Part shown: piece by piece, positions 1-64,000 of the stretch
Layout of the letters: each line of letters starts with the position of its first letter
How positions within the stretch are numbered: position 1 is the stretch's first letter
Source: Vallitalea sp.
Lineage (GTDB): Bacteria > Bacillota > Clostridia > Lachnospirales > Vallitaleaceae
Assembly (NCBI RefSeq): GCF_025211055.1
Contig: NZ_JAOARO010000077.1
Span: 124,001-188,000 of the forward strand
Reading direction: 5' to 3'
Length of the DNA stretch: 64,000 nt
Program-made: the position numbers and the translations under genes
Notes under the pieces: generated by a model
The model's input: only the letters and a program-made list of their open reading frames with translations
Databases searched by the model: none
What the model was told of the DNA's origin: nothing

Positions 1-690
1 AGCTATTACTTCATCAAAATAATTTTGATTGGTATCAACACCACATATGATGATACCCGATTGGTACTTAGAAAAATCTACGTCTAAGCTACAATCATTA
101 CCATTATATAATTCATTAAAATTATAATTATGTTTTCTTCTACCTAGAGTAAAATCTAGTTTATCAAATTCAGGAACTAAAGGATCTCGCAATGGTACAT
201 TGATATGAACAACCCCCTTAGGTAGAGCCATAGCCATACTGTAACTTCTATCTATCACTGTCCTCACATATCTATAATATAGTTCATCATCTTTTGGTAA
301 TGCCAGTTCTTCATAATGTTTAACAAAATTATTATATATATTGTTTTGATTTATTGATTGAGGTGCACCAACATTCCTTAGTTCATGGGGTCTATCTGAC
401 GTAAGTACTATTAGTGGTATCTTAGAAGTTGCTGCTTCTGTAATAGCTGGCAAATAATTACAAGCTGCAGTACCAGAAGTACACACTAATATTACAGGTT
501 CGCCTAATTCTTTTGCTATTCCCAGAGCGAAGAATCCAGCTGAACGTTCATCAATATTGATATATGTCTTAAAATCCCCTTCCATGAAAATCATGGATAA
601 GGGTGTTGACCTAGACCCTGGACTAATTACTACATGTTTTATTCCTAATAAATATAATTCATCAATTAATGCTCCTATATAGTTAGTCAT
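1..690 (-). CDS. menD: MenD (SEPHCHC synthase), 3' end cut by window
   Basis: A continuous reading frame from ATG at 690 to the window edge translates to the N-terminal domain of MenD, the thiamine-diphosphate enzyme that joins isochorismate and 2-oxoglutarate to SEPHCHC. Visible family signatures are the N-terminal MTNYIGALIDEL, ISPGSRSTPLS, the ThDP-activating glutamate in DERSAGFFALG, and SGTAACNYLPA. About 230 residues are present of the roughly 560 usual for the family. AAGGAGA lies 7 bases before the ATG and overlaps the stop region of the isochorismate synthase gene, so the two are co-transcribed. MenD normally belongs to menaquinone synthesis; its place at the end of a metallophore operon is unusual. 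Whether further men genes follow lies outside the window. Confidence 0.93.
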   Translation of the reverse strand, partial: MTNYIGALIDELYLLGIKHVVISPGSRSTPLSMIFMEGDFKTYINIDERSAGFFALGIAKELGEPVILVCTSGTAACNYLPAITEAATSKIPLIVLTSDRPHELRNVGAPQSINQNNIYNNFVKHYEELALPKDDELYYRYVRTVIDRSYSMAMALPKGVVHINVPLRDPLVPEFDKLDFTLGRRKHNYNFNELYNGNDCSLDVDFSKYQSGIIICGVDTNQNYFDEVIA

Positions 691-701
691 AAATTATCTC
701 C

Positions 702-1841
702 TTACAAACACTCTAAAATAGTTTTAAGTTTGCCTTGTGTTTCTATATATTCTTTTTTACAATCTGAATTCTTGACTATTCCACAACCTGCATATCCATA
801 GAGCTTATCATTTTCAATTATTCCCGATCTTATTCCAACTACAAATACACCATTACCAGATTCATCAATCACACCTATAGGTGAAGCATACATACCTCTT
901 TCATGAGGTTCATATTTTCTTATTATTTCTAGGGCGATATCTCTTGGAGTACCTCCTAATGCAGGAGTTGGATGTAATCTATCTCTCCAAGTGATAATAT
1001 CATCAGTGCTATCTGTCATAAGTTTAGTATGTAGATGATATAGATTTTTTGCTTCCAAAAGTTTTCTTTTAGAAACATATGTATTATTACCGTATTTCTC
1101 TAAGGTCTTTTTGATTGTTGATACTACCAAATCATGTTCATGGGAATTCTTTTCATCTTTTAAAAATTCTTCTCTGTTCTTAGAATCATTTTTCTTATCC
1201 TTAAGGAGAGTCCCTGCTACAGCATGACTGATTATTTTATTTTTCTTCTTTTCTAATAATATTTCTGGTGTAGCTCCTAGAAAACACTTACTACCTTTGG
1301 AATAAGCAAAAATAAAGTTCCCTGAATTATTATCAATCAATCTTTTTATAATAAATTCTTCTCTTGGTCTCTTAGATAAATCAATGATAACCTCTCTTGA
1401 TAGAACAACCTTGTTAATTTTCTTTGTTAGTATTTTATCATAGCTAATACCAAATAGCTCTTTCCATTTATTATAATCTGTATTTGTAAGAGTATAATTA
1501 TAATACTCTTCGTTCATTGTAGTATCAGTAAACTTTCTATCTATACCTTGATAATATAGTGTCTGTTTATTATCCTTTATCTTAAGATAATATGAAAAAG
1601 CAATGTTTTCTGATGTAAAATCATTCCATATACTATCTTTTACAGTATTAAAAAAAGTTTTTGTAGAAAAAATATATTTGTATCCGTCAAAGCTTTCGTT
1701 GTGTTTAAAAGTCTTCAACCTCTTGGCACCCATTATTATTTCTTCTTCGTTCGGGTTATAAAACAAGAATTTTTCTTCATCTTGGAAATCATTCCAAAAA
1801 GAGAATATATTATTAAGATTCAATGATTTCTCTTTATACAT
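702..1841 (-). CDS. menF: Isochorismate synthase (MenF/DhbC type)
   Basis: Converts chorismate to isochorismate. The chorismate-binding domain is intact, with AGTL...EEFLKDEKNSHEHDLVV, HPTPALGGTPRD, RGMYASPIGVID, FVVGIRSGII and YAGCGIV. The length of about 379 residues fits MenF/EntC/DhbC rather than the longer salicylate synthases (Irp9, MbtI). The frame could open 21 bases earlier at a TTG, but AAGAGAGG sits 7 bases before the ATG at 1841, so that start is preferred. It lies 25 bases after the DAHP synthase gene and 11 bases before menD. Isochorismate could feed either MenD or an aryl cap (2,3-dihydroxybenzoate or salicylate). No isochorismatase, EntA-type dehydrogenase or pyruvate lyase is visible in the window. 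Confidence 0.92.
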   Translation of the reverse strand: MYKEKSLNLNNIFSFWNDFQDEEKFLFYNPNEEEIIMGAKRLKTFKHNESFDGYKYIFSTKTFFNTVKDSIWNDFTSENIAFSYYLKIKDNKQTLYYQGIDRKFTDTTMNEEYYNYTLTNTDYNKWKELFGISYDKILTKKINKVVLSREVIIDLSKRPREEFIIKRLIDNNSGNFIFAYSKGSKCFLGATPEILLEKKKNKIISHAVAGTLLKDKKNDSKNREEFLKDEKNSHEHDLVVSTIKKTLEKYGNNTYVSKRKLLEAKNLYHLHTKLMTDSTDDIITWRDRLHPTPALGGTPRDIALEIIRKYEPHERGMYASPIGVIDESGNGVFVVGIRSGIIENDKLYGYAGCGIVKNSDCKKEYIETQGKLKTILECL

Positions 1842-1866
1842 ATAATAACCTCTCTTATACAATTAA

Positions 1867-2883
1867 TTAAGCAATATCTCTTCCTACAGCTTTTGCTAAT
1901 ACTCTTAGTTCCTTAACTAGTTTCTTATAACAAAATGGTGTCAATGTCTGCTTTCCATCTGATACTGCATTCTCTGGATCTTCGCAAACTTCTATTATTA
2001 GTCCATCTGCTCCTACTGCTATGGCTGCCTTTGAAAGAGAAGATACCATCCAATCTCTTCCACAGGCATGACTTGGATCAACAATTATAGGCAGGTGACT
2101 TAATCTTTTAATAGCTACCACAGCACTTAGATCCAATGTATTTCTAGTGTAAGTTTCAAATGTTCTTATTCCTCTTTCGCATAGGATTACTTTATTATTA
2201 CCATTTGCCATTATGTATTCAGCAGATAATAAAAATTCTTCTATGGTAGCAGATAAACCTCTCTTAAGCAAAATTGGTTTATGGATTTTACCTAATTCTT
2301 TCAGAAGGGCATAATTCTGCATATTTCTTGCACCTACCTGTATTATATCTGCACATTCTACAAACTGATCTATATAATCTGCTGACATTATTTCTGTAAC
2401 TATGGGTAATCCTGTTTTTTTACTAGCTTCTTTTAGATACTCTAAGCCAGCAGTTCCTAATCCTTGAAAAGTATATGGTGATGTTCTAGGCTTAAAAGCT
2501 CCTCCACGTAAAAATGAAGCTCCATCCCTTTTAACTATTCTTGCTATGTCTTCTATCTGTTGTTGACTCTCTACAGAACAAGGTCCTGCAATTAATGCTA
2601 TGTTTTTCCCTCCTATAGTTTTCCCTTTTATATTATAGACAGAATCCTCTGAATGAAATAATCTATTTGCCCTTTTATATGGATCTTTTATCTCTATGTA
2701 TTTCTTGACTATATCTATAGATTCAATACTATATGGGTCAATTTTATGAGTATCCCCACTTAATATGAGAACCTTAGAATCTAGACCATTAACTTCATGT
2801 GCTTGTACATTTTTATGATCTAGTATTTCTAATAACTTGTTAACATCCTTATCTTTGGTTTGAGATTCTAGTACTATTATTAT
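1867..2883 (-). CDS. aroF: DAHP synthase, type I-beta, non-AUG start
   Basis: 3-deoxy-7-phosphoheptulonate synthase, the first shikimate-pathway enzyme (PEP plus erythrose 4-phosphate). The full 338-residue protein has the N-terminal ferredoxin-like regulatory domain (IIVLESQ onward) and the barrel with IAGPCSVES, KPRTSPYTFQGLG, VGARNMQN, KPILLKRG, GIRTFETYTRNTLDL and DPSHACGRDW. The first in-frame ATG is at 2388, but the frame upstream encodes an essential part of the fold and stays open to a TAG at 2910. Between that stop and the fold there is no ATG, GTG or TTG. A strong AGGAGG (2893-2888) is followed by ATT ATA ATA ATA GTA, so translation must begin at ATT or ATA. ATA at 2883 matches the family N-terminus best; ATA at 2880 has better spacing. 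It supplies chorismate for the operon's aryl precursor. Confidence 0.9.
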   Translation of the reverse strand: MIIVLESQTKDKDVNKLLEILDHKNVQAHEVNGLDSKVLILSGDTHKIDPYSIESIDIVKKYIEIKDPYKRANRLFHSEDSVYNIKGKTIGGKNIALIAGPCSVESQQQIEDIARIVKRDGASFLRGGAFKPRTSPYTFQGLGTAGLEYLKEASKKTGLPIVTEIMSADYIDQFVECADIIQVGARNMQNYALLKELGKIHKPILLKRGLSATIEEFLLSAEYIMANGNNKVILCERGIRTFETYTRNTLDLSAVVAIKRLSHLPIIVDPSHACGRDWMVSSLSKAAIAVGADGLIIEVCEDPENAVSDGKQTLTPFCYKKLVKELRVLAKAVGRDIA

Positions 2884-2911
2884 AATTCCTCCTATTCTCT
2901 TAACGTTCTAA

Positions 2912-4036
2912 TTATATTATTTCTCCTTCTTCAAATTCTTTAATTGCTTCATAAAACATAATTCCTTTGTTATTCATTTTTTTTATAAAACTATCCTCAG
3001 AGATGATATCCGCAACATAATATACGCCACATTCATTTTTATTTTGTATAATATTCATTATTATTTCTATGATATTGGCACCTATAATACCTGATATATC
3101 ATTTCCAGCTCCGTTATATAGAATCTTACCTTCAATTTCTATTTTATTATTGTCTTTTATACCTTCACAGGTTATATAAATCATAGTAAAGTCATTATGA
3201 TTTATATCTCCAACAAATTTCCCCGTCATTTTTTTTGCTAATATATCTTTACCTAGTCTTTTACTATCTTTTATTATTAACATAGCATTTTCAATATCCT
3301 CTTTATTATAGAAAGTATTATAAAAATATGCTTCATCTATATTATTATTCTGGCACATTTTTTCAAACTCTACATTAATTATAGGATAACAATATCTGCT
3401 CCCTGCTGGTTCTGGGAGATTATACTTTTGTATTATATTGTTGTGTAGACTTGTAATGCATCCTCTATTGATATATTTCATCCCTTTACCAACTTTATTC
3501 CGGATTCCGCATATGTAATCATATGCGGAACTAAACGATAATTTTCCTTGAGTAGTAAAATATAATTTTAGACTATTTACAAGGTCAAAATATTTTTTGA
3601 TGATATACATAGGATATATCTCTGTTAATCCTGGATAAACTCCACAAGCTATGATGAACAATAATCTTTTGGATTTTATTATGCTTTCCTTATTTTTTAA
3701 TAAATCATAGAGTTTCTCTCCTCCAGAAACATCTACATAATGTACTCCTTGTTCAATACATGCTAAACCAACTTTATCTAATATAATTTCACTGGGTCCT
3801 GAGCAATTCATAACTATATTGCATCTACTGCAAAAATCTTCAAGCTGTACTTTATTATTAATATCAACTTGTACATATTCTTTTATAGAATCAGAAATAT
3901 CAAACATCTTTTCTAATTTATCCTTGTCTCGAGACCCTAAAAGTAATTCATAATCTGTATATTCTATAAGAGTCTTAACAGCTTTTTTTCCAACACTGCC
4001 TGTTGCACCTAAAATACCTACAATATTTTTTCTCAT
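2912..4036 (-). CDS. Saccharopine-dehydrogenase-like NAD(P) reductase
   Basis: The N-terminal Rossmann fold shows IVGILGATGSVGKKAVKTL, then NIVMNCSGPSEI and GVHYVDVSGGEKLYDLL, the pattern of the saccharopine dehydrogenase NADP-binding family. The remaining 250 residues are poorly recognisable. Lysine metabolism is unlikely in this operon. By context it may reduce a thiazoline ring or another NRPS-bound intermediate; from memory, a reductase of this general class (PchK) serves enantio-pyochelin, which I could not check. The start is uncertain: the frame opens at 4084 inside the NRPS gene, but the fold begins just after the ATG at 4036, which is chosen here although no close ribosome binding site is seen. 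Reinitiation after the NRPS stop is plausible. Its C-terminus, EFEEGEII, resembles the NRPS tail. Confidence 0.7.
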   Translation of the reverse strand: MRKNIVGILGATGSVGKKAVKTLIEYTDYELLLGSRDKDKLEKMFDISDSIKEYVQVDINNKVQLEDFCSRCNIVMNCSGPSEIILDKVGLACIEQGVHYVDVSGGEKLYDLLKNKESIIKSKRLLFIIACGVYPGLTEIYPMYIIKKYFDLVNSLKLYFTTQGKLSFSSAYDYICGIRNKVGKGMKYINRGCITSLHNNIIQKYNLPEPAGSRYCYPIINVEFEKMCQNNNIDEAYFYNTFYNKEDIENAMLIIKDSKRLGKDILAKKMTGKFVGDINHNDFTMIYITCEGIKDNNKIEIEGKILYNGAGNDISGIIGANIIEIIMNIIQNKNECGVYYVADIISEDSFIKKMNNKGIMFYEAIKEFEEGEII

Positions 4037-4052
4037 ATTCAAGCTACTATTG

Positions 4053-7000
4053 TTATATTTCTCCTTCTTCATACTCTTCATCATCCTTGCTTAATTCCTT
4101 ATCAATAAAACTGGTTAATAATTCTATTGTAGGATTATCAAAAATATCTTTTAATGCTATATTGATATTTTCCTCTTTAAAAACATTTATTACTTGAATA
4201 GCTAATAATGAATCTCCTCCTAGTTCAAAGAAATTATCATCAATGCCTATCTCATCATATTTTAAAATATTACACCATATACGAGCGATTTCTTTTTCTC
4301 TATCATTAGTAGGATATCTCTTTTCACCCATAAAAGTCATATTAGATTTTTCATTCATCTCTTTTATCTTTGCTCTATCTATTTTCCCATTATTGGATAA
4401 AGGGAATCTATCTAGTACAACAAACTTCTTAGGTATCATATAATCAGTCAGCTTATGACTTAATAGTTCCTTTATCCTTTCTTGGTTAAAAGAATAATAA
4501 GTATCTTTTGCTTCTGCTATGAAGAAATTATCCATATTGTACACTCTCTTATAACTACTGTCTTTTAATAGTTCTATCCATCTGGATGCTGATAAAAATG
4601 GTAGTTTGATCTCTTTACGCTCATCCATAAGATCTTTATATCCATCTTCAAAGAAAGCTGTTGTATTAAGAATCAATTTATTATTTTCTGTAGGTTCAAC
4701 AAATAATAGATATCCTCCCGGTTCTATCATATCATTAAGGTATTTTACTGTTTTTTCTATATTATCTGCTCTATGAAGGCAATTGTCTGCAATTATGATA
4801 TGGTATCTTTCATCTTCATAGTCTTGTTCTCTGGCTGATTTATTCATATCAAATAATCTGTATTCTATGCTTATATCTTTTAGACTTTCTTTTTTCTTAT
4901 TCAAGAAAAAGTTGGATTCATCTGAATAAGTATATTCTATATTAGTTCCAAAACCTTCTACCAAGTCTTTTGTGATATTAGAAGCCCTACTTCCTATTTC
5001 CAATACCTTAACTTTCTTGTCATTTGAATGGTTTTTTAATAGCTTATCAAAAACATTCAACATAAGCTTTTTATTATAATCTGTGGTTAGATTATATCTA
5101 TTAAGATATTCTGGTGTTAGAAATACTTCTTTTTCCTCTAACAATAACTCTAATGGTTCTATCTCACCTCGTAATATCATATTATAAGTCTTAATATCAC
5201 GTCTAATTTTATTAATTAGGTCTAATGCTTTTGTATAGATGTCCTCGTTTGATTTAATATATCCAGCATTAGGCTTTATAGGAATTTTTACTAATATCAT
5301 GCTATCGCAATAATATTTATTATCTTTTATATAAATAATACTTTCATCTATTAACATGTCTAACCAACTGTTAATAAGGGTTTTGTATCTATCTATATAA
5401 CCTGCTCTTTCCATTATTTCATCTATAGTATATTCCTTAAATGCTTCATTAAATATTCCTGCCTCAAAAAAGGCTCTACATATACCATAAATGCTAGCAT
5501 AATCGGTAAACTTACGAAATTCATCTAAGATTCTATGATAATTAGGAGTCTTAATATTACTGTCTATACTAGTTATATACTTACTTAATTCATTCCAATG
5601 ATATAGATCATCTACAGATTCCACTTTCACTTCATCATATATCCTGTTATCATCTTCTATTATTATATTAGCTATTAGGTACCCTACACCTAAGTCTTTA
5701 GAATCCATAAGAGTTACTACACTATCTCTAATACCATCTATACCACTAATTGCTGATTCAATCTCTCCTAATTCAACACGGTATCCGTTTATCTTGACCT
5801 GTAGGTCTTCTCGTCCAAGAAACTCTATATTTCCATCAGGGAAGTATCTTGCCATATCACCTGTATAATATAATCGTTCACCTTTTTCTGAATGATATAT
5901 GAACCTTTCTTTTGTTTTTTCTTCGTCATTCCAGTAACCTCTTGCAAGACCTTCTCCAGCAATATATAATCTACCTTCGACCCAGTTAGGACAATCCTCC
6001 ATTAGTTCATTCAAGATATGATATCTCTGATTAGTAAGGGGCTTTCCATAAGGTATACTTTTCCACTTATCATTAATATCTTCCACCATAAATATATTTG
6101 ACCAAATAGAAGCTTCTGTTGCTCCTCCCAGACCTGCTACAACAGCATTTTCAAATCTAGCTTTTATTTTACTTGGTAGATTAAGAGGTATCCAGTCTCC
6201 ACTTAACAGTACTAACCTAAGATTAGTATTATTTATAAGCTTATTATCATAATCATATTCAATAAGCATCTGCATAAATGCAGGAACAGTATTCCATACA
6301 GTTATATTGTTCTCATCTAATAGGTCAATCCAATAATCAGGTTCTTTTGCTTTTGTACTTTCAGGTATAATAACGGCTCCTCCACAGGATAACATTCCAA
6401 ATATATCATATACTGATAAATCAAAATTAAGGTTTGATAATGCTATTGTTCTATCATTATGACCTATATTAAAACGTTTATTTATATCTAATATAGTGTT
6501 AACTGCACTTTTATGATCTATGACAACTCCTTTTGGTACTCCTGTTGAACCAGATGTATATATTACATAGGCTAAATCATTAGGTTTTGTCTCGTCTATA
6601 TAATCATCTATGGTTTCATCAGATATCACAACTTCATCAATAGATAGTTTTATTGTTCCTTCTATATCTAACTCTTTATATAGAACAGATTGGGTCAAAA
6701 TAATGTTAGTATCAGCTTCTTTTAATATGACTCTCATTCTATCTACTGAATTACTAGAATCAATAGGTAAATAAGCAGCTTTTGCCATCATTACACCTAG
6801 AACCGCTGGAATCTGTTCCCAACCCTTGTTCATAACTATCGCAATTAGGCTCTTATTATCAATGTTTTTTTCTTCGATATATCTTTTTATTTCATATGCA
6901 TACAAAAATACTTCCTTATATGTTAGTGTTTTCTCATCATTAATGGTAGCTATATAATCAGGATGTTCCTTGACTTGTTTTAGAAACAAGCTTATTAATG

Positions 7001-10000
7001 TTTCAGTAGCCAAAGGAGCTTTTGTATTATTTGCTTCTATTCTTGACTGGTCTAAAATACTAATTAGATTACAAGTATTATCTGTCCACATATCTTTATT
7101 AACTGCCAAATCAGCTAATAATTTTTCATAGGCTGACATTATTTCATTAACCAATCCATCAGGAAAAATCCTATCAATTACATCCCAGAAAAGATATAGA
7201 TTACCTTCCTTTTCTGCTACTTGATGATCTAGCCATACTTGTGGTGTCTCTGACATATTATATTTTATTTTTGGAAAATCCTTACTTACCTGATCCCCTT
7301 CTAAGCTTATCCCTAGACCACTCGTAAATACTATTGGCATAATAGGTGATGAATTATCTTTGTACCCAAGCTTACTGTATTCTCTCTGTACCTCAACACC
7401 ACAAAAATATGGATGGTCAAGATTTTGCCATAATTTCTTTTGTATATTTTTACATCTTTCTAAGAATGTTATGCCATTTGTTCTGTCTACTGACAACATA
7501 ACGAGAGAAGTAAAGTCCCCTATAATATCATTTATCCTATCGTGAACGGGTAATCTATTAAACCTAGTTAAGTTAATTGTAAAATTTTGTGTCTTGCTGA
7601 ACCTTCCTATTACTTCTGAAAATGCAGTCAATAAAATGGCTGAAGGTGTAATATTTTCTTTCTTCCCTATAGATTTAATTCTATTCCACCTATCACTGAC
7701 TAATATGGATTCATAATGATTGAATCTGGCTGATTCAAGAAAATCCGGACTATTTTTAATAGGTATTTCTGGTGCAGGAGGCATAATCTTAATTTCATTC
7801 AACCAGTAATTTTTATCATTTTCATATAATGAAGTTTCCTTTATTTTCTGTAAAGCCAATACATAATCTCTAAAGGAAAGGTGTATTTCTGGAAGTTTAA
7901 AATCCATATCTGCATATAAATTCTTCAATTGTTCCATGAATAATGAAATACTCCATCCATCAAATATAATATTGTCAAAATTCATATGTAGTCTTATCTT
8001 ATCATCGTAATAGGTTGCATTAATATCAAACAAAGGCCATTTATCTATTGATAAAGTTGTGTGAGAAATCTCTTCTCTTATCTCATCCAATTTTTTATTG
8101 ATATTAGAAGCACCTCTTAAATCTGTAGTTTTGATATGATAATCAGGTACTTTTTCAAGTATTACCTGTTTATGTTCTTCTGGTATAATAACAGCTCTTA
8201 ACATATCATGGTATCTAATTAATACATTCAAGGCATTCTCTAACTTACGTATATCAATTGTACTTCCTTCTAATTCATAATAATAGTGAGTAGATACATT
8301 TCCCAGAGTATACAGACCACTACGTCCTATTAGATAAGCCTGTTGTATTTCTGTTAATGGGAATGGTTCATATCTCATCTTATCATTTATTTCAATGTAT
8401 TTTACCAGTTCTTTGTTTTCTTGGTAAGTTTCTTCTATATCATTATTGTCTAAAGCCTTTTCTATGTAAAGTATCTGTTTTTCAAAAACTGGCCTTGTAA
8501 ATATTTCTTCTAGGGATAACCTTACATTTAATTTCTCAGAAACTAATACACTTAATCTAGTTGCAAGAAGTGAATCTCCTCCCAAAGCAAAATAGTTATC
8601 CAAGGTACTTACCCTATCTACTTGTAGTATTTCACTCCATATCTTGGCTAAGGATATTTCTAATGGTGTTTTGGGTAATATACACTCCTTAACATCATCT
8701 TCTTCTATATTCATCTGGGTCAAACTCTTAATATCTACTTTTCCATTAGATGTTATAGGCATTTTGGGGATAATTTTAAATGAAGTAGGTACCATATAGT
8801 GTGGTAGTTTATCTTCCAAGTAATCTAATAGTTTCTTAGTATCTAATGTTAAATCCTTATTTCCCAATACTAAGAAAGATACTAGATATTTACCGTTTAA
8901 GTTGTTTATAGGTATTACAACACTATCTTTTATGTTATGAAATTTATTTATTGCTATTTCAATCTCTGTTAATTCAATTCTATGACCTCTTATCTTCACT
9001 TGAAAATCTTCTCTTCCAAGAAATTCTATATTACCATCTGATAGATAACGTCCTAAGTCACCTGTCTTATACCAACGCTCACCACCCCACATAACAAAAC
9101 TGTTCTTTGTCAACTGTTCCTCATTAACATACCCTCTTGCTACTCCATCTCCACCAATCCATAATTCTCCAGCTACATAGTCTGGACAATCTCTTCCTTG
9201 TTTGTCAACAACTCTGAATTTCTGATTGGTTAATGGCTTACCATAAGGTATTGACTTCCACTCATCAGGTATAGGTAATGTTACCTCATAATGATTAGAC
9301 CATATGGAAGCTTCTGTTGCACCACCTAAGCTAACCATAGATGAATTAACAGCAATCTCTTTCAACTTCTTGGGTAAATTAAGACCAATCCAATCTCCTG
9401 AAAGTAAAGCTAGTCTAATAGTTGGCATATTGATGTGTTTACTCTCTGCCATCAATAACAGCATATCCAACAGTGCTGGAACAGAATTCCAAAGAGTTAT
9501 ATTATACTTGTTTATTAATTTAACCCACTTCTCAGCATCTCTATAAGATTCTTCTTTAATCAATACTACAGTTCCACCAACACTTAGTAAGCCGAATATA
9601 TCAAACACAGATAAATCAAATGCAACTGAAGAAACATTTAATATTATGTCATTTTCTTCTATGTCATACCTATTAATAATATCTGTTATAGTATTTAAAG
9701 CATTAAAATGAGTTATCTCAATACCTTTTGGCTCACCAGTTGAACCAGAAGTAAATATTATATATGCCAGATTACTATTATCTATTTCATTAATCTGTGA
9801 AATTGGTAGTCTTTTTTCTTTTTTCCCTTCTTCTATATCTAATATCTTGATGGAAGAATCTAGGTACTCACTTCCTTCTAACTTCTTATTGATTAATAGA
9901 TGTTTTACATTTGCTTTTTTATACATTACATTTTGTCTAACTATAGGTTGGTCGGCAGCAACCGGAACATAATGTCCACCAATAGATACAATTGCCATTA

Positions 10001-11870
10001 TAGCAATAATCTGGTCTACTCCCCGCTCCATAGTCATTCCTACTGCCATTTTTTCTTTTATCCCTTGCTTCCTAAGATAATTAGCAACTTTTAGAGTATC
10101 ATTAAGTAATTCTCCATATGTATACTGTTTGCCTGTATTTGTATCTATTACTCCTATTTTATCTGGACTTATTGAGGCATACTTGAAAAATGAAGTATAT
10201 AGGTTATCTCCTAACTGCAAAGAATTTTTTTTATTTATTTCGTCTCTTATCTTTATCTGTTTTTCTGGAATTAAGTGGGATGTACCATTCCATATATCAT
10301 CATAAGCTCCTAATTGTTCTAATAGTAAGGTAAACCTGTTAAACATATCATCTAGCATATTTTTAGGAAACAAATCTTCTACAGAATCCCATATAAGTAA
10401 AACCCCGTCTTCATAATTGAAAATCTGTAGATCAATCCACACTTGGGGAGTTTGGGATATCATATATGTTATTTCACCAAAAATATCTCGAAACTCATTA
10501 TTTATAAGTGGCTCACCTAAGTTACAGGAAAATACTACTGGTGCGAAATTTTTCTGCTCTTTATGTAATTTTGCTAAATCACGTTGAATTGCAACTCCTG
10601 AGTAAGCAGAATATTTCATGTTATTATGAAATTGTTCTTGTATCTTTTTAGCTGATGAAATAAATGATTCTTCATTAGTAAAATCCATCTGTATAAGTAG
10701 TAGATTAGTAAAATCTGCTACTACATTCTCTAGTTCTTTATCTAAACAATCTCTATTAAAAAGAGGAATATTCATCAAAAACTTATCATTACTACTCCAT
10801 CTTTCAATTATCTTTGCGTAAGCTGTTAAAAATATCATTGCAGGGGTTAATCCATATCCTGCTGACTTACGTTTTATTCCTTCCCAATAGGATTTATTTA
10901 AAAAGTATTCATGCCTTTTGAATTTGACGTCTTCTATTTCTTCTGGTTTTTTCCCTAAAGGTAAAGAAGGTGGTCCCTGTAATGTATCTAATATACTATC
11001 CCAATATTTTTTTGCTTCATTTTTTGTTACTAACTGTTCTTTCTCAAACTTCTTAAGATATCTACCAAAACTCCAGTTTTTTGGAGCTTTTGGCATCTGA
11101 TTTCTATTGTAGATGGCTACTAGATCTCTTAGTATTATCTGAAAGCTCTGGACATCTGCAACAAGTAAATCTATATCAAAATGAATTCTTGTGTTATTAT
11201 CAGGCAATATACTTATCTCCATACCAGTTACTTTACCATTTTTAATATCCAAAAGTCTGTGAGCCATTCTTTTTCGTATCTTTTCAAGCTCAAGAGATAT
11301 AATATCTTCTGTCAAGTCTTTCAAATTATGTATAACTATTCTTCTTTTCTCTGGCTCTTTAATTATTTTTTGTTTTCCATTACTAGTGTATTTTACTCTA
11401 AGCATAAGATGATGAGATATCAATATATTCCATGCATCTTCTAATTTCTCTGGTATTACATTTCTCCCATCAATTTCTAGATATCCATGACAACCTACAC
11501 CACCTAATATCTGATGTTTTTCCCTTCCTATCCAATAAGCGTATTGTACATCTGTAAGAGAAAACTCTTCTTCTATATATTCTATATTCTTATTATTTTG
11601 TTTTTTTTCATTTAATTGATTCTTACTATCTATGCTAATTTTATTCTTATTAATTAATTCATACCATTTATCTAGATATGGTTTTGATATAAGATCTACG
11701 AAAGTTATTCTTACACCTTTTCTACGCCATACATTAGCCAATCTCATTATTTGCAACGAACTTAGTCCAAGCTCTAGTAAATTCTGAGAAGCAGAGAAAT
11801 CTATTGGTTCACCTAACATCTTATTAATATCTTCTTTTATATTATCATAACTATATATAATATCATTCAT
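4053..11870 (-). CDS. NRPS: ArCP-Cy-A(Cys)-PCP-Cy-A(Cys)/MT-fold-PCP
   Basis: A 2605-residue HMWP2/PchE-like synthetase. Residues 1-75 are an aryl carrier protein (Ser38 in LGLSSLQ, followed by the ArCP-like RLANVWRRKG). Cy1 (about 105-540) has DxxxxDxxS at Asp234/Asp239/Ser242. A1 (about 555-1050) reads D752 L753 F756 N795 L822 S824 L848 I856 W857 K1044, a cysteine code. PCP1 has Ser1100. Cy2 (about 1168-1605) has Asp1299/Asp1304/Ser1307. A2 (about 1620-2500) reads DLYNLSLIWK, also cysteine, and carries a methyltransferase-fold insert at about 2080-2455. PCP2 has Ser2554. There is no thioesterase; the acidic tail DDEEYEEGEI probably docks to the TubC-type domain of the other NRPS. It would load the aryl acid and add two cyclised cysteines. 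Confidence 0.95.
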   Translation of the reverse strand: MNDIIYSYDNIKEDINKMLGEPIDFSASQNLLELGLSSLQIMRLANVWRRKGVRITFVDLISKPYLDKWYELINKNKISIDSKNQLNEKKQNNKNIEYIEEEFSLTDVQYAYWIGREKHQILGGVGCHGYLEIDGRNVIPEKLEDAWNILISHHLMLRVKYTSNGKQKIIKEPEKRRIVIHNLKDLTEDIISLELEKIRKRMAHRLLDIKNGKVTGMEISILPDNNTRIHFDIDLLVADVQSFQIILRDLVAIYNRNQMPKAPKNWSFGRYLKKFEKEQLVTKNEAKKYWDSILDTLQGPPSLPLGKKPEEIEDVKFKRHEYFLNKSYWEGIKRKSAGYGLTPAMIFLTAYAKIIERWSSNDKFLMNIPLFNRDCLDKELENVVADFTNLLLIQMDFTNEESFISSAKKIQEQFHNNMKYSAYSGVAIQRDLAKLHKEQKNFAPVVFSCNLGEPLINNEFRDIFGEITYMISQTPQVWIDLQIFNYEDGVLLIWDSVEDLFPKNMLDDMFNRFTLLLEQLGAYDDIWNGTSHLIPEKQIKIRDEINKKNSLQLGDNLYTSFFKYASISPDKIGVIDTNTGKQYTYGELLNDTLKVANYLRKQGIKEKMAVGMTMERGVDQIIAIMAIVSIGGHYVPVAADQPIVRQNVMYKKANVKHLLINKKLEGSEYLDSSIKILDIEEGKKEKRLPISQINEIDNSNLAYIIFTSGSTGEPKGIEITHFNALNTITDIINRYDIEENDIILNVSSVAFDLSVFDIFGLLSVGGTVVLIKEESYRDAEKWVKLINKYNITLWNSVPALLDMLLLMAESKHINMPTIRLALLSGDWIGLNLPKKLKEIAVNSSMVSLGGATEASIWSNHYEVTLPIPDEWKSIPYGKPLTNQKFRVVDKQGRDCPDYVAGELWIGGDGVARGYVNEEQLTKNSFVMWGGERWYKTGDLGRYLSDGNIEFLGREDFQVKIRGHRIELTEIEIAINKFHNIKDSVVIPINNLNGKYLVSFLVLGNKDLTLDTKKLLDYLEDKLPHYMVPTSFKIIPKMPITSNGKVDIKSLTQMNIEEDDVKECILPKTPLEISLAKIWSEILQVDRVSTLDNYFALGGDSLLATRLSVLVSEKLNVRLSLEEIFTRPVFEKQILYIEKALDNNDIEETYQENKELVKYIEINDKMRYEPFPLTEIQQAYLIGRSGLYTLGNVSTHYYYELEGSTIDIRKLENALNVLIRYHDMLRAVIIPEEHKQVILEKVPDYHIKTTDLRGASNINKKLDEIREEISHTTLSIDKWPLFDINATYYDDKIRLHMNFDNIIFDGWSISLFMEQLKNLYADMDFKLPEIHLSFRDYVLALQKIKETSLYENDKNYWLNEIKIMPPAPEIPIKNSPDFLESARFNHYESILVSDRWNRIKSIGKKENITPSAILLTAFSEVIGRFSKTQNFTINLTRFNRLPVHDRINDIIGDFTSLVMLSVDRTNGITFLERCKNIQKKLWQNLDHPYFCGVEVQREYSKLGYKDNSSPIMPIVFTSGLGISLEGDQVSKDFPKIKYNMSETPQVWLDHQVAEKEGNLYLFWDVIDRIFPDGLVNEIMSAYEKLLADLAVNKDMWTDNTCNLISILDQSRIEANNTKAPLATETLISLFLKQVKEHPDYIATINDEKTLTYKEVFLYAYEIKRYIEEKNIDNKSLIAIVMNKGWEQIPAVLGVMMAKAAYLPIDSSNSVDRMRVILKEADTNIILTQSVLYKELDIEGTIKLSIDEVVISDETIDDYIDETKPNDLAYVIYTSGSTGVPKGVVIDHKSAVNTILDINKRFNIGHNDRTIALSNLNFDLSVYDIFGMLSCGGAVIIPESTKAKEPDYWIDLLDENNITVWNTVPAFMQMLIEYDYDNKLINNTNLRLVLLSGDWIPLNLPSKIKARFENAVVAGLGGATEASIWSNIFMVEDINDKWKSIPYGKPLTNQRYHILNELMEDCPNWVEGRLYIAGEGLARGYWNDEEKTKERFIYHSEKGERLYYTGDMARYFPDGNIEFLGREDLQVKINGYRVELGEIESAISGIDGIRDSVVTLMDSKDLGVGYLIANIIIEDDNRIYDEVKVESVDDLYHWNELSKYITSIDSNIKTPNYHRILDEFRKFTDYASIYGICRAFFEAGIFNEAFKEYTIDEIMERAGYIDRYKTLINSWLDMLIDESIIYIKDNKYYCDSMILVKIPIKPNAGYIKSNEDIYTKALDLINKIRRDIKTYNMILRGEIEPLELLLEEKEVFLTPEYLNRYNLTTDYNKKLMLNVFDKLLKNHSNDKKVKVLEIGSRASNITKDLVEGFGTNIEYTYSDESNFFLNKKKESLKDISIEYRLFDMNKSAREQDYEDERYHIIIADNCLHRADNIEKTVKYLNDMIEPGGYLLFVEPTENNKLILNTTAFFEDGYKDLMDERKEIKLPFLSASRWIELLKDSSYKRVYNMDNFFIAEAKDTYYSFNQERIKELLSHKLTDYMIPKKFVVLDRFPLSNNGKIDRAKIKEMNEKSNMTFMGEKRYPTNDREKEIARIWCNILKYDEIGIDDNFFELGGDSLLAIQVINVFKEENINIALKDIFDNPTIELLTSFIDKELSKDDEEYEEGEI

Positions 11871-11886
11871 AGCATACCTCCTCGTA

Positions 11887-13473
11887 TTACTCTAGCATCT
11901 TCTTTAGTGTTACTTTATCCACTTTACCCACATTAGTTCGAGGTAAAAAGTCAATTACTTTTATCTTATCAGGCATTCTATATGTAGCTACTCCTTCATT
12001 CCTCAAAAATTCATTTATATCTGTAAAGTTTATATCATAATTATCTGTAGTTATAAAAGCACAAATAGCTTGTCCAAGATTTTTATCAGGCATAGGAACT
12101 ACTGCTACATCTTTAATGTCTTTATATTTTCTTAGATAACCCTCTAGCTCAGCCGGAACAATTTTCTCTCCTGCCCTATTTATAATTTCTATAATACGTC
12201 CTCCCAACTGTATGTTGCCTTCTTTAGTGAATCTTGCTCTATCACCTGTACGGAAAAAGCCATCATCCGTAAATGCCTTATCATTTAATTCTGGCGAATT
12301 ATAGTATCCAGTAAATGTATATGGTCCTTTTTCAAGTAATTCACCATATTCACCATCTTTTACTTCTTCTCCATTCTCATCAACTATTTTTACCTCATCA
12401 CCATCTGAAATTGGGCTTCCTTGACAAGTAAAAGCAATTTCTACAGGATCATCAAGATAAGTAAAGCAGGTTAAGCCTTCACCTAATCCATATCCTTGCT
12501 GAATCTTGCACCCCATTGTCTCTGATAATCTTTCTGCTGTATCATATTCTATTTTGGTTGCACCTACTATTACCGATTTGATGCTTGAAAAATTAGCACT
12601 CTCTCCCCACATAACAGCATCTAACCATACTTCTCCTATAGCTGGTACCAATGCCATTACTGTTACCTGCTCCCTTTCTATCATAGGAAATACTTCGTCT
12701 GGGCTTGATGTTTTACAAAGTACTACTTTTCCTCCTGATAATAGAGTACCTAAGACCCCTGGACTACAAAATGGAAAATCATGTGCTATTGGTAAAAAAG
12801 CAAGATAAACACTTGTCTCATCTAATCCACATCTAACAGCACTGGCTTTGGCATTATACATATATGCTGAATGAATCTTAGGTATTAGTTTCGGCTTTCC
12901 AGTAGTTGTTCCTCCTGATAATAAGAATAGTGCAGTTTCTTTATAAGAAGGTTCATCTTCAATATCAATAGATTCTCTGAACAAGTCATTAAGGTTGATG
13001 AAATCTCCTATTTTTCCATCTGTTATAATTAATTTTAAAGAAGGATATTTCTTGCCCATTTTTTCTGCCATAACCAAATAATCAAATCCTAAGAAATCAG
13101 TAGGTATGATATAAGCTACAGGCTTAGCAATATTAAATACTCCATTAAGTTCTGATTCTCTGTGGGCTGGCAATGAAAATACAGGTATTGCACCTATACG
13201 AAATAGTGCAAAACATGTTATCACAAAAGTAATTGAATTAGGTAGTTGAACTACAACATTATCCCCTTTTCTTATTCCTATTTCATAGAATCCTGCTGCT
13301 AATTCATAGACTTTTTGATTTAACTCCCTATAAGTTATTCTTTTCTCTTCTTCAACTAATGCTGTCTTATCGCCATATTTTTCTCCCCAATTTTCAAGAT
13401 GTTCTCCAATTGTAAGAGGCTCATAATATCCCTGCTTTTCATATGTATCATAGATATCATTAAAATTCATCAT
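11887..13473 (-). CDS. Aryl-acid AMP ligase (DhbE/EntE/YbtE family)
   Basis: A stand-alone ANL adenylating enzyme of 527-528 residues that should activate an aromatic carboxylic acid and load it on the ArCP of the large NRPS. Visible motifs are the P-loop SGGTTTGKPKLIPK, YGLGEGLTCFTYLDDP (family: YGMAEGL.N.TRLDD), FFRTGDRARF, RIIEIINRAGEKI and the catalytic Lys in GKVDK near the C-terminus. The acid pocket reads HDFPFCSPGVLG where DHB/salicylate enzymes have HN(F/Y)PL..PGVLG, so the conserved Asn (Asn235 in DhbE) is Asp. The Ser at the DhbE Ser240 position is kept, which by DhbE rules favours 2,3-dihydroxybenzoate over salicylate. The start is ATGATG (13473 or 13470), overlapping the methyltransferase stop, with AGGAAGGGG upstream. 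Confidence 0.93.
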   Translation of the reverse strand: MMNFNDIYDTYEKQGYYEPLTIGEHLENWGEKYGDKTALVEEEKRITYRELNQKVYELAAGFYEIGIRKGDNVVVQLPNSITFVITCFALFRIGAIPVFSLPAHRESELNGVFNIAKPVAYIIPTDFLGFDYLVMAEKMGKKYPSLKLIITDGKIGDFINLNDLFRESIDIEDEPSYKETALFLLSGGTTTGKPKLIPKIHSAYMYNAKASAVRCGLDETSVYLAFLPIAHDFPFCSPGVLGTLLSGGKVVLCKTSSPDEVFPMIEREQVTVMALVPAIGEVWLDAVMWGESANFSSIKSVIVGATKIEYDTAERLSETMGCKIQQGYGLGEGLTCFTYLDDPVEIAFTCQGSPISDGDEVKIVDENGEEVKDGEYGELLEKGPYTFTGYYNSPELNDKAFTDDGFFRTGDRARFTKEGNIQLGGRIIEIINRAGEKIVPAELEGYLRKYKDIKDVAVVPMPDKNLGQAICAFITTDNYDINFTDINEFLRNEGVATYRMPDKIKVIDFLPRTNVGKVDKVTLKKMLE

Positions 13474-14501
13474 AATACCCCTTCCTCATAATAATCTTTT
13501 TGGAATTCCAAAATGTATTCAAAATTAGCTAACTTATATATCTCATTTAAAATTAATCCGCTCTCTAGGCATATATCAATAAATTCTTTTTTAGTTCTCT
13601 CTTTTCCTCCACACATTGACCAAATATGTAGATCATTCATATACAAATATAGATTCTTTTTCTCAATCTTTTCTGGAATTATCTTTTCAATTATAAGAAG
13701 TCTTGAATGTTCATCCATATTGTTTTTTACATTTTTCAAAATATTTATAGCATCTTCGTCTTCCCAATCATGAATGATTCTAGATAAAATAAATATATCT
13801 CCTTCAATATTTAATCCTGTAAAAAAATCCCCTGAAACAAATATACATCTATCAGCAAGTTCATATTGTCTAATGTTATGTTCTGCTTCCTTCCTAACAT
13901 GCTCCAGATCAATTATTGTTCCTGAACTATTATGATAATACATTAAAAATTTACTTATAATATCTCCAGCTCCTCCTCCAAGATCAACAATCTTTAGTTT
14001 ATCATCTTTATTATGTTGTTGTTCTAAGTATGGATTTAGATTCATATTCTTGCTTGAGCTTCTCATCATCAGATTAAAGTTATCAAATTTATTATCATCT
14101 AAAACTTGAGCATCAAAAAAATCATTTTCACTTAATAATTTGAATGGGTATATATTTTTTATTAATGCCTCATACATATATGACCAACATGTCATACACT
14201 CTCTACCATTGAATAAAACAAATCCTTTTAACGACTTTTGGTCATATTCGGATAATCTTTGACCTAATTTAGTTAAACTTAGTAATTCATCTTTTTCATT
14301 AATAAAACTATTAGCTACTAATGGTCTAATTAACCTATATGTCTTATCTCTTGGTATGTTTATTTTCTTACTCAAATCATTAATACTTATATTTTCATTA
14401 TATAAATAATCAAATATATTAAGTTCACATGCAACATACATTAGATAAGCAGTATAATAGCCTTGTATCTTAGATATAATGATATTTTCTTCTAATTCCA
14501 T
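13470..14501 (-). CDS. SAM-dependent O-methyltransferase (plant OMT/ASMT family)
   Basis: A 343-residue methyltransferase with an N-terminal winged-helix dimerisation domain (ELNIFDYLYNENISINDLSKKI) and a C-terminal SAM fold with VDLGGGAGDI, the acidic VSGDFF segment, SRIIHDWEDEDAINIL (the HDW catalytic His motif) and RLLIIEKIIPE. This family methylates hydroxyls on aromatic rings, so it probably O-methylates the aryl cap or the finished product. The frame opens 42 bases upstream, but AAGGAGACTATT precedes the ATG at 14501. The stop overlaps the aryl-AMP ligase start. The C-terminus DYYEEGVL resembles the tails of the large NRPS and the saccharopine-dehydrogenase-like protein, although here the codons also form the ribosome binding site of the next gene. 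The substrate is inferred only. Confidence 0.88.
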   Translation of the reverse strand: MELEENIIISKIQGYYTAYLMYVACELNIFDYLYNENISINDLSKKINIPRDKTYRLIRPLVANSFINEKDELLSLTKLGQRLSEYDQKSLKGFVLFNGRECMTCWSYMYEALIKNIYPFKLLSENDFFDAQVLDDNKFDNFNLMMRSSSKNMNLNPYLEQQHNKDDKLKIVDLGGGAGDIISKFLMYYHNSSGTIIDLEHVRKEAEHNIRQYELADRCIFVSGDFFTGLNIEGDIFILSRIIHDWEDEDAINILKNVKNNMDEHSRLLIIEKIIPEKIEKKNLYLYMNDLHIWSMCGGKERTKKEFIDICLESGLILNEIYKLANFEYILEFQKDYYEEGVL

Positions 14502-14523
14502 AATAGTCTCCTTCTTAGTTTGT

Positions 14524-17500
14524 TTATAATAGAGGTTGTACAACTAACTTAGCTAAATTAAGTACATTTTCCTCATCTTCTATACAACTAATATGATCTC
14601 CATTTATTCTAGTTACTTCAAATTCCCCTAAACAGTATTGTTTCCAAAAATCCAATGTTCTTTCACTAGAATCTGCTAGATATTGGAATTCTTCCCGAGC
14701 CAACAAAAATCTTACATCTCCCATATAGATTGATGGTTCGAATTGTGCCGCTTTGAAGCTTTGATAGAAAATATTAAACATACCAATTACCATATCTACA
14801 GGTATTTTTTCTCCTGTTATATTATACATAATATCTACGTAATCACTGAATCTTTGTTCTCTAGTCAATGTGCTTAGTCTTTTAAATAAATTACTGACTT
14901 TCATAATTATGTTATCCCCATCAAGATTACATAAAGCATCTTCTGGAATATCATCTTTATGCTTATCAAACAATTTTTTAAATGTATAATCAAGTTCGTC
15001 TATAGTAACTTCATCATAGACTTGTGATAAATTAATATAAAAATTAGTTATGAATATTGATTCTAAAAACAACTTGTCTTTTATATCAAACTGTATCGAA
15101 TAGCTGTCAATCAAAACCAAGTCAACAATATTTACATTATTTTCTGCTAAGCGTTTAGCCACTTCTACTGCTATTAAACCACCTAAACTATATCCAATAA
15201 TCTGTACATCATTATTATTATATTTCATAATTCTTTCAACATAATCATCCGCAATATGTTCTATTAATTCCTCTGGTTTTATGGAAGAGTATTTTTCTGC
15301 ATCTTTAACTGCTACTCCTATTAGAGTACCTATATCCTGTTTTACAAGATACTTTATAAGATATCTAAAACAATTCATAGTTCCTAATCCTGCATGTAAG
15401 ATAACTCTAAGAGGTCCATCTTCATTTTTGCTGTACTCAATAATTGAAGCATTACTAGAATCACTAACTGAATCAACTATTTGATCTTTTGTACTTACTT
15501 GTTGTCGTACAAATTCAGCAAGTGAATTAATAGTTGGGTAATTCAACAATTGACGCAGCAAAGCATCATAAGAAATATCTATATTTATAGTTAATAATTC
15601 TTCATGCAAAACACCAGCAGTTTGTGCCATTATGAGAGAATCTGCTCCATAATCATAAAAATCATCTTTCTTACCGATTTCTTTTACTTCTAAAGCACTT
15701 TCAATAATTGTTTTTAGTTTTAATTCTAGCTGATCAAATACTTCTTTCTTATTTTTATCACATGCTTTTTGCATTTTTATATTAAGTAATTTCTTTCGAT
15801 CTACTTTTCCATTTTGTGTTAAAGGGAAATTAGATAATATTAAAATAGAAAATGGAATCATGTACTTTGGTATACATAAGGCTAAATATTCTTTCAATTC
15901 ATATTCTGTAACTTTTGAATATTTTTGATCATTATCTAATATAACATATCCATATAATTGTTTTTTATTCTCTGTAGTAGCTATTACAACTGCTGATTTA
16001 ACTTTCTCATGTCTATTTAGAGCCGATTCAATTTCTCCCAATTCAATTCTATGCCCTCTAATCTTAACTTGAGTATCTTTTCGTCCTAAGAATTCAATTT
16101 CTCCACTAGGAAGATATCTTCCATAATCGCCTGTACGATATATTATGTCTTCCTCATGGGCTATGAAACATTTAGCTGTTACCTCTTTCTGCTCTAGGTA
16201 TCCTTTTGATAATCCTTGCCCCATAATTCCTAGTTCTCCTTCAACTAATACAGGACAATCTCTAAGCTTGGAGTCAAAAACTTTAAATTGCTGATTAGCT
16301 AGAGGTCTACCATATGGTATACTTTTATATGTTTTATCACTATCATTATATATGTGGTATATTGACCATATGGAAGCTTCTGTAGCACCACCCATACATA
16401 TAATATTTGCATTAGGTATTTTATTTTTAATTCTATTTGGTAGATTTACTCCGATCCAATCTCCAGATAAAAATATTTTTTTCATTGAAGTGAGGCTATT
16501 ATTAGATACTTCCAAGTAATTAATCAACATCTCCATAATCGCAGGAACAGTATTCCACATAGTTATATTATTTTCTGATATTAATGATTGCCAATAAGAA
16601 GGATCATTTAATTTGCTATCACTAGGATATATTACCTTACCTCCCACGCTTAATAACCCAAAAATATCATAAACAGATAAATCAAAACTAAGTTTTGAAA
16701 TTCCTAAAATAGAATCATCACAAGTAACCTTAAATCTATCATTAATATCATTTATAGTATTCATGGCAGCTTTATGACTGATAGTAACCCCTTTTGGTAC
16801 ACCTGTCGATCCAGAAGTAAATATTATATATGCTGTGTTATCTGAATTACCTGCATATCTTTCTATTTCTTGATCTTTATATACTAATTTATCAACTTCA
16901 ATGACTTTATAGTTATTATCTAGTTTTATATTTAATAATGAAGTCATTAATATAATATCTGAAGAAGATTGTTGAATTATTGATTCAATCCTTGATACAG
17001 GTTGTTTATTGGATATTGGTATATAAATACCTCCAATATTTAATATCCCTAAGACACTTGCTACTTGATAAATGGATTTTTCCATTACTATAGCTATTCT
17101 ATCCTGAGGTTTACATCCTGCATCTAATAAATAAGCTGATATAGTATCACTTAATCTTATTAACTCTCTATAGGTTATTGAATTATTTCCATCTTTTACT
17201 GCTATATTATCTGGTGTTAACCCTGCTTGTTCATATATTTGCTGGTGTAATAATTTATCTGGTAGAACCTTAGATGTATCATTAACAATTATTCTTTCAT
17301 CTTGTTGCCATAGTGGCAGTTTCACAATATCTTTTTCATTCCAAGTTTCTTTTATTTCTATTAATCTATTTAATAATTCTTCAAAAGAATTAAACATATC
17401 CTTAATCATGTTTTGTGGAAATATCTTATCCCTGACATCCCAATTTATCCTAAGTCCATTCTCATCATCCATAGCTTGACAATCAATAAATACCTGTGGC

Positions 17501-18822
17501 GTTTGCGAAATACCATTTTCATTAACCTCTATTTTGGATGAAGCTACATTAGTTGATTCGCTTCCTATGGCACTAGTAAAAATAATAGGCATCAGTTCTT
17601 TATTGCTATGTCTTCTTGCTAATTCTCTTATTACTTCTACTCCAGAAAATAATTTGTGGTCTAAGTCATCAAATAGACGTTTTTGAATTTCTTGTGCATA
17701 TTCTATAAATGTTTTAATATCCTTAAGGTTGATTTCTAATAAGTTAATAGTTGTAAAATCACCAACAATATCATTGACTTGTGGGTGTATAGGCATTCTA
17801 TTCAACAAAGTAAGATTGAGACAAAATATGCTTTCTGTACTCCATCTTTCTATTATAAGTGAAAAAGCGGTTAAAACAGTTGCAGTAGGTGTCAATCCAT
17901 TTTTCTTTGCAAAATCTTTTAATATATTCCACCTTTCTTGTTTTATATGTAAAGTATGTCTTTTGAATTTTACTTTTTCAATTTTCTCATTAACTAATAT
18001 TGGTAATTTGGGTGCTGGAGGTAGAGTATCTACTCTTTGCATCCAATAGTTTTTATCTTCAATATATTGTTTTGATTTTTTTAACTTATTGGCAGCTAAT
18101 ATATAATCTCGAAATGTTAGCTCTAACTTAGGAAGTTCTTCATCAATATTTCTATTCAAAATATCAAATTCATTTAACAATAATCTAATGCTTGTCCAAT
18201 CTGCTATTATGAATTCAATAGAGAAATGCATTATGTAATTATTGTTAGTCTTAGTAAGTTGTATATCAAATAATGGCCATTTCTCAATATCATATACTCT
18301 ATTACCCATATTTCGTCGTATTTCATTCATTTTTTCTATTAGTACACTTTCATTGAGTCCACTGTATTGGTTATAGGTTATCTTAAAATAATCCACTTCT
18401 TTCTGAATGTATTGATTACCACTTTTGTCAAATTTCACACGTAACATATCATGCCGCTTAATTAGTTTATTCCATATTTTTTCTGTCTTTTTCGGATCTA
18501 ATTGATCATATTCTAATTCTAGATATATATGGCATGCCACTCCACCATATTCAAAACTATCCCTACGTCCTAACAAATATGCAGATTGTATATCAGTACA
18601 AGGAAAAGGCTCATACCTTGATTCAATATCAGGAATTATTTTTATGGTCTCATTTACTGCTAGTATATCTATAATTTTTTCCTTATTCTCTTTTAACATA
18701 TTTAATTCATCTTTACTAATACTACCCTTTGGAGCTTTGAAGTGTAATTTACCATCCTCCATCCAAAGAGAAATACCTTTTATATATAAATCTTCTAACA
18801 ACTTCTCGATACTTATTTCCAT
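14524..18822 (-). CDS. NRPS: TubC_N dock-Cy-A(Cys)-PCP-TE
   Basis: A 1432-residue terminal module. Residues 1-55 (MEISIEKLLEDLYIKG, then LHFKAPKG) are a TubC-type N-terminal docking domain. The Cy domain (about 70-505) has Glu203/Asp208/Ser211 in place of the usual Asp-x4-Asp-x2-Ser. The A domain (about 520-1015) reads D714 L715 Y718 N757 F784 S786 M810 I818 W819 K1006, a cysteine code with two variants. PCP Ser1062 lies in GADSL. A type I thioesterase follows with Ser1212 in GYSLGG, probable Asp1239 and His1410. It should take the aryl-dicysteinyl intermediate from the large NRPS, add and cyclise a third cysteine, and release the product. GGAGGAATATGT precedes the ATG at 18822. It lies 41 bases after the thiazolinyl reductase gene. 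Confidence 0.95.
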   Translation of the reverse strand: MEISIEKLLEDLYIKGISLWMEDGKLHFKAPKGSISKDELNMLKENKEKIIDILAVNETIKIIPDIESRYEPFPCTDIQSAYLLGRRDSFEYGGVACHIYLELEYDQLDPKKTEKIWNKLIKRHDMLRVKFDKSGNQYIQKEVDYFKITYNQYSGLNESVLIEKMNEIRRNMGNRVYDIEKWPLFDIQLTKTNNNYIMHFSIEFIIADWTSIRLLLNEFDILNRNIDEELPKLELTFRDYILAANKLKKSKQYIEDKNYWMQRVDTLPPAPKLPILVNEKIEKVKFKRHTLHIKQERWNILKDFAKKNGLTPTATVLTAFSLIIERWSTESIFCLNLTLLNRMPIHPQVNDIVGDFTTINLLEINLKDIKTFIEYAQEIQKRLFDDLDHKLFSGVEVIRELARRHSNKELMPIIFTSAIGSESTNVASSKIEVNENGISQTPQVFIDCQAMDDENGLRINWDVRDKIFPQNMIKDMFNSFEELLNRLIEIKETWNEKDIVKLPLWQQDERIIVNDTSKVLPDKLLHQQIYEQAGLTPDNIAVKDGNNSITYRELIRLSDTISAYLLDAGCKPQDRIAIVMEKSIYQVASVLGILNIGGIYIPISNKQPVSRIESIIQQSSSDIILMTSLLNIKLDNNYKVIEVDKLVYKDQEIERYAGNSDNTAYIIFTSGSTGVPKGVTISHKAAMNTINDINDRFKVTCDDSILGISKLSFDLSVYDIFGLLSVGGKVIYPSDSKLNDPSYWQSLISENNITMWNTVPAIMEMLINYLEVSNNSLTSMKKIFLSGDWIGVNLPNRIKNKIPNANIICMGGATEASIWSIYHIYNDSDKTYKSIPYGRPLANQQFKVFDSKLRDCPVLVEGELGIMGQGLSKGYLEQKEVTAKCFIAHEEDIIYRTGDYGRYLPSGEIEFLGRKDTQVKIRGHRIELGEIESALNRHEKVKSAVVIATTENKKQLYGYVILDNDQKYSKVTEYELKEYLALCIPKYMIPFSILILSNFPLTQNGKVDRKKLLNIKMQKACDKNKKEVFDQLELKLKTIIESALEVKEIGKKDDFYDYGADSLIMAQTAGVLHEELLTINIDISYDALLRQLLNYPTINSLAEFVRQQVSTKDQIVDSVSDSSNASIIEYSKNEDGPLRVILHAGLGTMNCFRYLIKYLVKQDIGTLIGVAVKDAEKYSSIKPEELIEHIADDYVERIMKYNNNDVQIIGYSLGGLIAVEVAKRLAENNVNIVDLVLIDSYSIQFDIKDKLFLESIFITNFYINLSQVYDEVTIDELDYTFKKLFDKHKDDIPEDALCNLDGDNIIMKVSNLFKRLSTLTREQRFSDYVDIMYNITGEKIPVDMVIGMFNIFYQSFKAAQFEPSIYMGDVRFLLAREEFQYLADSSERTLDFWKQYCLGEFEVTRINGDHISCIEDEENVLNLAKLVVQPLL

Positions 18823-18861
18823 ACATATTCCTCCTGTTAATCTAACGAAACTATTTTACAC

Positions 18862-19941
18862 CTACTTTTCAAAAGAAGATGGATCAACCCATACATCATT
18901 TTTATGATTATTTAACTCTGGATACCCTAATTCTTTAGTTAACTGCTGCCATAGTTTTGCATATAGAATCATTTGCTGCATATTACACAAATCATATTCT
19001 TTTTTTGTTTCATCCAAAATCATCCCTCTTATTTCTTTTATATCTTTTGCTATAGCTGTTGGCCATAGCTTAGATAATATTACATCATATGAAGGTGCTT
19101 TTTCATCTCCAATAATTTTAGTACTTTCATTAAAAAGCTCCCTAGGATATTTTGTAAACCTATCCTTTGGTTCTATATCTAAAGTTGGTAATTTCAAAAT
19201 AGGCTGCCATATAACCGGACCATGAGTATCTGTAAGTATTAATCTTCCACCTTGAACATCTATAGAAAAACTATGAAATTCTCTTATATAACTATCTGGT
19301 TCATTTATATTAATTTCATTATTAGCTTTTAGCAAAAAAGGTATCTTGCCTATTGTTCCAGATATTATCTGATATATGCCAGATCCTTTGGTGCAATTTA
19401 CAATTTTTATAGGGCTTATGTTTGTTAATAGTTTAGATAGAATATGCACCATTGGAAATAAAACTCTTGTAGAGCATTGTATCTCTATGTACTGAGGTTT
19501 CTGTTTTTTTAATAGTTCTTTTGTACAATCTGTATATTTTTCCACAGAAGGTAAATTAGTATAAAGATCTCCAACTTTAAAAAACACATTATGTTCTCTA
19601 GCAGTTTTCATACATTTTGCAATATTTTTATGGCAGACAGGGTGTTCAAGAATTACATTAACATTTCTTTGAAGAAAATCTATTGCTAAATTAACTCCTT
19701 GACCACCCATACTTTCAGATTTTACAACAACACATGCTAAGTCAATATAACTAGGAACATCATCAATATCTGTATATAAATCAACTCCATAATACTCTGC
19801 ACATTTTTTTGATTTCTCACTACCATTAGATAATATACCAATTAATTTAACTTCATCTTTTATAAGTTGTATTGCTTCTAAATAAAATTGTCCGAACCCT
19901 ACTCCACATACTATTGTTTTTATTACTTTTTTCTGGTGCAT
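18862..19941 (-). CDS. Thiazolinyl imide reductase (Irp3/YbtU/PchG family)
   Basis: An NADPH-dependent oxidoreductase that reduces a PCP-bound thiazoline to thiazolidine. The N-terminal Rossmann motif VCGVGFGQFYLEAI matches the family's G.GFG.FYL.A signature, and NVILEHPVCHKNI is the family's EHP(V/L)-type catalytic loop. The length of 359 residues is typical. GGAAGGAGTCAAT precedes the ATG. It lies 35 bases downstream of the ECF S-component gene and directly before the smaller NRPS, as expected for a trans-acting tailoring enzyme. Its presence means at least one of the three rings is probably reduced, as in yersiniabactin and pyochelin. Confidence 0.9.
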   Translation of the reverse strand: MHQKKVIKTIVCGVGFGQFYLEAIQLIKDEVKLIGILSNGSEKSKKCAEYYGVDLYTDIDDVPSYIDLACVVVKSESMGGQGVNLAIDFLQRNVNVILEHPVCHKNIAKCMKTAREHNVFFKVGDLYTNLPSVEKYTDCTKELLKKQKPQYIEIQCSTRVLFPMVHILSKLLTNISPIKIVNCTKGSGIYQIISGTIGKIPFLLKANNEININEPDSYIREFHSFSIDVQGGRLILTDTHGPVIWQPILKLPTLDIEPKDRFTKYPRELFNESTKIIGDEKAPSYDVILSKLWPTAIAKDIKEIRGMILDETKKEYDLCNMQQMILYAKLWQQLTKELGYPELNNHKNDVWVDPSSFEK

Positions 19942-19976
19942 ATTGACTCCTTCCTATTTTAGATATTAGACAATTG

Positions 19977-20579
19977 TTATGCTATACCAGCTTTTAGAAA
20001 ATGCTTATTTAACATCTTTCTGCCCCATAGACAACCTAATATAGATGTGATTATTGTTAAAATACTTAATATTATCATTAATTCTGGGGTCATAATCTCT
20101 ATACATTTTTCTGCAACTGGTAGAGACTGGCTACCTTTTTTTGCATATAACTCAATATATTCTTCCTGCATATAGATGAATGGATAATATTCACCAAGTG
20201 CTAATCCCAACATAAAAGATATGTATCCCAACACAATAGATAAGAATTTTTTTCTACCTAATAAGTTATATATTATCTCTCCTACTACCCCTCCTGCTAA
20301 TGTAGTTATAAACATAATACCACCAGGTGCCATATTAAAAAGTACAAGTCCTAACAAAGCACTGCTTATTACAAATATACCTCTCATAGGTGCTTTTGTT
20401 ATCATTAACATAAAAATCAATCCACCAATTGTTGATAGAATCAATGGAAGTACAATCAATATAGGTGGGAAAAATCCTATTGTACAAGCTAATGCTCCAA
20501 ATACTACTATAAGCAGAGCATTAAATATCCCTATTGTTATTAAATCTTTTACTTTACTGTTTTTTTGGTTATTACTCAT
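19977..20579 (-). CDS. ECF transporter S component, MptD-like family
   Basis: A 200-residue integral membrane protein with about six hydrophobic segments (for example ALLIVVFGALACTIGFFPPI and ILIVLPLILSTIGGLIFML), matching the MptD/Trep_Strep family of putative substrate-binding S components of energy-coupling factor transporters. Its ATG overlaps the stop of the ATPase gene as ATGA, so the two are translationally coupled. With the adjacent A-A and T genes it makes a dedicated ECF importer. In this iron-regulated operon the substrate is probably the metal-loaded metallophore or a related metal complex, but that is context only; the family's substrates are not settled. Confidence 0.85.
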   Translation of the reverse strand: MSNNQKNSKVKDLITIGIFNALLIVVFGALACTIGFFPPILIVLPLILSTIGGLIFMLMITKAPMRGIFVISSALLGLVLFNMAPGGIMFITTLAGGVVGEIIYNLLGRKKFLSIVLGYISFMLGLALGEYYPFIYMQEEYIELYAKKGSQSLPVAEKCIEIMTPELMIILSILTIITSILGCLWGRKMLNKHFLKAGIA

Positions 20580-22069
20580 GCCAAATTCTCCTTTTCATAA
20601 TTTTTATTTGTTTTTTTAATATTAAAAACAGTGATGGTTTTATTATCATTAAGTTTTAATACTGTATTAAATGTAAGATTAGCAAATTCTTCGTCATGGG
20701 TAATTACGAAAATACACCTATTACTATTTGATATTTTTCCTATTGCATTACTGACTTGTTTCATATTAGCTGCATCTAATCCACTTGTTGGTTCATCTAA
20801 AAATAGTAATCTAGAATCTTTCATACAAGCCATTGCTATAGCTAATCTTTGTTTTTGACCACCAGAAAGTGATGCTGGATGTCTATCTATATATTTACCT
20901 AGATTAAAGTATTCAAGATATCTTTTTGCTTTATCTCTTGTTTTCTTTGTTTCTGGTAATCCGATAATCATTTCTTCTAACACACTAGAAGCAAATAATT
21001 GATAATCTACATCCTGCATAACATAAGTGGAATTCTTAATCCTTACACTCTTTGATGCTTTCTTAGCATCTATATATATTTTACCTTCACTAGGATTTTC
21101 AAGTCCCATTAAGACTTTTAATAAGGTACTTTTACCAACTCCGTTTTTTCCTATTATTCCTATTATGTCTCCACCGTATGAATTGAACGAGACATTTTCA
21201 AATATGTATTTTCCTGCTCTATATCTAAAAGACAAATTCTTAACTGTTAATAAAGGATTAGTTTTTCTTGTGTGAGGATTATACGTATATTTCATTAAAT
21301 CTATAGGACTGATATATAATTGTCTAAAATTATTTTTATCAAGCCATAGAGGTGATTTTTCTACAAAATCTTTTCCATTTATTATTTCCTTGATACTTCC
21401 ATTTTCCATGTATACTACTCTATCAGCTATGTCTTTTAGATAATTAAGTCTATGCTCTGATATTATTACTGTGTGTCCTTTATCTTTTAATTTTCTTAAT
21501 ATCTCACCTAATTGTTTAGTTCCTTCATAATCTAGATTAGAAGAAGGTTCATCTAATACATATATCAATGCTCCAAGGGTATATACAGAAGCAACAGCAA
21601 TTTTTTGTTTTTCACCACTTGATAATTTTAGAAGTTTTTTATTAATTAGATTATTAAGTTTAAGGTCTTCAACTGATTTCTTCATATTTTCTTGGATAAC
21701 TTTAGAATCAATTCCATAATTCTCACTTGAAAATGGAATTTCCGTCCTAACATGCAAAGTAAAAAATTGCGAACGGGTATCTTGAAATACAGACCCTACC
21801 TCACGTGAAATTTCTCTTATTCCATCTGTACTTAAATCATAATTCTTTATCTTGGCTTTTCCCCTAAATTCTCCTTTATAAAAATTCGGAATTAATCCGT
21901 TAACACATCTTGTCAAAGTAGTTTTTCCACATCCGCTTTTTCCTGTAAGTACAATAAATTCTCCTTTTTTTATTGAAAGATTTATATTTGACAATGCTTG
22001 TTCATTACTTCCTTCGTATTTAAAATATAAATGTTTGTAGTCAATTACCGTTGGGTTTCCTTCTAACAT
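20576..22069 (-). CDS. ECF transporter ATPase, two fused ATP-binding domains
   Basis: A 497-residue protein with two complete ABC domains. The first has Walker A GKSGCGKTT, signature LSSGEKQK and Walker B IYVLDEPSSNLD. The second has GKNGVGKST, LSGGQKQR and LLFLDEPTSGLD. It replaces the separate EcfA1/EcfA2 subunits of group I ECF systems, as in dedicated group II transporters. The frame extends 36 bases upstream to a GTG, but GAGGAG sits 7 bases before the ATG at 22069, which fits the family N-terminus (PTVIDYKHLYFKYEG). It follows the EcfT gene closely and overlaps the S-component start. Confidence 0.93.
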   Translation of the reverse strand: MLEGNPTVIDYKHLYFKYEGSNEQALSNINLSIKKGEFIVLTGKSGCGKTTLTRCVNGLIPNFYKGEFRGKAKIKNYDLSTDGIREISREVGSVFQDTRSQFFTLHVRTEIPFSSENYGIDSKVIQENMKKSVEDLKLNNLINKKLLKLSSGEKQKIAVASVYTLGALIYVLDEPSSNLDYEGTKQLGEILRKLKDKGHTVIISEHRLNYLKDIADRVVYMENGSIKEIINGKDFVEKSPLWLDKNNFRQLYISPIDLMKYTYNPHTRKTNPLLTVKNLSFRYRAGKYIFENVSFNSYGGDIIGIIGKNGVGKSTLLKVLMGLENPSEGKIYIDAKKASKSVRIKNSTYVMQDVDYQLFASSVLEEMIIGLPETKKTRDKAKRYLEYFNLGKYIDRHPASLSGGQKQRLAIAMACMKDSRLLFLDEPTSGLDAANMKQVSNAIGKISNSNRCIFVITHDEEFANLTFNTVLKLNDNKTITVFNIKKTNKNYEKENLA

Positions 22070-22101
22070 AACATACTCCTCTAATAATTTATTATTATCA
22101 A

Positions 22102-22827
22102 TCACAATAATATATAATTCTTGTCAATAAAAACAATTAAAACCGCTATACATATAAAAATAATACAATAACACCAATCAATAAGCTGAAATTTAACTTT
22201 TGTGATGCAAGTTCTATTGTTATTAAGATCTAAACCCTTACAAAGAGTAGCTGCTGACAATTCATCAGAAATTTTTGCACTTCGTATTAATAAAGGCAAC
22301 ATGAAATTTTCAATCATTTTCATTGGGTGCATTATAAATCCTATAAAAGAAGGATTTAACCCTCTCATTTTAAGGCTGACCCTGACAAGACTTATCTCTT
22401 CAGTAATTGTAGGTATATATCTATATACAACAGCTAGTGGAATAATAAATGTCTTTGGTATTTTCATATGTTCTAGAGCAGTTATCATCTCATTCATATA
22501 GTTCTTATTGAACATGATAAAGCAAACTATATAAATTGGTATTACATGTAATAATAAAATAATTATCATAGATATAACCATGCTTATATAATAGGTTGAT
22601 ATAAGGGTTAAAACCCTTCTTACAATAATTAATATATTATAAGCCACAAAAAAACGAATGGCTTTTTCCTTCATCTTCTGACTAAACATCAATATGTCTA
22701 CAATCAGGAATAATGCATATACCATAGCCAATTGAAAAAGCATACAACTTAATACAGATACCACTATAACCAAAAATATTAATACTCGAGGATCAGGTTT
22801 TGATGTTTTAAAGTCTATTCTATTCAT
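22102..22827 (-). CDS. ECF transporter T component (EcfT/CbiQ-like)
   Basis: A 241-residue membrane protein with N-terminal transmembrane segments (VLIFLVIVVSVLSCMLFQLA, YALFLIVDILMF) and the cytoplasmic coupling helices typical of EcfT, including LVRVSLKMRGLNPS and SAKISDELSAATLCKGLD (relatives of the A-R-G coupling motifs). It links the S component to the double ATPase encoded just downstream. A 65-base gap separates it from the ABC half-transporter gene; no promoter or terminator is evident there, so read-through from the Fur-controlled promoter is likely. AAGGATAGATACA precedes the ATG. Confidence 0.9.
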   Translation of the reverse strand: MNRIDFKTSKPDPRVLIFLVIVVSVLSCMLFQLAMVYALFLIVDILMFSQKMKEKAIRFFVAYNILIIVRRVLTLISTYYISMVISMIIILLLHVIPIYIVCFIMFNKNYMNEMITALEHMKIPKTFIIPLAVVYRYIPTITEEISLVRVSLKMRGLNPSFIGFIMHPMKMIENFMLPLLIRSAKISDELSAATLCKGLDLNNNRTCITKVKFQLIDWCYCIIFICIAVLIVFIDKNYILL

Positions 22828-22892
22828 TGTATCTATCCTTAATCTATTTTTAATTTATTATTATTTAATCAGAATTACTATTAATATCTAAG

Positions 22893-24641
22893 TTATACGA
22901 TACTCCATCCTTCAGCTTTCTCACGTATTGATAAGAAATTCTTATAGATACCCTCCTCATACAATAATTGCTCATGACTTCCTTTTTGTATGATTTCTCC
23001 ATTATCTACAACTAATATTTGATCTGCATTTTGGATGGTAGCTAGTCTATGAGCTATTGTAATCATAGTTTTACCTTCTACTAATGAACTTATCGCCTTT
23101 TGAATTTCATATTCATTTTCTGGGTCAATACTTGCAGTAGCTTCATCTAATATTACTATAGGAGCATCTTTCAATATTGCTCTTGCAATAGAAATCCTTT
23201 GTTTTTCTCCACCTGATAATGTTGAGCCAGCATCCCCTATAATTGTGTCATATTTATCTGGCAGACTCATGATGAAATCATGGCATCTAGCTTTTTTAGC
23301 TGCTTTAATGATATCTTTTTTACTTGCATTTGGATTACCGAACTTAATATTGTTATATATTGTATCGTGAAACAAATACACGTTTTGAAACACCATACTA
23401 ATGTTTTTTAATAGACTTTCGCACTTCATATTCTTGATATTTTGTCCCCCTATTAATATCTTTCCCTTATTAACATCATAGAATCTAGCTATCAAATTGC
23501 ATATTGTTGTTTTACCACTACCAGAGCCTCCTATTATTGCTGTGGTAGATTTTTCAGGAATATCAAAAGATACATTCTTCAATATCTCATTCTTATCATA
23601 CGCAAAAGTTACATTGTCAAATTCTATATCATATGAGAATAATTCTTTATTTACACCATTTTCATCAATAAATTTAGCATTATTGATTTTATCTAATTTA
23701 TCCATTGTCTCATCGATGAGTTCCAATACGTGTGTAGCATCATTGATACCTTCAACATTACTAAAAATTACAAAAGAGAACATGACCATCATAAGCATTG
23801 TTGACATATCCATTGTTCCATTATTAGCCATTAATGCAGCTATACAAACTATAGCTATAGATGCTATTTTAAGAGATATAACATGAAAACTATTATATAA
23901 AGTGAATTCTTTTTCTATCTTTACATTTATATCTTTACTCTTTTTGTAAGCATCTTCTATTCCTTTTCTTGATACACCTTCTTGTTTGAAAGCTTTTACA
24001 ATTGGTATTCCTCTTATATATTCAATTGTAGCTGCTATCATTGATTCTTGAGCAAAATGGTGTTCTGGTGCATTTTTATCAGTTTTATTACCTAATAGTT
24101 TCAAGAAAACTGCTGATAATCCAACCCCAGCAAGACATATTAAACCAATTTCAATCTTGTAAAATAATAAGCACAATATCATTGTAAAAACACAAATATA
24201 TCCATTAACTACAGAATCTATCATTTTCATTCCATACATCTCTACGAATGAAAGATCAGTTGTAACTGATGCGGCTATTTCTCCAGCATTATGTGTATCA
24301 AAGAATCCTAATGATACTCTTTTCAATATATTACCTATCTCAATCCTTTGTTCCGCAGTGACTTCATAACCAACACTTTCTTGAGATTTTGCTTTTAGAT
24401 AAGAAAATAGGAATCTACCTAATAAAGCAACAATCATAAAACCTAATAAATAAAAAACATAATCAGTAGTTAGTTTTTTTGTCCCATTCATATCTTCAAT
24501 AACAAGATTTAATCCAATGGCAGTTCCCATAATAGGCATTGCAATGAATAATGAATTAAAGAAAGAATATACAAATCCTATATATATACGTTTTTTTCTA
24601 TTTCCTGTCCATTTAATTATTCTTTTTATTGTTCTAAACAC
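22893..24641 (-). CDS. ABC half-transporter, YbtQ/IrtB type
   Basis: A type IV (exporter-fold) half-transporter of 582 residues: transmembrane domain to about residue 320, then an ATPase with Walker A GGSGSGKTT, signature LSGGEKQRISIARA and Walker B IVILDEATASIDPENE. The DPENE ending is typical of the YbtPQ/IrtAB subgroup, which imports ferric metallophores despite the exporter fold. It starts at GTG 24641, overlapping the partner gene's stop by 8 bases (GTGTTTAG), so the two probably form a heterodimer. Import of the ferric complex is the likely role, with export of the metallophore as the alternative. Confidence 0.9.
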   Translation of the reverse strand: MFRTIKRIIKWTGNRKKRIYIGFVYSFFNSLFIAMPIMGTAIGLNLVIEDMNGTKKLTTDYVFYLLGFMIVALLGRFLFSYLKAKSQESVGYEVTAEQRIEIGNILKRVSLGFFDTHNAGEIAASVTTDLSFVEMYGMKMIDSVVNGYICVFTMILCLLFYKIEIGLICLAGVGLSAVFLKLLGNKTDKNAPEHHFAQESMIAATIEYIRGIPIVKAFKQEGVSRKGIEDAYKKSKDINVKIEKEFTLYNSFHVISLKIASIAIVCIAALMANNGTMDMSTMLMMVMFSFVIFSNVEGINDATHVLELIDETMDKLDKINNAKFIDENGVNKELFSYDIEFDNVTFAYDKNEILKNVSFDIPEKSTTAIIGGSGSGKTTICNLIARFYDVNKGKILIGGQNIKNMKCESLLKNISMVFQNVYLFHDTIYNNIKFGNPNASKKDIIKAAKKARCHDFIMSLPDKYDTIIGDAGSTLSGGEKQRISIARAILKDAPIVILDEATASIDPENEYEIQKAISSLVEGKTMITIAHRLATIQNADQILVVDNGEIIQKGSHEQLLYEEGIYKNFLSIREKAEGWSIV

Positions 24642-26433
24642 TTAATTGCACCTCACTATCATTTGATTTACTACTACTTGCAGCCCAATGTTTACTTCCA
24701 ATATGGGCATCCCACATATTTTTGTACATACTTGACTTACTCAACAATTCATCATGGGTTCCTATATCCTTGATTTTACCATTATCTAGGATAACAATAT
24801 TATCTGCATTCTTAATAGTTGATAGTCTATGAGCAATTACCAAAAGTGTTTTACCTTTTGTAAGTTCCGCTATTGATTTTTGTATTTTGTCTTCATTTTC
24901 TGGATCAGTGAAAGCTGTAGCTTCATCAAGAATAATAATAGGAGCATTTTTAAGTATTGCTCTAGCTATAGCTATTCTCTGCTTTTCACCACCTGATAGT
25001 TTTCCTCCTGCTTCCCCAGCTGCAGTCTCATATTTGTTATCAAGTTTTTCAATGAATTCGTGACAACAGGCTGCTTTTGATGCTCTGATTACTTCTTTAT
25101 CAGATGCGCCAATATTTCCTAATCTAATGTTTTCCATTAAAGAACAGTTAAACAAAAAATTATCCTGTGTCACATAGCTTATTGAATCCATCAACTGTTC
25201 TATTGGAATATCCTTAATATTAACTCCATCTATTTTTATTTCTCCTTTAGTTACATCCCAAAATCTTACGAGCATTCTTGCTATTGTAGATTTTCCACTT
25301 CCTGATGCGCCTACAAAAGCTGTAAATTGACCCTCTCGTAGATTTAGATTAATGTCTGATAATGCACTTTTACTCTCATCGTTAACTTTTTCATCATCAT
25401 AAGAAAAAGATACATCATTAAACTCGATATTATATGAATTCAATTTCATTTCTTTTGAAACATTTGGTAATTCATCAATACCCACATATTCATAGGCATC
25501 TCTCAAAGCAAATTGTATAGCTTTTAAATCATTTACAAGTATAGTAAAGTTAGTAAGTGCACCAACTATTCCAAGTGACAGTAATAAGCACATTGTCAAT
25601 TCAGCTGGATCTAGTGAACCCTTTATATATAAATACAAACCAATAGGTAATGTTCCAAGTAGAGATGTTGGTAATGCAGAACTAGCAAAATTAACTAATT
25701 TCCAAGTGCTTCTAAACCAATCTAATGTATAATTTTTAAATTCTTTAACTGCTGATTCAAATTTTTCATATGATTTTGCTGATTGATTGAAAGCTTTTAT
25801 TACCTGAATTCCTTCTATATACTCTACAATTACACCATTAACATAATTACTTGATTCCATGTAATCATCGTATTTTTTATTATATGTTTTCATAACTATT
25901 CCATAAGCAATACCTCCTATGAAAACAGAAATTAATGACGCCAATGCCATTCTCCAATCGATGCTTATGAGATATATTAATACACATATGGATAATACAA
26001 GATTAGAAAGGCTCTCTGGAATCATATGTGCCAACGGAAGTTCTATAGTCTCAACTCTATCAATAATAGTGTTTTTTATTTTCCCTGCTGATTCATTGAG
26101 TACCACTCCTAATGGTACTTTCATTAATTTATCACATATAGAAAGCCTAATACTCTCTAATATCTTATACGCAGATATATGTGATAACACCGTAGAGAAC
26201 CCATGGAACGCTACCTTTACCACATATCCTGCTAATCCAATTCCCGACCACAATATTATATTATCCACTGTTTGAGCTCCATCAAAGAATAATTTAAAAA
26301 TACGATAAACTGCCATATAAGGAACTATTCCTCCAAATACACTTATAATGGCAAAGAATACCGAAACTACTAATTTTACTTTACATTCTTTTGCGTAAAA
26401 TGAAACAATGCTTAACCAATTTTTTTTCTTCAT
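24634..26433 (-). CDS. ABC half-transporter, YbtP/IrtA type
   Basis: The first large gene of the operon, 599 residues. It has an N-terminal transmembrane domain with about six segments and an ATPase with Walker A GASGSGKST, signature LSGGEKQRIAIARA and Walker B IIILDEATAFTDPENE. The ATAFxDPENE form is characteristic of YbtP/IrtA-like proteins, and the partner carries the matching ATASxDPENE. It lacks the siderophore-interacting reductase domain of mycobacterial IrtA. GAGGGATATGA precedes the ATG, which overlaps the stop of a possible 27-residue leader ORF. The Fur-overlapped promoter lies about 190 bases upstream. Confidence 0.91.
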   Translation of the reverse strand: MKKKNWLSIVSFYAKECKVKLVVSVFFAIISVFGGIVPYMAVYRIFKLFFDGAQTVDNIILWSGIGLAGYVVKVAFHGFSTVLSHISAYKILESIRLSICDKLMKVPLGVVLNESAGKIKNTIIDRVETIELPLAHMIPESLSNLVLSICVLIYLISIDWRMALASLISVFIGGIAYGIVMKTYNKKYDDYMESSNYVNGVIVEYIEGIQVIKAFNQSAKSYEKFESAVKEFKNYTLDWFRSTWKLVNFASSALPTSLLGTLPIGLYLYIKGSLDPAELTMCLLLSLGIVGALTNFTILVNDLKAIQFALRDAYEYVGIDELPNVSKEMKLNSYNIEFNDVSFSYDDEKVNDESKSALSDINLNLREGQFTAFVGASGSGKSTIARMLVRFWDVTKGEIKIDGVNIKDIPIEQLMDSISYVTQDNFLFNCSLMENIRLGNIGASDKEVIRASKAACCHEFIEKLDNKYETAAGEAGGKLSGGEKQRIAIARAILKNAPIIILDEATAFTDPENEDKIQKSIAELTKGKTLLVIAHRLSTIKNADNIVILDNGKIKDIGTHDELLSKSSMYKNMWDAHIGSKHWAASSSKSNDSEVQLSV

Positions 26434-26513
26434 TCATATCCCTCTATCTTATATTTGTTTAGATAACTTATGCCTGTTCTACAGATTGTTAACAAAGATG
26501 TTATAGCTTTCAT
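26430..26513 (-). CDS. Possible 27-residue leader ORF, coupled by ATGA
   Basis: The frame ATG 26513 to TGA 26430 encodes MKAITSLLTICRTGISYLNK plus seven residues. Its stop overlaps the start of the first transporter gene in the ATGA pattern common for coupled genes. There is no good ribosome binding site directly upstream; a strong AAGGAGG lies 31 bases before its ATG and serves instead an ATG immediately followed by TAA. It may be a leader peptide or a chance ORF. It resembles nothing I recognise. Confidence 0.25.
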   Translation of the reverse strand: MKAITSLLTICRTGISYLNKYKIEGYE

Positions 26514-26532
26514 AATATATCTAATTAAATCT

Positions 26533-26550
26533 TTACATAAATACCTCCTT
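26533..26550 (-). promoter_or_regulatory. Strong RBS followed by a start-stop codon pair (ATG TAA)
   Basis: In the leader of the metallophore operon, AAGGAGG (26550-26544) is placed ideally for an ATG at 26538, but the next codon is TAA. This is a minimal start-stop element. It could trap ribosomes and tune the downstream genes, or be the remnant of a lost leader peptide. Confidence 0.4.
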
Positions 26551-26630
26551 AATTTCTAAATCTTGTTTTTCAAAAATGAATATTTTGATATAATAGTTAT
26601 TTATTTAATTAATTAGAATATATCATAACT

Positions 26631-26663
26631 AGTATAATCCAACCGATAATGATAGTCAATATT
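26631..26663 (-). promoter_or_regulatory. Metallophore operon promoter overlapped by a Fur box
   Basis: On the minus strand TTGACT (26659-26654) and TATACT (26636-26631) are separated by exactly 17 bases, a near-consensus sigma-A promoter. Plus-strand GATAATGATAGTCAATATT (26645-26663) matches the Fur consensus GATAATGATAATCATTATC at 16 of 19 positions and covers the -35 element and part of the spacer, a classic repression geometry. No other promoter of this quality was seen before 4 kb, so it probably drives the whole operon under iron control. Confidence 0.85.
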
Positions 26664-26732
26664 AATTTTTAGAATTAAATTAAATTTTTCTAATTACCAA
26701 AAAACATGTACTAGTGAATCAACTGTATTACA

Positions 26733-26763
26733 TAAAAAAAAGATGTTGAAATATCAACATCTT
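26733..26763 (-). terminator. Intrinsic terminator after the ceramidase-like gene
   Basis: Minus strand: a perfect 10-bp stem AAGATGTTGA/TCAACATCTT with a 4-base loop, followed by a run of Ts. It lies just past the ceramidase stop at 26777 and insulates that gene from the Fur-controlled promoter. Confidence 0.9.
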
Positions 26764-26776
26764 ATATATCATATTA

Positions 26777-28906
26777 TTAATTTATTTGAAATTCACTTGA
26801 TAATCCATCAAAGTTTATGATATCACCTGTCCATCCATTTTTATATGCACCATGATGAAGAATTCTATATATTCCTGGCAAAGTATCGTTAGGTATTGTC
26901 CATTCTACTTTTGCTAGAGAACTACCCCATACTGGATCTTTTCTTATCCATCTGTATTTAGTTTCCCAATCCCAATCATTAGCGATTGTTACCCATTGAT
27001 TATCAACTCGTTTTTGTACTTCTAGATAAGTTGATTGTGTTTTTAGATCGTTCTTAGGATGACCAGTCCAGAATGAAACGGATACACTATCACCGATGTT
27101 ATACGAAGAGTGTACGTCTTCTTCAACTTCTCCAAAATCCTTACCTATAGGAACATTATCAAACACAACTCCTGTTTGGAAACACATTTGTTCGTCTTTT
27201 AGATCTCTAGGTGTAGGACCTGATTCAGTTGTCACATTATTTTTCATATCATTTGCTATTTTGTGGAATTCCTGTAAATAGCTTGGTAATGTCCATTTAC
27301 CAAAATGAGTTGATGCTCCTTCGTAATGCTGCATATCATATTCTTCCTGAGTAGCTACATAACCACTATACCCATTGGAAAGTCCTGCTAAAACAACTGT
27401 ATGCTCTATATTAGAGTCTTTGTCCATAGTTTGCTTAACAATTCTTTTTAGCCTTCTACCAGACATAGAGGTAAATTCAGCTGGGACTGCCACTAAGACT
27501 AATTGACCAATTTTCATAATCTGTATAGGTAATATTTCTGGAGTCCAAGGATAAGGTTCTCCTTTTCCAGTAGCAAAAAGTATTGGTTTGGGATAGTGTT
27601 GTTCCCATAGTTCTGGATATTTTAATCCATTGACAGTATTTATTTCTGGAATTATATTGAGAAAATGTTGAGCAGTTTTTACTAGATTACATCCCTCATC
27701 TATCGGATAATCATCTGAAGTCATTCCCTCATGGAACATATCTATATTACTAGGACCGTCTTCTGCTCCACAAGCAAATGAATATCCTATAGCTGCATCA
27801 TATGTCAACTTATGGTCTGATTCTGTTATTTCAGTTGGTAGTTCACTATTGCACTTATAACTAGTATATTCTAGCGCTACACTTATGTTCGAAAAATCTA
27901 TGTATTTATGTCTATAATCAATGTTACCACTTACAATAGTAGCTGCAGAATTACTTAGTTCAAGTCCCTTCAAGTATTGCTGTTCTCCTGCAAATTTTGT
28001 ACTTTCAAAATCATTATCCCCATATCCTTGTTCTCCCCCATAAATATTAGGAGATACATCACCACAGTCACTCTGGGCAAATGCAGCTACAAATGTTTTA
28101 TCTGCCCTATAATCCGTTCCTAGAGTTTTTTCATATAGATATGATGCATATCCTTTATTATCACTGGAAATATAATGATTTGTATTACCCATTGATGTTG
28201 GATGTATTGGAAACCAGTTGATTATTCCTAATAAGTCTCCATTGTTATTTTTGATATTAAGCATTACCATATCCCTATCAATATCATCTGCAAATATATT
28301 TCTCTCATCTTCATCATTATTATTATAAGCTACTATAGACCTATTAATGCTTGTTCCATTAAGAGTAGAAGAATTAATCTCAATATAACCTGATTCAAGG
28401 TTATTATGAGCTCTTACTATAGAATTATATATACCATCTACTATACAGTCATAATTTTCTTCAATATAACCGTATGCTGAAATATTATATAAAGCATAAT
28501 GAGAATGACCTGCTGGACCACAATGAGTATGAGTAGCACTTAACATAACGTTTTCATCTGTATATAAATCACCATATGTCTCCTGTAATTTCCTCATTAC
28601 ACCCTGTTTGACTCCCTGAAATAGTTGTCCCAAATCTGCACTAACAAACACAATTCTCTTGTTATTGGCATTATCAGCAACTATAAATGCCCTTGACCGA
28701 AGTCTAAGATGAATCCCTTCTGTTATTTGTTCATTACTTGCGTAACCCATCATTACTACTTCTGCTGCTGGTCCTGTTATATCATAAATACCTGTCCCAA
28801 CATTATAGTTTCCATTATCTTTTGCATATGTAACATTACGTGTAGGTATTGCAATCAATGATATAGCACATATTAGGCATAAAAACTTATTGAATCCTCT
28901 TAACAT
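26777..28906 (-). CDS. Secreted neutral/alkaline ceramidase-like hydrolase
   Basis: A 709-residue protein with a Sec signal peptide (hydrophobic FLCLICAISLIAIPT, likely cleavage after TYA near residue 28). It is related to neutral ceramidases, zinc amidohydrolases that split ceramide into sphingosine and fatty acid. Visible family motifs are the zinc-ligand region ATHTHCGPAG, the nucleophile-serine region INWFPIHPTSMGNTN followed by SSDNKGYAS, FAQSDCGDVSPN, and the C-terminal Ig-like region with TGHPKNDLKTQSTYLEVQ. The length is close to bacterial ceramidases. AAGGAGGAGATTTAT precedes the ATG. It is a single gene with its own terminator. The substrate could be ceramide from a host or food source, or another N-acyl lipid. 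Confidence 0.88.
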   Translation of the reverse strand: MLRGFNKFLCLICAISLIAIPTRNVTYAKDNGNYNVGTGIYDITGPAAEVVMMGYASNEQITEGIHLRLRSRAFIVADNANNKRIVFVSADLGQLFQGVKQGVMRKLQETYGDLYTDENVMLSATHTHCGPAGHSHYALYNISAYGYIEENYDCIVDGIYNSIVRAHNNLESGYIEINSSTLNGTSINRSIVAYNNNDEDERNIFADDIDRDMVMLNIKNNNGDLLGIINWFPIHPTSMGNTNHYISSDNKGYASYLYEKTLGTDYRADKTFVAAFAQSDCGDVSPNIYGGEQGYGDNDFESTKFAGEQQYLKGLELSNSAATIVSGNIDYRHKYIDFSNISVALEYTSYKCNSELPTEITESDHKLTYDAAIGYSFACGAEDGPSNIDMFHEGMTSDDYPIDEGCNLVKTAQHFLNIIPEINTVNGLKYPELWEQHYPKPILFATGKGEPYPWTPEILPIQIMKIGQLVLVAVPAEFTSMSGRRLKRIVKQTMDKDSNIEHTVVLAGLSNGYSGYVATQEEYDMQHYEGASTHFGKWTLPSYLQEFHKIANDMKNNVTTESGPTPRDLKDEQMCFQTGVVFDNVPIGKDFGEVEEDVHSSYNIGDSVSVSFWTGHPKNDLKTQSTYLEVQKRVDNQWVTIANDWDWETKYRWIRKDPVWGSSLAKVEWTIPNDTLPGIYRILHHGAYKNGWTGDIINFDGLSSEFQIN

Positions 28907-29056
28907 ATAAATCTCCTCCTTGTCCTAGTAATAATATATTCATATATATTACTTTTTATGAATATTTTTATATTCAAGGAGTTAATTAAATATGACTTAG
29001 ATTATAGCATAGTCATTGAACCATCTATAATCTGTGGGATGGTAAACCATAAATTT

Positions 29057-30796
29057 CTATTCTTCAGCGTAAATATTGATAAATTCAAATGTTGAAAAAT
29101 CAAATAACCCTTTTTCACAAACTTTGATTTCCGGTATTACTACAAGTGACATGAATGAAAGTGTCAATAATGGATTAATATCAACTTTTGGTGCAATTAT
29201 CTTTATCATCTCATTAAGTTTTCCTAAATCCTTTAATACTGTTTCAGAGTCCCTTGTAGTGATTAATCCACAGATTTCAAGATTTAACTTAGCAAGTACT
29301 TTATTATCATCTACAACAACAATTCCACCCTGCATCTCTTCTATAACTTTAATTGCCTTTAGTATATCGTTATCATTAGTTCCTACAACAATTAGATTAT
29401 GAGAGTCATGAGAAATAGTAGTTGCTATTGCTCCTGATTCTAGTTTTAGACCTTTCAGAATACCTTTACCTATATTACCAGTTTTTCTATGTCTTTCAAT
29501 GACTATAATTTTCTGCTGATCTTTTTCTATATCTGGTTGAAAGTGTCCTCGATCATTGGTTATGACCTTTTCAATAGATTTTTTTGTGACTACTCCATTA
29601 TTGATTACTTCTATAATATTAGCTTTATGATAGCCTTTCATATCAATAATCAGATCTTCTTTTTTTATTTCAGGTATATTTATAGAGGCTATTAATTTCT
29701 CTGGTTTCTCACATATAATTGTTGAAACTTCATCTATCAGCTTTTTATCTTTTACTACTAATTTTCCATTTTTATATACATCAATAATGTTAAGGTCCTG
29801 AATATTATCTAGTACTGAAAAATCCGCAATATACCCTGGAGCTATTGCTCCTTTTTCGTGGAGTTTATAACATTGGCAAGTATTATATGTTGCCATTGAT
29901 ATAGCTATAATTGGATCAAGACCTGACTTGATTGCTAGTTTTACATTATGATTGACTCCACCAATAGTCACCAGCTCGTCAAGATGTTTATCATCTGTTG
30001 CAAAACATAATAACCTATGGTTTCTCTCATTGACACTTGGTATAATATTAGGTAGATCTTTACATACTGAACCATATCTAACCAAAGTGTGGATTCCTCT
30101 TCTGTTTCTTTCTATTAAATCTTCAGCTGTGGTGGATTCATGGTCAGTTCTAATTCCTGCAGTTGCATAAGCATTCAACTTATTGATATCAAATCCCGCA
30201 CAGTGACCGTCGATAATACAATTTTTGTTTTTTGCGTCTTCCAATTTTTCTATCATGTCCTCATTACAAGATACTACCGCTGGAAAATCCATAACTTCTG
30301 CAAGCCCTAGCACACTTTCTTCTTCATATAGTGGTTTTAGGTCTTTAGCTGTTAGAATTGCACCCCCTCGCTCAAGACTAGTGGCTGGAACACATGAAGG
30401 AAGCATTATATTGACATCCAATGGTACATGTTTAGCCATATCCATCATATATCTTATTCCATCAACTCCACTCACATTAGCTATTTCATGAGGATCAGCA
30501 ATAATAGTCGTTACTCCAAAAGGTAATATTGCATTAGAGTATTGAATTGGTGTAACCATGGAGGATTCTATATGTAAGTGTCCATCTACAAAGCCTGGAA
30601 TGATGGTTTTACCAGTTCCATCTACTTCTAATTCACCTTTTCCTTTGTAAGCACCTATTCCGACAAAATATCCATCTTTAATTGCTACATCTGATGTATA
30701 TGTATCTAGATTAAATACATCTACGATCTTTACATTACTAATTACTAAATCCGCTTTTACTTCTTTTGTTGCTGCTTTTATTCTATCTACAAGCAT
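29057..30796 (-). CDS. ade: Adenine deaminase
   Basis: A 579-residue amidohydrolase converting adenine to hypoxanthine and ammonia. Motifs: metal-binding PGFVDGHLHIESSM, IADPHEIANVSGVDG, DGHCAG, RTDHESTTAEDLIERNRRG and FATDDKH, followed by the C-terminal ade domain (SHDSHNLIVVGTN, GGIVVVDD). The frame is open a further 165 bases upstream, but that stretch is the riboswitch leader and its terminator. AAGGAG 9 bases before the ATG at 30796 sets the start. Expression is predicted to be controlled by the guanine-type riboswitch about 280 bases upstream. Confidence 0.95.
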   Translation of the reverse strand: MLVDRIKAATKEVKADLVISNVKIVDVFNLDTYTSDVAIKDGYFVGIGAYKGKGELEVDGTGKTIIPGFVDGHLHIESSMVTPIQYSNAILPFGVTTIIADPHEIANVSGVDGIRYMMDMAKHVPLDVNIMLPSCVPATSLERGGAILTAKDLKPLYEEESVLGLAEVMDFPAVVSCNEDMIEKLEDAKNKNCIIDGHCAGFDINKLNAYATAGIRTDHESTTAEDLIERNRRGIHTLVRYGSVCKDLPNIIPSVNERNHRLLCFATDDKHLDELVTIGGVNHNVKLAIKSGLDPIIAISMATYNTCQCYKLHEKGAIAPGYIADFSVLDNIQDLNIIDVYKNGKLVVKDKKLIDEVSTIICEKPEKLIASINIPEIKKEDLIIDMKGYHKANIIEVINNGVVTKKSIEKVITNDRGHFQPDIEKDQQKIIVIERHRKTGNIGKGILKGLKLESGAIATTISHDSHNLIVVGTNDNDILKAIKVIEEMQGGIVVVDDNKVLAKLNLEICGLITTRDSETVLKDLGKLNEMIKIIAPKVDINPLLTLSFMSLVVIPEIKVCEKGLFDFSTFEFINIYAEE

Positions 30797-30912
30797 TACA
30801 CAAGACTCCTTATGGCGATTATATATAATTTTTATTTGGTTATTGGGAAGTTTCATATTAAGTAGTCTGGTATGTATTATAATAGAAAGTAAGGATGATT
30901 TCTTGAACATAT

Positions 30913-30939
30913 AAAAAAGACTTTCTATTAGAAAGTCTC
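30913..30939 (-). terminator. Riboswitch-controlled terminator in the ade leader
   Basis: Minus strand: stem AGACTTTC/GAAAGTCT with loop TAATA, followed by TTTTTT. It lies between the purine riboswitch and the ade start. Its 5' arm contains AGAGACTTTCT-type sequence fully complementary over 11 bases to the riboswitch core at 31111-31121, which gives an antiterminator pairing. Confidence 0.85.
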
Positions 30940-30982
30940 TTGATTCATAGTAGATATGCATTGCATAAATTTTAGTAAGACC

Positions 30983-31014
30983 AAAAAAACATCAGTTGGT
31001 TTATGAGTAACTGA
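30983..31014 (-). terminator. Weak second terminator-like hairpin in the ade leader
   Basis: Minus strand: CAGTT, an 11-base loop, AACTG, then a T run (TTTTTTT at 30989-30983). The stem is only about 5 bp, so it could be an auxiliary terminator or a pause site. Confidence 0.35.
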
Positions 31015-31078
31015 GTCCTTTAATCTATAAAGCACCTATTTATAAATAATAAATGGGTACTAACTAATTATACTATAA

Positions 31079-31147
31079 AATCGTAGTCCTGTATTTTACG
31101 GTTACAGGGTAGAGACTTTCTCACCATATTAGAGAATTTATACGAAA
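31079..31147 (-). ncRNA. Purine riboswitch, guanine-type
   Basis: The minus strand carries the conserved core: TATAA, AATATGG, the GTCTCTACC junction, the P3 hairpin CCTGT-AACCGTAAA-ATACAGG and GGACTACGA closing P1 with TCGTA. The specificity base in GACTA-C-GA is C, as in guanine/hypoxanthine aptamers; adenine aptamers have T. It lies upstream of adenine deaminase, so hypoxanthine, the enzyme's product and a known ligand of this class, would be the logical feedback signal. Confidence 0.95.
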
Positions 31148-31250
31148 CAATTAATTTTTATTATAAAATATACTCAAGCCAGTTAATATAACTAGTTTGA
31201 GTTTTCATTTGATTTGTTGAATCATTCATCTATGATATAGATTGTAGAAT

Positions 31251-31278
31251 ATTGTATCACAATATTATTTTTTGTCAA
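31251..31278 (-). promoter_or_regulatory. Promoter of the riboswitch-ade transcript
   Basis: Minus strand TTGACA (31278-31273) and TACAAT (31256-31251) with a 16-base spacer. The predicted start near 31244 leaves about 95 bases before the riboswitch P1. Confidence 0.7.
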
Positions 31279-31382
31279 GATGGTAATAATTGACATGCAT
31301 AATTTTTCAGTTAAGTCATGTAATTTTATCAGCTGTCAACTACATAATAATCATATTCAGCATTCCCGTTGTTTTTTTATAT

Positions 31383-31913
31383 TTAATTCATATATTCTTC
31401 TTTCAGTAATCCCATTACTATGATATCATGATAATTTCCTTCTCTATAAAGTTCTTTACGTAACACTCCTTCTGTTATGAATCCACATTTTTCATAGCAT
31501 CTCATTGCTCTTTTGTTGAATGAATATACATTTAATTTTATTTTGTTAATATTCATCTCGTTGAAGATAAATCTTATAAGTACATTCATTGCATCAGTTC
31601 CATATCCTTTATTCCAATATTCTTTGTTTCCGATGAATATGCCTATTTCCACGTTACTGTTTTTCCAATCAACTTGATTTATTCCACAACCACCAATATA
31701 TATATTATCATCAAGAGTTTCAATAGCAAAATTATATGTGTCTTTCAATGCAGTATTACTTTCAAACCACTTTTCTTCATCTTGCAACGTATAGGGGTAG
31801 GGTATTCCTGGATTTAAGTTTTTTTTCAGTTCTTTATCATTAATATAGTTTTGTGCTACTTCCGCATCAGATTTCCTATATTCTCTTAACCTGATTTTTT
31901 TTCCTTTATACAT
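31383..31913 (-). CDS. GNAT-family N-acetyltransferase (RimJ/RimL-like)
   Basis: A 176-residue acetyltransferase with the RimJ/RimL layout: N-terminal KKIRLREYRKSDAEVAQNYI, acetyl-CoA loop region NKEYWNKGYGTDAMNVLIRF, and the C-terminal INKIKLNVYSFNKRAMRCYE followed by KCGFITEGVLR. GAGAGGAGTAATAATT precedes the ATG. It stands alone between the ade promoter and a gene-poor segment. The substrate (protein N-terminus, antibiotic or small amine) cannot be told. Confidence 0.85.
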   Translation of the reverse strand: MYKGKKIRLREYRKSDAEVAQNYINDKELKKNLNPGIPYPYTLQDEEKWFESNTALKDTYNFAIETLDDNIYIGGCGINQVDWKNSNVEIGIFIGNKEYWNKGYGTDAMNVLIRFIFNEMNINKIKLNVYSFNKRAMRCYEKCGFITEGVLRKELYREGNYHDIIVMGLLKEEYMN

Positions 31914-32401
31914 AATTATTACTCCTCTCTTTTTTTGAATTCAGCTTACTTATGAAGTATTTATCTCCATATTGCTATATATAAATTATATATATGTACT
32001 ATAATAATGTCAATTTGCAGTTAACTATTGTATTCAATTTGTAACACAAAAAGTTCATCATCGATTATATAATTATAAAAACTATAATGTATTTAGGTTT
32101 ATATATTCGAAATTATCTTGTATAATAATAGAATAGGAATAAACCAAAATAAAAATATTAAATTTTCTTATTAAGATAACAATCATAATTATCACTAAAA
32201 TTATACAATATATATGGTTTAATTTCACAAAAATAAATTTACATATAATCTTTTGCTCATAATTACTCTTATATAGTAGAATTTTATCTTATATGTAAGT
32301 AAAAATGACTAATTTTTGACAATTCTATTGATTATTTAAATATTAATAATATAATAAATTATGAATTAGCTAGAACATATATTAATCTGCAGTTTTAATA
32401 A
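31914..32401. other. AT-rich intergenic stretch without a recognisable gene
   Basis: About 490 bases, very AT-rich, with stops in all frames. I see no RNA gene or repeat. The last part is in frame with the decayed gene that follows and may be its eroded 5' end. Confidence 0.6.
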
Positions 32402-33194
32402 TTTCCTAATGCTTATATTGAAAAAGAAATAATAGACATAAATAAATTTCATAACCGCAGTTTATTATCAAAGGATAATAATATTTCAAATTCACCTACT
32501 AAAAATAGGCATTGCTACAGTTTATTATGAAGAAAAATACACAAGAAATACTGATCATGAAATTATTTGTACAGAAAGCAGATTATTATCATTAGATGAA
32601 ATCAACAAAATAGGTAAAGAAAAATTCTCTACAAAAAGTGATATAATATGGGATGGAATAGATTCCGTAAAAAGAGGAACTCTAAATATTACAATTGAAA
32701 TTGGTACAGAAAATGGATGGAGTGAAGATAATTATGATTACTATCTAAAAGGTCAAGCCGACTGGGGTCCTTCATTTTTAGGTGTTAGTCATGGTCCTGC
32801 AGTTGGATATGATTATATAGGATTTAGTTGGGGAGGAGGATTCAACCTTGGAGACTCTGAAATATCTGGTTACTATAATAATTATTCTCCTATAAACTAT
32901 TATAGAGAGGATATAGTTCATAACGCAGGAATTGTTTGGAGTTTTGAAGAACAATACCCAATTATGTCTCAATATGCAAAACACACAGAAGCATTAATTC
33001 ATATTTCTAAAAACACACCAACTGGTAATGGTAATTCAACAACTGTAGCATTAAAATATATACATACTTATCAATCCGCAAAAGGTACAATTAGTATTAA
33101 TGCTTCACCTAGTGGAATAGGTACTGGATTTACATTACAAGATGTTTCAAAACAATGGAACATTGTAGCATATATTACAAATATAAATTATTAA
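32402..33194 (+). pseudogene. Decayed gene of unknown function (frameshift, no start)
   Basis: One open frame runs from about 32442 to TAA at 33194 and encodes about 240 residues (VYYEEKYTRNTDHE, then RGTLNITIEIGTENGWSE, GFSWGGGFNLGDSE and NNAL-like ends), but there is no start codon before the internal ATG at 32964. Just upstream, from 32402, a second frame reads plausibly (NAYIEKEIIDINKFHNRSLL) and ends in a TGA near 32530. This looks like a frameshifted gene whose 5' end is also lost. No family is recognised. The following gene on the same strand may be its original partner. Confidence 0.5.
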
Positions 33195-33262
33195 TATCTT
33201 TTAGCTTTTACTTTTAGATACGATACATATATCAGAATAATAAAAATATTGGGAGTGATAAA

Positions 33263-33841
33263 TTGTCACGAAAAAGATACCTATTTTTTTGTGTGCTAGT
33301 TCTAGTATTTATTATATTAGGGGACTATACTGATGGACTTTGGTCTAACCCAAACTATGAACATGGTAGTACAATTATTCAAACATTAAATTATTATTAT
33401 AATATCAATAAATCCAATACTAAACTTGATGAGTTAATATATCAAGTTAAAACTAATAATGCTTACTTAGTTTTTTATAAGGATAATTATAATCTCTTAA
33501 ATATAGCATTACTTAAAAAAAGATGGAATTCTAGATGGAAGGTACTTGCTAAAAAAAGAGGTATTTCTTTAGAAAATACTCTGCCAAATATATGGAATCT
33601 CAATGAAAGTAAAACAACTTGGCAATGGACACATTTAAAAAATGGGAATATTCAAATACCTATTTTTTATGGAGTAATATATAGTAACGATGTTAATAAA
33701 ATAATAGTTAATAATGAAGAGGCTACAATAATAAGAAAAAATGATTTTAATATATGGTTTAGCATACAAGAATATACCAATAACTATGATATCAAAATAT
33801 ATAACTCTTCAACACAGGTAATTGAAAAATATCCTAAATGA
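33263..33841 (+). CDS. Small membrane-anchored orphan protein
   Basis: A 192-residue protein starting at TTG with GGGAGTG 7 bases upstream. A single N-terminal hydrophobic segment (YLFFCVLVLVFIILG) after SRKR suggests a signal anchor with the rest outside the cell. The remainder is rich in Asn, Tyr and Trp (IWNLNESKTTWQWTHLKNGN). I recognise no domain. It follows the decayed gene by 68 bases and ends at a shared bidirectional terminator. Confidence 0.6.
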   Translation: MSRKRYLFFCVLVLVFIILGDYTDGLWSNPNYEHGSTIIQTLNYYYNINKSNTKLDELIYQVKTNNAYLVFYKDNYNLLNIALLKKRWNSRWKVLAKKRGISLENTLPNIWNLNESKTTWQWTHLKNGNIQIPIFYGVIYSNDVNKIIVNNEEATIIRKNDFNIWFSIQEYTNNYDIKIYNSSTQVIEKYPK

Positions 33842-33868
33842 AGTTAACTTTTACAAATATTATAAATA

Positions 33869-33904
33869 TGAAAATCTCAGACTTTAGATAGCCTGAGATT
33901 TTTA
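33869..33904. terminator. Bidirectional terminator
   Basis: Stem AAAATCTCAG/CTGAGATTTT with an 11- to 12-base loop, flanked by T runs on both strands. It lies between the convergent orphan gene (plus) and the oxidoreductase operon (minus) and can serve both. Confidence 0.8.
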
Positions 33905-33910
33905 TATTCA

Positions 33911-34447
33911 TTACTTAACACATTCAGCTCCACGTTCCATGGCTTTTATATTAATTGGAATAAGATGTTCTTTTGATTTTCCTAATACTTTCTTGAGTGC
34001 TTCAATAACTGAATCTATACTAACAACTTTGGTTAGTTCCAAATAAGCACCAAGCATTACCATATTAGCTATCCTTGTGTTACCAAGTTCAACTGCAATC
34101 TCATTAGCTTTGATATAATATACATTTATATCATCTCTAGTTGCTTTTATATCTATCAGCGAACTGTTAATTAATAGATTACCGCCTTCCTTGACACTAT
34201 TTTCAAATTTAATTAATGATGGTTTGTTTAACATCAATCCTGCTGTAGCTTTTGTCACTATAGGTGATGCAACTGGTTTGTCTGATACAATTACATTACA
34301 GTTGGCTGTTCCGCCACGCATTTCTGGTCCATAGGATGGTAACCATGACACTTCTTTTTTTTCAGTCATTCCTGCATATGTTAGTATCCTGCCAATAGAC
34401 ATAACACCTTGACCACCAAATCCAGCAATAATTAGTTGCTCAGTCAT
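33911..34447 (-). CDS. 2-oxoacid:ferredoxin oxidoreductase, gamma subunit
   Basis: A 178-residue gamma subunit of the KorC/VorC type (AGFGGQGVMSIGRILTYAGM, SWLPSYGPEMRGGTANC, NKPSLIKFE). It is the last gene of a delta-alpha-beta-gamma operon that oxidatively decarboxylates a 2-oxoacid to an acyl-CoA and reduces ferredoxin. Spacing to the beta gene is 2 bases, with AAGGAGGGGGAG inside the beta gene's end. It terminates at the bidirectional hairpin. Confidence 0.93.
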   Translation of the reverse strand: MTEQLIIAGFGGQGVMSIGRILTYAGMTEKKEVSWLPSYGPEMRGGTANCNVIVSDKPVASPIVTKATAGLMLNKPSLIKFENSVKEGGNLLINSSLIDIKATRDDINVYYIKANEIAVELGNTRIANMVMLGAYLELTKVVSIDSVIEALKKVLGKSKEHLIPINIKAMERGAECVK

Positions 34448-34449
34448 TG

Positions 34450-35187
34450 TTACTCCCCCTCCTTTTTAACACCCAAAGGATATACTGGAACCATGCTATC
34501 TTTAACCCATTCAAGTGCTTCAGAAGGTGACATTCCCCAGTTGGTAGGGCAAGTTGATAACACCTCAATTAATGAAAATCCTTTGTTATTAACTTGATTC
34601 TCAAAAGCTTTCTTAATAGCTTTTTTAGCTTGTTTTATATGTTTCACGTCATGAACCGATACTCTTTCTATGTAATATGCTCCATCCAAGGTAGCCAACA
34701 TTTCTGATACTTTTATAGGTAATCCTGCAAGTTTTGGATCTCTTCCATAAGGAGATGTAGTTGTTACTTGACCAACTAATGTTGTTGGTGCCATTTGTCC
34801 ACCTGTCATTCCATAGATTGCATTATTAACAAAAATTACAGTAATATTTTCATTTCTTGCTGCTGCATGAACAATCTCAGCTGCTCCGATGGATGCTAAA
34901 TCTCCGTCACCTTGATATGTAAAAACTATGTTGTCTGGTAAAACCCTTTTAATACCTGTTGCAACAGCAGGAGCACGACCATGCGCTGCTTCGTGCATAT
35001 CACAGCCAAAATATTTGTATGCAAAAACAGAACATCCTACAGGTGCTACACCTATAGCTTTATCTTGTATATTAAGGTCATCTATTGCTTCAGCAACTAA
35101 ACGATGTATTATTCCATGAGTACAACCAGGGCAATAATGAAAAGGAGTTTCAGTTAGGGCCTTTGGTTTATCAAATACTACTTTCAT
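34450..35187 (-). CDS. 2-oxoacid:ferredoxin oxidoreductase, beta (ThDP) subunit
   Basis: A 245-residue thiamine-diphosphate-binding subunit. [41 protein letters not shown], the ThDP motif [20 protein letters not shown] with [16 protein letters not shown], and [16 protein letters not shown] match the KorB/VorB class. It sits between the alpha and gamma genes with 2-base gaps and strong ribosome binding sites. Confidence 0.94.
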
Positions 35188-35189
35188 TA

Positions 35190-36254
35190 TTATACCTCCT
35201 TCACTATTTTTCTAATCTCTGCCATAATATCATTAGGAGTTGGTACCATACCACCTGTTCTGCCATAAAAATATACGTCTTTTTTTCCGTTCACTCCAAG
35301 TCTTATATCTTCTATCATTTGACCTTTGCTCATTTCAACACTCATGAATGCTTTTACATGGTCTTTGTCAGCGTATTCTCTAACAGATTTATAAGGGAAT
35401 GGCCATAATGTTATAGGTCTTATTAATCCTACATTGATTCCTTCTTCTTTTGCCATTTCGATTACACTTTTTACTATTCTTGCTGTTGTTCCATAAGCAG
35501 TTACGATTATCTCTGCATCATCGCAATTGTATTTTTCATATCTTACTTCTTTTTCCTCTATGAGTTTATATTTTTTATATGTCTTATCTACTTCTTTTTC
35601 AAGTTCAGCTGGGTCTATATATAATGAATTAATAATATTAGGTTTTCTAGTTCCATCGCAGCCTGTTGTAGCCCAATCTTTAGCAGGTAAATCTCTAGCA
35701 GGTGGTTTAACGAATTCAACTGGTTCCATCATTTGTCCAAGCATTCCGTCTCCAAGAATCATTACTGGATTCCTGTACATATCAGCTATATCAAATGCTT
35801 CCATTGTAAGACTAACCATCTCTTGTAAAGTTGATGGAGCATAAACGATTAGATTATAATCTCCATGTCCTCCACCTTTGACAGCTTGAAAGTAATCTGA
35901 CTGAGCTGGCTGGATTCCTCCAAGACCTGGGCCCCCTCTTACTATGTTAACTATAACACATGGTAACCCTGCTCCTGCTATATATGAAATGCCCTCTTGT
36001 TTTAGACTTATTCCAGGACTTGATGATGATGTCATAACTCTTGCTCCTGCTCCTGCTGCTCCGTATACCATATTTATGGCTGAAACCTCGGATTCTGCTT
36101 GTAAAAAAACACCTCCGATTTTAGGTAATTTTTTAGCCATATATGCTGGAATTTCATTTTGTGGTGTTATAGGATAACCAAAAAAATATTTGCATCCAGC
36201 TTGTATTGCAGCTTCTGCTATGGCTTCATTACCCTTCATTAAAACCTTTTCCAT
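35190..36254 (-). CDS. vorB: 2-oxoacid:ferredoxin oxidoreductase, alpha subunit (VorB-like)
   Basis: A 354-residue alpha subunit. [79 protein letters not shown] and [14 protein letters not shown] closely match proteins annotated as 3-methyl-2-oxobutanoate dehydrogenase subunit VorB. The preferred 2-oxoacid (2-ketoisovalerate, 2-ketoglutarate or other) cannot be fixed from sequence. A branched-chain aminotransferase gene 1.6 kb upstream supports branched-chain substrates. GGAGGAGTAATA precedes the ATG. Confidence 0.92.
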
Positions 36255-36280
36255 TATTACTCCTCCATTCTATACTCTAA

Positions 36281-36487
36281 TTATTTCTCTACTTTAATGA
36301 CGACATCAGGACAAATGGTAGCACAAAAAGCACAACCAATACATTGATCCATGTCTGTAACAGTGGCAGGATGATATCCTTTTGTATTAATCTTATCTTT
36401 TGATAAAACCACTATCTTTTTAGGACATACTGTGGTACATAACCCACATCCCTTACATAACTCCTCATTAAAAGTTACCTTTGCCAT
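36281..36487 (-). CDS. 2-oxoacid:ferredoxin oxidoreductase, delta (2x[4Fe-4S]) subunit
   Basis: A 68-residue ferredoxin with two CxxCxxCxxxC clusters: CKGCGLCTTVCPKK and CIGCAFCATICPDV. It is the first gene of the operon, preceded by AAAGGAGATTACAT. It passes electrons from the ThDP enzyme to soluble ferredoxin. Confidence 0.95.
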   Translation of the reverse strand: MAKVTFNEELCKGCGLCTTVCPKKIVVLSKDKINTKGYHPATVTDMDQCIGCAFCATICPDVVIKVEK

Positions 36488-36606
36488 ATGTAATCTCCTT
36501 TCACCTAAGGAAACACTTAAATATTAGTTCATCTTTTGTAAGTTTGGATAAAGTTATATTTAAATGCTCCTATAATTATTAATACTTCATAATCTAGCAA
36601 AATACT

Positions 36607-36642
36607 TTAGGAAGGTGATTAAGAATAATCACTCTATCCTAA
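36607..36642 (-). terminator. Hairpin after the P-loop ATPase gene
   Basis: Nested inverted repeat: outer TTAGGA/TCCTAA and inner GTGATTA/TAATCAC around a 4-base loop, overlapping the ATPase stop. The following T content is poor, so it may only partly terminate and allow read-through to the oxidoreductase operon. Confidence 0.4.
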
Positions 36643-37307
36643 AATTTGGGTTGCATGAATAAATCCATATAAAATAATTTGCCTTTATGTTTTTCTGGTA
36701 ATTCTATAGATATATCTTTCTTTGCATTTATATAAGTTATGGGTATGCCTGTCATATCCGATACGTTGTCAATAATTCTCTGACCTTGTAATATAATATC
36801 TTCTGTTGTTTCGTAGGACAGATTAGTATTGTTTACTAGATCTGTTATCTTTAATCTTGATCTTAATTCCACTTGTTTCATAAGACCTATGATATCTTCT
36901 TCATTATTAGTAAAAGGTCTTCTTGTGTTAATTACAAAATACATTTTATAATCACAAGAATCAAAATAACTTTTGAATTGACCAAGGCTGGTTGCCCCGT
37001 CTTCGTCGCCTCCTACATCAAAGAAAACATTAGTATTTTCCATACTAAAAACACTATAGATAGATGCCGGTAAAGATGGTATATCCAGATTCGTTGTTGC
37101 AAAATTAGGGGTTATCACCTTAATATTTTTCTCCTCCAATAAAGGTTTAACTTCTGCAGAACGAAAAAAAGGATTAACCACATCAACATCTACAAGTACC
37201 GTTTTCTTTCCTTGTTCGGCAGACTTTAAAGCTGAATTGATTGCCATTTCAGTCTTACCACTGCCAAAATTCCCTGTAAAAATAGTAATATTTAATCCCT
37301 TTACCAT
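36639..37307 (-). CDS. P-loop ATPase of unknown role next to the 2-oxoacid oxidoreductase
   Basis: A 222-residue MinD/CobQ-like nucleotide-binding protein. It has the deviant Walker A GNFGSGKTEMAIN, TVLVDVDVVNPFFRSAEVKP, FFDVGGDEDGATSLGQF (Walker B-like) and VINTRRPFTNNEEDI. Homologues often accompany Kor/Vor operons in Clostridia, suggesting a maturation or regulatory role, but no function is established that I know of. AAAGGAGCGTAAT precedes the ATG. It is 151 bases upstream of the ferredoxin gene on the same strand. Confidence 0.75.
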   Translation of the reverse strand: MVKGLNITIFTGNFGSGKTEMAINSALKSAEQGKKTVLVDVDVVNPFFRSAEVKPLLEEKNIKVITPNFATTNLDIPSLPASIYSVFSMENTNVFFDVGGDEDGATSLGQFKSYFDSCDYKMYFVINTRRPFTNNEEDIIGLMKQVELRSRLKITDLVNNTNLSYETTEDIILQGQRIIDNVSDMTGIPITYINAKKDISIELPEKHKGKLFYMDLFMQPKF

Positions 37308-37771
37308 ATTACGCTCCTTTGCTATAGTTTATTTAATAATGTCCTTTCCAGAAACACATTTAGTTATTAATCCCAACTATATGTTTTCAATAAATAGTTT
37401 GTGTTTTATGCCATTTATATTTATATAATAACATATCAAAGCTAATTTTCCAATATATAATGAGAATTAAGTAGTAAATACACATTAATTTTTTCATGTT
37501 ATTTTTGTGCATTTTTACCAATTATCAGATATATTATATTAGTCCACCACTCAAATACATTAATGTAGTAAATCGAAAAATATTCCCTAAATTTATACTA
37601 CTTTAATTAATAATAACATTAATAAATATAACAAACAAGATTTCTAGCAAACTTATTCCATGTATTTAGTTAATAAAGAAAATTATCAAAAGATAATTAT
37701 TATATAAACCATCATATGTATTTTATTAATAATATTTAATCTTAATGATCTTGACAGTAAAATGAGAATAT
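37308..37771. other. Intergenic region, nothing recognised
   Basis: About 460 AT-rich bases between the P-loop ATPase start and the ilvE terminator. It must hold the promoter for the ATPase/oxidoreductase genes, but no convincing -35/-10 pair, RNA element or repeat stood out. Confidence 0.5.
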
Positions 37772-37800
37772 AAAAAAAGAAGGTTAATTAAAACCCTCTT
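37772..37800 (-). terminator. Terminator of ilvE
   Basis: Minus strand: AGAGGGTT, a short loop, AACCTTCT (one G-U pair), then TTTTTTT. It lies 35 bases past the ilvE stop. Confidence 0.8.
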
Positions 37801-37834
37801 TTTTCATAGTTAATTCAAATTATCATTATACTAT

Positions 37835-38902
37835 CTATTTTATTTCTTTTGCCCATCCATAAGTATCTACTACTTGACCTGTTTGGATACCAGTGATTGT
37901 ATCATAAATCTTTTGAGACACTTCACCTATTTTTCCATCATTGATACTAATTACTCTGCCATTGTAGTTAAGTTCTCCTATTGGTGATATAACAGCAGCT
38001 GTTCCAGTCCCGAATGCTTCTTCAAGTGTTCCTTTTTCTGCTGCATCATAGATTTCTTCTATTGAGAGTTTTCTCTCTGAAACAGGTATATTCCAAGTTT
38101 TTAATAATTCAATAACAGAATCTCTTGTAACACCTGCTAATATGCTACCTTCAAGAGATGGTGTAATAACCTCTCCGTCAATTTTGAAAAATACGTTCAT
38201 AGTTCCTACTTCTTCAACATATTTTCTTTCTACTCCATCAAGCCATAATACTTGAGAGTATCCTCTTTCTTTAGCTTTCATTTGAGCTTTGATACTAGCT
38301 GCATAGTTTCCCCCTGTCTTAGCAAAACCAATGCCACCTTTTACTGCACGAACATACTCAGTTTCAACCCATATTTTCACAGGATTAATACCTTCTTTAT
38401 AATAAGCACCAACTGGACATAATATAACCATAAACATATAAGAATTAGATGCTCTTACACCTAAGAAAGGATCAGTAGCTATGATAAAAGGTCTAATATA
38501 TAGAGATGTTCCTTTTGGAGTTGGAATCCATCCTTTTTCTACTTTTATAAGCTCGTTGATAGCTTGAAACATATCATCTTCATCTATCATAGGAATACAT
38601 AATCTTTCATTAGTTACATTAGTTCTTTGAATGTTTTTTTCAGGTCTGAATAAAAGTACTCTGTCATCTTCGGTTTTATAGGCTTTCATTCCTTCAAACA
38701 TTTCTTGTCCATAATGAAAAACCATAGCAGAAGGATCTAATGAGATTGGTTGATATGGTACAATTCTTGGGTCATGCCATCCTTTTCCTTCAGTATAATC
38801 CATAATAAACATATGATCAGTAAATTCTGTTCCAAATCCAAGATTATTAAAATCTGGTTTTTGCTTAAGGTTTTTGGTTAATTCACATTTAATATTTAGC
38901 AT
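37835..38902 (-). CDS. ilvE: Branched-chain amino acid aminotransferase
   Basis: A 355-residue PLP-dependent class IV aminotransferase of the type II BCAT group. Motifs: SAMVFHYGQEMFEGMKAY, LLFRPEKNIQR, GGIGFAKTGGNYAASI (PLP-lysine region with SQVLWLDG), EEVGTMNVFF, ILAGVTRDSV and EAFGTGTAAVISPIG. It interconverts Val, Leu and Ile with their 2-oxoacids. AAGGGGGCATTCAA precedes the ATG. It is a single gene. Together with the nearby 2-oxoacid:ferredoxin oxidoreductase it suggests oxidative branched-chain amino acid catabolism or reductive synthesis from branched acyl-CoAs. Confidence 0.96.
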   Translation of the reverse strand: MLNIKCELTKNLKQKPDFNNLGFGTEFTDHMFIMDYTEGKGWHDPRIVPYQPISLDPSAMVFHYGQEMFEGMKAYKTEDDRVLLFRPEKNIQRTNVTNERLCIPMIDEDDMFQAINELIKVEKGWIPTPKGTSLYIRPFIIATDPFLGVRASNSYMFMVILCPVGAYYKEGINPVKIWVETEYVRAVKGGIGFAKTGGNYAASIKAQMKAKERGYSQVLWLDGVERKYVEEVGTMNVFFKIDGEVITPSLEGSILAGVTRDSVIELLKTWNIPVSERKLSIEEIYDAAEKGTLEEAFGTGTAAVISPIGELNYNGRVISINDGKIGEVSQKIYDTITGIQTGQVVDTYGWAKEIK

Positions 38903-38925
38903 TTGAATGCCCCCTTCTTAATATA

Positions 38926-38941
38926 AGGAAAATCTTTTCCT
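38926..38941. promoter_or_regulatory. Perfect palindrome upstream of ilvE
   Basis: AGGAAAATCTTTTCCT has 7-base arms around TC and lies 24 bases before the ilvE start codon. It may be an operator or a leader hairpin; the regulator is unknown. The rest of 38903-39370 holds nothing I recognise. Confidence 0.4.
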
Positions 38942-39370
38942 ATAATTTCATACTTAAGTTTACTAACTTGAATATATTCTTATTTTTAATAATATCATAA
39001 AACTATAAAAAATGTCTTGTTACTAATATATTTTTAATATATAAATGTGTTTAATTCAAAATACTTAATATAAGTAAGTAAATTCATATCATGCAAATTA
39101 TTTAAAGTATATTATATACTCATTGATAGGTAAATGCAATATAATATCGATTATAGTTTTTGAACATCGAGTCCATTTTGCTTGAAGTAACCTTTAATAG
39201 GATTACAAAAAACTTTTTCTTCTACTGTGGACTACTTTTGGCTATTTCAAAGTTAATATTTGAATTTATGAGAAGAAAAACTTTAGGGCTTACAATAATT
39301 CATATCTATAAATTTAAAAATCTATACATATGGTTTCTTTTTTATGCATTTTTATGGTATTATTATATAA

Positions 39371-39392
39371 GAACATATATTCGGGTTATAAT
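39371..39392 (+). promoter_or_regulatory. LexA-like box and -10 element before dinB
   Basis: GAACATATATTCG differs by one base from the Gram-positive SOS core GAACATATGTTC. It is followed 3 bases later by TATAAT (39387-39392). The -35 is weak. SOS control of DNA polymerase IV would be expected. Confidence 0.45.
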
Positions 39393-39432
39393 TGATATAG
39401 AATTATATACCCATATAATAAGAGGGATAATT

Positions 39433-40620
39433 ATGAGAACAATACTTCATATTGATATGAATTCTTTTTTTGCTTCTTGTGAGCAGGCTAACAATCCAAG
39501 ATTGAAAGATGTGCCTTTAATTGTGGGTGGAGATCCACAAAAGAGACGTGGTATTGTATTAGCTGCTAGTTATGATGCTAAAGCTTATGGTGTAAAAACG
39601 GCTATGCCTATCTGGCAGGCTGTGAAGTTATGTCCTGAGGCTACTGTTGTGCAGCCCACTCATAATCTTTATAGTAATATATCAAGAGAAATAATGGGTA
39701 TATTTGATGAGTATACTCCTTTGAAACAGCAACTTTCAATTGATGAGGCTTTTTTGGATATGACTGGGACAGAGAATCTTTTTGGTTCGCCCCATGAGGT
39801 GGCTATAACTATTCAAAACCGATTATTAAGTGAATTAGATATACCTTGTTCAGTAGGAATATCGTCAAATAAATTACTAGCTAAGATGGCATCTGATTAT
39901 AAGAAGCCCCTAGGTATTACAGAAATATATCCAAAGGATGTTGAAGAAAAATTATGGCATCTACCAGTTGGAGAATTATATGGTGTTGGTAAAAAAACTA
40001 CTGTAGCTTTTAATAAAATGGATATATCTACAATCGGAGATTTAGCTACGTGTCCAATTAGTGTATTAAAAACGATTGTTGGTAATAAATATGCTGGAGA
40101 AATCCATAATTCTGCAAATGGTATTGGTAGTAATATCATTACTCCTAATGTAAAGGACGATATGAAAAGCATTAGTAATGAGATTACTTTTTCTTCTGAT
40201 GTAAGGGATTTGGATGAACTTAAAAAGGAAGCCCTTCTATTAGCAGACTCTGTTAGTTGGAGACTTAGGAAACACATTTCAAAGGGTAAAACCATATGGA
40301 TTAAAATAAAGTATAATGATTTTAATGTCATAACTAGAAGTATTACTATTGATGAACCTACGGATGTAACTGATACAATTTATAGTATGGCATGTAATCT
40401 ACTAAACCATATACCATTAGATAAACCAGTAAGATTACTTGGTGTTGGCATAGGTAATTTTGGCATCCAAGATTATAAGCAGTTATCTCTTTTTGAAAAT
40501 GAGGAAAATACGGTAAAAAAAGAGCAAGTTGATAAATTAGTAGATGAGCTTCGTGGACGTTTTGGTTACAATTCTGTTAAAAGAGCTTCTTTTATAAATA
40601 GTAAATACAAACCAAAATAG
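39433..40620 (+). CDS. dinB: DNA polymerase IV (Y-family)
   Basis: A 395-residue translesion polymerase. Motifs: ILHIDMNSFFASCEQ (metal Asp), RRGIVLAASYDAKAYGVKT, QLSIDEAFLDMTG (catalytic SIDE), CSVGISSNKLLAKMASDYKK, and the helix-hairpin-helix and little-finger regions up to a C-terminal KRASFINSKYK. The frame opens 273 bases upstream, but that stretch is a hydrophobic AT-rich extension absent from the family. AAGAGGGATAATT precedes the ATG at 39433. A short QLSLF-type clamp-binding motif is present (KQLSLFENE). Confidence 0.95.
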   Translation: MRTILHIDMNSFFASCEQANNPRLKDVPLIVGGDPQKRRGIVLAASYDAKAYGVKTAMPIWQAVKLCPEATVVQPTHNLYSNISREIMGIFDEYTPLKQQLSIDEAFLDMTGTENLFGSPHEVAITIQNRLLSELDIPCSVGISSNKLLAKMASDYKKPLGITEIYPKDVEEKLWHLPVGELYGVGKKTTVAFNKMDISTIGDLATCPISVLKTIVGNKYAGEIHNSANGIGSNIITPNVKDDMKSISNEITFSSDVRDLDELKKEALLLADSVSWRLRKHISKGKTIWIKIKYNDFNVITRSITIDEPTDVTDTIYSMACNLLNHIPLDKPVRLLGVGIGNFGIQDYKQLSLFENEENTVKKEQVDKLVDELRGRFGYNSVKRASFINSKYKPK

Positions 40621-40701
40621 ATCCCTATACTAAAATGAGGTTGTGCTATAATACATTTTTTATTGGCTACAAGTTTGTATTATCCATCAGCCCCATTCAG
40701 T

Positions 40702-40851
40702 TTATTCATGTAGATTCATATATTTTTGTATACTATTCATTTTCAAATACGTCTTTGCACCATGTATAATCACAAATATTATCAGCATAACATATAATCC
40801 ACTAACAATTTTTTCATAATCAATAAAATACCTAAAAGCTAGCTTAGTCAT
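40702..40851 (-). CDS. 49-residue DUF2812-like remnant, coupled to padR
   Basis: ATG at 40851 overlaps the last codons of the PadR gene (ATGACTAA) and opens a 49-residue frame: MTKLAFRYFIDYEK, then a hydrophobic segment GLYVMLIIFVIIHGAKTYLK. In Firmicutes, small PadR genes are typically followed by an overlapping DUF2812 gene that begins with a similar K-x-K-F-x-(Y/F)-F motif and ends in a membrane segment. This looks like such a gene with a large internal deletion. The family assignment is from memory and tentative. Confidence 0.4.
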   Translation of the reverse strand: MTKLAFRYFIDYEKIVSGLYVMLIIFVIIHGAKTYLKMNSIQKYMNLHE

Positions 40852-41116
40852 TATTATTACCTCCTAAAATGTCTTCACCCAATTTGGTTAGCTGTTGTAA
40901 ACGTAGTAATTCTTGATTTGCTATATGTAAGCCTTGTTCTGTTATTACGTATTCTTTTTTCTTACGGCTAGTACCTTCTTGGTGATATATTTTTATCCAG
41001 CCTTTTTTTAGCAAAGTATTGATAGCACCATAGAGGGTACCACTACCTAATTGAACACTTCCATTACTGATTTCGCTAATATGCTGCAGAATACCATAAC
41101 CATGATAATTAATCAA
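40844..41116 (-). CDS. PadR-family regulator, probably 5' truncated
   Basis: 90 residues from a TTG. The winged-helix part is clear (HGYGILQHISEISNGSVQLG, TLYGAINTLLKKGWIKIY, KKKEYVITEQG), followed by a short C-terminal helix. Normal members begin about 15 residues earlier with a helix that ends near the HGYG motif. Upstream of the TTG the frame continues without an ATG, and plausible N-terminal residues occur in another frame, suggesting a frameshift. No ribosome binding site stands before the TTG. It may be non-functional. Confidence 0.55.
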   Translation of the reverse strand: MINYHGYGILQHISEISNGSVQLGSGTLYGAINTLLKKGWIKIYHQEGTSRKKKEYVITEQGLHIANQELLRLQQLTKLGEDILGGNNND

Positions 41117-41256
41117 TATGAATCCAAACTTCCTTTTTATGAAATTCAGATAAAAGGAATGTTATCCAATTATACACTTATCTGATTAGAGAATTGTCCT
41201 ATGATATGGAGTTACGCCTTCTTATTATAGAAGACGTTAACTTAGTATTGTTACCC

Positions 41257-42963
41257 TTATTCTTCTTTAAAATCAATAATAAAAATAACACCTTTTGAAG
41301 TATTGCCAATTGAATATTTTAATCCATGTCTATCTAGAATTATTTTCACTATTCCCAGACCCAGTCCGTTCCCTTTAACATTTTTATTTCTTGCTTTATC
41401 TACTCTATAAAACTCATCAAAAACATGCTTTAGATCATTTTCTGGTATATGAACACCTGTGTTTTCTATGGAAAGCAAATAATGCTTTTCTTGTTCAATA
41501 AGTCTAATGAATATTTTATTGCATTCTGGCGAATATTTGATTGCGTTGCTCAACAGATTTTGAATGACTTTTCTCATTGCTTCTTCATTAGCTGTAATAA
41601 ATACATCATCTAATAAATCTAATCCTATATCTTGTTTCTTTTGTTTACTAAGGTATATTATATTATTTAGTGTTTTATAAATTAATCTTGTTAAGTCAAT
41701 TTTCTCTAACGATAGATTATATGACTTTGATTGAAACTTTGTTAGTTCAAGCATTTCATTTAATGAATTACTTATCTGATCTACACTATCTATTGTATAA
41801 TCAATATACTGTTCTTTACTATACATTCCATCTTTTATGGCTTTTAAATATCCTTTGATAACTGTCAATGGTGTTTTTAGGTCATGTGATATATTCATTA
41901 ATAAATGCTTTTGATATTTTTCAATCTCCAATCGTTCTTCATATTCTATTTTTAATTTATTATTTATATTTTCTAATGACACAATCTTATTTTCAAGATT
42001 CTTTGATATATCATTCAAAGCTTCTCCTAGCTCTTGTAATTCATCTTTTGAATGTAATTGTACTTTATTATCAAAATCTTGAATAGCTATAGCTTGAGCA
42101 CATTTTTTCATCTTCAATATAGGATTAATTATACTTCTTGAATAATTAAATATAATCAATGTAACTAAAACAATAGTAAATATAATAATATATCTATTAA
42201 AATTATTTAGTATCAAAATAATATCTTGATACTGTTCAAGAGATATTGAAGCAATTAAATACCCATCATTTAATTTTTTAGTTCTTAATAGATAATCATT
42301 TTTAGTGTCATTAATTTTTTTCAAACCATCAATTAGTTCTTTATTATTTAATAAATAATTACTTATGGTGGTTTGATGTTCAAAACTAATATGGTAATTA
42401 TTTGTATATTTAATAATTTCTCCACTAATATTAATTATATCGGTTTTATCCCGGTTAGATAAACCTATTAATTCATCCGAAATAATTTTTTTATTCGCAT
42501 TTATAGAACCATTTTCTATTATTTTATCAATCATAAGAGAACTGATATAGTATTTATCATCACCTTTCAGTCTAAAAAGAGCTACCTCAACTTGACTACC
42601 TATTTCAAATATGGTATCAATATTACCTATCATAAGATACCCTGTTATCATTTCATTATTATCTGTCTTAATAGTAATAGAATCTTCATTAAAAATATTT
42701 CCTGATATTGGCATTAAATTATTATCTAAGTGAGCTACTAATATATCATTTTTAGTTAATCCATTCACTATTTCATTATTGATATTATCTTTGTTCATTT
42801 CCATTTCAAATTGATTTATTTTTTTATCCAATATTTCTCCCTGGTATTTTTGATAATAAAACTCAAAAAAGAAATTTTGAAAGATAAATTGGCAGAAGAA
42901 AACTAATCCGAAAATACATATATTTATAAATAATAATTTATTTCTTAATCTACTTCTCTTCAT
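41257..42963 (-). CDS. Sensor histidine kinase
   Basis: 568 residues: transmembrane helix 1 (about 10-30), an extracellular domain of about 220 residues, helix 2 (IIIFTIVLVTLIIFNYSRS), a HAMP linker, HisKA with the phospho-His in MNISHDLKTPLTVIKGYL, and HATPase_c with NLLSNAIKYS and GNGLGLGIVK. It starts directly after the response regulator stop. The large extracellular sensor suggests an external signal, perhaps a peptide or envelope stress sensed with the co-operonic lipoprotein and exporter. Confidence 0.93.
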   Translation of the reverse strand: MKRSRLRNKLLFINICIFGLVFFCQFIFQNFFFEFYYQKYQGEILDKKINQFEMEMNKDNINNEIVNGLTKNDILVAHLDNNLMPISGNIFNEDSITIKTDNNEMITGYLMIGNIDTIFEIGSQVEVALFRLKGDDKYYISSLMIDKIIENGSINANKKIISDELIGLSNRDKTDIINISGEIIKYTNNYHISFEHQTTISNYLLNNKELIDGLKKINDTKNDYLLRTKKLNDGYLIASISLEQYQDIILILNNFNRYIIIFTIVLVTLIIFNYSRSIINPILKMKKCAQAIAIQDFDNKVQLHSKDELQELGEALNDISKNLENKIVSLENINNKLKIEYEERLEIEKYQKHLLMNISHDLKTPLTVIKGYLKAIKDGMYSKEQYIDYTIDSVDQISNSLNEMLELTKFQSKSYNLSLEKIDLTRLIYKTLNNIIYLSKQKKQDIGLDLLDDVFITANEEAMRKVIQNLLSNAIKYSPECNKIFIRLIEQEKHYLLSIENTGVHIPENDLKHVFDEFYRVDKARNKNVKGNGLGLGIVKIILDRHGLKYSIGNTSKGVIFIIDFKEE

Positions 42964-43641
42964 TTAGTCCTCCTCAAATGAATATCCTACTGAAAAAACA
43001 GTCTTAATTAGGTATGCCTTATGTTGTAAATTCTTTCTTAATTTTCTTATTTGGGTATCTACTACTCTGTCACTTCCAAAGTAATCATATCCCCATATTT
43101 TATTAAGCAACTCTTCTCTTGATACCACTCTTTCTTTATTATCAACTAGATATTTTAATATATTGAACTGTTTTGGCTCTAATATTATGTGTTCCCCATC
43201 AACAAACACTTTTCTTTTATTATAATCAATTATAAGCCCTTGAATATTAATCATTTCTTCATTATTATCGATTGTATTAATATTAATTCTTTCTAAGAGG
43301 ATTTTAGCTTTTATAAGCAGTATATCAGGATTAAAAGGCTTGGTTATATAGTCATCAATTTTATAGGAATATCCTTTTATTTGGTCTTCATCATCGCTTC
43401 TAGCTGTTACCATGATAATAGGGACATTGGATGTCTTTCTAATACGGCTTGCTATTTCAAAACCATCTATTCCCGGTAACATAACATCCAAAATAACTAA
43501 ATCATAAGAATCAGAATTGAAAGCTATATAGCCTTCAATTCCATCATCTTTTAATAATGCATCAAATTTCTCCCTAATAAAATAATCTTTCACTAATGTA
43601 CCGATTCTATAATCATCTTCTATAATTAACACTTTATACAT
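42964..43641 (-). CDS. OmpR-family response regulator
   Basis: 225 residues: a receiver with IIEDDYRIG, phospho-Asp in LVILDVMLPGIDGFE, VTARSD and KPFNPD, then a winged-helix DNA-binding domain ending KIWGYDYFGSDRVVDTQIRK. It lies 8 bases after the lipoprotein gene, preceded by AGGTGATA, and abuts the kinase gene. It is the likely regulator of the ABC exporter operon. Confidence 0.95.
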   Translation of the reverse strand: MYKVLIIEDDYRIGTLVKDYFIREKFDALLKDDGIEGYIAFNSDSYDLVILDVMLPGIDGFEIASRIRKTSNVPIIMVTARSDDEDQIKGYSYKIDDYITKPFNPDILLIKAKILLERININTIDNNEEMINIQGLIIDYNKRKVFVDGEHIILEPKQFNILKYLVDNKERVVSREELLNKIWGYDYFGSDRVVDTQIRKLRKNLQHKAYLIKTVFSVGYSFEED

Positions 43642-43649
43642 ATTATCAC

Positions 43650-45461
43650 CTATTTATCTTCTAAATAATACATCCCATCTTTTTCGTTGAATTTTGCATC
43701 ATATATTTGTACTTGCTTTGTCTGAACTGATAGTCTACTATTATCAATATCGACATCTTTTTTAGGAACCGTTACATAAATATTTTCTATTACAATGTCA
43801 GATATACCATTTGGAATTTCTTGTTCTTTACTTGATTCATTACCTTCTATTACTTCTTTATTTTTTTTAGTTAATTGTTCAGAAATTAGTGATTCACTTA
43901 ATACTTGAGCATTTTTTAATAATATTCTACCATTTCCTAAACGTATTTCTTTTGACATACTATCGATTGTGACTTTTTTATTTTTATACTCATATTGAAG
44001 TGATTCTTTATTATAGACTACATTACGATTCTCAGTATATTTATTATTTATAGGTATTACAATTATATTATAATCATTGCTTTGTAGTTTGTTTTCAATA
44101 TCTTCAACTCTAGTTTTAATATTTTTATTATATGCTTCATATTCATTAGTTATTTTCATAGTTAACTTTTTATTTCCTTCATTTTCTGTAACACCGTATT
44201 TTTTTAATAAATATTTGACAGGATTATTATAGTCTAAATTATTCTCAATACCCAAATCATAGATTAACCCATACGCTGCTGAACCTATAATATAGTATTC
44301 CATATTTTCCTTCATTCCTAATATTCTTATATTCATATCTTTGTTTAATAATTTTACAGCATTTTTATTAACTTCATCAACTGTTTTATTACCTTCTAAT
44401 ATAGATAATGCTTTATATTCTGCAAATCTTGCTTCGCCTTCTATTTTATCATAACTACTCTTTTCTTTATTGTCTTCACTTTGTTCTAAGTATTTCTTAT
44501 AAAAATAATTAGCTTTTTTAATATTATTTATTTTTTCTTGTTCATCAACAGTAGATAAAGCTTGTTTATAAAAATGAGTCATTTGATTTCTATATATACG
44601 AGATTGATATTCCATTGGATACTTTACTGCTCTACTCCTACCCATTGCTTCTTCCATTGTTGTCAAATTCTTATCTTTTGCTTTTTGTAGAACAAGATGA
44701 ACAGCTTCATGTACAATAAATTTAAAGATTTCAGTTTTCATAGAGTTAAGATCAAATGCAATACCTATCATATAATCAACATTAACGATATAAGTTGGTT
44801 TGTTATTAAACTCAACAATATTATAAATTTGTACAAGGATTCTTTTATCTTTAAATGTATCTGTGGAGTATTCTACCATTTCATCTTTTTCACCATATTT
44901 TTTATCTTGACTATTAATTAAGTACGCTGTATGTAGAGTATTACTTATTAAAAGAATTTGCATTTTCTTCATATCAAACATTGGGTCGATTAGATGAGCA
45001 TTATCAATTAGAGTTTCTTTTGTTTCTCTACAAAGCTGTGGGAATATTTCTCTTAATTTATCCTTTTGTTCTTTTGTAATAATAACATTACCATTTGCTT
45101 CTTCTGAATCCGTTAATACTGTTGTATCATTAGTATCAAATAATACCTCTGCCCCTTCTGGAACAGGAATTCCTTCTGGTATGAATACTGTATTTCCTGT
45201 CAATCCTTCAACCGGCATCTTTTCTGCTCCTTTTGGAATTTCCATACCTTCTGGTAGAAGAACCATTTTTCCTTTAAAAGCATTACTATCTTGGAGACCT
45301 TCAATATTTCCATTATCTGTACCTTTTACCTTAGATTCAGCGGTTTGACTACTTACTTTTCCACTATCAATTGATTGGGAATTGTTTTCTTTCTTCATTT
45401 GACAACCGATTAAATTAATTATTAGTATACTAATTAAAAGTACTACAAAAATTCTTTTCAT
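43650..45461 (-). CDS. Lipoprotein with an HExxH metallopeptidase-like motif
   Basis: About 603 residues. Signal peptide with lipobox (VLLISILIINLIGC; lipidated Cys near residue 20). Two tandem proline-rich repeats follow: VLLPEGMEIPKGAE and VFIPEGIPVPEGAE. A central region has FIVHEAVHLVLQK (HExxH, about residues 251-255), the signature of a zincin peptidase, and downstream EGEARFAEYKAL supplies a possible third ligand. The start is the second ATG (45461), 9 bases after AAGGAG; the first ATG touches it. It lies between an ABC exporter and a two-component system. The family is not recognised, and peptidase activity is inferred from the motif. Confidence 0.6.
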   Translation of the reverse strand: MKRIFVVLLISILIINLIGCQMKKENNSQSIDSGKVSSQTAESKVKGTDNGNIEGLQDSNAFKGKMVLLPEGMEIPKGAEKMPVEGLTGNTVFIPEGIPVPEGAEVLFDTNDTTVLTDSEEANGNVIITKEQKDKLREIFPQLCRETKETLIDNAHLIDPMFDMKKMQILLISNTLHTAYLINSQDKKYGEKDEMVEYSTDTFKDKRILVQIYNIVEFNNKPTYIVNVDYMIGIAFDLNSMKTEIFKFIVHEAVHLVLQKAKDKNLTTMEEAMGRSRAVKYPMEYQSRIYRNQMTHFYKQALSTVDEQEKINNIKKANYFYKKYLEQSEDNKEKSSYDKIEGEARFAEYKALSILEGNKTVDEVNKNAVKLLNKDMNIRILGMKENMEYYIIGSAAYGLIYDLGIENNLDYNNPVKYLLKKYGVTENEGNKKLTMKITNEYEAYNKNIKTRVEDIENKLQSNDYNIIVIPINNKYTENRNVVYNKESLQYEYKNKKVTIDSMSKEIRLGNGRILLKNAQVLSESLISEQLTKKNKEVIEGNESSKEQEIPNGISDIVIENIYVTVPKKDVDIDNSRLSVQTKQVQIYDAKFNEKDGMYYLEDK

Positions 45462-45497
45462 TATATACATCTCCTTAGTTTTTAATGGTTTTTTTTA

Positions 45498-47423
45498 TTA
45501 ATTTCTTCTTAGTAATTCAATAGGTGATAATTTTGATGCTTTTACTGCTGGTACAATACTAGATACTAAACTTACAATTATGCCCACCGTTAAAGCAATC
45601 ATTAGCGTTAATATATTAGGATTATAAATTGGATAATTCATATGTTTTATTGCCATTGGGTTGATTGCCAAAAACATTACTATTGACAATATTACTCCTG
45701 CAGTTGAAGCTAATGTTCCTAATAATAAACCTTCTGTAACAAATATCTTCTTAATATCTTTTTTTGTTCCACCAATTGATATAAGTAATCCTATTTCCCT
45801 TTGTCTTTCAAGTACACTAATAAATAATATTATACCTATCATTAATGCTGAAATAAGAAGTATTAAAAGTGCCGCTCCTAAAATGATAAGATTAAAATTC
45901 TTAAATACTTTAGTTAATCCTTTTAACACATCTTCTGGTCTTGTGATATCATATGATTTAACATAAGTATTATATACCTGACCTATATCTTTATTATCCT
46001 CCAAATAAACACTCATTTTATTTGTTGGTATATCTTCATTCTTACCTAGAAATCTGGAACGTCTTACAAATGTCTTTTGGGTTTCATATGGTAAATACGC
46101 ATAATCTTCACCAATTAGAGTCTTTTGAGTTATTCCTACAATATTAAGGGATTGTTTGTCCCAACGTGACGGATAATTATTCAAATCATCTACTGCTAAG
46201 AATTTTGATTCAATCTTTTTGCCTATTAGTTCTTGGATATTACCATCTTTAGCCAACTTCATTGCAATGTTATAGGATAGAGCTATTTCGTTTTTATTAT
46301 CCTGAGGTAATCTTCCATGCAATATTTCTGGTGTCGTATAATCTTTTTGATACTCTTCTTGAATAATTGATTTTACTTTAAAAGATATTTCTTCTTTATT
46401 ATCAAGTTCGTGCTTGGCATTTAATACATATTCATCTTGTAATAATTTTATTTTTTTATTTTTCTTTAATGCAAAATAATCTTCGCTTGTTAAAGCATCT
46501 TTTTTAATAAATGTAAGCTTTTTATTATCAATAATACGTTTGTTAGCATATTCTGAATAGCTTTTTATACCATTACTTATGCCAAATGCTATTGCCAAGC
46601 TACATATTCCTATAATCATACTTACAGATACAAGTAAATATCTCCATTTTCTTTCTAGCAATCTTTTCCATGATAATCTAAAAGCTGCTCTAATATCAAA
46701 ACTACGTTTTTGTACTATTGATTTTTCATGTTTATATACAACCTTTTGTTTGATTTCATCTTTTATAACTTGACCATCTTTTAATTCCACTATTCTTGTT
46801 GAATAATCTTTTACTTCATAATCATGTGTTACAACAATCACAAGTTTGCCAGAATCAGCAATATCTTTTAATATATTTAACATTTCTATTGATGTTTTGC
46901 TGTCAAGTGCACCCGTTGGTTCATCAGCAATAATTATATCCGGATTTTTAACTAAGGCTCTTGCTATAGATACTCTTTGTTTTTGTCCTCCTGATAATTC
47001 ACTAGGCTTATGATTAAGATGTTCATAAAGTCCAATATTCATAAGTATTGATTTTGCTCTTCTTCGTTTTTCTTTACTATCAACAGCATTCATAGATAGA
47101 CCAAGTTCAACATTTTCAAGCACAGTCAAATGCTCCATCAATTGAAAATCTTGAAAGACAAAACCAATTTTATTTTTTCTACAATTTGCTAGTTTTAGAT
47201 CTGAAAAGCCTGCGATATCTTCATTATCAATGAAAACAGAACCTGCTGTCGGCTTATCAAGACCAGCAATAATATTTAACAGTGTAGATTTACCTGAGCC
47301 AGATTTCCCAATTATGCACACAAACTCCCCTGGTCCAAACTCAAGATTAATATCATTTAGAGCTGTAAGAGGTTTTTGCTTTTCTGGATTATATATCTTT
47401 TTAATACCTTTTATTTTAATCAT
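45498..47423 (-). CDS. ABC transporter, ATPase fused to FtsX-type permease (MacB-like)
   Basis: 641 residues. The N-terminal LolD/MacB-type ATPase has [23 protein letters not shown] and IIADEPTGALD, followed by a permease with a first transmembrane helix (LLVSVSMIIGICSLAIAFG), a periplasmic-side domain of about 200 residues and three C-terminal helices including the FtsX region REIGLLISIGGTKKDI. Such proteins export peptides or drive envelope machinery rather than importing. AAAAGGAGTGATAAA precedes the ATG. It is the first gene of the exporter/lipoprotein/two-component operon. Confidence 0.92.
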   Translation of the reverse strand: MIKIKGIKKIYNPEKQKPLTALNDINLEFGPGEFVCIIGKSGSGKSTLLNIIAGLDKPTAGSVFIDNEDIAGFSDLKLANCRKNKIGFVFQDFQLMEHLTVLENVELGLSMNAVDSKEKRRRAKSILMNIGLYEHLNHKPSELSGGQKQRVSIARALVKNPDIIIADEPTGALDSKTSIEMLNILKDIADSGKLVIVVTHDYEVKDYSTRIVELKDGQVIKDEIKQKVVYKHEKSIVQKRSFDIRAAFRLSWKRLLERKWRYLLVSVSMIIGICSLAIAFGISNGIKSYSEYANKRIIDNKKLTFIKKDALTSEDYFALKKNKKIKLLQDEYVLNAKHELDNKEEISFKVKSIIQEEYQKDYTTPEILHGRLPQDNKNEIALSYNIAMKLAKDGNIQELIGKKIESKFLAVDDLNNYPSRWDKQSLNIVGITQKTLIGEDYAYLPYETQKTFVRRSRFLGKNEDIPTNKMSVYLEDNKDIGQVYNTYVKSYDITRPEDVLKGLTKVFKNFNLIILGAALLILLISALMIGIILFISVLERQREIGLLISIGGTKKDIKKIFVTEGLLLGTLASTAGVILSIVMFLAINPMAIKHMNYPIYNPNILTLMIALTVGIIVSLVSSIVPAVKASKLSPIELLRRN

Positions 47424-47587
47424 TTTATCACTCCTTTTTATTAGTTTATTTAGCTCTTAATTTTAATTTTATTCTTATAACATGATTATACATATTCAAT
47501 ATCTATTTATTATCTAGAAAATGTGTTTTTTTTGTTAATATTACTGTCCATATGATGATTGGTATAATTCTATGCACTAGATAAAAC

Positions 47588-47640
47588 TAAAAAACCTTAT
47601 ATCCCTTTATAAAAAAAGGTTTACAAGGTTTTATTTTCTT
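47588..47640 (-). terminator. Imperfect hairpin downstream of the DUF2161 gene
   Basis: AAAACCTT near 47628 pairs with AAGGTTTT near 47594 on the minus strand, with an inner A/T-rich stem and a T-rich 3' side. It probably terminates the gene ending at 47704. Confidence 0.5.
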
Positions 47641-47703
47641 ACAAGTATTAAATATATTGTTTAAACACATGTTGCTATACAGATACTGATTATTATAATA
47701 ATA

Positions 47704-48420
47704 CTATGCTTCATCCATAGGTAATTGATTGTAATAATAATCAGCTAATTCTTTATATTGTTTAATGGCTTCAATGCCTTTTGGGGTGATTCCATAAATT
47801 CCTCTATCTATTTTGGTAAACCAGTCGTAAAAATTATTATATAGTATGGAAGTAGTTTTATCACCTGTTCCTAGTTCCCTAAGTTGTTTAGGTGATAAGT
47901 CCCCGTATTTTTCTAAGCAGCAGGCGATATGTATAGAATTTTCCTTATATGCTGTCATAAGCTTTGTTTTAGTACTTCCACCTACATTGAAATTACCATA
48001 TCGTCCTTCAATCTCAGCAATAATATTATTTTTCTTCTTGGATGATAATCGCTTACTTTGATTTCTGTCAAAAGGCTTAGGGTGATATACTACCTGAACC
48101 AACGGTTTATTACCTTTGAATGAAACAAATATCAGTCCTAGTTCTAATCTTCTGATTAGATAAAGCTTGTCCTTCCACTGCCTTGAAAATATTTTTTTTG
48201 GTCGTTCTATGGCAAGATATACTCTATCAGTTAATCTTTGCCCTTTAGTTCCTTGAATCAACAGTTTCATATTAAGAACTTTTTTAAGCTCTATAACAAT
48301 TAGTTCATCATCTTTTACTGCCGTTACATCAATAGATCTAACCTCGCCATTAACTTTGTATCCTAAATTCGTAAAATAATTGTAAATAGGTTTATATAAA
48401 TCCGTTTCTTTTATATCCAT
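47704..48420 (-). CDS. DUF2161 family protein (PD-(D/E)XK-like)
   Basis: 238 residues. The N-terminal part has the restriction-like core: a conserved Glu in NGEVRSIDVTAVKDDELI, then VIELKK, giving the D...ExK pattern of PD-(D/E)XK enzymes. The C-terminal part (YGDLSPKQLRELGTGDKTT, then GITPKGIEAIKQY) looks like a winged helix. The DUF2161 assignment is from the overall pattern, and the function is unknown. The start is the ATG at 48420, 7 bases after GGAG. It is a single gene. Confidence 0.75.
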   Translation of the reverse strand: MDIKETDLYKPIYNYFTNLGYKVNGEVRSIDVTAVKDDELIVIELKKVLNMKLLIQGTKGQRLTDRVYLAIERPKKIFSRQWKDKLYLIRRLELGLIFVSFKGNKPLVQVVYHPKPFDRNQSKRLSSKKKNNIIAEIEGRYGNFNVGGSTKTKLMTAYKENSIHIACCLEKYGDLSPKQLRELGTGDKTTSILYNNFYDWFTKIDRGIYGITPKGIEAIKQYKELADYYYNQLPMDEA

Positions 48421-48599
48421 CGTCATTCTCCATCTTGTTTATATAAATATTATATACTTAATGAATTGATTAGCCAAGTTACAAGTTAATGAAGTTCAAA
48501 TAATTTGTAATAAATGAAAAAAATGGAGTATATTTTCTTCCAAAATAATTAATACTAGTATTGTTAAATTATAACTAATACAATTAGGAGGAAAAATAT

Positions 48600-48821
48600 A
48601 TGCATAATCAAATGAATAATCAAAATCAACAAGGCAAAAATGCTATTCAACATGTACATGATGTACAATCACAATTAGAAAGTGCTAAAAGTTGTTTGAA
48701 TCAAGCAATAAGCACAGTAGAAAAACCAGAAAACAAAAAGAGAATTCAGGATACTCTTAATGCAGTTAACAACGCATTAACTAGCGTAAATAATACTATT
48801 TCTAATTATCAAGAATCATAA
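48600..48821 (+). CDS. Small hydrophilic protein of unknown function
   Basis: 73 residues, starting MHNQMNNQNQQGKNAIQHVH and followed by a predicted helical hairpin (QSQLESAKSCLNQAISTVEK; TLNAVNNALTSVNNTISNYQ). A very strong AGGAGG sits 8 bases before the ATG. The Gln/Asn-rich start and heptad-like helices are reminiscent of small spore-associated proteins, but this is a guess. It is monocistronic. Confidence 0.6.
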   Translation: MHNQMNNQNQQGKNAIQHVHDVQSQLESAKSCLNQAISTVEKPENKKRIQDTLNAVNNALTSVNNTISNYQES

Positions 48822-48848
48822 TCAAAATTAAACAAGCAAAAAAATATT

Positions 48849-48905
48849 AAGGGGCTGTCGTAATATCTAAGTCATTCAAAAAAATGTATTATACGACATC
48901 CCTTA
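48849..48905. repeat. Long imperfect inverted repeat between convergent genes
   Basis: AAGGGGCTGTCGTAATA and TATTATACGACATCCCTT form arms with about 16 paired bases around a 20-base loop. It may be a bidirectional terminator. GGGGCTGTC-type ends also occur in insertion-sequence inverted repeats, so a small mobile-element scar is possible. Confidence 0.55.
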
Positions 48906-48911
48906 TGTATT

Positions 48912-50039
48912 TTATCTATTTATACATAAAATACTACTTAGTCTTTCACCAATCTTTTTATCCTGATTGTTAACAATCTCAATATATCTTGTCCAACTAT
49001 CAAACTCAATGATGCTTTTTTTAAATAGAATCTTTTCAAAGTTTCTTCTTATTTTATTTACATTATCTTTATCTTTTTCATTAATATTATCATTATTAAG
49101 AATAGCGATAGCAGTAATTAGAGCTTCTATTACCCTATCTCTTTTTGAATCATTAATTACACTAATAAATTTTTCATCAAATTCTATGATTGTATCATAA
49201 TCATTATTAATCTTAACCTGCTCCATCAAGGATTTTGAATAGCCTACTATACATTTATCTCTATCACATTTACCACAATATTTTTTACCTAAACATATCT
49301 CTTCAATATTATTATCTAATTGAGTGTAATAATCATATATCATTTGTGAAGTCTTTAGATATTTTGATGCCTTTTCCTCTGCACGAAGTTTTAATAAAGG
49401 TTTAACTCTTATAATAAAAATGGTAGTAACTAGTATAAAAAATAATATTACATATACTGATTGTAAATAACTACTAGGTACTGTTGAAAACAATTTGGTT
49501 ATACCAAAAATCATGAAAATAGAAGCGGCAATTAATTTAATAGTAAATTCTGGGATTTTGTTTCCTAACTTCCTTCCAATGAATATACCTAATCCTCCAG
49601 TAACGATCATACCTGATACAGTACCAAGAAGTATTATTAATGGATAAGAAGCATCTGTTGATAATGTTATTGCAGTAAGTTGGGTTTTATCACCTAATTC
49701 ACCAATAAAAAATGCTGTAGCCACAGTAAAAACCGGTCCTAAAGACATGGTTTTATTCTTATCTTCACCATTTTCTTCTTCAATTTTTAATGTCCATATG
49801 GAAAACCCTATGAATGCAAAACCAGCAATTATCCCAAGAATATTAACAGGAATAAAGCGACATAGATAATTTCCCATTATAACAGCTAAACCATGATTAA
49901 ATAGTGCTCCAAAAAAAATCCCCCCTAGAACGAACCTAACTTTGTAACGAGTTGCAAATGCCATTGCTAATATTTGAGTTTTATCACCCATTTCTGCAAT
50001 AAAAATGAGACCAAAAGCTTTAATAAATTCTGAAAACAT
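48912..50039 (-). CDS. GDT1/TMEM165 (UPF0016) manganese exporter with Cys-rich extension
   Basis: 375 residues. Two UPF0016 repeats carry the diagnostic E-x-G-D-K-T motifs at 16-21 (EMGDKT) and 114-119 (ELGDKT) among about six to seven membrane helices. A cytosolic extension of about 155 residues is unusual for the family and contains Cys249, Cys255, Cys258 and Cys263 in KKYCGKCDRDKC. Bacterial members export Mn2+. The frame is open 51 bases upstream, but GGAGG lies 8 bases before the ATG at 50039. Control by the manganese riboswitch just upstream fits the function. Confidence 0.9.
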   Translation of the reverse strand: MFSEFIKAFGLIFIAEMGDKTQILAMAFATRYKVRFVLGGIFFGALFNHGLAVIMGNYLCRFIPVNILGIIAGFAFIGFSIWTLKIEEENGEDKNKTMSLGPVFTVATAFFIGELGDKTQLTAITLSTDASYPLIILLGTVSGMIVTGGLGIFIGRKLGNKIPEFTIKLIAASIFMIFGITKLFSTVPSSYLQSVYVILFFILVTTIFIIRVKPLLKLRAEEKASKYLKTSQMIYDYYTQLDNNIEEICLGKKYCGKCDRDKCIVGYSKSLMEQVKINNDYDTIIEFDEKFISVINDSKRDRVIEALITAIAILNNDNINEKDKDNVNKIRRNFEKILFKKSIIEFDSWTRYIEIVNNQDKKIGERLSSILCINR

Positions 50040-50154
50040 TTCTAATCCTCCAATAATCTCTAAGAATATCCAAAAGGTAGAACTTATCATTAGTTATATT
50101 AAATAAGAGTTTCATAAGATACTCAATATTAGTAGATAATGAGCAATATGTAAC

Positions 50155-50213
50155 AAAAAAAGAAGTGAAATTTTTAGATTGGTATAGCTAAACCAATCTA
50201 AAAGTCTCACTTC
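50155..50213 (-). terminator. Riboswitch-linked terminator before the Mn exporter
   Basis: Minus strand: a very long stem, GAAGTGA...TTAGATTGGTT with AACCAATCTAA...TCACTTC around a 4-6 base loop, followed by TTTTTTT. It lies between the manganese riboswitch and the exporter start. Confidence 0.92.
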
Positions 50214-50220
50214 TTTAAAT

Positions 50221-50304
50221 TCTATTTAAAGCGAATAAAACCAGGATTTCTCCATTATGTTGACTTTATTCATGACTATCGTCACAGTTACTCCCTTTTA
50301 GAAC
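50221..50304 (-). ncRNA. yybP-ykoY manganese riboswitch
   Basis: Minus strand: AAAAGGGAGTAACTG opens the element (consensus AAAGGGGAGTA), then GACGATAGTC, GTCAACATAATGG and ATCCTGG, the second conserved loop, followed by TTCGCTTT. A long terminator follows at once, and the next gene is a manganese exporter. Mn2+ binding would favour antitermination and switch the exporter on. Confidence 0.88.
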
Positions 50305-50311
50305 ATTTATG

Positions 50312-50340
50312 ATTGTATCACAAATATATCAATATGTAAA
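50312..50340 (-). promoter_or_regulatory. Promoter of the Mn riboswitch-exporter transcript
   Basis: Minus strand TTTACA (50340-50335) and TACAAT (50317-50312), 17-base spacer, placing the start at about 50305, exactly at the riboswitch 5' end. A Fur-family-like AATGATAATTATT lies just upstream at about 50353-50365, too weak to assign. Confidence 0.65.
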
Positions 50341-50416
50341 TATAAAAATTACAAATGATAATTATTCTTATCTAAACTTAAAGGAGCAAACATATCTTAT
50401 ATCTCTATAAACTATC

Positions 50417-51739
50417 TTATAATATTATCTCTTTTACCATTTGGCTCAGACTAGTTTTTTCTTCAACACCTTTTATCATATCAGATGATTTTGTTATATC
50501 TCCTATTAGGATACCACCAGTAAACTTATTCCCCGTAAAATATAGCTTTTTATAGATTGATTTATCTCCATCTTGCTTATTAACACTATTATATGACAAG
50601 TCTTTTTTACTTCCTAGATCTCCAGTTGAAAATATATTCATGTTCATTGCATTGAATACATTATTAGGTATAATATTTTTGTAAGTAAGAGTATCTCCAA
50701 CAGCATTAGCCCCTGCAACTTCACCTTGTTCTATGGCTTGCTGCCATATATAATAGTTAATACCATTAAACTCAGTTACATCTCCTGCTCCATAGATATT
50801 ATTAATATTGGTTCTCATATATTCATCAACAATGATACCTCTATTAATGTTTATCCCTGCTTCTTGGGCTAATTTTGTATTAGCTCTGACTCCTATAGAA
50901 ACAATGACTATATCTGCTTCTATTATCATTTCATTACTAAGTTGAATTCCTGTAACTTCATCTTCCCCAATAATAGCATTAGCAGTTACACTTTTGTTGA
51001 TGTTGATTCCCGTTTTCTTAATACCATCTTCTAATATCTTAGAACTTTCTTCATCTAATTGTTTTGGTAATAGTCTATCAGCCAGCTCTATAACAGTTAC
51101 ATCAAGGCCTAATTTCTTTAATTCCCAAGCTGCTTCAAGACCTAATAATCCTCCTCCAATAATAGCTGCTTTATTACTATTTTTTGCATAAGATTTTACT
51201 TCATCAGCATCAGATAGTGTCTTAATAGAAAAGACCCCTTTTTTATTGATACCTGAAAGTTCTGGTATAAAATTATGGCTACCATTTGCTAATATTAGCT
51301 TTTCATAGCTTACAATTTCTCCATTATCTAATATAATCTGGTTGTTACTGGCATCAATCTTAGTGACTGTAGTACCAAGCATCAAATTTATGTTATTCTC
51401 ACTATACCATTCTTTTTTATGGAGATAAAAATATTCTTCATCATGGCTATCACTTATATAATCTGATAGACTAGGTCGATAATAAGCATAATTAGGATCT
51501 TTATCAATAACTATAATCTCAGCATCTGTATTTCTTTTTCTTATTGCTTCAACTGCTGAAATACCTGCTGCATTATTACCAATTATAACAACCTTTTCTT
51601 TTTTATCTGATGTAAATACTGGTTTCTCTTCAGTATATAATTCGAATTCTTCCGATGGGGCACCACATACTGGACAAATCTCAGGAGGTTCATCTCCTTC
51701 AAATATTTCTCCACAAATAATACATCTCCAAAGTTTCAT
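50417..51739 (-). CDS. Rubredoxin-fused NADH:rubredoxin-type oxidoreductase
   Basis: 440 residues. The N-terminal rubredoxin-like domain has two CxxC pairs (WRCIICGEIFEGDEPPEICP, VCGAPS). An FAD/NAD(P) pyridine-nucleotide-disulfide oxidoreductase of the NirB/rubredoxin reductase type follows: VVIIGNNAAGISAVEAIRKR, AAIIGGGLLGLEAAWELK (NADH site) and NIYGAGDVTEF (FAD site). Such fusions move electrons from NADH through rubredoxin to O2- or peroxide-detoxifying enzymes in anaerobes. AAGGAGG 8 bases before the ATG at 51739 sets the start. It is a single gene. Confidence 0.92.
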   Translation of the reverse strand: MKLWRCIICGEIFEGDEPPEICPVCGAPSEEFELYTEEKPVFTSDKKEKVVIIGNNAAGISAVEAIRKRNTDAEIIVIDKDPNYAYYRPSLSDYISDSHDEEYFYLHKKEWYSENNINLMLGTTVTKIDASNNQIILDNGEIVSYEKLILANGSHNFIPELSGINKKGVFSIKTLSDADEVKSYAKNSNKAAIIGGGLLGLEAAWELKKLGLDVTVIELADRLLPKQLDEESSKILEDGIKKTGININKSVTANAIIGEDEVTGIQLSNEMIIEADIVIVSIGVRANTKLAQEAGININRGIIVDEYMRTNINNIYGAGDVTEFNGINYYIWQQAIEQGEVAGANAVGDTLTYKNIIPNNVFNAMNMNIFSTGDLGSKKDLSYNSVNKQDGDKSIYKKLYFTGNKFTGGILIGDITKSSDMIKGVEEKTSLSQMVKEIIL

Positions 51740-51954
51740 ATTACCATCCTCCTTATTATTCATTCTTCTTATTTATAGAATATACTTATTGATAATTATT
51801 GTCAAGTAAAAGCTATAGTTATATAAAGGCATATAAATTATAATCTTTTCATCTTGATTGTATTTATTCTATTGCCTTATTTGCAAATTAATGCTAAAAT
51901 TATATCAGTTTAAGGTTATTATAAGAAAAATACAGATTTTATAGGGGGTACAAT

Positions 51955-52350
51955 ATGTCGAATTCATTCTCTATTACCAAAAAAGGATATTCACTACAGG
52001 AAGTTGATGACTTCATTATGGAGTTAGAAGATACTATTGACAATTACAAATTAAAAGAGCAGTACATTTCGCAAGCTTTAGTTGAATCTCATATTACTTC
52101 TAAACAAATTATTGAAGAAGCCGAAATACGTGCATTTGAAATTGAAAAAGATGCTCTTATTCAATTAGAACATCTAAAACATGAATTAGATAGTACTAAG
52201 AAAAAGCTTGAAAGTTTTAAAAATGACTACGATGTCTTTATAGATCATTTCAAGAATTCTTTTACAGATATTGAATTACAGGCCGTCTTGGATACTATTG
52301 ATGAAATAGATAATATTATTAGTGGTTCAAAAAAAAATAAAGCTGGTTGA
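51955..52350 (+). CDS. DivIVA-domain protein
   Basis: 131 residues with the DivIVA/GpsB N-terminus FSITKKGYSLQEVDDFIMEL, then a long coiled coil (IEEAEIRAFEIEKDALIQLE and onward). These proteins bind negatively curved membrane and organise division or polar proteins. It is shorter than typical DivIVA. ATAGGGGGTACAAT precedes the ATG. It is convergent with the repressor gene and shares the terminator region. Confidence 0.85.
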   Translation: MSNSFSITKKGYSLQEVDDFIMELEDTIDNYKLKEQYISQALVESHITSKQIIEEAEIRAFEIEKDALIQLEHLKHELDSTKKKLESFKNDYDVFIDHFKNSFTDIELQAVLDTIDEIDNIISGSKKNKAG

Positions 52351-52363
52351 TTATCTACCAGCT
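52331..52363 (-). terminator. Terminator of the rhamnulokinase-repressor operon
   Basis: Minus strand: AGCTGGT, a 9-base loop, ACCAGCT, then TTATTTTTTTTT. It overlaps the 3' ends of both the repressor gene and the DivIVA-like gene. Confidence 0.85.
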
Positions 52364-53458
52364 ACATGATTTTCTTTGTATTAATTCATATTTTATTTTT
52401 TTTACTTTTCTACTAACTTTATCTTTATTGATTAATCTATTAATAAGGATTTTGGCTGCCTCTTGCCCTATTTTATCAGCATGTTGATCAAAAGATGTGA
52501 GACCTACTTCAAATATTGAATCAATATAAAAATCACCAAAACTGATTAATGCAATATCTTGTGGGATCTTAAGACCTAATCTTGCTGCTTCCTTATAAAA
52601 TAATAATGCTGTTATATCATTAAAGGCTAATACTGCTTGTAAATCTTGGTTATTATACAAATATTCCCTAATATTTTTACTAATTACATTATAGTCATAT
52701 ACATTTTCTTTCTTAGTTTCAGTGCTTCTTACTATCAGCCTGTTATCTACTTCAATGCTATTATCTTGCATTGCTTGTATAAGCCCATTTACTCTTTCTC
52801 TGGTTACTGATGATTCTATAGAATACGGATAATAATAACCTATATTCTTATACCCATTCTTTATGAAAATATTACCTGCCTCATAACCAGCGTTGAAATC
52901 TTCTCCAACAACTGCATCAAAAGGAAGTGATTCAAAGTATCTATCAATACATATAATTGGTATAGGGGAATCAATAAATTCTTTTAATCTTGTAGTTTCT
53001 TCATCTTCAAGACAACCACATAATATTATTCCTTTTGCTCCGTCTTTTATTGAATTGTTGATTTTATCGTATTGGGTCTTAGTATTATTCATTGAGTAAT
53101 ACGTAGCTAGAGTTAACCCACCTTGTTTCAATATCTTCTCTGCACCTAATATAATACTAGAATTGAATTCCGAAAATAATAAATTATTATCATGGAAAAT
53201 AAGGTCAACCCTATTACTTACTTCTTGTTTATTTCGTAATGAATCCTCTTGAACGAATGTCCCCACACCTTGAACTCTATATATATAACTTTCTATAACC
53301 AGTTCATCAATGGCTTTTCTTACAGTTACTCTACTTGTATTAAATAATTTACAGAACTCGTTTTCACTTGGAATAGCTTCTTTTGGCTTATAAATTCCAC
53401 TAGTGATACGCTGCTGAATATAATTTTTTAGAGTTTTGTACTTAGGTTGTATATCCAT
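52355..53458 (-). CDS. GntR/LacI hybrid repressor (AraR type)
   Basis: 367 residues: an N-terminal GntR winged helix (KYKTLKNYIQQRITSGIYKP, then SENEFCKLFNTSRVTVRKAI), a linker, and a LacI/periplasmic-binding-like effector domain (VDLIFHDNNLLFSEFNSS, IPIICIDRYFESLPFDAVVG, LAFNDITALLF). The architecture is that of AraR. It lies 9 bases after the rhamnulokinase gene, so it probably represses that operon and binds the palindrome at 54974-54989, with a rhamnose-pathway sugar as inducer. Confidence 0.92.
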   Translation of the reverse strand: MDIQPKYKTLKNYIQQRITSGIYKPKEAIPSENEFCKLFNTSRVTVRKAIDELVIESYIYRVQGVGTFVQEDSLRNKQEVSNRVDLIFHDNNLLFSEFNSSIILGAEKILKQGGLTLATYYSMNNTKTQYDKINNSIKDGAKGIILCGCLEDEETTRLKEFIDSPIPIICIDRYFESLPFDAVVGEDFNAGYEAGNIFIKNGYKNIGYYYPYSIESSVTRERVNGLIQAMQDNSIEVDNRLIVRSTETKKENVYDYNVISKNIREYLYNNQDLQAVLAFNDITALLFYKEAARLGLKIPQDIALISFGDFYIDSIFEVGLTSFDQHADKIGQEAAKILINRLINKDKVSRKVKKIKYELIQRKSCSW

Positions 53459-53467
53459 ATTTTCACC

Positions 53468-54928
53468 TTATTTTATTATTTCTTGAAACTTACAGTACTT
53501 ATTATCCAAATCATTATCGTCCTCTGGTATATATCTTGAAATTTTAATTGAATTACGTACAATCTCTCTACCTTGTTTTATATTATCAATTTCTCCCATT
53601 CCAATTGCTTGAAGTAATATGTTCCCCATTGATGTAGCTTCTTTTGGTCCAGTGATTACTTCTTTTCCAGTTGCATTAGCCACTAATTGGCATAATAACT
53701 TATCTTGGATTCCACCACCAAACATATGTATAGTATTATATCTTTTATTAGTAGTTTTTTCAATTCCTTCTATAGTATGTTTTATTGTTAATGCCAAACT
53801 TTCTTCAATAACTCTAACAATCTCACCAATTGTTTCTGGTACAGGCTGTCCTGTTTCCTCACAGAATCTCTTAATCTTATTAGGCATATCAGAAGGAGAG
53901 TAAAAGAGTTTGTGGTCCGGATTAATTATAGACGTGGTTTTTGCTTTTAATCCTTCTTCAACCATCTCACCAAATCCTATGTCTATTCCATCTTTGTTCC
54001 ACTGTCTTTTTGATTCTTGAATCAGCCAAAGTCCCATGATATTCTTTAGAAGATTAACTTTACCACCAACTCCGCCTTCATTACTGAGACCATAATTTTG
54101 TGTGGTTTCATTAACTAGAATACCTTCGTTTTCTACGCCTACCATTACCCATGTTCCTGTAGCAATAAAAATAAAGTCTTCTTCTATAGCGGGTATAGCA
54201 GCGATAGCAGAGGATGTATCATGACTTCCTACACTGATCACTTTACAATTATCTATATCAAGTTCTTTCTGAATATCATCTGTAATATCTCCTATTTCAT
54301 TACCTGGTTGAATTATCTCTGGGAATATTCTAGTAGGTAACCCAACTCTATCTATTAAATCATAATTCCAATCATTTTTATGGTAGTCGTACAGTTGTGT
54401 AGTTGTAGCTATTGTATATTCAGCTTTTTTGACCCCTGTTAAAATATAGTTAAATAAATCAGGCATAAGTAGCATTGTCTGAGCATCTTCCAAGCGGCTT
54501 GAAGTAGTCTCAGTTTCTGCTAACAGCTGATAGATGGTATTATATTGATTACAATCAATACCACTAAGACGTATTAATTCCTCTTTTGAAATAAATCCAA
54601 AGCACTTATTGGTCATATTATCTGTTCTTGAATCCCTATAATGGAAAGGGCTTGTTATAAGTTCATCATCCCCGTCAATTAGACCATAATCAACGCCCCA
54701 TGTATCAATTCCAATACTTTTTAGGTCTTCACCATTATTTTTACATTTTATAAGACATTTCTTAATTTCATAAACTAATCTTAGAAAGTCCCATTGTAAA
54801 TGATTTCTAAGTTTTACAGGCTCATTTTCAAATCGATGTACTTCTTTTAGAATAATCTTATTATCCTTAAGTTCTCCTATTATACCTCTACCACTACTTG
54901 CTCCAAAATCAAATGCTAACATTTTCAT
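53468..54928 (-). CDS. rhaB: Rhamnulokinase
   Basis: 486 residues, FGGY kinase of the RhaB type: LAFDFGASSGRGIIGEL, GIDTWGVDYGLID, PFHYRDSRTDNM, SVGSHDTSSAIAAIP, LSNEGGVGGKVNLLKNIMGL and HMFGGGIQDKLLCQL. It phosphorylates L-rhamnulose. Isomerase and aldolase genes are not nearby. GGGGTGATCAGTAT precedes the ATG. The nearby glycyl-radical diol dehydratase could consume the 1,2-propanediol formed from rhamnose. Confidence 0.92.
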   Translation of the reverse strand: MKMLAFDFGASSGRGIIGELKDNKIILKEVHRFENEPVKLRNHLQWDFLRLVYEIKKCLIKCKNNGEDLKSIGIDTWGVDYGLIDGDDELITSPFHYRDSRTDNMTNKCFGFISKEELIRLSGIDCNQYNTIYQLLAETETTSSRLEDAQTMLLMPDLFNYILTGVKKAEYTIATTTQLYDYHKNDWNYDLIDRVGLPTRIFPEIIQPGNEIGDITDDIQKELDIDNCKVISVGSHDTSSAIAAIPAIEEDFIFIATGTWVMVGVENEGILVNETTQNYGLSNEGGVGGKVNLLKNIMGLWLIQESKRQWNKDGIDIGFGEMVEEGLKAKTTSIINPDHKLFYSPSDMPNKIKRFCEETGQPVPETIGEIVRVIEESLALTIKHTIEGIEKTTNKRYNTIHMFGGGIQDKLLCQLVANATGKEVITGPKEATSMGNILLQAIGMGEIDNIKQGREIVRNSIKISRYIPEDDNDLDNKYCKFQEIIK

Positions 54929-54963
54929 ATACTGATCACCCCATATTTTATTAGTTTATTGTT

Positions 54964-54989
54964 ACTTGTAATTACTTGTAATTACAAGT
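54964..54989. promoter_or_regulatory. Operator of the rhamnulokinase operon
   Basis: ACTTGTAATTACAAGT (54974-54989) is a perfect 16-bp palindrome, preceded by an extra direct half-site ACTTGTAATT (54964-54973). It resembles AraR operators (ATTTGTAC-type) in layout and lies just after the predicted transcription start, suiting roadblock repression. Confidence 0.8.
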
Positions 54990-54997
54990 ATAGTTAT

Positions 54998-55026
54998 AAT
55001 ATACTTTACTAAGTGTTATTTGTCAA
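54998..55026 (-). promoter_or_regulatory. Promoter of the rhamnulokinase operon
   Basis: Minus strand TTGACA (55026-55021), 17-base spacer, TATATT (55003-54998). The operator follows at once. Confidence 0.75.
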
Positions 55027-55030
55027 TTAA

Positions 55031-55792
55031 TTATATATTAATTCTTTTGATAAAAGCCTTTGTCCTTTCATTCTGAGGATTACCAAATACCTCTTCTGGT
55101 GAACCTTGTTCCACTATAACTCCCCCATCCATAAATATAACATGATTGGCAACTTCTTTTGCAAAACTCATTTCATGAGTCACTATTACCATAGTCATAT
55201 GTTCTCTAGCCAAATCTTTTATTACTTTCAACACCTCTCCTGTAAGCTCAGGATCAAGGGCCGAAGTTGGTTCATCAAAAAATAATACTTTGGGATTAAG
55301 AGCTAGGGCTCTTGCTATTGACACACGTTGCTGCTGTCCACCTGATAGTTGACATGGATAAGCATCCTCTTTGTTAGACAAACCCATTTTGAGAAGTAAC
55401 TCCTTGCCAATTTTATAAGCTTCTTTTTTACTCATTTTTTGTACATGAATAAGAGCATCAGTCACATTCTTAATTACTGAAAAATGAGGAAACAAATTAA
55501 AATTCTGAAATACCAAACCATAATAGCTGTATATTTTCCTTAACTCCTTATTAGAAGCATATTTCACTATCCCATTATCATCAGTATTTACTGCGCATTC
55601 TCCATTATAGATTATTTCACCAGAATCAATTCTTTCTAACATTGTTGCACATCTAAGTAATGTTGATTTTCCTGAACCAGATGGACCGATTATGGCTACA
55701 ACCTTGCCTTTTTTTACATTCAAGGATATATTTTTAATTACCTCAAGGTCATCAAAGCTTTTTTTAAGATTATTTATTTCTAATAATTTCAT
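55031..55792 (-). CDS. Polar amino acid ABC importer, ATPase
   Basis: 253 residues of the GlnQ/HisP class: Walker [36 protein letters not shown], signature [14 protein letters not shown], Walker [20 protein letters not shown] and the H-loop [11 protein letters not shown]. It is the last gene of a binding protein/permease/ATPase operon. The stop lies near the rhamnulokinase promoter. The substrate class (polar amino acids, cystine or similar) is set by the family only. Confidence 0.94.
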
Positions 55793-55805
55793 TTACAATG
55801 ACCTC

Positions 55806-56456
55806 CTATCTATAGTAATTTAAACTCTTCTCTATTTTCTCCATTAACATTGCTACTATAAGATTAAAAACATAATAGAAAATACCCGCTACTACAAACG
55901 GAGTCATATTTGATTGTGCAGATGCTATAGCTTTTGCTTCTGTAAACATCTCTGAAAAAGAAATTACAAAAGCTAAAGAAGTATCTTTTACAAGTGTTAT
56001 GACTTCATTAGTTATAGAAGGTAATATTCGTTTTATGACTTGTGGCAAGATAATCTTAATAAATGTCTGTACTCTATTGTATCCAAGAAGCTTAGCTGCT
56101 TCATATTGACCTACAGCTATAGATTCAATTCCACCTCTATATATTTCAGCAAAATATGCTGCATAATTCAATGAAAAACCAATGATTACTGCCCCAAAAC
56201 GATAGCTTCTAGGCATACTTATTCCAAATATATAATATGGTCCAAAATAAACCACCATTAATTGCAACATAAGAGGTGTTCCACGCATAACAGATATGTA
56301 TATCTTTATAATGTTCCTAATTATACGGTTTTTAGAAATCCTTCCAATTGAAACTAATAGACCAAGAGGAAGAGATATCACCAAAGTAAATGTGAATATC
56401 TCTATAGTTTTCAACATACCTTCACCTAATTTAGATAATAAAACTAGTAAATCCAA
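55806..56456 (-). CDS. Polar amino acid ABC importer, permease
   Basis: 216 residues, HisM/GlnP family, with about five membrane helices, the early signature ISVMRGTPLMLQLMVVYFG and the EAA coupling motif GQYEAAKLLGYNRVQTFIKI. It lies 13 bases before the ATPase gene and 68 bases after the binding protein. Confidence 0.93.
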   Translation of the reverse strand: MDLLVLLSKLGEGMLKTIEIFTFTLVISLPLGLLVSIGRISKNRIIRNIIKIYISVMRGTPLMLQLMVVYFGPYYIFGISMPRSYRFGAVIIGFSLNYAAYFAEIYRGGIESIAVGQYEAAKLLGYNRVQTFIKIILPQVIKRILPSITNEVITLVKDTSLAFVISFSEMFTEAKAIASAQSNMTPFVVAGIFYYVFNLIVAMLMEKIEKSLNYYR

Positions 56457-56524
56457 AAGGTTATCCTCCTAACATTAATAAAACGTAACTACTGTAAAAA
56501 AAAGCTATGCCTCGTTCCATATAA

Positions 56525-57328
56525 TTATTTCTTTATAGTAGTGATATCTTTTCCAAACCACTCAGTAGAAATTTCTTTTAGAGTACCGTCATCAGCCATT
56601 TCTTCTAATGTTGTTTGTACTTTATCTCTTAGATCTTCATTTCCTAGTAAAAATCCAACTCCATATCCTTCAGAAGCTAAAGTTTCATCTAATATAACAA
56701 AGTCAGCTTTCTTTTTCTCAATATGATAACCTGCCACAATATAATCCATAGCAACTGCATCAACTGCTCCTGATTGAAGATCCATTAAAGCCATGTTATA
56801 ATCTGCTGCTTTTATATAATCACCAAAAGTATCTACCAAGTCTTGACGTTCAGATAATGCAGCTTCTGCACTTGAATCAGCTTGTGCCACAATAGTTTTA
56901 CCTGCTAAATCAGCAAAAGTTCTAATATCTGAATCTTCTTTTACAACAAATACTTGTTTATTAGACATATATGCATCTGTCCAAGTATAATTATCTTCAC
57001 GTCCAGTAATTGTAAATCCATTCCAAATACAATCTATATTTCCAGACTTCAATTCCATATCTTTTGCATCCCAAGCTATAGGTTGTAGAACTAGCTCGTA
57101 ATCCAAACGTTTTGCAACTTCAGCAGCAAGGTCAAGATCAAATCCAGTAAAATCTCCATCATCTCCAACAAATCCCATTGGTGGGAAATCTTGGTCAAAT
57201 CCTACTGTGAAAGTGCTTTTTTCTTCATCGCCTTCACCATATGTATCGTCTGTAGTTTTTTTAGTTGAACAAGCTGTAACGCTTATTAGTAAAATGATTA
57301 TTATAAATAGTAAGTAACTCTTTTTCAT
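56525..57328 (-). CDS. Polar amino acid ABC importer, substrate-binding lipoprotein
   Basis: 267 residues. Lipoprotein signal (LLFIIIILLISVTACS) and SBP_bac_3 fold: VGFDQDFPPMGFVGDDGDFT, GFDLDLAAEVAKRLDYE, NGFTITGREDNYTWTDAYMS, GKTIVAQADSSAE and GVGFLLGNEDLRDKV. It delivers an amino acid to the permease. The region upstream contains a repeated TTATCACA sequence near 57390, with no clear promoter. Confidence 0.93.
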   Translation of the reverse strand: MKKSYLLFIIIILLISVTACSTKKTTDDTYGEGDEEKSTFTVGFDQDFPPMGFVGDDGDFTGFDLDLAAEVAKRLDYELVLQPIAWDAKDMELKSGNIDCIWNGFTITGREDNYTWTDAYMSNKQVFVVKEDSDIRTFADLAGKTIVAQADSSAEAALSERQDLVDTFGDYIKAADYNMALMDLQSGAVDAVAMDYIVAGYHIEKKKADFVILDETLASEGYGVGFLLGNEDLRDKVQTTLEEMADDGTLKEISTEWFGKDITTIKK

Positions 57329-57437
57329 AGTTGTTCTCCTCGTATAATATAATTTTTCTTTAATTGTAAAGTGATTTTACCTTGTTATGTTATCACATTA
57401 TCACATTAAAGTAAAGTTCAATTATTATTTCTACTAA

Positions 57438-58358
57438 CTAACCACCTATCTTACATTTTAAACCAGAGTTACTAATAATATTTTTTAATTTATTAAGATT
57501 TTTATTTAGAGGAATATCTATATTTTGCATTTCATATATATACCCCAAATATTCATATTTATTCGTACCTAAACGATGATATGGTAAAAGATGTATTTCA
57601 TTCACATGTATTTTTTTAGCAAATTTAACTGTATCTAATATATTTTTTTCAGTATCATTTACACCAGTAATAACTGGTATCCTTATTATGACTCTGTTAC
57701 AACACTGGGTAATATATTCTGCATTTTTTAATATCTTATCATTATTTTGCCCTGTAAATCTTCTATGCAGTGTACTATTCATTATCTTAATATCAAGTAA
57801 AACTAGATCTGTATATGGCAATACTTGCTGTAATGATTCTTTTGTGACAAAAGCAGCAGTTTCAATAGCTGTATTCAAACCAATCTGTTTACATGCTTTT
57901 AAAATCTCTCTAGCAAATTCAGGCTGGAGTAAAGCTTCTCCTCCAGATAACGTAACTCCTCCACCTGATCGCCTATAATACACTGAATCTTTCATAATTA
58001 TATCAAATACTTCTTTTACTGTAACATTTTTCCCTGACATTTCTAACGCTTCAGCATTACACACTTCTATACATTTTCCACATTGGTTACACTTTTCAAA
58101 GGCTATTCTGCTCTTTAATTGTAAGTCTATCGCTCCAGTTGGACATACTTCTACACATCTGTTGCATTGGATACAATTTTTATTGATAAACATAATCTGT
58201 TTTTTATAATTCTGTGACTCTGGATTGCTACACCACTTGCATCTTAGTGTACATCCCTTAAAAAAAATAATTGTACGAATACCAGAACCATCATGTAAAG
58301 AAAAACGCTGTATATTGAAAATTGTCCCTTTTTCTTCCCAATTAACTTCTTTAATCAT
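57438..58358 (-). CDS. Glycyl-radical enzyme activating enzyme (radical SAM)
   Basis: 306 residues. Radical SAM cluster CTLRCKWC after FSLHDGSGIRTIIFFKG, and two extra ferredoxin-like clusters, CIQCNRCVEVCPTGA and CNQCGKCIEVCNAEA, as in activases of dehydratase-type glycyl-radical enzymes. GGGVTLSGGEALLQPEF is the SAM-binding GGE region. It abstracts the glycyl hydrogen of the enzyme encoded 14 bases upstream, with which it forms an operon. Confidence 0.95.
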   Translation of the reverse strand: MIKEVNWEEKGTIFNIQRFSLHDGSGIRTIIFFKGCTLRCKWCSNPESQNYKKQIMFINKNCIQCNRCVEVCPTGAIDLQLKSRIAFEKCNQCGKCIEVCNAEALEMSGKNVTVKEVFDIIMKDSVYYRRSGGGVTLSGGEALLQPEFAREILKACKQIGLNTAIETAAFVTKESLQQVLPYTDLVLLDIKIMNSTLHRRFTGQNNDKILKNAEYITQCCNRVIIRIPVITGVNDTEKNILDTVKFAKKIHVNEIHLLPYHRLGTNKYEYLGYIYEMQNIDIPLNKNLNKLKNIISNSGLKCKIGG

Positions 58359-58372
58359 AGATATACCTCTCT

Positions 58373-60904
58373 CTAAACCAACTGCTCTGTTCTATTAATA
58401 ATGTCGTCTTGTACAGATTTATCTAATGCAACAAATTGTGCACTATATCCTGCAACTCTTACTACTAGATTCCTATGTTCTTCTGGATGTTTTTGTGCTT
58501 TTATCAATGTATCTCTGCTTACAACATTAAACTGAACATGCATACCTTTTTGGTCAAAATAACTTCTAACAAGATTAATCAAATTCCATAATCCTTCATT
58601 TCCTTGTAATACAGAAGGATGAAATTTTTGATTAAGTAATGTACCATTAGATGCAATAAAGTGATCTAGTTTTGCCACTGAACTCATTACAGCTGTTGGT
58701 CCTGTCTTATCCATTCCAGCAGATGGTGAAACACCATCCGCAAGTGGTGTATGTGCTTTTCTTCCATCTGGAGTAGGCCCTGTTGCTTCTCCCATTGCTA
58801 CATTAATTGATGCTGGATACAAACCAGGCTGAAAACAACCTCCTCTTGGATTTTTATATTTTTCTACCTCTTTACAGTAAATTAATGCCGCTTCTCTAGC
58901 TAACATATCAACTTCATCTATATCATTACCATATTTTGGTGCTTTATTAATTAGCATTTGACGAACATATTCTCCATCATTATATGTTCCAAGATGATAA
59001 TCCTTAAATTCATTTCCCTTGATCTTACACTGCTCAATTAAAACTCTTTTCACTTCTGATATAATGATTTTACTTAGTAATTTATCTTCGTCCTTCTCAT
59101 CTGATAAATCTTTCCCAAAATTATTATCTAATGCCTTCTTTAAGTCTTGCAATGATATCTTTTTCTCATCAAAAACAAGTTTTTTTATAACTTCTAAAGA
59201 ATCTCCAACATTAGCTACTCCAACACCTTGTGGACCAGTAAAATTATAATGTGCTCCTCCTTCTTGTATTGATTTACCACTTTTTATACAATCATCTACT
59301 AATGAAGATACAAAAGGTAATGGGGCTCTTTCACAATGAGCATAATCGACACTGTTTTCTCCATTAGCTAGTAACATTACAAAATACTCCATTTGCTTTT
59401 TATAGGCTTCAAGAAAAGCTTCAAAAGATTTAAATTCAGTAAATTCTCCCGTTTCTAATCCAACTTGTTTATCATTTTGTTTATCATTTACTTTTCCATT
59501 GTTAAGTGTAATTTCTAGAACTTTTACAATATTAAAGAAACCTGAATCATGCCAACCTTCAGTTTTTCCGCCTTTTTGTGGTTCTACACATCCTATGATA
59601 CCATAATCTCTTGCATCTTCTAATGTCAATCCTCTACTAATAAGTGATGGAATTATTACTTCATCATTATAATAAGCTGGCATACCAACACCTATTCTAC
59701 TAATCTCTGCTGCCTTTATTAATAATTCTTGTGGTGACATATTCCAAACACGAACAGATATAGATGGTTGAGATAATCTAGTATGATTTGTTCCCTCTAA
59801 GCACATAAAAGACAACTCATTAGTGGCATCTTTACCATCTTTTGTTTGTCCTCCAACAATTAAGTTTTGAAAAAGTGGATATCCTCCAAATGCTTTTGTT
59901 GATGCTTCATCTCTAACTTTATTAATATCATTAAGTTTAATAAATACACAGTCAATCAATTCCTGAGCAAATTCATATGTAATTATGTTATTTTCTATAT
60001 CATGTTTTAAGAATGGATACATATATTGGTCAAATCTCATTGGTGAAATTGAATGTCCATTTGATTCTATTTGTATAACAGCATGAACAAACCAAAATGT
60101 CTGTAATGCTTCATAAAATGAAGTAGCAGGGTTAGCTGGAACTCTATTACAAACATCTGCAATTTTCAATAATTCTTTTTTCCGTGCTGTATTCATTGTG
60201 CTTCTGGATAATTCTAGTGCTTTTTGTGCAAATCTTTCTGCAAAAATAATAATAGCTTTACTAGATATTATTACCCCTAGTAAAAATTGTCTTTTCTTTA
60301 TGAAATCTTCATCTTGTGGCATTAAGCTAAGTAATTCACTATGTGCTTCTTCAATAATACCTTTGAATCCTATATTCAGCGCCTTTTCATAATCAACACT
60401 TATATGTCCAACCCCATTATAATAATAATTATTGACTGTAAAAACATTAGATTTCATTGCTTCTAAGGTTTCTTCTAGCATATAGGATGTAGCTAGTTCA
60501 TTAACTGTTTTACCCTTCCAGTATGTAAATACATCTTTTAACTGTTCTTTTACTTCATCAGAAACAATAAAAACATCTCCATCTCTATTTGATATCATAT
60601 CAAATTCTTCTAATAGCCATTGATTAGAAAACTCTGGAAATACTTGAGCTGAGCGATATTCTTTTGTTAAATTACCAACAATTAATTCATCTTCTCTAAT
60701 TACAATTGGTATTTTTTTTAAGATGTTTTCAAGAGCCAATGCTCTTCTAAGAATCATAGGTTTATCTTCTGTTTCTTTATATGATTCAGTAATAAGTACT
60801 GCACGTTCAGCTTCTATTACAGGAGTTGTCTCATATAATCGATCAATAATTCTTCTTATTCTAGCCGTAGGCTCTGTATTTTTACTCACATCATTCCATT
60901 TCAT
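58373..60904 (-). CDS. B12-independent glycerol/1,2-propanediol dehydratase-like glycyl-radical enzyme
   Basis: 843 residues. The thiyl Cys439 in GCVEPQ, Glu441, Asp453 (GWHDSGFFN), His167 (GVGHISVDY), His284/Ser285 (SNGHSIS) and radical Gly819 (RVAGYSA) correspond one for one with the residues known for clostridial glycerol dehydratase (Cys433, Glu435, Asp447, His164, His281, Ser282). This points to a diol dehydratase rather than pyruvate formate-lyase, a decarboxylase or a C-S/C-N lyase. It is longer than the usual 787 residues, partly because of an insertion near residue 470-490 (KVNDKQNDKQVG). No microcompartment shell or aldehyde dehydrogenase gene is near. The substrate may be 1,2-propanediol from rhamnose or fucose, or glycerol. 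Confidence 0.88.
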   Translation of the reverse strand: MKWNDVSKNTEPTARIRRIIDRLYETTPVIEAERAVLITESYKETEDKPMILRRALALENILKKIPIVIREDELIVGNLTKEYRSAQVFPEFSNQWLLEEFDMISNRDGDVFIVSDEVKEQLKDVFTYWKGKTVNELATSYMLEETLEAMKSNVFTVNNYYYNGVGHISVDYEKALNIGFKGIIEEAHSELLSLMPQDEDFIKKRQFLLGVIISSKAIIIFAERFAQKALELSRSTMNTARKKELLKIADVCNRVPANPATSFYEALQTFWFVHAVIQIESNGHSISPMRFDQYMYPFLKHDIENNIITYEFAQELIDCVFIKLNDINKVRDEASTKAFGGYPLFQNLIVGGQTKDGKDATNELSFMCLEGTNHTRLSQPSISVRVWNMSPQELLIKAAEISRIGVGMPAYYNDEVIIPSLISRGLTLEDARDYGIIGCVEPQKGGKTEGWHDSGFFNIVKVLEITLNNGKVNDKQNDKQVGLETGEFTEFKSFEAFLEAYKKQMEYFVMLLANGENSVDYAHCERAPLPFVSSLVDDCIKSGKSIQEGGAHYNFTGPQGVGVANVGDSLEVIKKLVFDEKKISLQDLKKALDNNFGKDLSDEKDEDKLLSKIIISEVKRVLIEQCKIKGNEFKDYHLGTYNDGEYVRQMLINKAPKYGNDIDEVDMLAREAALIYCKEVEKYKNPRGGCFQPGLYPASINVAMGEATGPTPDGRKAHTPLADGVSPSAGMDKTGPTAVMSSVAKLDHFIASNGTLLNQKFHPSVLQGNEGLWNLINLVRSYFDQKGMHVQFNVVSRDTLIKAQKHPEEHRNLVVRVAGYSAQFVALDKSVQDDIINRTEQLV

Positions 60905-61022
60905 TTCTTTATACCTCCTTAGTATGACAATCTATACATAATATTGTAATCCTATAATTGATTATAATATCTTTTATAGAAAGTTATATTAGATTACTTA
61001 TTGTGAATTAACCTTAATAGTA

Positions 61023-61038
61023 AAATTCTATAGAATTT
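61023..61038. promoter_or_regulatory. Palindromic operator candidate before the dehydratase
   Basis: AAATTCTATAGAATTT is a perfect 16-bp palindrome located about 14 bases past the -10 of the dehydratase promoter, a position suited to repression. The cognate regulator is not known. Confidence 0.55.
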
Positions 61039-61051
61039 ATTAGATATTACT

Positions 61052-61080
61052 ATTATAAAACCAAACACAGAAAAAATCAA
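61052..61080 (-). promoter_or_regulatory. Promoter of the glycyl-radical dehydratase operon
   Basis: Minus strand TTGATT (61080-61075), 17-base spacer, TATAAT (61057-61052). The leader to the ATG at 60904 is about 140 bases long. Confidence 0.75.
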
Positions 61081-61163
61081 TATAACACAGCAAAAAACTA
61101 GTATAATAAAAGATAAAACAACATGATTATTTTTCTGTTATTGTTGTTTTTATCAATAGCAAC

Positions 61164-61189
61164 AAAAAAAATAGGACTATTGCCCTATT
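61164..61189 (-). terminator. Terminator of the GH116-LacI operon
   Basis: Minus strand: AATAGG, an 8-base loop, CCTATT, then TTTTTTTT, about 30 bases past the LacI-family stop. Confidence 0.85.
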
Positions 61190-61220
61190 TTTTAATGAAA
61201 TAAACTTTTGTATATAAACT

Positions 61221-62195
61221 TTATAAAGATTCTCCTTGAATAATTTTATGTTTTATAACCACATTTTGTATTTTATCATCACTTTCAATAGCTTTACTTA
61301 TGGAATCAATAGCTATTGCTCCTATTTGTTCAATTGGATAACTCACTGTAGTTAAATGTGGTTCAATATATTTTAACATATTAATATTATCAAATCCCAT
61401 TACTCCAACTTGGCTAGGAATTTTTATTTTCTTTTCCTTCAAATAATTAAGGACCTCTAAAGCATATATATCACTTGAACATAATATAACAGTTTTGTGT
61501 TCCAAGATATTAATAGTTTCAAGTTCTCTAATATAATCTTTTGAATCAATAATAATAGATTTATGTTCCATATTAATTTGACTAAATCCTTCAAACCTTT
61601 GTTTCAAAGCATAAATATTATGTGTACTTTTATAGGCTAGCGGCGGACTTATGTAAATAATTCTATTATAACCTTTATTATGCACAAATTGCGCTGCATC
61701 TTTCATTGCTAATTTATTATCTACACTGATATAAGGTATTCTATCGGATACTTTATTAGCTAATGTTATTAACGGTATATTGAAATTTTGAAGCCATAAT
61801 GAATAATCTTTTTCATTATTTACAGAACATAGTATTAAACCATCAACTTGTCTTTTTATCATATTCTCTACACATTTTTTTTCAATATCTTTATCATAAT
61901 GAGTTAATGCCAAATCAATATGATAATCTTTTTCCTTAGCTTTTACTTCCATATAATTAATTAGACTAGAAAAGAATTCATTATATAGATTAAAAACTAT
62001 TATACCTATTGTATTTGTTTTACCCTTTTTTAAACTTCTAGCTATATAATTAGGTTTATATCCTAGTTTCTTTGCTGTTGCTAATATAAGTTCTTTTTTC
62101 TCTGGTTTAATCTTTCCTCGATTATTCAAAGCTCTATCCACAGTTCCTCTTGAAACATTACATGCATCAGCGATATTTTTAATTGTTACAGCCAT
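61221..62195 (-). CDS. LacI-family transcriptional regulator
   Basis: 324 residues: LacI helix-turn-helix (TIKNIADACNVSRGTVDRAL, NNRGKIKPEKKELILATAKK), the linker-helix region LGYKPNYIARSLKKGKT and a periplasmic-binding-like effector domain (TIGIIVFNLYNEFFSSLINY; VGVMGFDNINMLKYIEPHLT). It lies 20 bases after the GH116 gene and probably regulates it. Confidence 0.93.
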   Translation of the reverse strand: MAVTIKNIADACNVSRGTVDRALNNRGKIKPEKKELILATAKKLGYKPNYIARSLKKGKTNTIGIIVFNLYNEFFSSLINYMEVKAKEKDYHIDLALTHYDKDIEKKCVENMIKRQVDGLILCSVNNEKDYSLWLQNFNIPLITLANKVSDRIPYISVDNKLAMKDAAQFVHNKGYNRIIYISPPLAYKSTHNIYALKQRFEGFSQINMEHKSIIIDSKDYIRELETINILEHKTVILCSSDIYALEVLNYLKEKKIKIPSQVGVMGFDNINMLKYIEPHLTTVSYPIEQIGAIAIDSISKAIESDDKIQNVVIKHKIIQGESL

Positions 62196-62215
62196 ATAAT
62201 CACCTAAATGGATTT

Positions 62216-64000
62216 TTATTTTCTATAAATAATTAATTTTGAATTTTGTTTAATGCTTATTGCTTCATTAAAATTAATAATACCTTCCTTGAATTCGTAA
62301 TTTATTACCTCTTCATTATTTTTAACAGTTTTAATTTTATCTTTAATAAATAATAATTGCAAGGTTTTTATGTCAAGCTCTCCATATAATACAGTTAATT
62401 GTACAGTTTCATTGTTGCTTGTAAATGTACCCCATGCATTACCAATAGCCCAGAAACACTTAAAATTATCTTGATTGATAACTGGATTGAATCCTATAGT
62501 TTTATTAACCATATCAAACTTAAAACCACTTAGTGTTAATAAAAGACCATAACTAGCCATAGAACGTGCATAATTACTACCACACTCAAATTCATTCCAA
62601 GGATTTCTTTTATAACCATCGTATCTATCTCTTACGGCTTTAACAATCTCTAATCCTTCTGAAATCATACCTTCTTGTATCATATGTATTGCGGCTTGAT
62701 ATTCAAAACCATTCATAGTTTCTTCAGCATATGGAATAGGAACTATAGGCTTATATTTATCTTCTGGCCAATCACATATTACAATTCCACCTTCTTTGTC
62801 TAAACAGTATACTCTACATGGGTTATAGAAATTAACCATTGTTGGTTTAAAGTTATACTTATACAAGGATTGTAAAGTTTTTTTTGTGTTTTTAGGGTCA
62901 AATATTTCCCCTAAACCAATAATATTTGAATGCCATTGGGCAATTACTTGATCAATAATACAACCTTCTCCAATTTGATATTTAATTTCATTAGACTCTT
63001 TATTCCAATAAGAGTCTATAGAACTATTATCCTTATCAGTAACATATTTATTTAATATTTCTTTGTCTTTGAGGTCTATTTGTTGGTGGTAATATTCACC
63101 GTTGAATAGATTGTTATCTACCCATTTTTTCCCTCTATTGAAAATAGCTCTATATTCATCAGCTGTATCCTGTTCTCCTAATACTTCAGCCATCTCAGCT
63201 CCCGCTTTTAAAGCTGCAAGATAGAATCCTGTTAACCATGAATTAGGTCCGAAAAGTTCCATATCAAGGGTATGATGTTGTCTTCCTGTCAACACACCTG
63301 ATTTTTCAGGGTCCCATTTATCATAATTAGTTGGTTCCCAAGCATATTCAATGGATTTTTTTACAGCTTTCCAATTGGATATCAACCAATCAGTATCACC
63401 AGATATCTTCCATTCACGGTATACTTTAATTACATCACCAAATTGTCCATCGGCACATGCTCTAAAATCACTGATTTCTCTACCTAATGGTAATCGTAAT
63501 CTGAAACACATTTCACCATTTTCTTTTTGATTATATTTATAATTCAAATCCCTCATGGAGCGTTCTAAGTTAGGGAATAAGAAAGGGAGTGCATATGCAT
63601 AATTCCATACATGTGTACAGCTTCCTTCACAACTTCCAGTATCTTCATGACAACCTTCCCAACCATAAAATTCACCATTTTCTAGTCTTAAGCAAGTAGG
63701 AGATTTTAGTATTGAGATATTAGCAGATAATGCATCAATCACTTCAACAGGTAAAGTGGATTCAAATAATGCTTTTTTGAATGTCAATGTATCCCTATAT
63801 AATTTTTCCCAATTTTTAAAACAGTATGTAGCTACATCAGTAGAATTTTCAAATATAGTACTATAGTAATTCTTCCAATAATTTTTATTAGTATCTTTGT
63901 ATTCAGGTTCATTTTTAAATGCATCCCAATAGTTGTAGCAATTAGGGAAATACCATGATAGAATATATTTTACTTTTTTAGTTTCTCCTGGATTAATAGA
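62216..64000 (-). CDS. GH116-family glycosidase (GBA2-like), 5' end cut by window
   Basis: The open frame continues past the TTG at 63787 to the window edge (SINPGETKKVKYILSWYFPN, then YWDAFKN), so at least 594 residues are present and the N-terminal domain is partly missing. The catalytic (alpha/alpha)6 domain shows GSCTHVWNYAYALPFLFPNL, EISDFRACADGQFGDVIKVY, HHTLDMELFGPNSWLTGFYL with a candidate nucleophile Glu in DMELFGP, and ETMNGFEYQAA. GH116 includes beta-glucosidases, beta-xylosidases and the glucosylceramidase GBA2. There is no sign of the specific sugar. It is followed by a LacI regulator in the same operon. Confidence 0.85.
   Translation of the reverse strand, partial: SINPGETKKVKYILSWYFPNCYNYWDAFKNEPEYKDTNKNYWKNYYSTIFENSTDVATYCFKNWEKLYRDTLTFKKALFESTLPVEVIDALSANISILKSPTCLRLENGEFYGWEGCHEDTGSCEGSCTHVWNYAYALPFLFPNLERSMRDLNYKYNQKENGEMCFRLRLPLGREISDFRACADGQFGDVIKVYREWKISGDTDWLISNWKAVKKSIEYAWEPTNYDKWDPEKSGVLTGRQHHTLDMELFGPNSWLTGFYLAALKAGAEMAEVLGEQDTADEYRAIFNRGKKWVDNNLFNGEYYHQQIDLKDKEILNKYVTDKDNSSIDSYWNKESNEIKYQIGEGCIIDQVIAQWHSNIIGLGEIFDPKNTKKTLQSLYKYNFKPTMVNFYNPCRVYCLDKEGGIVICDWPEDKYKPIVPIPYAEETMNGFEYQAAIHMIQEGMISEGLEIVKAVRDRYDGYKRNPWNEFECGSNYARSMASYGLLLTLSGFKFDMVNKTIGFNPVINQDNFKCFWAIGNAWGTFTSNNETVQLTVLYGELDIKTLQLLFIKDKIKTVKNNEEVINYEFKEGIINFNEAISIKQNSKLIIYRK

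What the first reader, a model, noticed from the sequence alone, without database searches (positions are those of the whole stretch)
30913..31147. Guanine-type riboswitch controls adenine deaminase through an 11-base long-range antiterminator
The aptamer's specificity base is C (guanine/hypoxanthine), yet the gene consumes adenine; its product hypoxanthine would be the ligand. AGAAAGTCTCT in the aptamer P2/J2-3 is fully complementary to the terminator's 5' arm 170 bases downstream, unlike the common P1-based switch.
Basis: partly seen in the sequence, partly recalled or inferred. Interest (0 to 1): 0.62.

Follow-up and report, generated by a model that had tools for sequence, protein, structure and literature searches.

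The report
Guanine riboswitch using pocket-strand antiterminator
An RNA sensor for guanine or hypoxanthine ahead of an adenine-deaminase gene appears to switch the gene off by a rarely described route, in which the strand forming the sensor's binding pocket pairs with the downstream stop signal when no ligand is bound.

Summary
A guanine-type purine aptamer (RF00167, 80 bits, C at the specificity position) precedes ade. Eleven bases of P2 3'/J2-3 (31121-31111) are perfectly complementary to the 5' arm of an intrinsic terminator 170 nt downstream (30940-30930). Dinucleotide shuffles reach this in 2 of 20,000 arm-sized stretches. A relative with 79% Ade identity keeps the pairing (9 Watson-Crick pairs and 1 G-U) while the spacer has fallen to 41% identity.

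I also find a conserved bridging helix, H1: a strand just after P1 pairs with one just before the terminator. It turns the long-range contact into a compact three-way junction. Folding predicts the antiterminator at about 0.97 once the terminator's 5' arm is made, and termination if the aptamer is held. This is an OFF switch not based on P1.

The ade link is not unique: guanine-type and adenine-type aptamers precede ade elsewhere in the class. J2/3-based antiterminators recur in two other clostridial lineages. Two whole-riboswitch covariation analyses used filters that would exclude such leaders. Genus members with this leader lack xpt.

Verdict: a real feature and a new variant of a known kind. 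Ligand response is untested.

The parts
31251..31278 (-). Promoter: TTGACA (31278-31273), 16 nt, TGA-TACAAT (31256-31251), extended -10
   Evidence: Consensus scan, 11 of 12; both hexamers kept in G001 and G002
31064..31165 (-). Purine riboswitch aptamer (Rfam match). P1 31145-31141/31085-31081 (weak, 5 bp); P2 31136-31132/31122-31118; J2/3 31116-31109; P3 31108-31103/31093-31088
   Evidence: cmscan RF00167, 80 bits
31086..31086 (-). Specificity base C (position 74 of guanine aptamers): guanine/hypoxanthine type
   Evidence: Sequence GGA-C-UACG aligned to RF00167
31111..31121 (-). Antiterminator strand AGAAAGUCUCU (3' side of P2 plus J2/3, the ligand-pocket strand)
   Evidence: 11 of 11 complementary to 30940-30930; identical in G001 and G002
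31071..31079 (-). H1 5' strand UUUAUAGUA, directly after P1 3'
   Evidence: Pairs with 30952-30944; conserved in G002
30953..31070 (-). Variable structured spacer closed by H1 (local hairpins in this genome)
   Evidence: 41% identity to G002, folded in both
30944..30952 (-). H1 3' strand UACUAUGAA, 3 nt before the terminator 5' arm
   Evidence: 11 of 12 positions of the segment kept in G002; the one change (A to G) keeps pairing as G-U
30930..30940 (-). Terminator 5' arm AGAGACUUUCU: pairs either with 31121-31111 (ON) or with the 3' arm (OFF)
30913..30926 (-). Terminator 3' arm AGAAAGUCUU and U tract (30918-30913)
   Evidence: Terminator scan; kept in G001 and G002
30806..30811 (-). Ribosome binding site AAGGAG
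   Evidence: Sequence; kept in G001 and G002
29057..30796 (-). ade, adenine deaminase, 579 aa
   Evidence: TIGR01178 above cut-off; PF13382, PF01979

Best explanation
This is a transcriptional OFF riboswitch of the guanine type that represses ade when guanine or hypoxanthine is plentiful. Without ligand, RNA polymerase first makes the aptamer and a spacer that folds up. The strand just after P1 then pairs with the strand just before the terminator (helix H1). As the terminator's 5' arm emerges beside the aptamer, it captures the 3' side of P2 together with J2/3 in an 11-bp antiterminator. P3 and H1 stay folded and form a three-way junction with it. This dismantles P2 and the ligand pocket, and ade is transcribed. 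With ligand bound, P2 and J2/3 are locked in the pocket, the 5' arm has no partner but its own 3' arm, the terminator forms, and transcription stops about 120 nt before the ade start codon. The physiological logic is product or end-product feedback: ade supplies hypoxanthine (and so guanine nucleotides) from adenine only when those are short. Shown: the parts, their conservation in two other genomes, the mutually exclusive pairings and their predicted probabilities. Inferred: ligand identity, ligand-dependent termination, kinetics and physiology.
For: RF00167 match and C74. Exact 11-nt complementarity, rare in shuffles and specific to this aptamer: 0 of 188 unrelated aptamers pair as well. In G002 (79% Ade identity) the aptamer is 94%, the H1 strands 83% and 92%, and the terminator 5' arm core 8 of 8 identical, while the spacer and post-terminator regions are at 41% and 33%. 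The one change within the paired part of the arm and the one in H1 are A to G and keep pairing as G-U. RNAfold of the transcript before the 3' arm is made gives exactly antiterminator + P3 + H1 as the minimum free energy structure in G000 and G001, and the same antiterminator core, P3 and H1 in G002. Ensemble probability of the antiterminator is 0.97 in both G000 and G002 when the 5' arm is complete. Holding the aptamer then costs about 10 kcal/mol and gives terminator probability 1.0 once the 3' arm is made. The arm's pairing with J3-1/P1-3' is 0.00-0.02. Genus members with this leader have no close Xpt homologue, while the two with Xpt have their only purine riboswitch on xpt, which fits a guanine-nucleotide supply role for ade.
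Against: No experiment. Only two independent sequences of this leader exist (G000 and G001 are near-identical), so there is no true compensatory change in the antiterminator. At equilibrium the full-length G000 RNA favours the terminator (0.96) even without ligand, so the switch must be kinetic; in G002 the antiterminator stays at 0.79. RNAfold ignores the L2-L3 kissing contact and ligand binding. The terminator is A/U-rich and of modest stability (about -10 kcal/mol).
Confidence: 0.8

Rival explanations
1. Ordinary P1-based guanine OFF switch: the antiterminator is made by the 3' strand of P1 (or its extension), and the P2/J2-3 match is secondary. In a milder version H1 is the switch helix, competing with the base of P1.
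For: P1-based switching is the published mechanism for xpt (PMC5480868), yxjA (PMC9756952) and 2'-dG (PMC12268651), and is the commonest strong aptamer partner in my survey (43 of 137). One alternative register of H1 reaches two bases into P1 3' in G000.
Against: The terminator 5' arm pairs with J3-1/P1-3' at probability 0.00 (G000) and 0.02 (G002). H1 forms with the aptamer held (0.95 and 0.97) as well as free (0.81 and 0.99), so it is compatible with P1.
Confidence: 0.08
2. ON switch: ligand binding prevents termination, as in the adenine-type leaders of other ade genes.
For: ade leaders in G567, G262 and G518 have adenine-type (U74) aptamers whose terminators overlap P1-3'/P3-3', the pbuE-like ON layout.
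Against: Here no terminator strand overlaps the aptamer. Holding the aptamer folded frees the 5' arm and favours termination. C74 is not the adenine type.
Confidence: 0.05
3. The terminator is a constitutive attenuator or bidirectional terminator and the match to P2/J2-3 is coincidence; regulation is at translation or absent.
For: No functional data; AT-rich genome; the hairpin could also work on the other strand.
Against: Chance is about 1e-4 per arm-sized stretch. The pairing is kept in G002 across an otherwise randomised spacer. J2/3-based arms are kept in almost all orthologous leaders of another genus.
Confidence: 0.05

Closest known systems
B. subtilis xpt-pbuX / yxjA guanine riboswitches (RF00167)
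   Same: Same aptamer family, C74, transcriptional OFF logic, competition between antiterminator and terminator for the terminator's 5' arm
   Different: There the P1 region supplies the antiterminator strand (PMC5480868, PMC9756952). Here it is P2 3'/J2-3, the pocket strand itself, P1 is short, and a roughly 110-nt spacer closed by H1 intervenes
B. subtilis pbuE adenine riboswitch
   Same: Expression platform overlaps the interior of the aptamer, through P3 (PMC9756952), not only P1
   Different: pbuE is an ON switch whose terminator invades the aptamer; here the antiterminator does, and the logic is OFF
Mesoplasma florum 2'-dG-I riboswitch
   Same: RF00167-like fold, transcriptional OFF switch with an antiterminator strand
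   Different: Its antiterminator (P0) uses P1 nucleotides 9-23 (PMC12268651); ours does not
Purine riboswitches of f6 genus g13 (L228-L241, upstream of a predicted nucleoside-binding BMP-type lipoprotein in four inspected members) and of G418/G643 (L209/L246; NCS2-type permease downstream of L209)
   Same: Terminator 5' arm complementary to J2/3 (GUAGAAAC x GUUUCUAC; UAGGGACUUUC x GAAAGUCUCUA), found in this work
   Different: Other genes, shorter spacers, weaker predicted pairing (0.40-0.69), no H1 sought
Other purine riboswitches upstream of ade in the class (L206, L225, L204 guanine-type; L170, L191, L218 adenine-type)
   Same: Same gene controlled
   Different: Platforms look translational (L206, L225), P1-based (L204) or pbuE-like ON (L170, L191, L218)

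Membership tests
Purine riboswitch aptamer RF00167 | Covariance-model score above the gathering threshold, full length | tested here: met
   80 bits against 37, model positions 1-102
Guanine (class I) riboswitch | C at position 74, U at 51, no J2/3 or J3/1 insertions of the xanthine-II, guanine-II or 2'-dG type | tested here: met
   GACUA with C at 31086, J2/3 GUCUCUACC without insertion
Guanine (class I) riboswitch | Binds guanine or hypoxanthine selectively | not testable with these tools
   Needs in-line probing or ITC
Transcriptional OFF riboswitch | Intrinsic terminator and mutually exclusive antiterminator | tested here: met
Transcriptional OFF riboswitch | Ligand raises termination | not testable with these tools
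   Needs in vitro transcription; predicted by holding the aptamer
P1-switched purine riboswitch (xpt/yxjA type) | Antiterminator formed by the P1 3' strand | tested here: not met
   Pairing of the 5' arm with J3-1/P1-3' 0.00-0.02, with P2-3'/J2-3 0.98-0.99
Adenine deaminase (TIGR01178) | Score above the equivalog cut-off, both domains | tested here: met
   579.7 against 472.5; PF01979 + PF13382

The most novel reading that the evidence does not exclude
A recurrent, undescribed architecture of guanine riboswitches in which the ligand-pocket strand (P2 3'/J2-3), not P1, is the switching strand. It is found independently in at least three clostridial lineages. In the ade case it is assisted by a conserved bridging helix that converts a 170-nt separation into a local three-way junction, and it regulates ade by product feedback in species that lack xpt.
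Probability: 0.6. Interest if true: 0.55.

Novelty: new variant of a known kind. Interest (0 to 1): 0.42.

Why it matters
Purine riboswitches are the textbook model of switching by P1 strand exchange. Here the pocket strand itself would be the switching strand, so ligand contacts and the regulatory decision reside in the same nucleotides and need not be relayed through P1. Two published whole-riboswitch analyses could not have seen it. Ritz et al. 2013 kept only sequences whose P1 3' strand pairs with a terminator within 100 nt (PMC3723493). Hertz et al. 2026 limited post-aptamer sequence to 45-65 nt (PMC13273304). The apparent dominance of P1-switching may therefore be partly a selection effect. 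The leader is short, natural and directly testable.

Tried and rejected
P1-based antiterminator: no pairing of the terminator arm with P1 3'. Second terminator in the spacer (stem UCAGUU/AACUGA plus seven U, about 31013-30983): missing from G002, so not treated as the switch. ON logic: no terminator overlap with the aptamer. Ade orthologue in G005 (77%): no RF00167 match near it and no aptamer seen in its upstream sequence, so no third independent leader. My first alignment with G002 was in the wrong orientation and was redone. H1 was mis-registered and corrected. The genome-contig scan returned only seven Ade homologues of at most 55% identity, none from this genus; their leaders were not examined. 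Literature searches for a J2/3- or P2-based antiterminator in guanine riboswitches found none in the held library; subscription papers are not held, including Mulhbacher and Lafontaine 2007.

Full report
Observation. The region 31165-31064 on the minus strand is a full-length purine aptamer (RF00167, 80 bits). It is the only one found in the genome. It has C at the specificity position (31086) and an otherwise standard guanine pocket. The terminator at 30941-30915 is the only terminator-like site in the 1-kb region scanned. The gene, from ATG 30796, is adenine deaminase (TIGR01178 above cut-off; PF01979 and PF13382). AGAAAGUCUCU at 31121-31111 is the exact complement of AGAGACUUUCU at 30940-30930. 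In dinucleotide shuffles of the downstream region, 2 of 20,000 arm-sized stretches and 4 of 1,500 whole regions contain an 11-nt Watson-Crick match to the aptamer. The arm pairs better with its own aptamer than with any of 188 non-orthologous purine aptamers.

Conservation. The genus holds six genomes. G001 (94% Ade identity) has a nearly identical leader; G002 (79%) a diverged one. Between G000 and G002 the aptamer is 94% identical, the spacer 41% and the sequence after the terminator 33%. The terminator 5' arm core GACUUUCU is identical, and two further short blocks stand out: UAUAGUAUAAUU after P1 (83%) and UCUACUAUGAAU before the terminator (92%). These two blocks are complementary (UUUAUAGUA x UACUAUGAA; helix H1). 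The only difference within the eight H1 pairs counted turns U-A into U-G. In the arm, G002 has G for A at one paired position, which again keeps pairing with U as G-U in both the antiterminator and the terminator. These are consistent with, but do not prove, selection on both states.

Folding. The transcript up to the end of the 5' arm has as its minimum free energy structure, in G000 and G001, the 11-bp antiterminator enclosing P3 and H1; in G002 the same antiterminator core, P3 and H1 appear. Ensemble calculations along the transcript give antiterminator probabilities of 0.97 (G000) and 0.97 (G002) once the 5' arm is complete. P1 is then lost and P3 kept. If P1, P2 and P3 are enforced and J2/3 kept unpaired, the antiterminator is impossible and the terminator reaches 1.0 after its 3' arm is made. 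The free-energy cost of holding the aptamer at the decision point is about 10 kcal/mol, which ligand and tertiary contacts would have to cover (the comparison with binding energy is inference). After the 3' arm is made, G000 favours the terminator even without ligand while G002 does not, so G000 needs kinetic control. H1 forms with or without the aptamer and is complete just before the arm emerges. I infer that it is a scaffold that brings the pocket strand next to the arm, and that the spacer gives time for ligand sampling.

Comparison set. I collected 192 purine riboswitches from the order and class. Of these, 137 have a usable terminator. By strongest contiguous helix, the partner is J3-1/P1-3' in 43, downstream of P1 in 20, P2-3'/J2-3 in 15, other aptamer elements in 15, and weak in 44. 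By ensemble pairing of the 5' arm, P2-3'/J2-3 is the main partner in 10. The three ade leaders here are extreme (0.98-0.99); the others are 0.31-0.60. Within genus g13 of family f6, 13 of 14 orthologous leaders keep an arm able to pair across J2/3 (GUAGAAAC or single A-to-G variants), while loops and flanks vary; the fourteenth (L228) breaks one pair. Four of these leaders (L086, L088-L090) fall in one downstream-protein cluster whose displayed member, L088, reads as a BMP-type lipoprotein by its sequence, not by a profile search. G418 and G643 have such arms too; L209 of G418 precedes an NCS2-type permease, judged by its translated start only. The architecture therefore recurs in unrelated contexts. 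The xpt leaders of this same genus instead use P3-3'/J3-1 (UACAGGC).

Gene association. tblastn of Ade against all leaders finds six further ade genes directly downstream of purine aptamers. Three aptamers are adenine type (U74) with pbuE-like overlapping terminators (L170, L191, L218). Three are guanine type (C74): L206 and L225 with an apparent RBS-sequestering hairpin, L204 with what looks like a P1-based terminator design (platforms judged by eye). So both logics appear to exist for ade: substrate-induced ON and product-repressed OFF. In this genus, genomes carrying the ade riboswitch (G000, G001, G002) have no close Xpt homologue, and those with Xpt (G003, G005) have their single purine riboswitch on xpt.

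Literature. P1 is the documented switching strand in xpt (PMC5480868), yxjA (PMC9756952) and the 2'-dG riboswitch (PMC12268651); pbuE overlaps the aptamer through P3 but is an ON switch (PMC9756952). The published covariation model of the purine antiterminator was built by discarding sequences whose P1 3' strand does not pair with a terminator within 100 nt (PMC3723493), and a 2026 extension limited the post-aptamer length to 45-65 nt (PMC13273304). The present leader (terminator 124 nt after the Rfam match, no P1 pairing) would be excluded from both. C. difficile has four guanine riboswitches, none on ade (PMC11477304). I found no description of a J2/3-based antiterminator, but subscription papers could not be searched.

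Conclusion. The best account is an OFF guanine/hypoxanthine riboswitch with a pocket-strand antiterminator and a bridging helix: a new variant of a known kind, with moderate interest. Ligand identity and function need experiments.

Noticed in passing
window 30899-30875 (-): After the terminator, ACUUUCUAUU resembles the terminator 5' arm and in the fold of the read-through RNA pairs with the terminator 3' arm (AAUAGAAAGU), which could help keep the antiterminated state. Present in G000 and G001, not in G002.
   Followed up: partly
window 31013-30983 (-): A short stem (UCAGUU/AACUGA) followed by seven U lies in the spacer: a possible pause or weak early terminator, absent from G002.
   Followed up: partly
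L206, L225: Guanine-type aptamers closely upstream of ade with a predicted RBS-sequestering hairpin: apparent translational guanine switches on ade.
   Followed up: partly
L228-L241: In genus g13 of family f6, purine riboswitches almost all have terminators whose 5' arm (GUAGAAAC) is complementary to the near-invariant J2/3 strand; the downstream gene looks like a BMP-type lipoprotein.
   Followed up: partly
L023 and L033 (G005, G003): xpt leaders of the same genus appear to use UACAGGC (P3 3'/J3-1) against GCCUGUA in the terminator 5' arm and loop.
   Followed up: no
window 26777-28906 (-): Downstream of ade lies a full neutral ceramidase homologue (PF04734 and PF17048), unusual next to a purine salvage gene.
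   Followed up: no
G000:C55:139718-141418 and G000:C2:53369-55075: Two further Ade paralogues (44% and 34% identity) in the same genome have no purine riboswitch.
   Followed up: no
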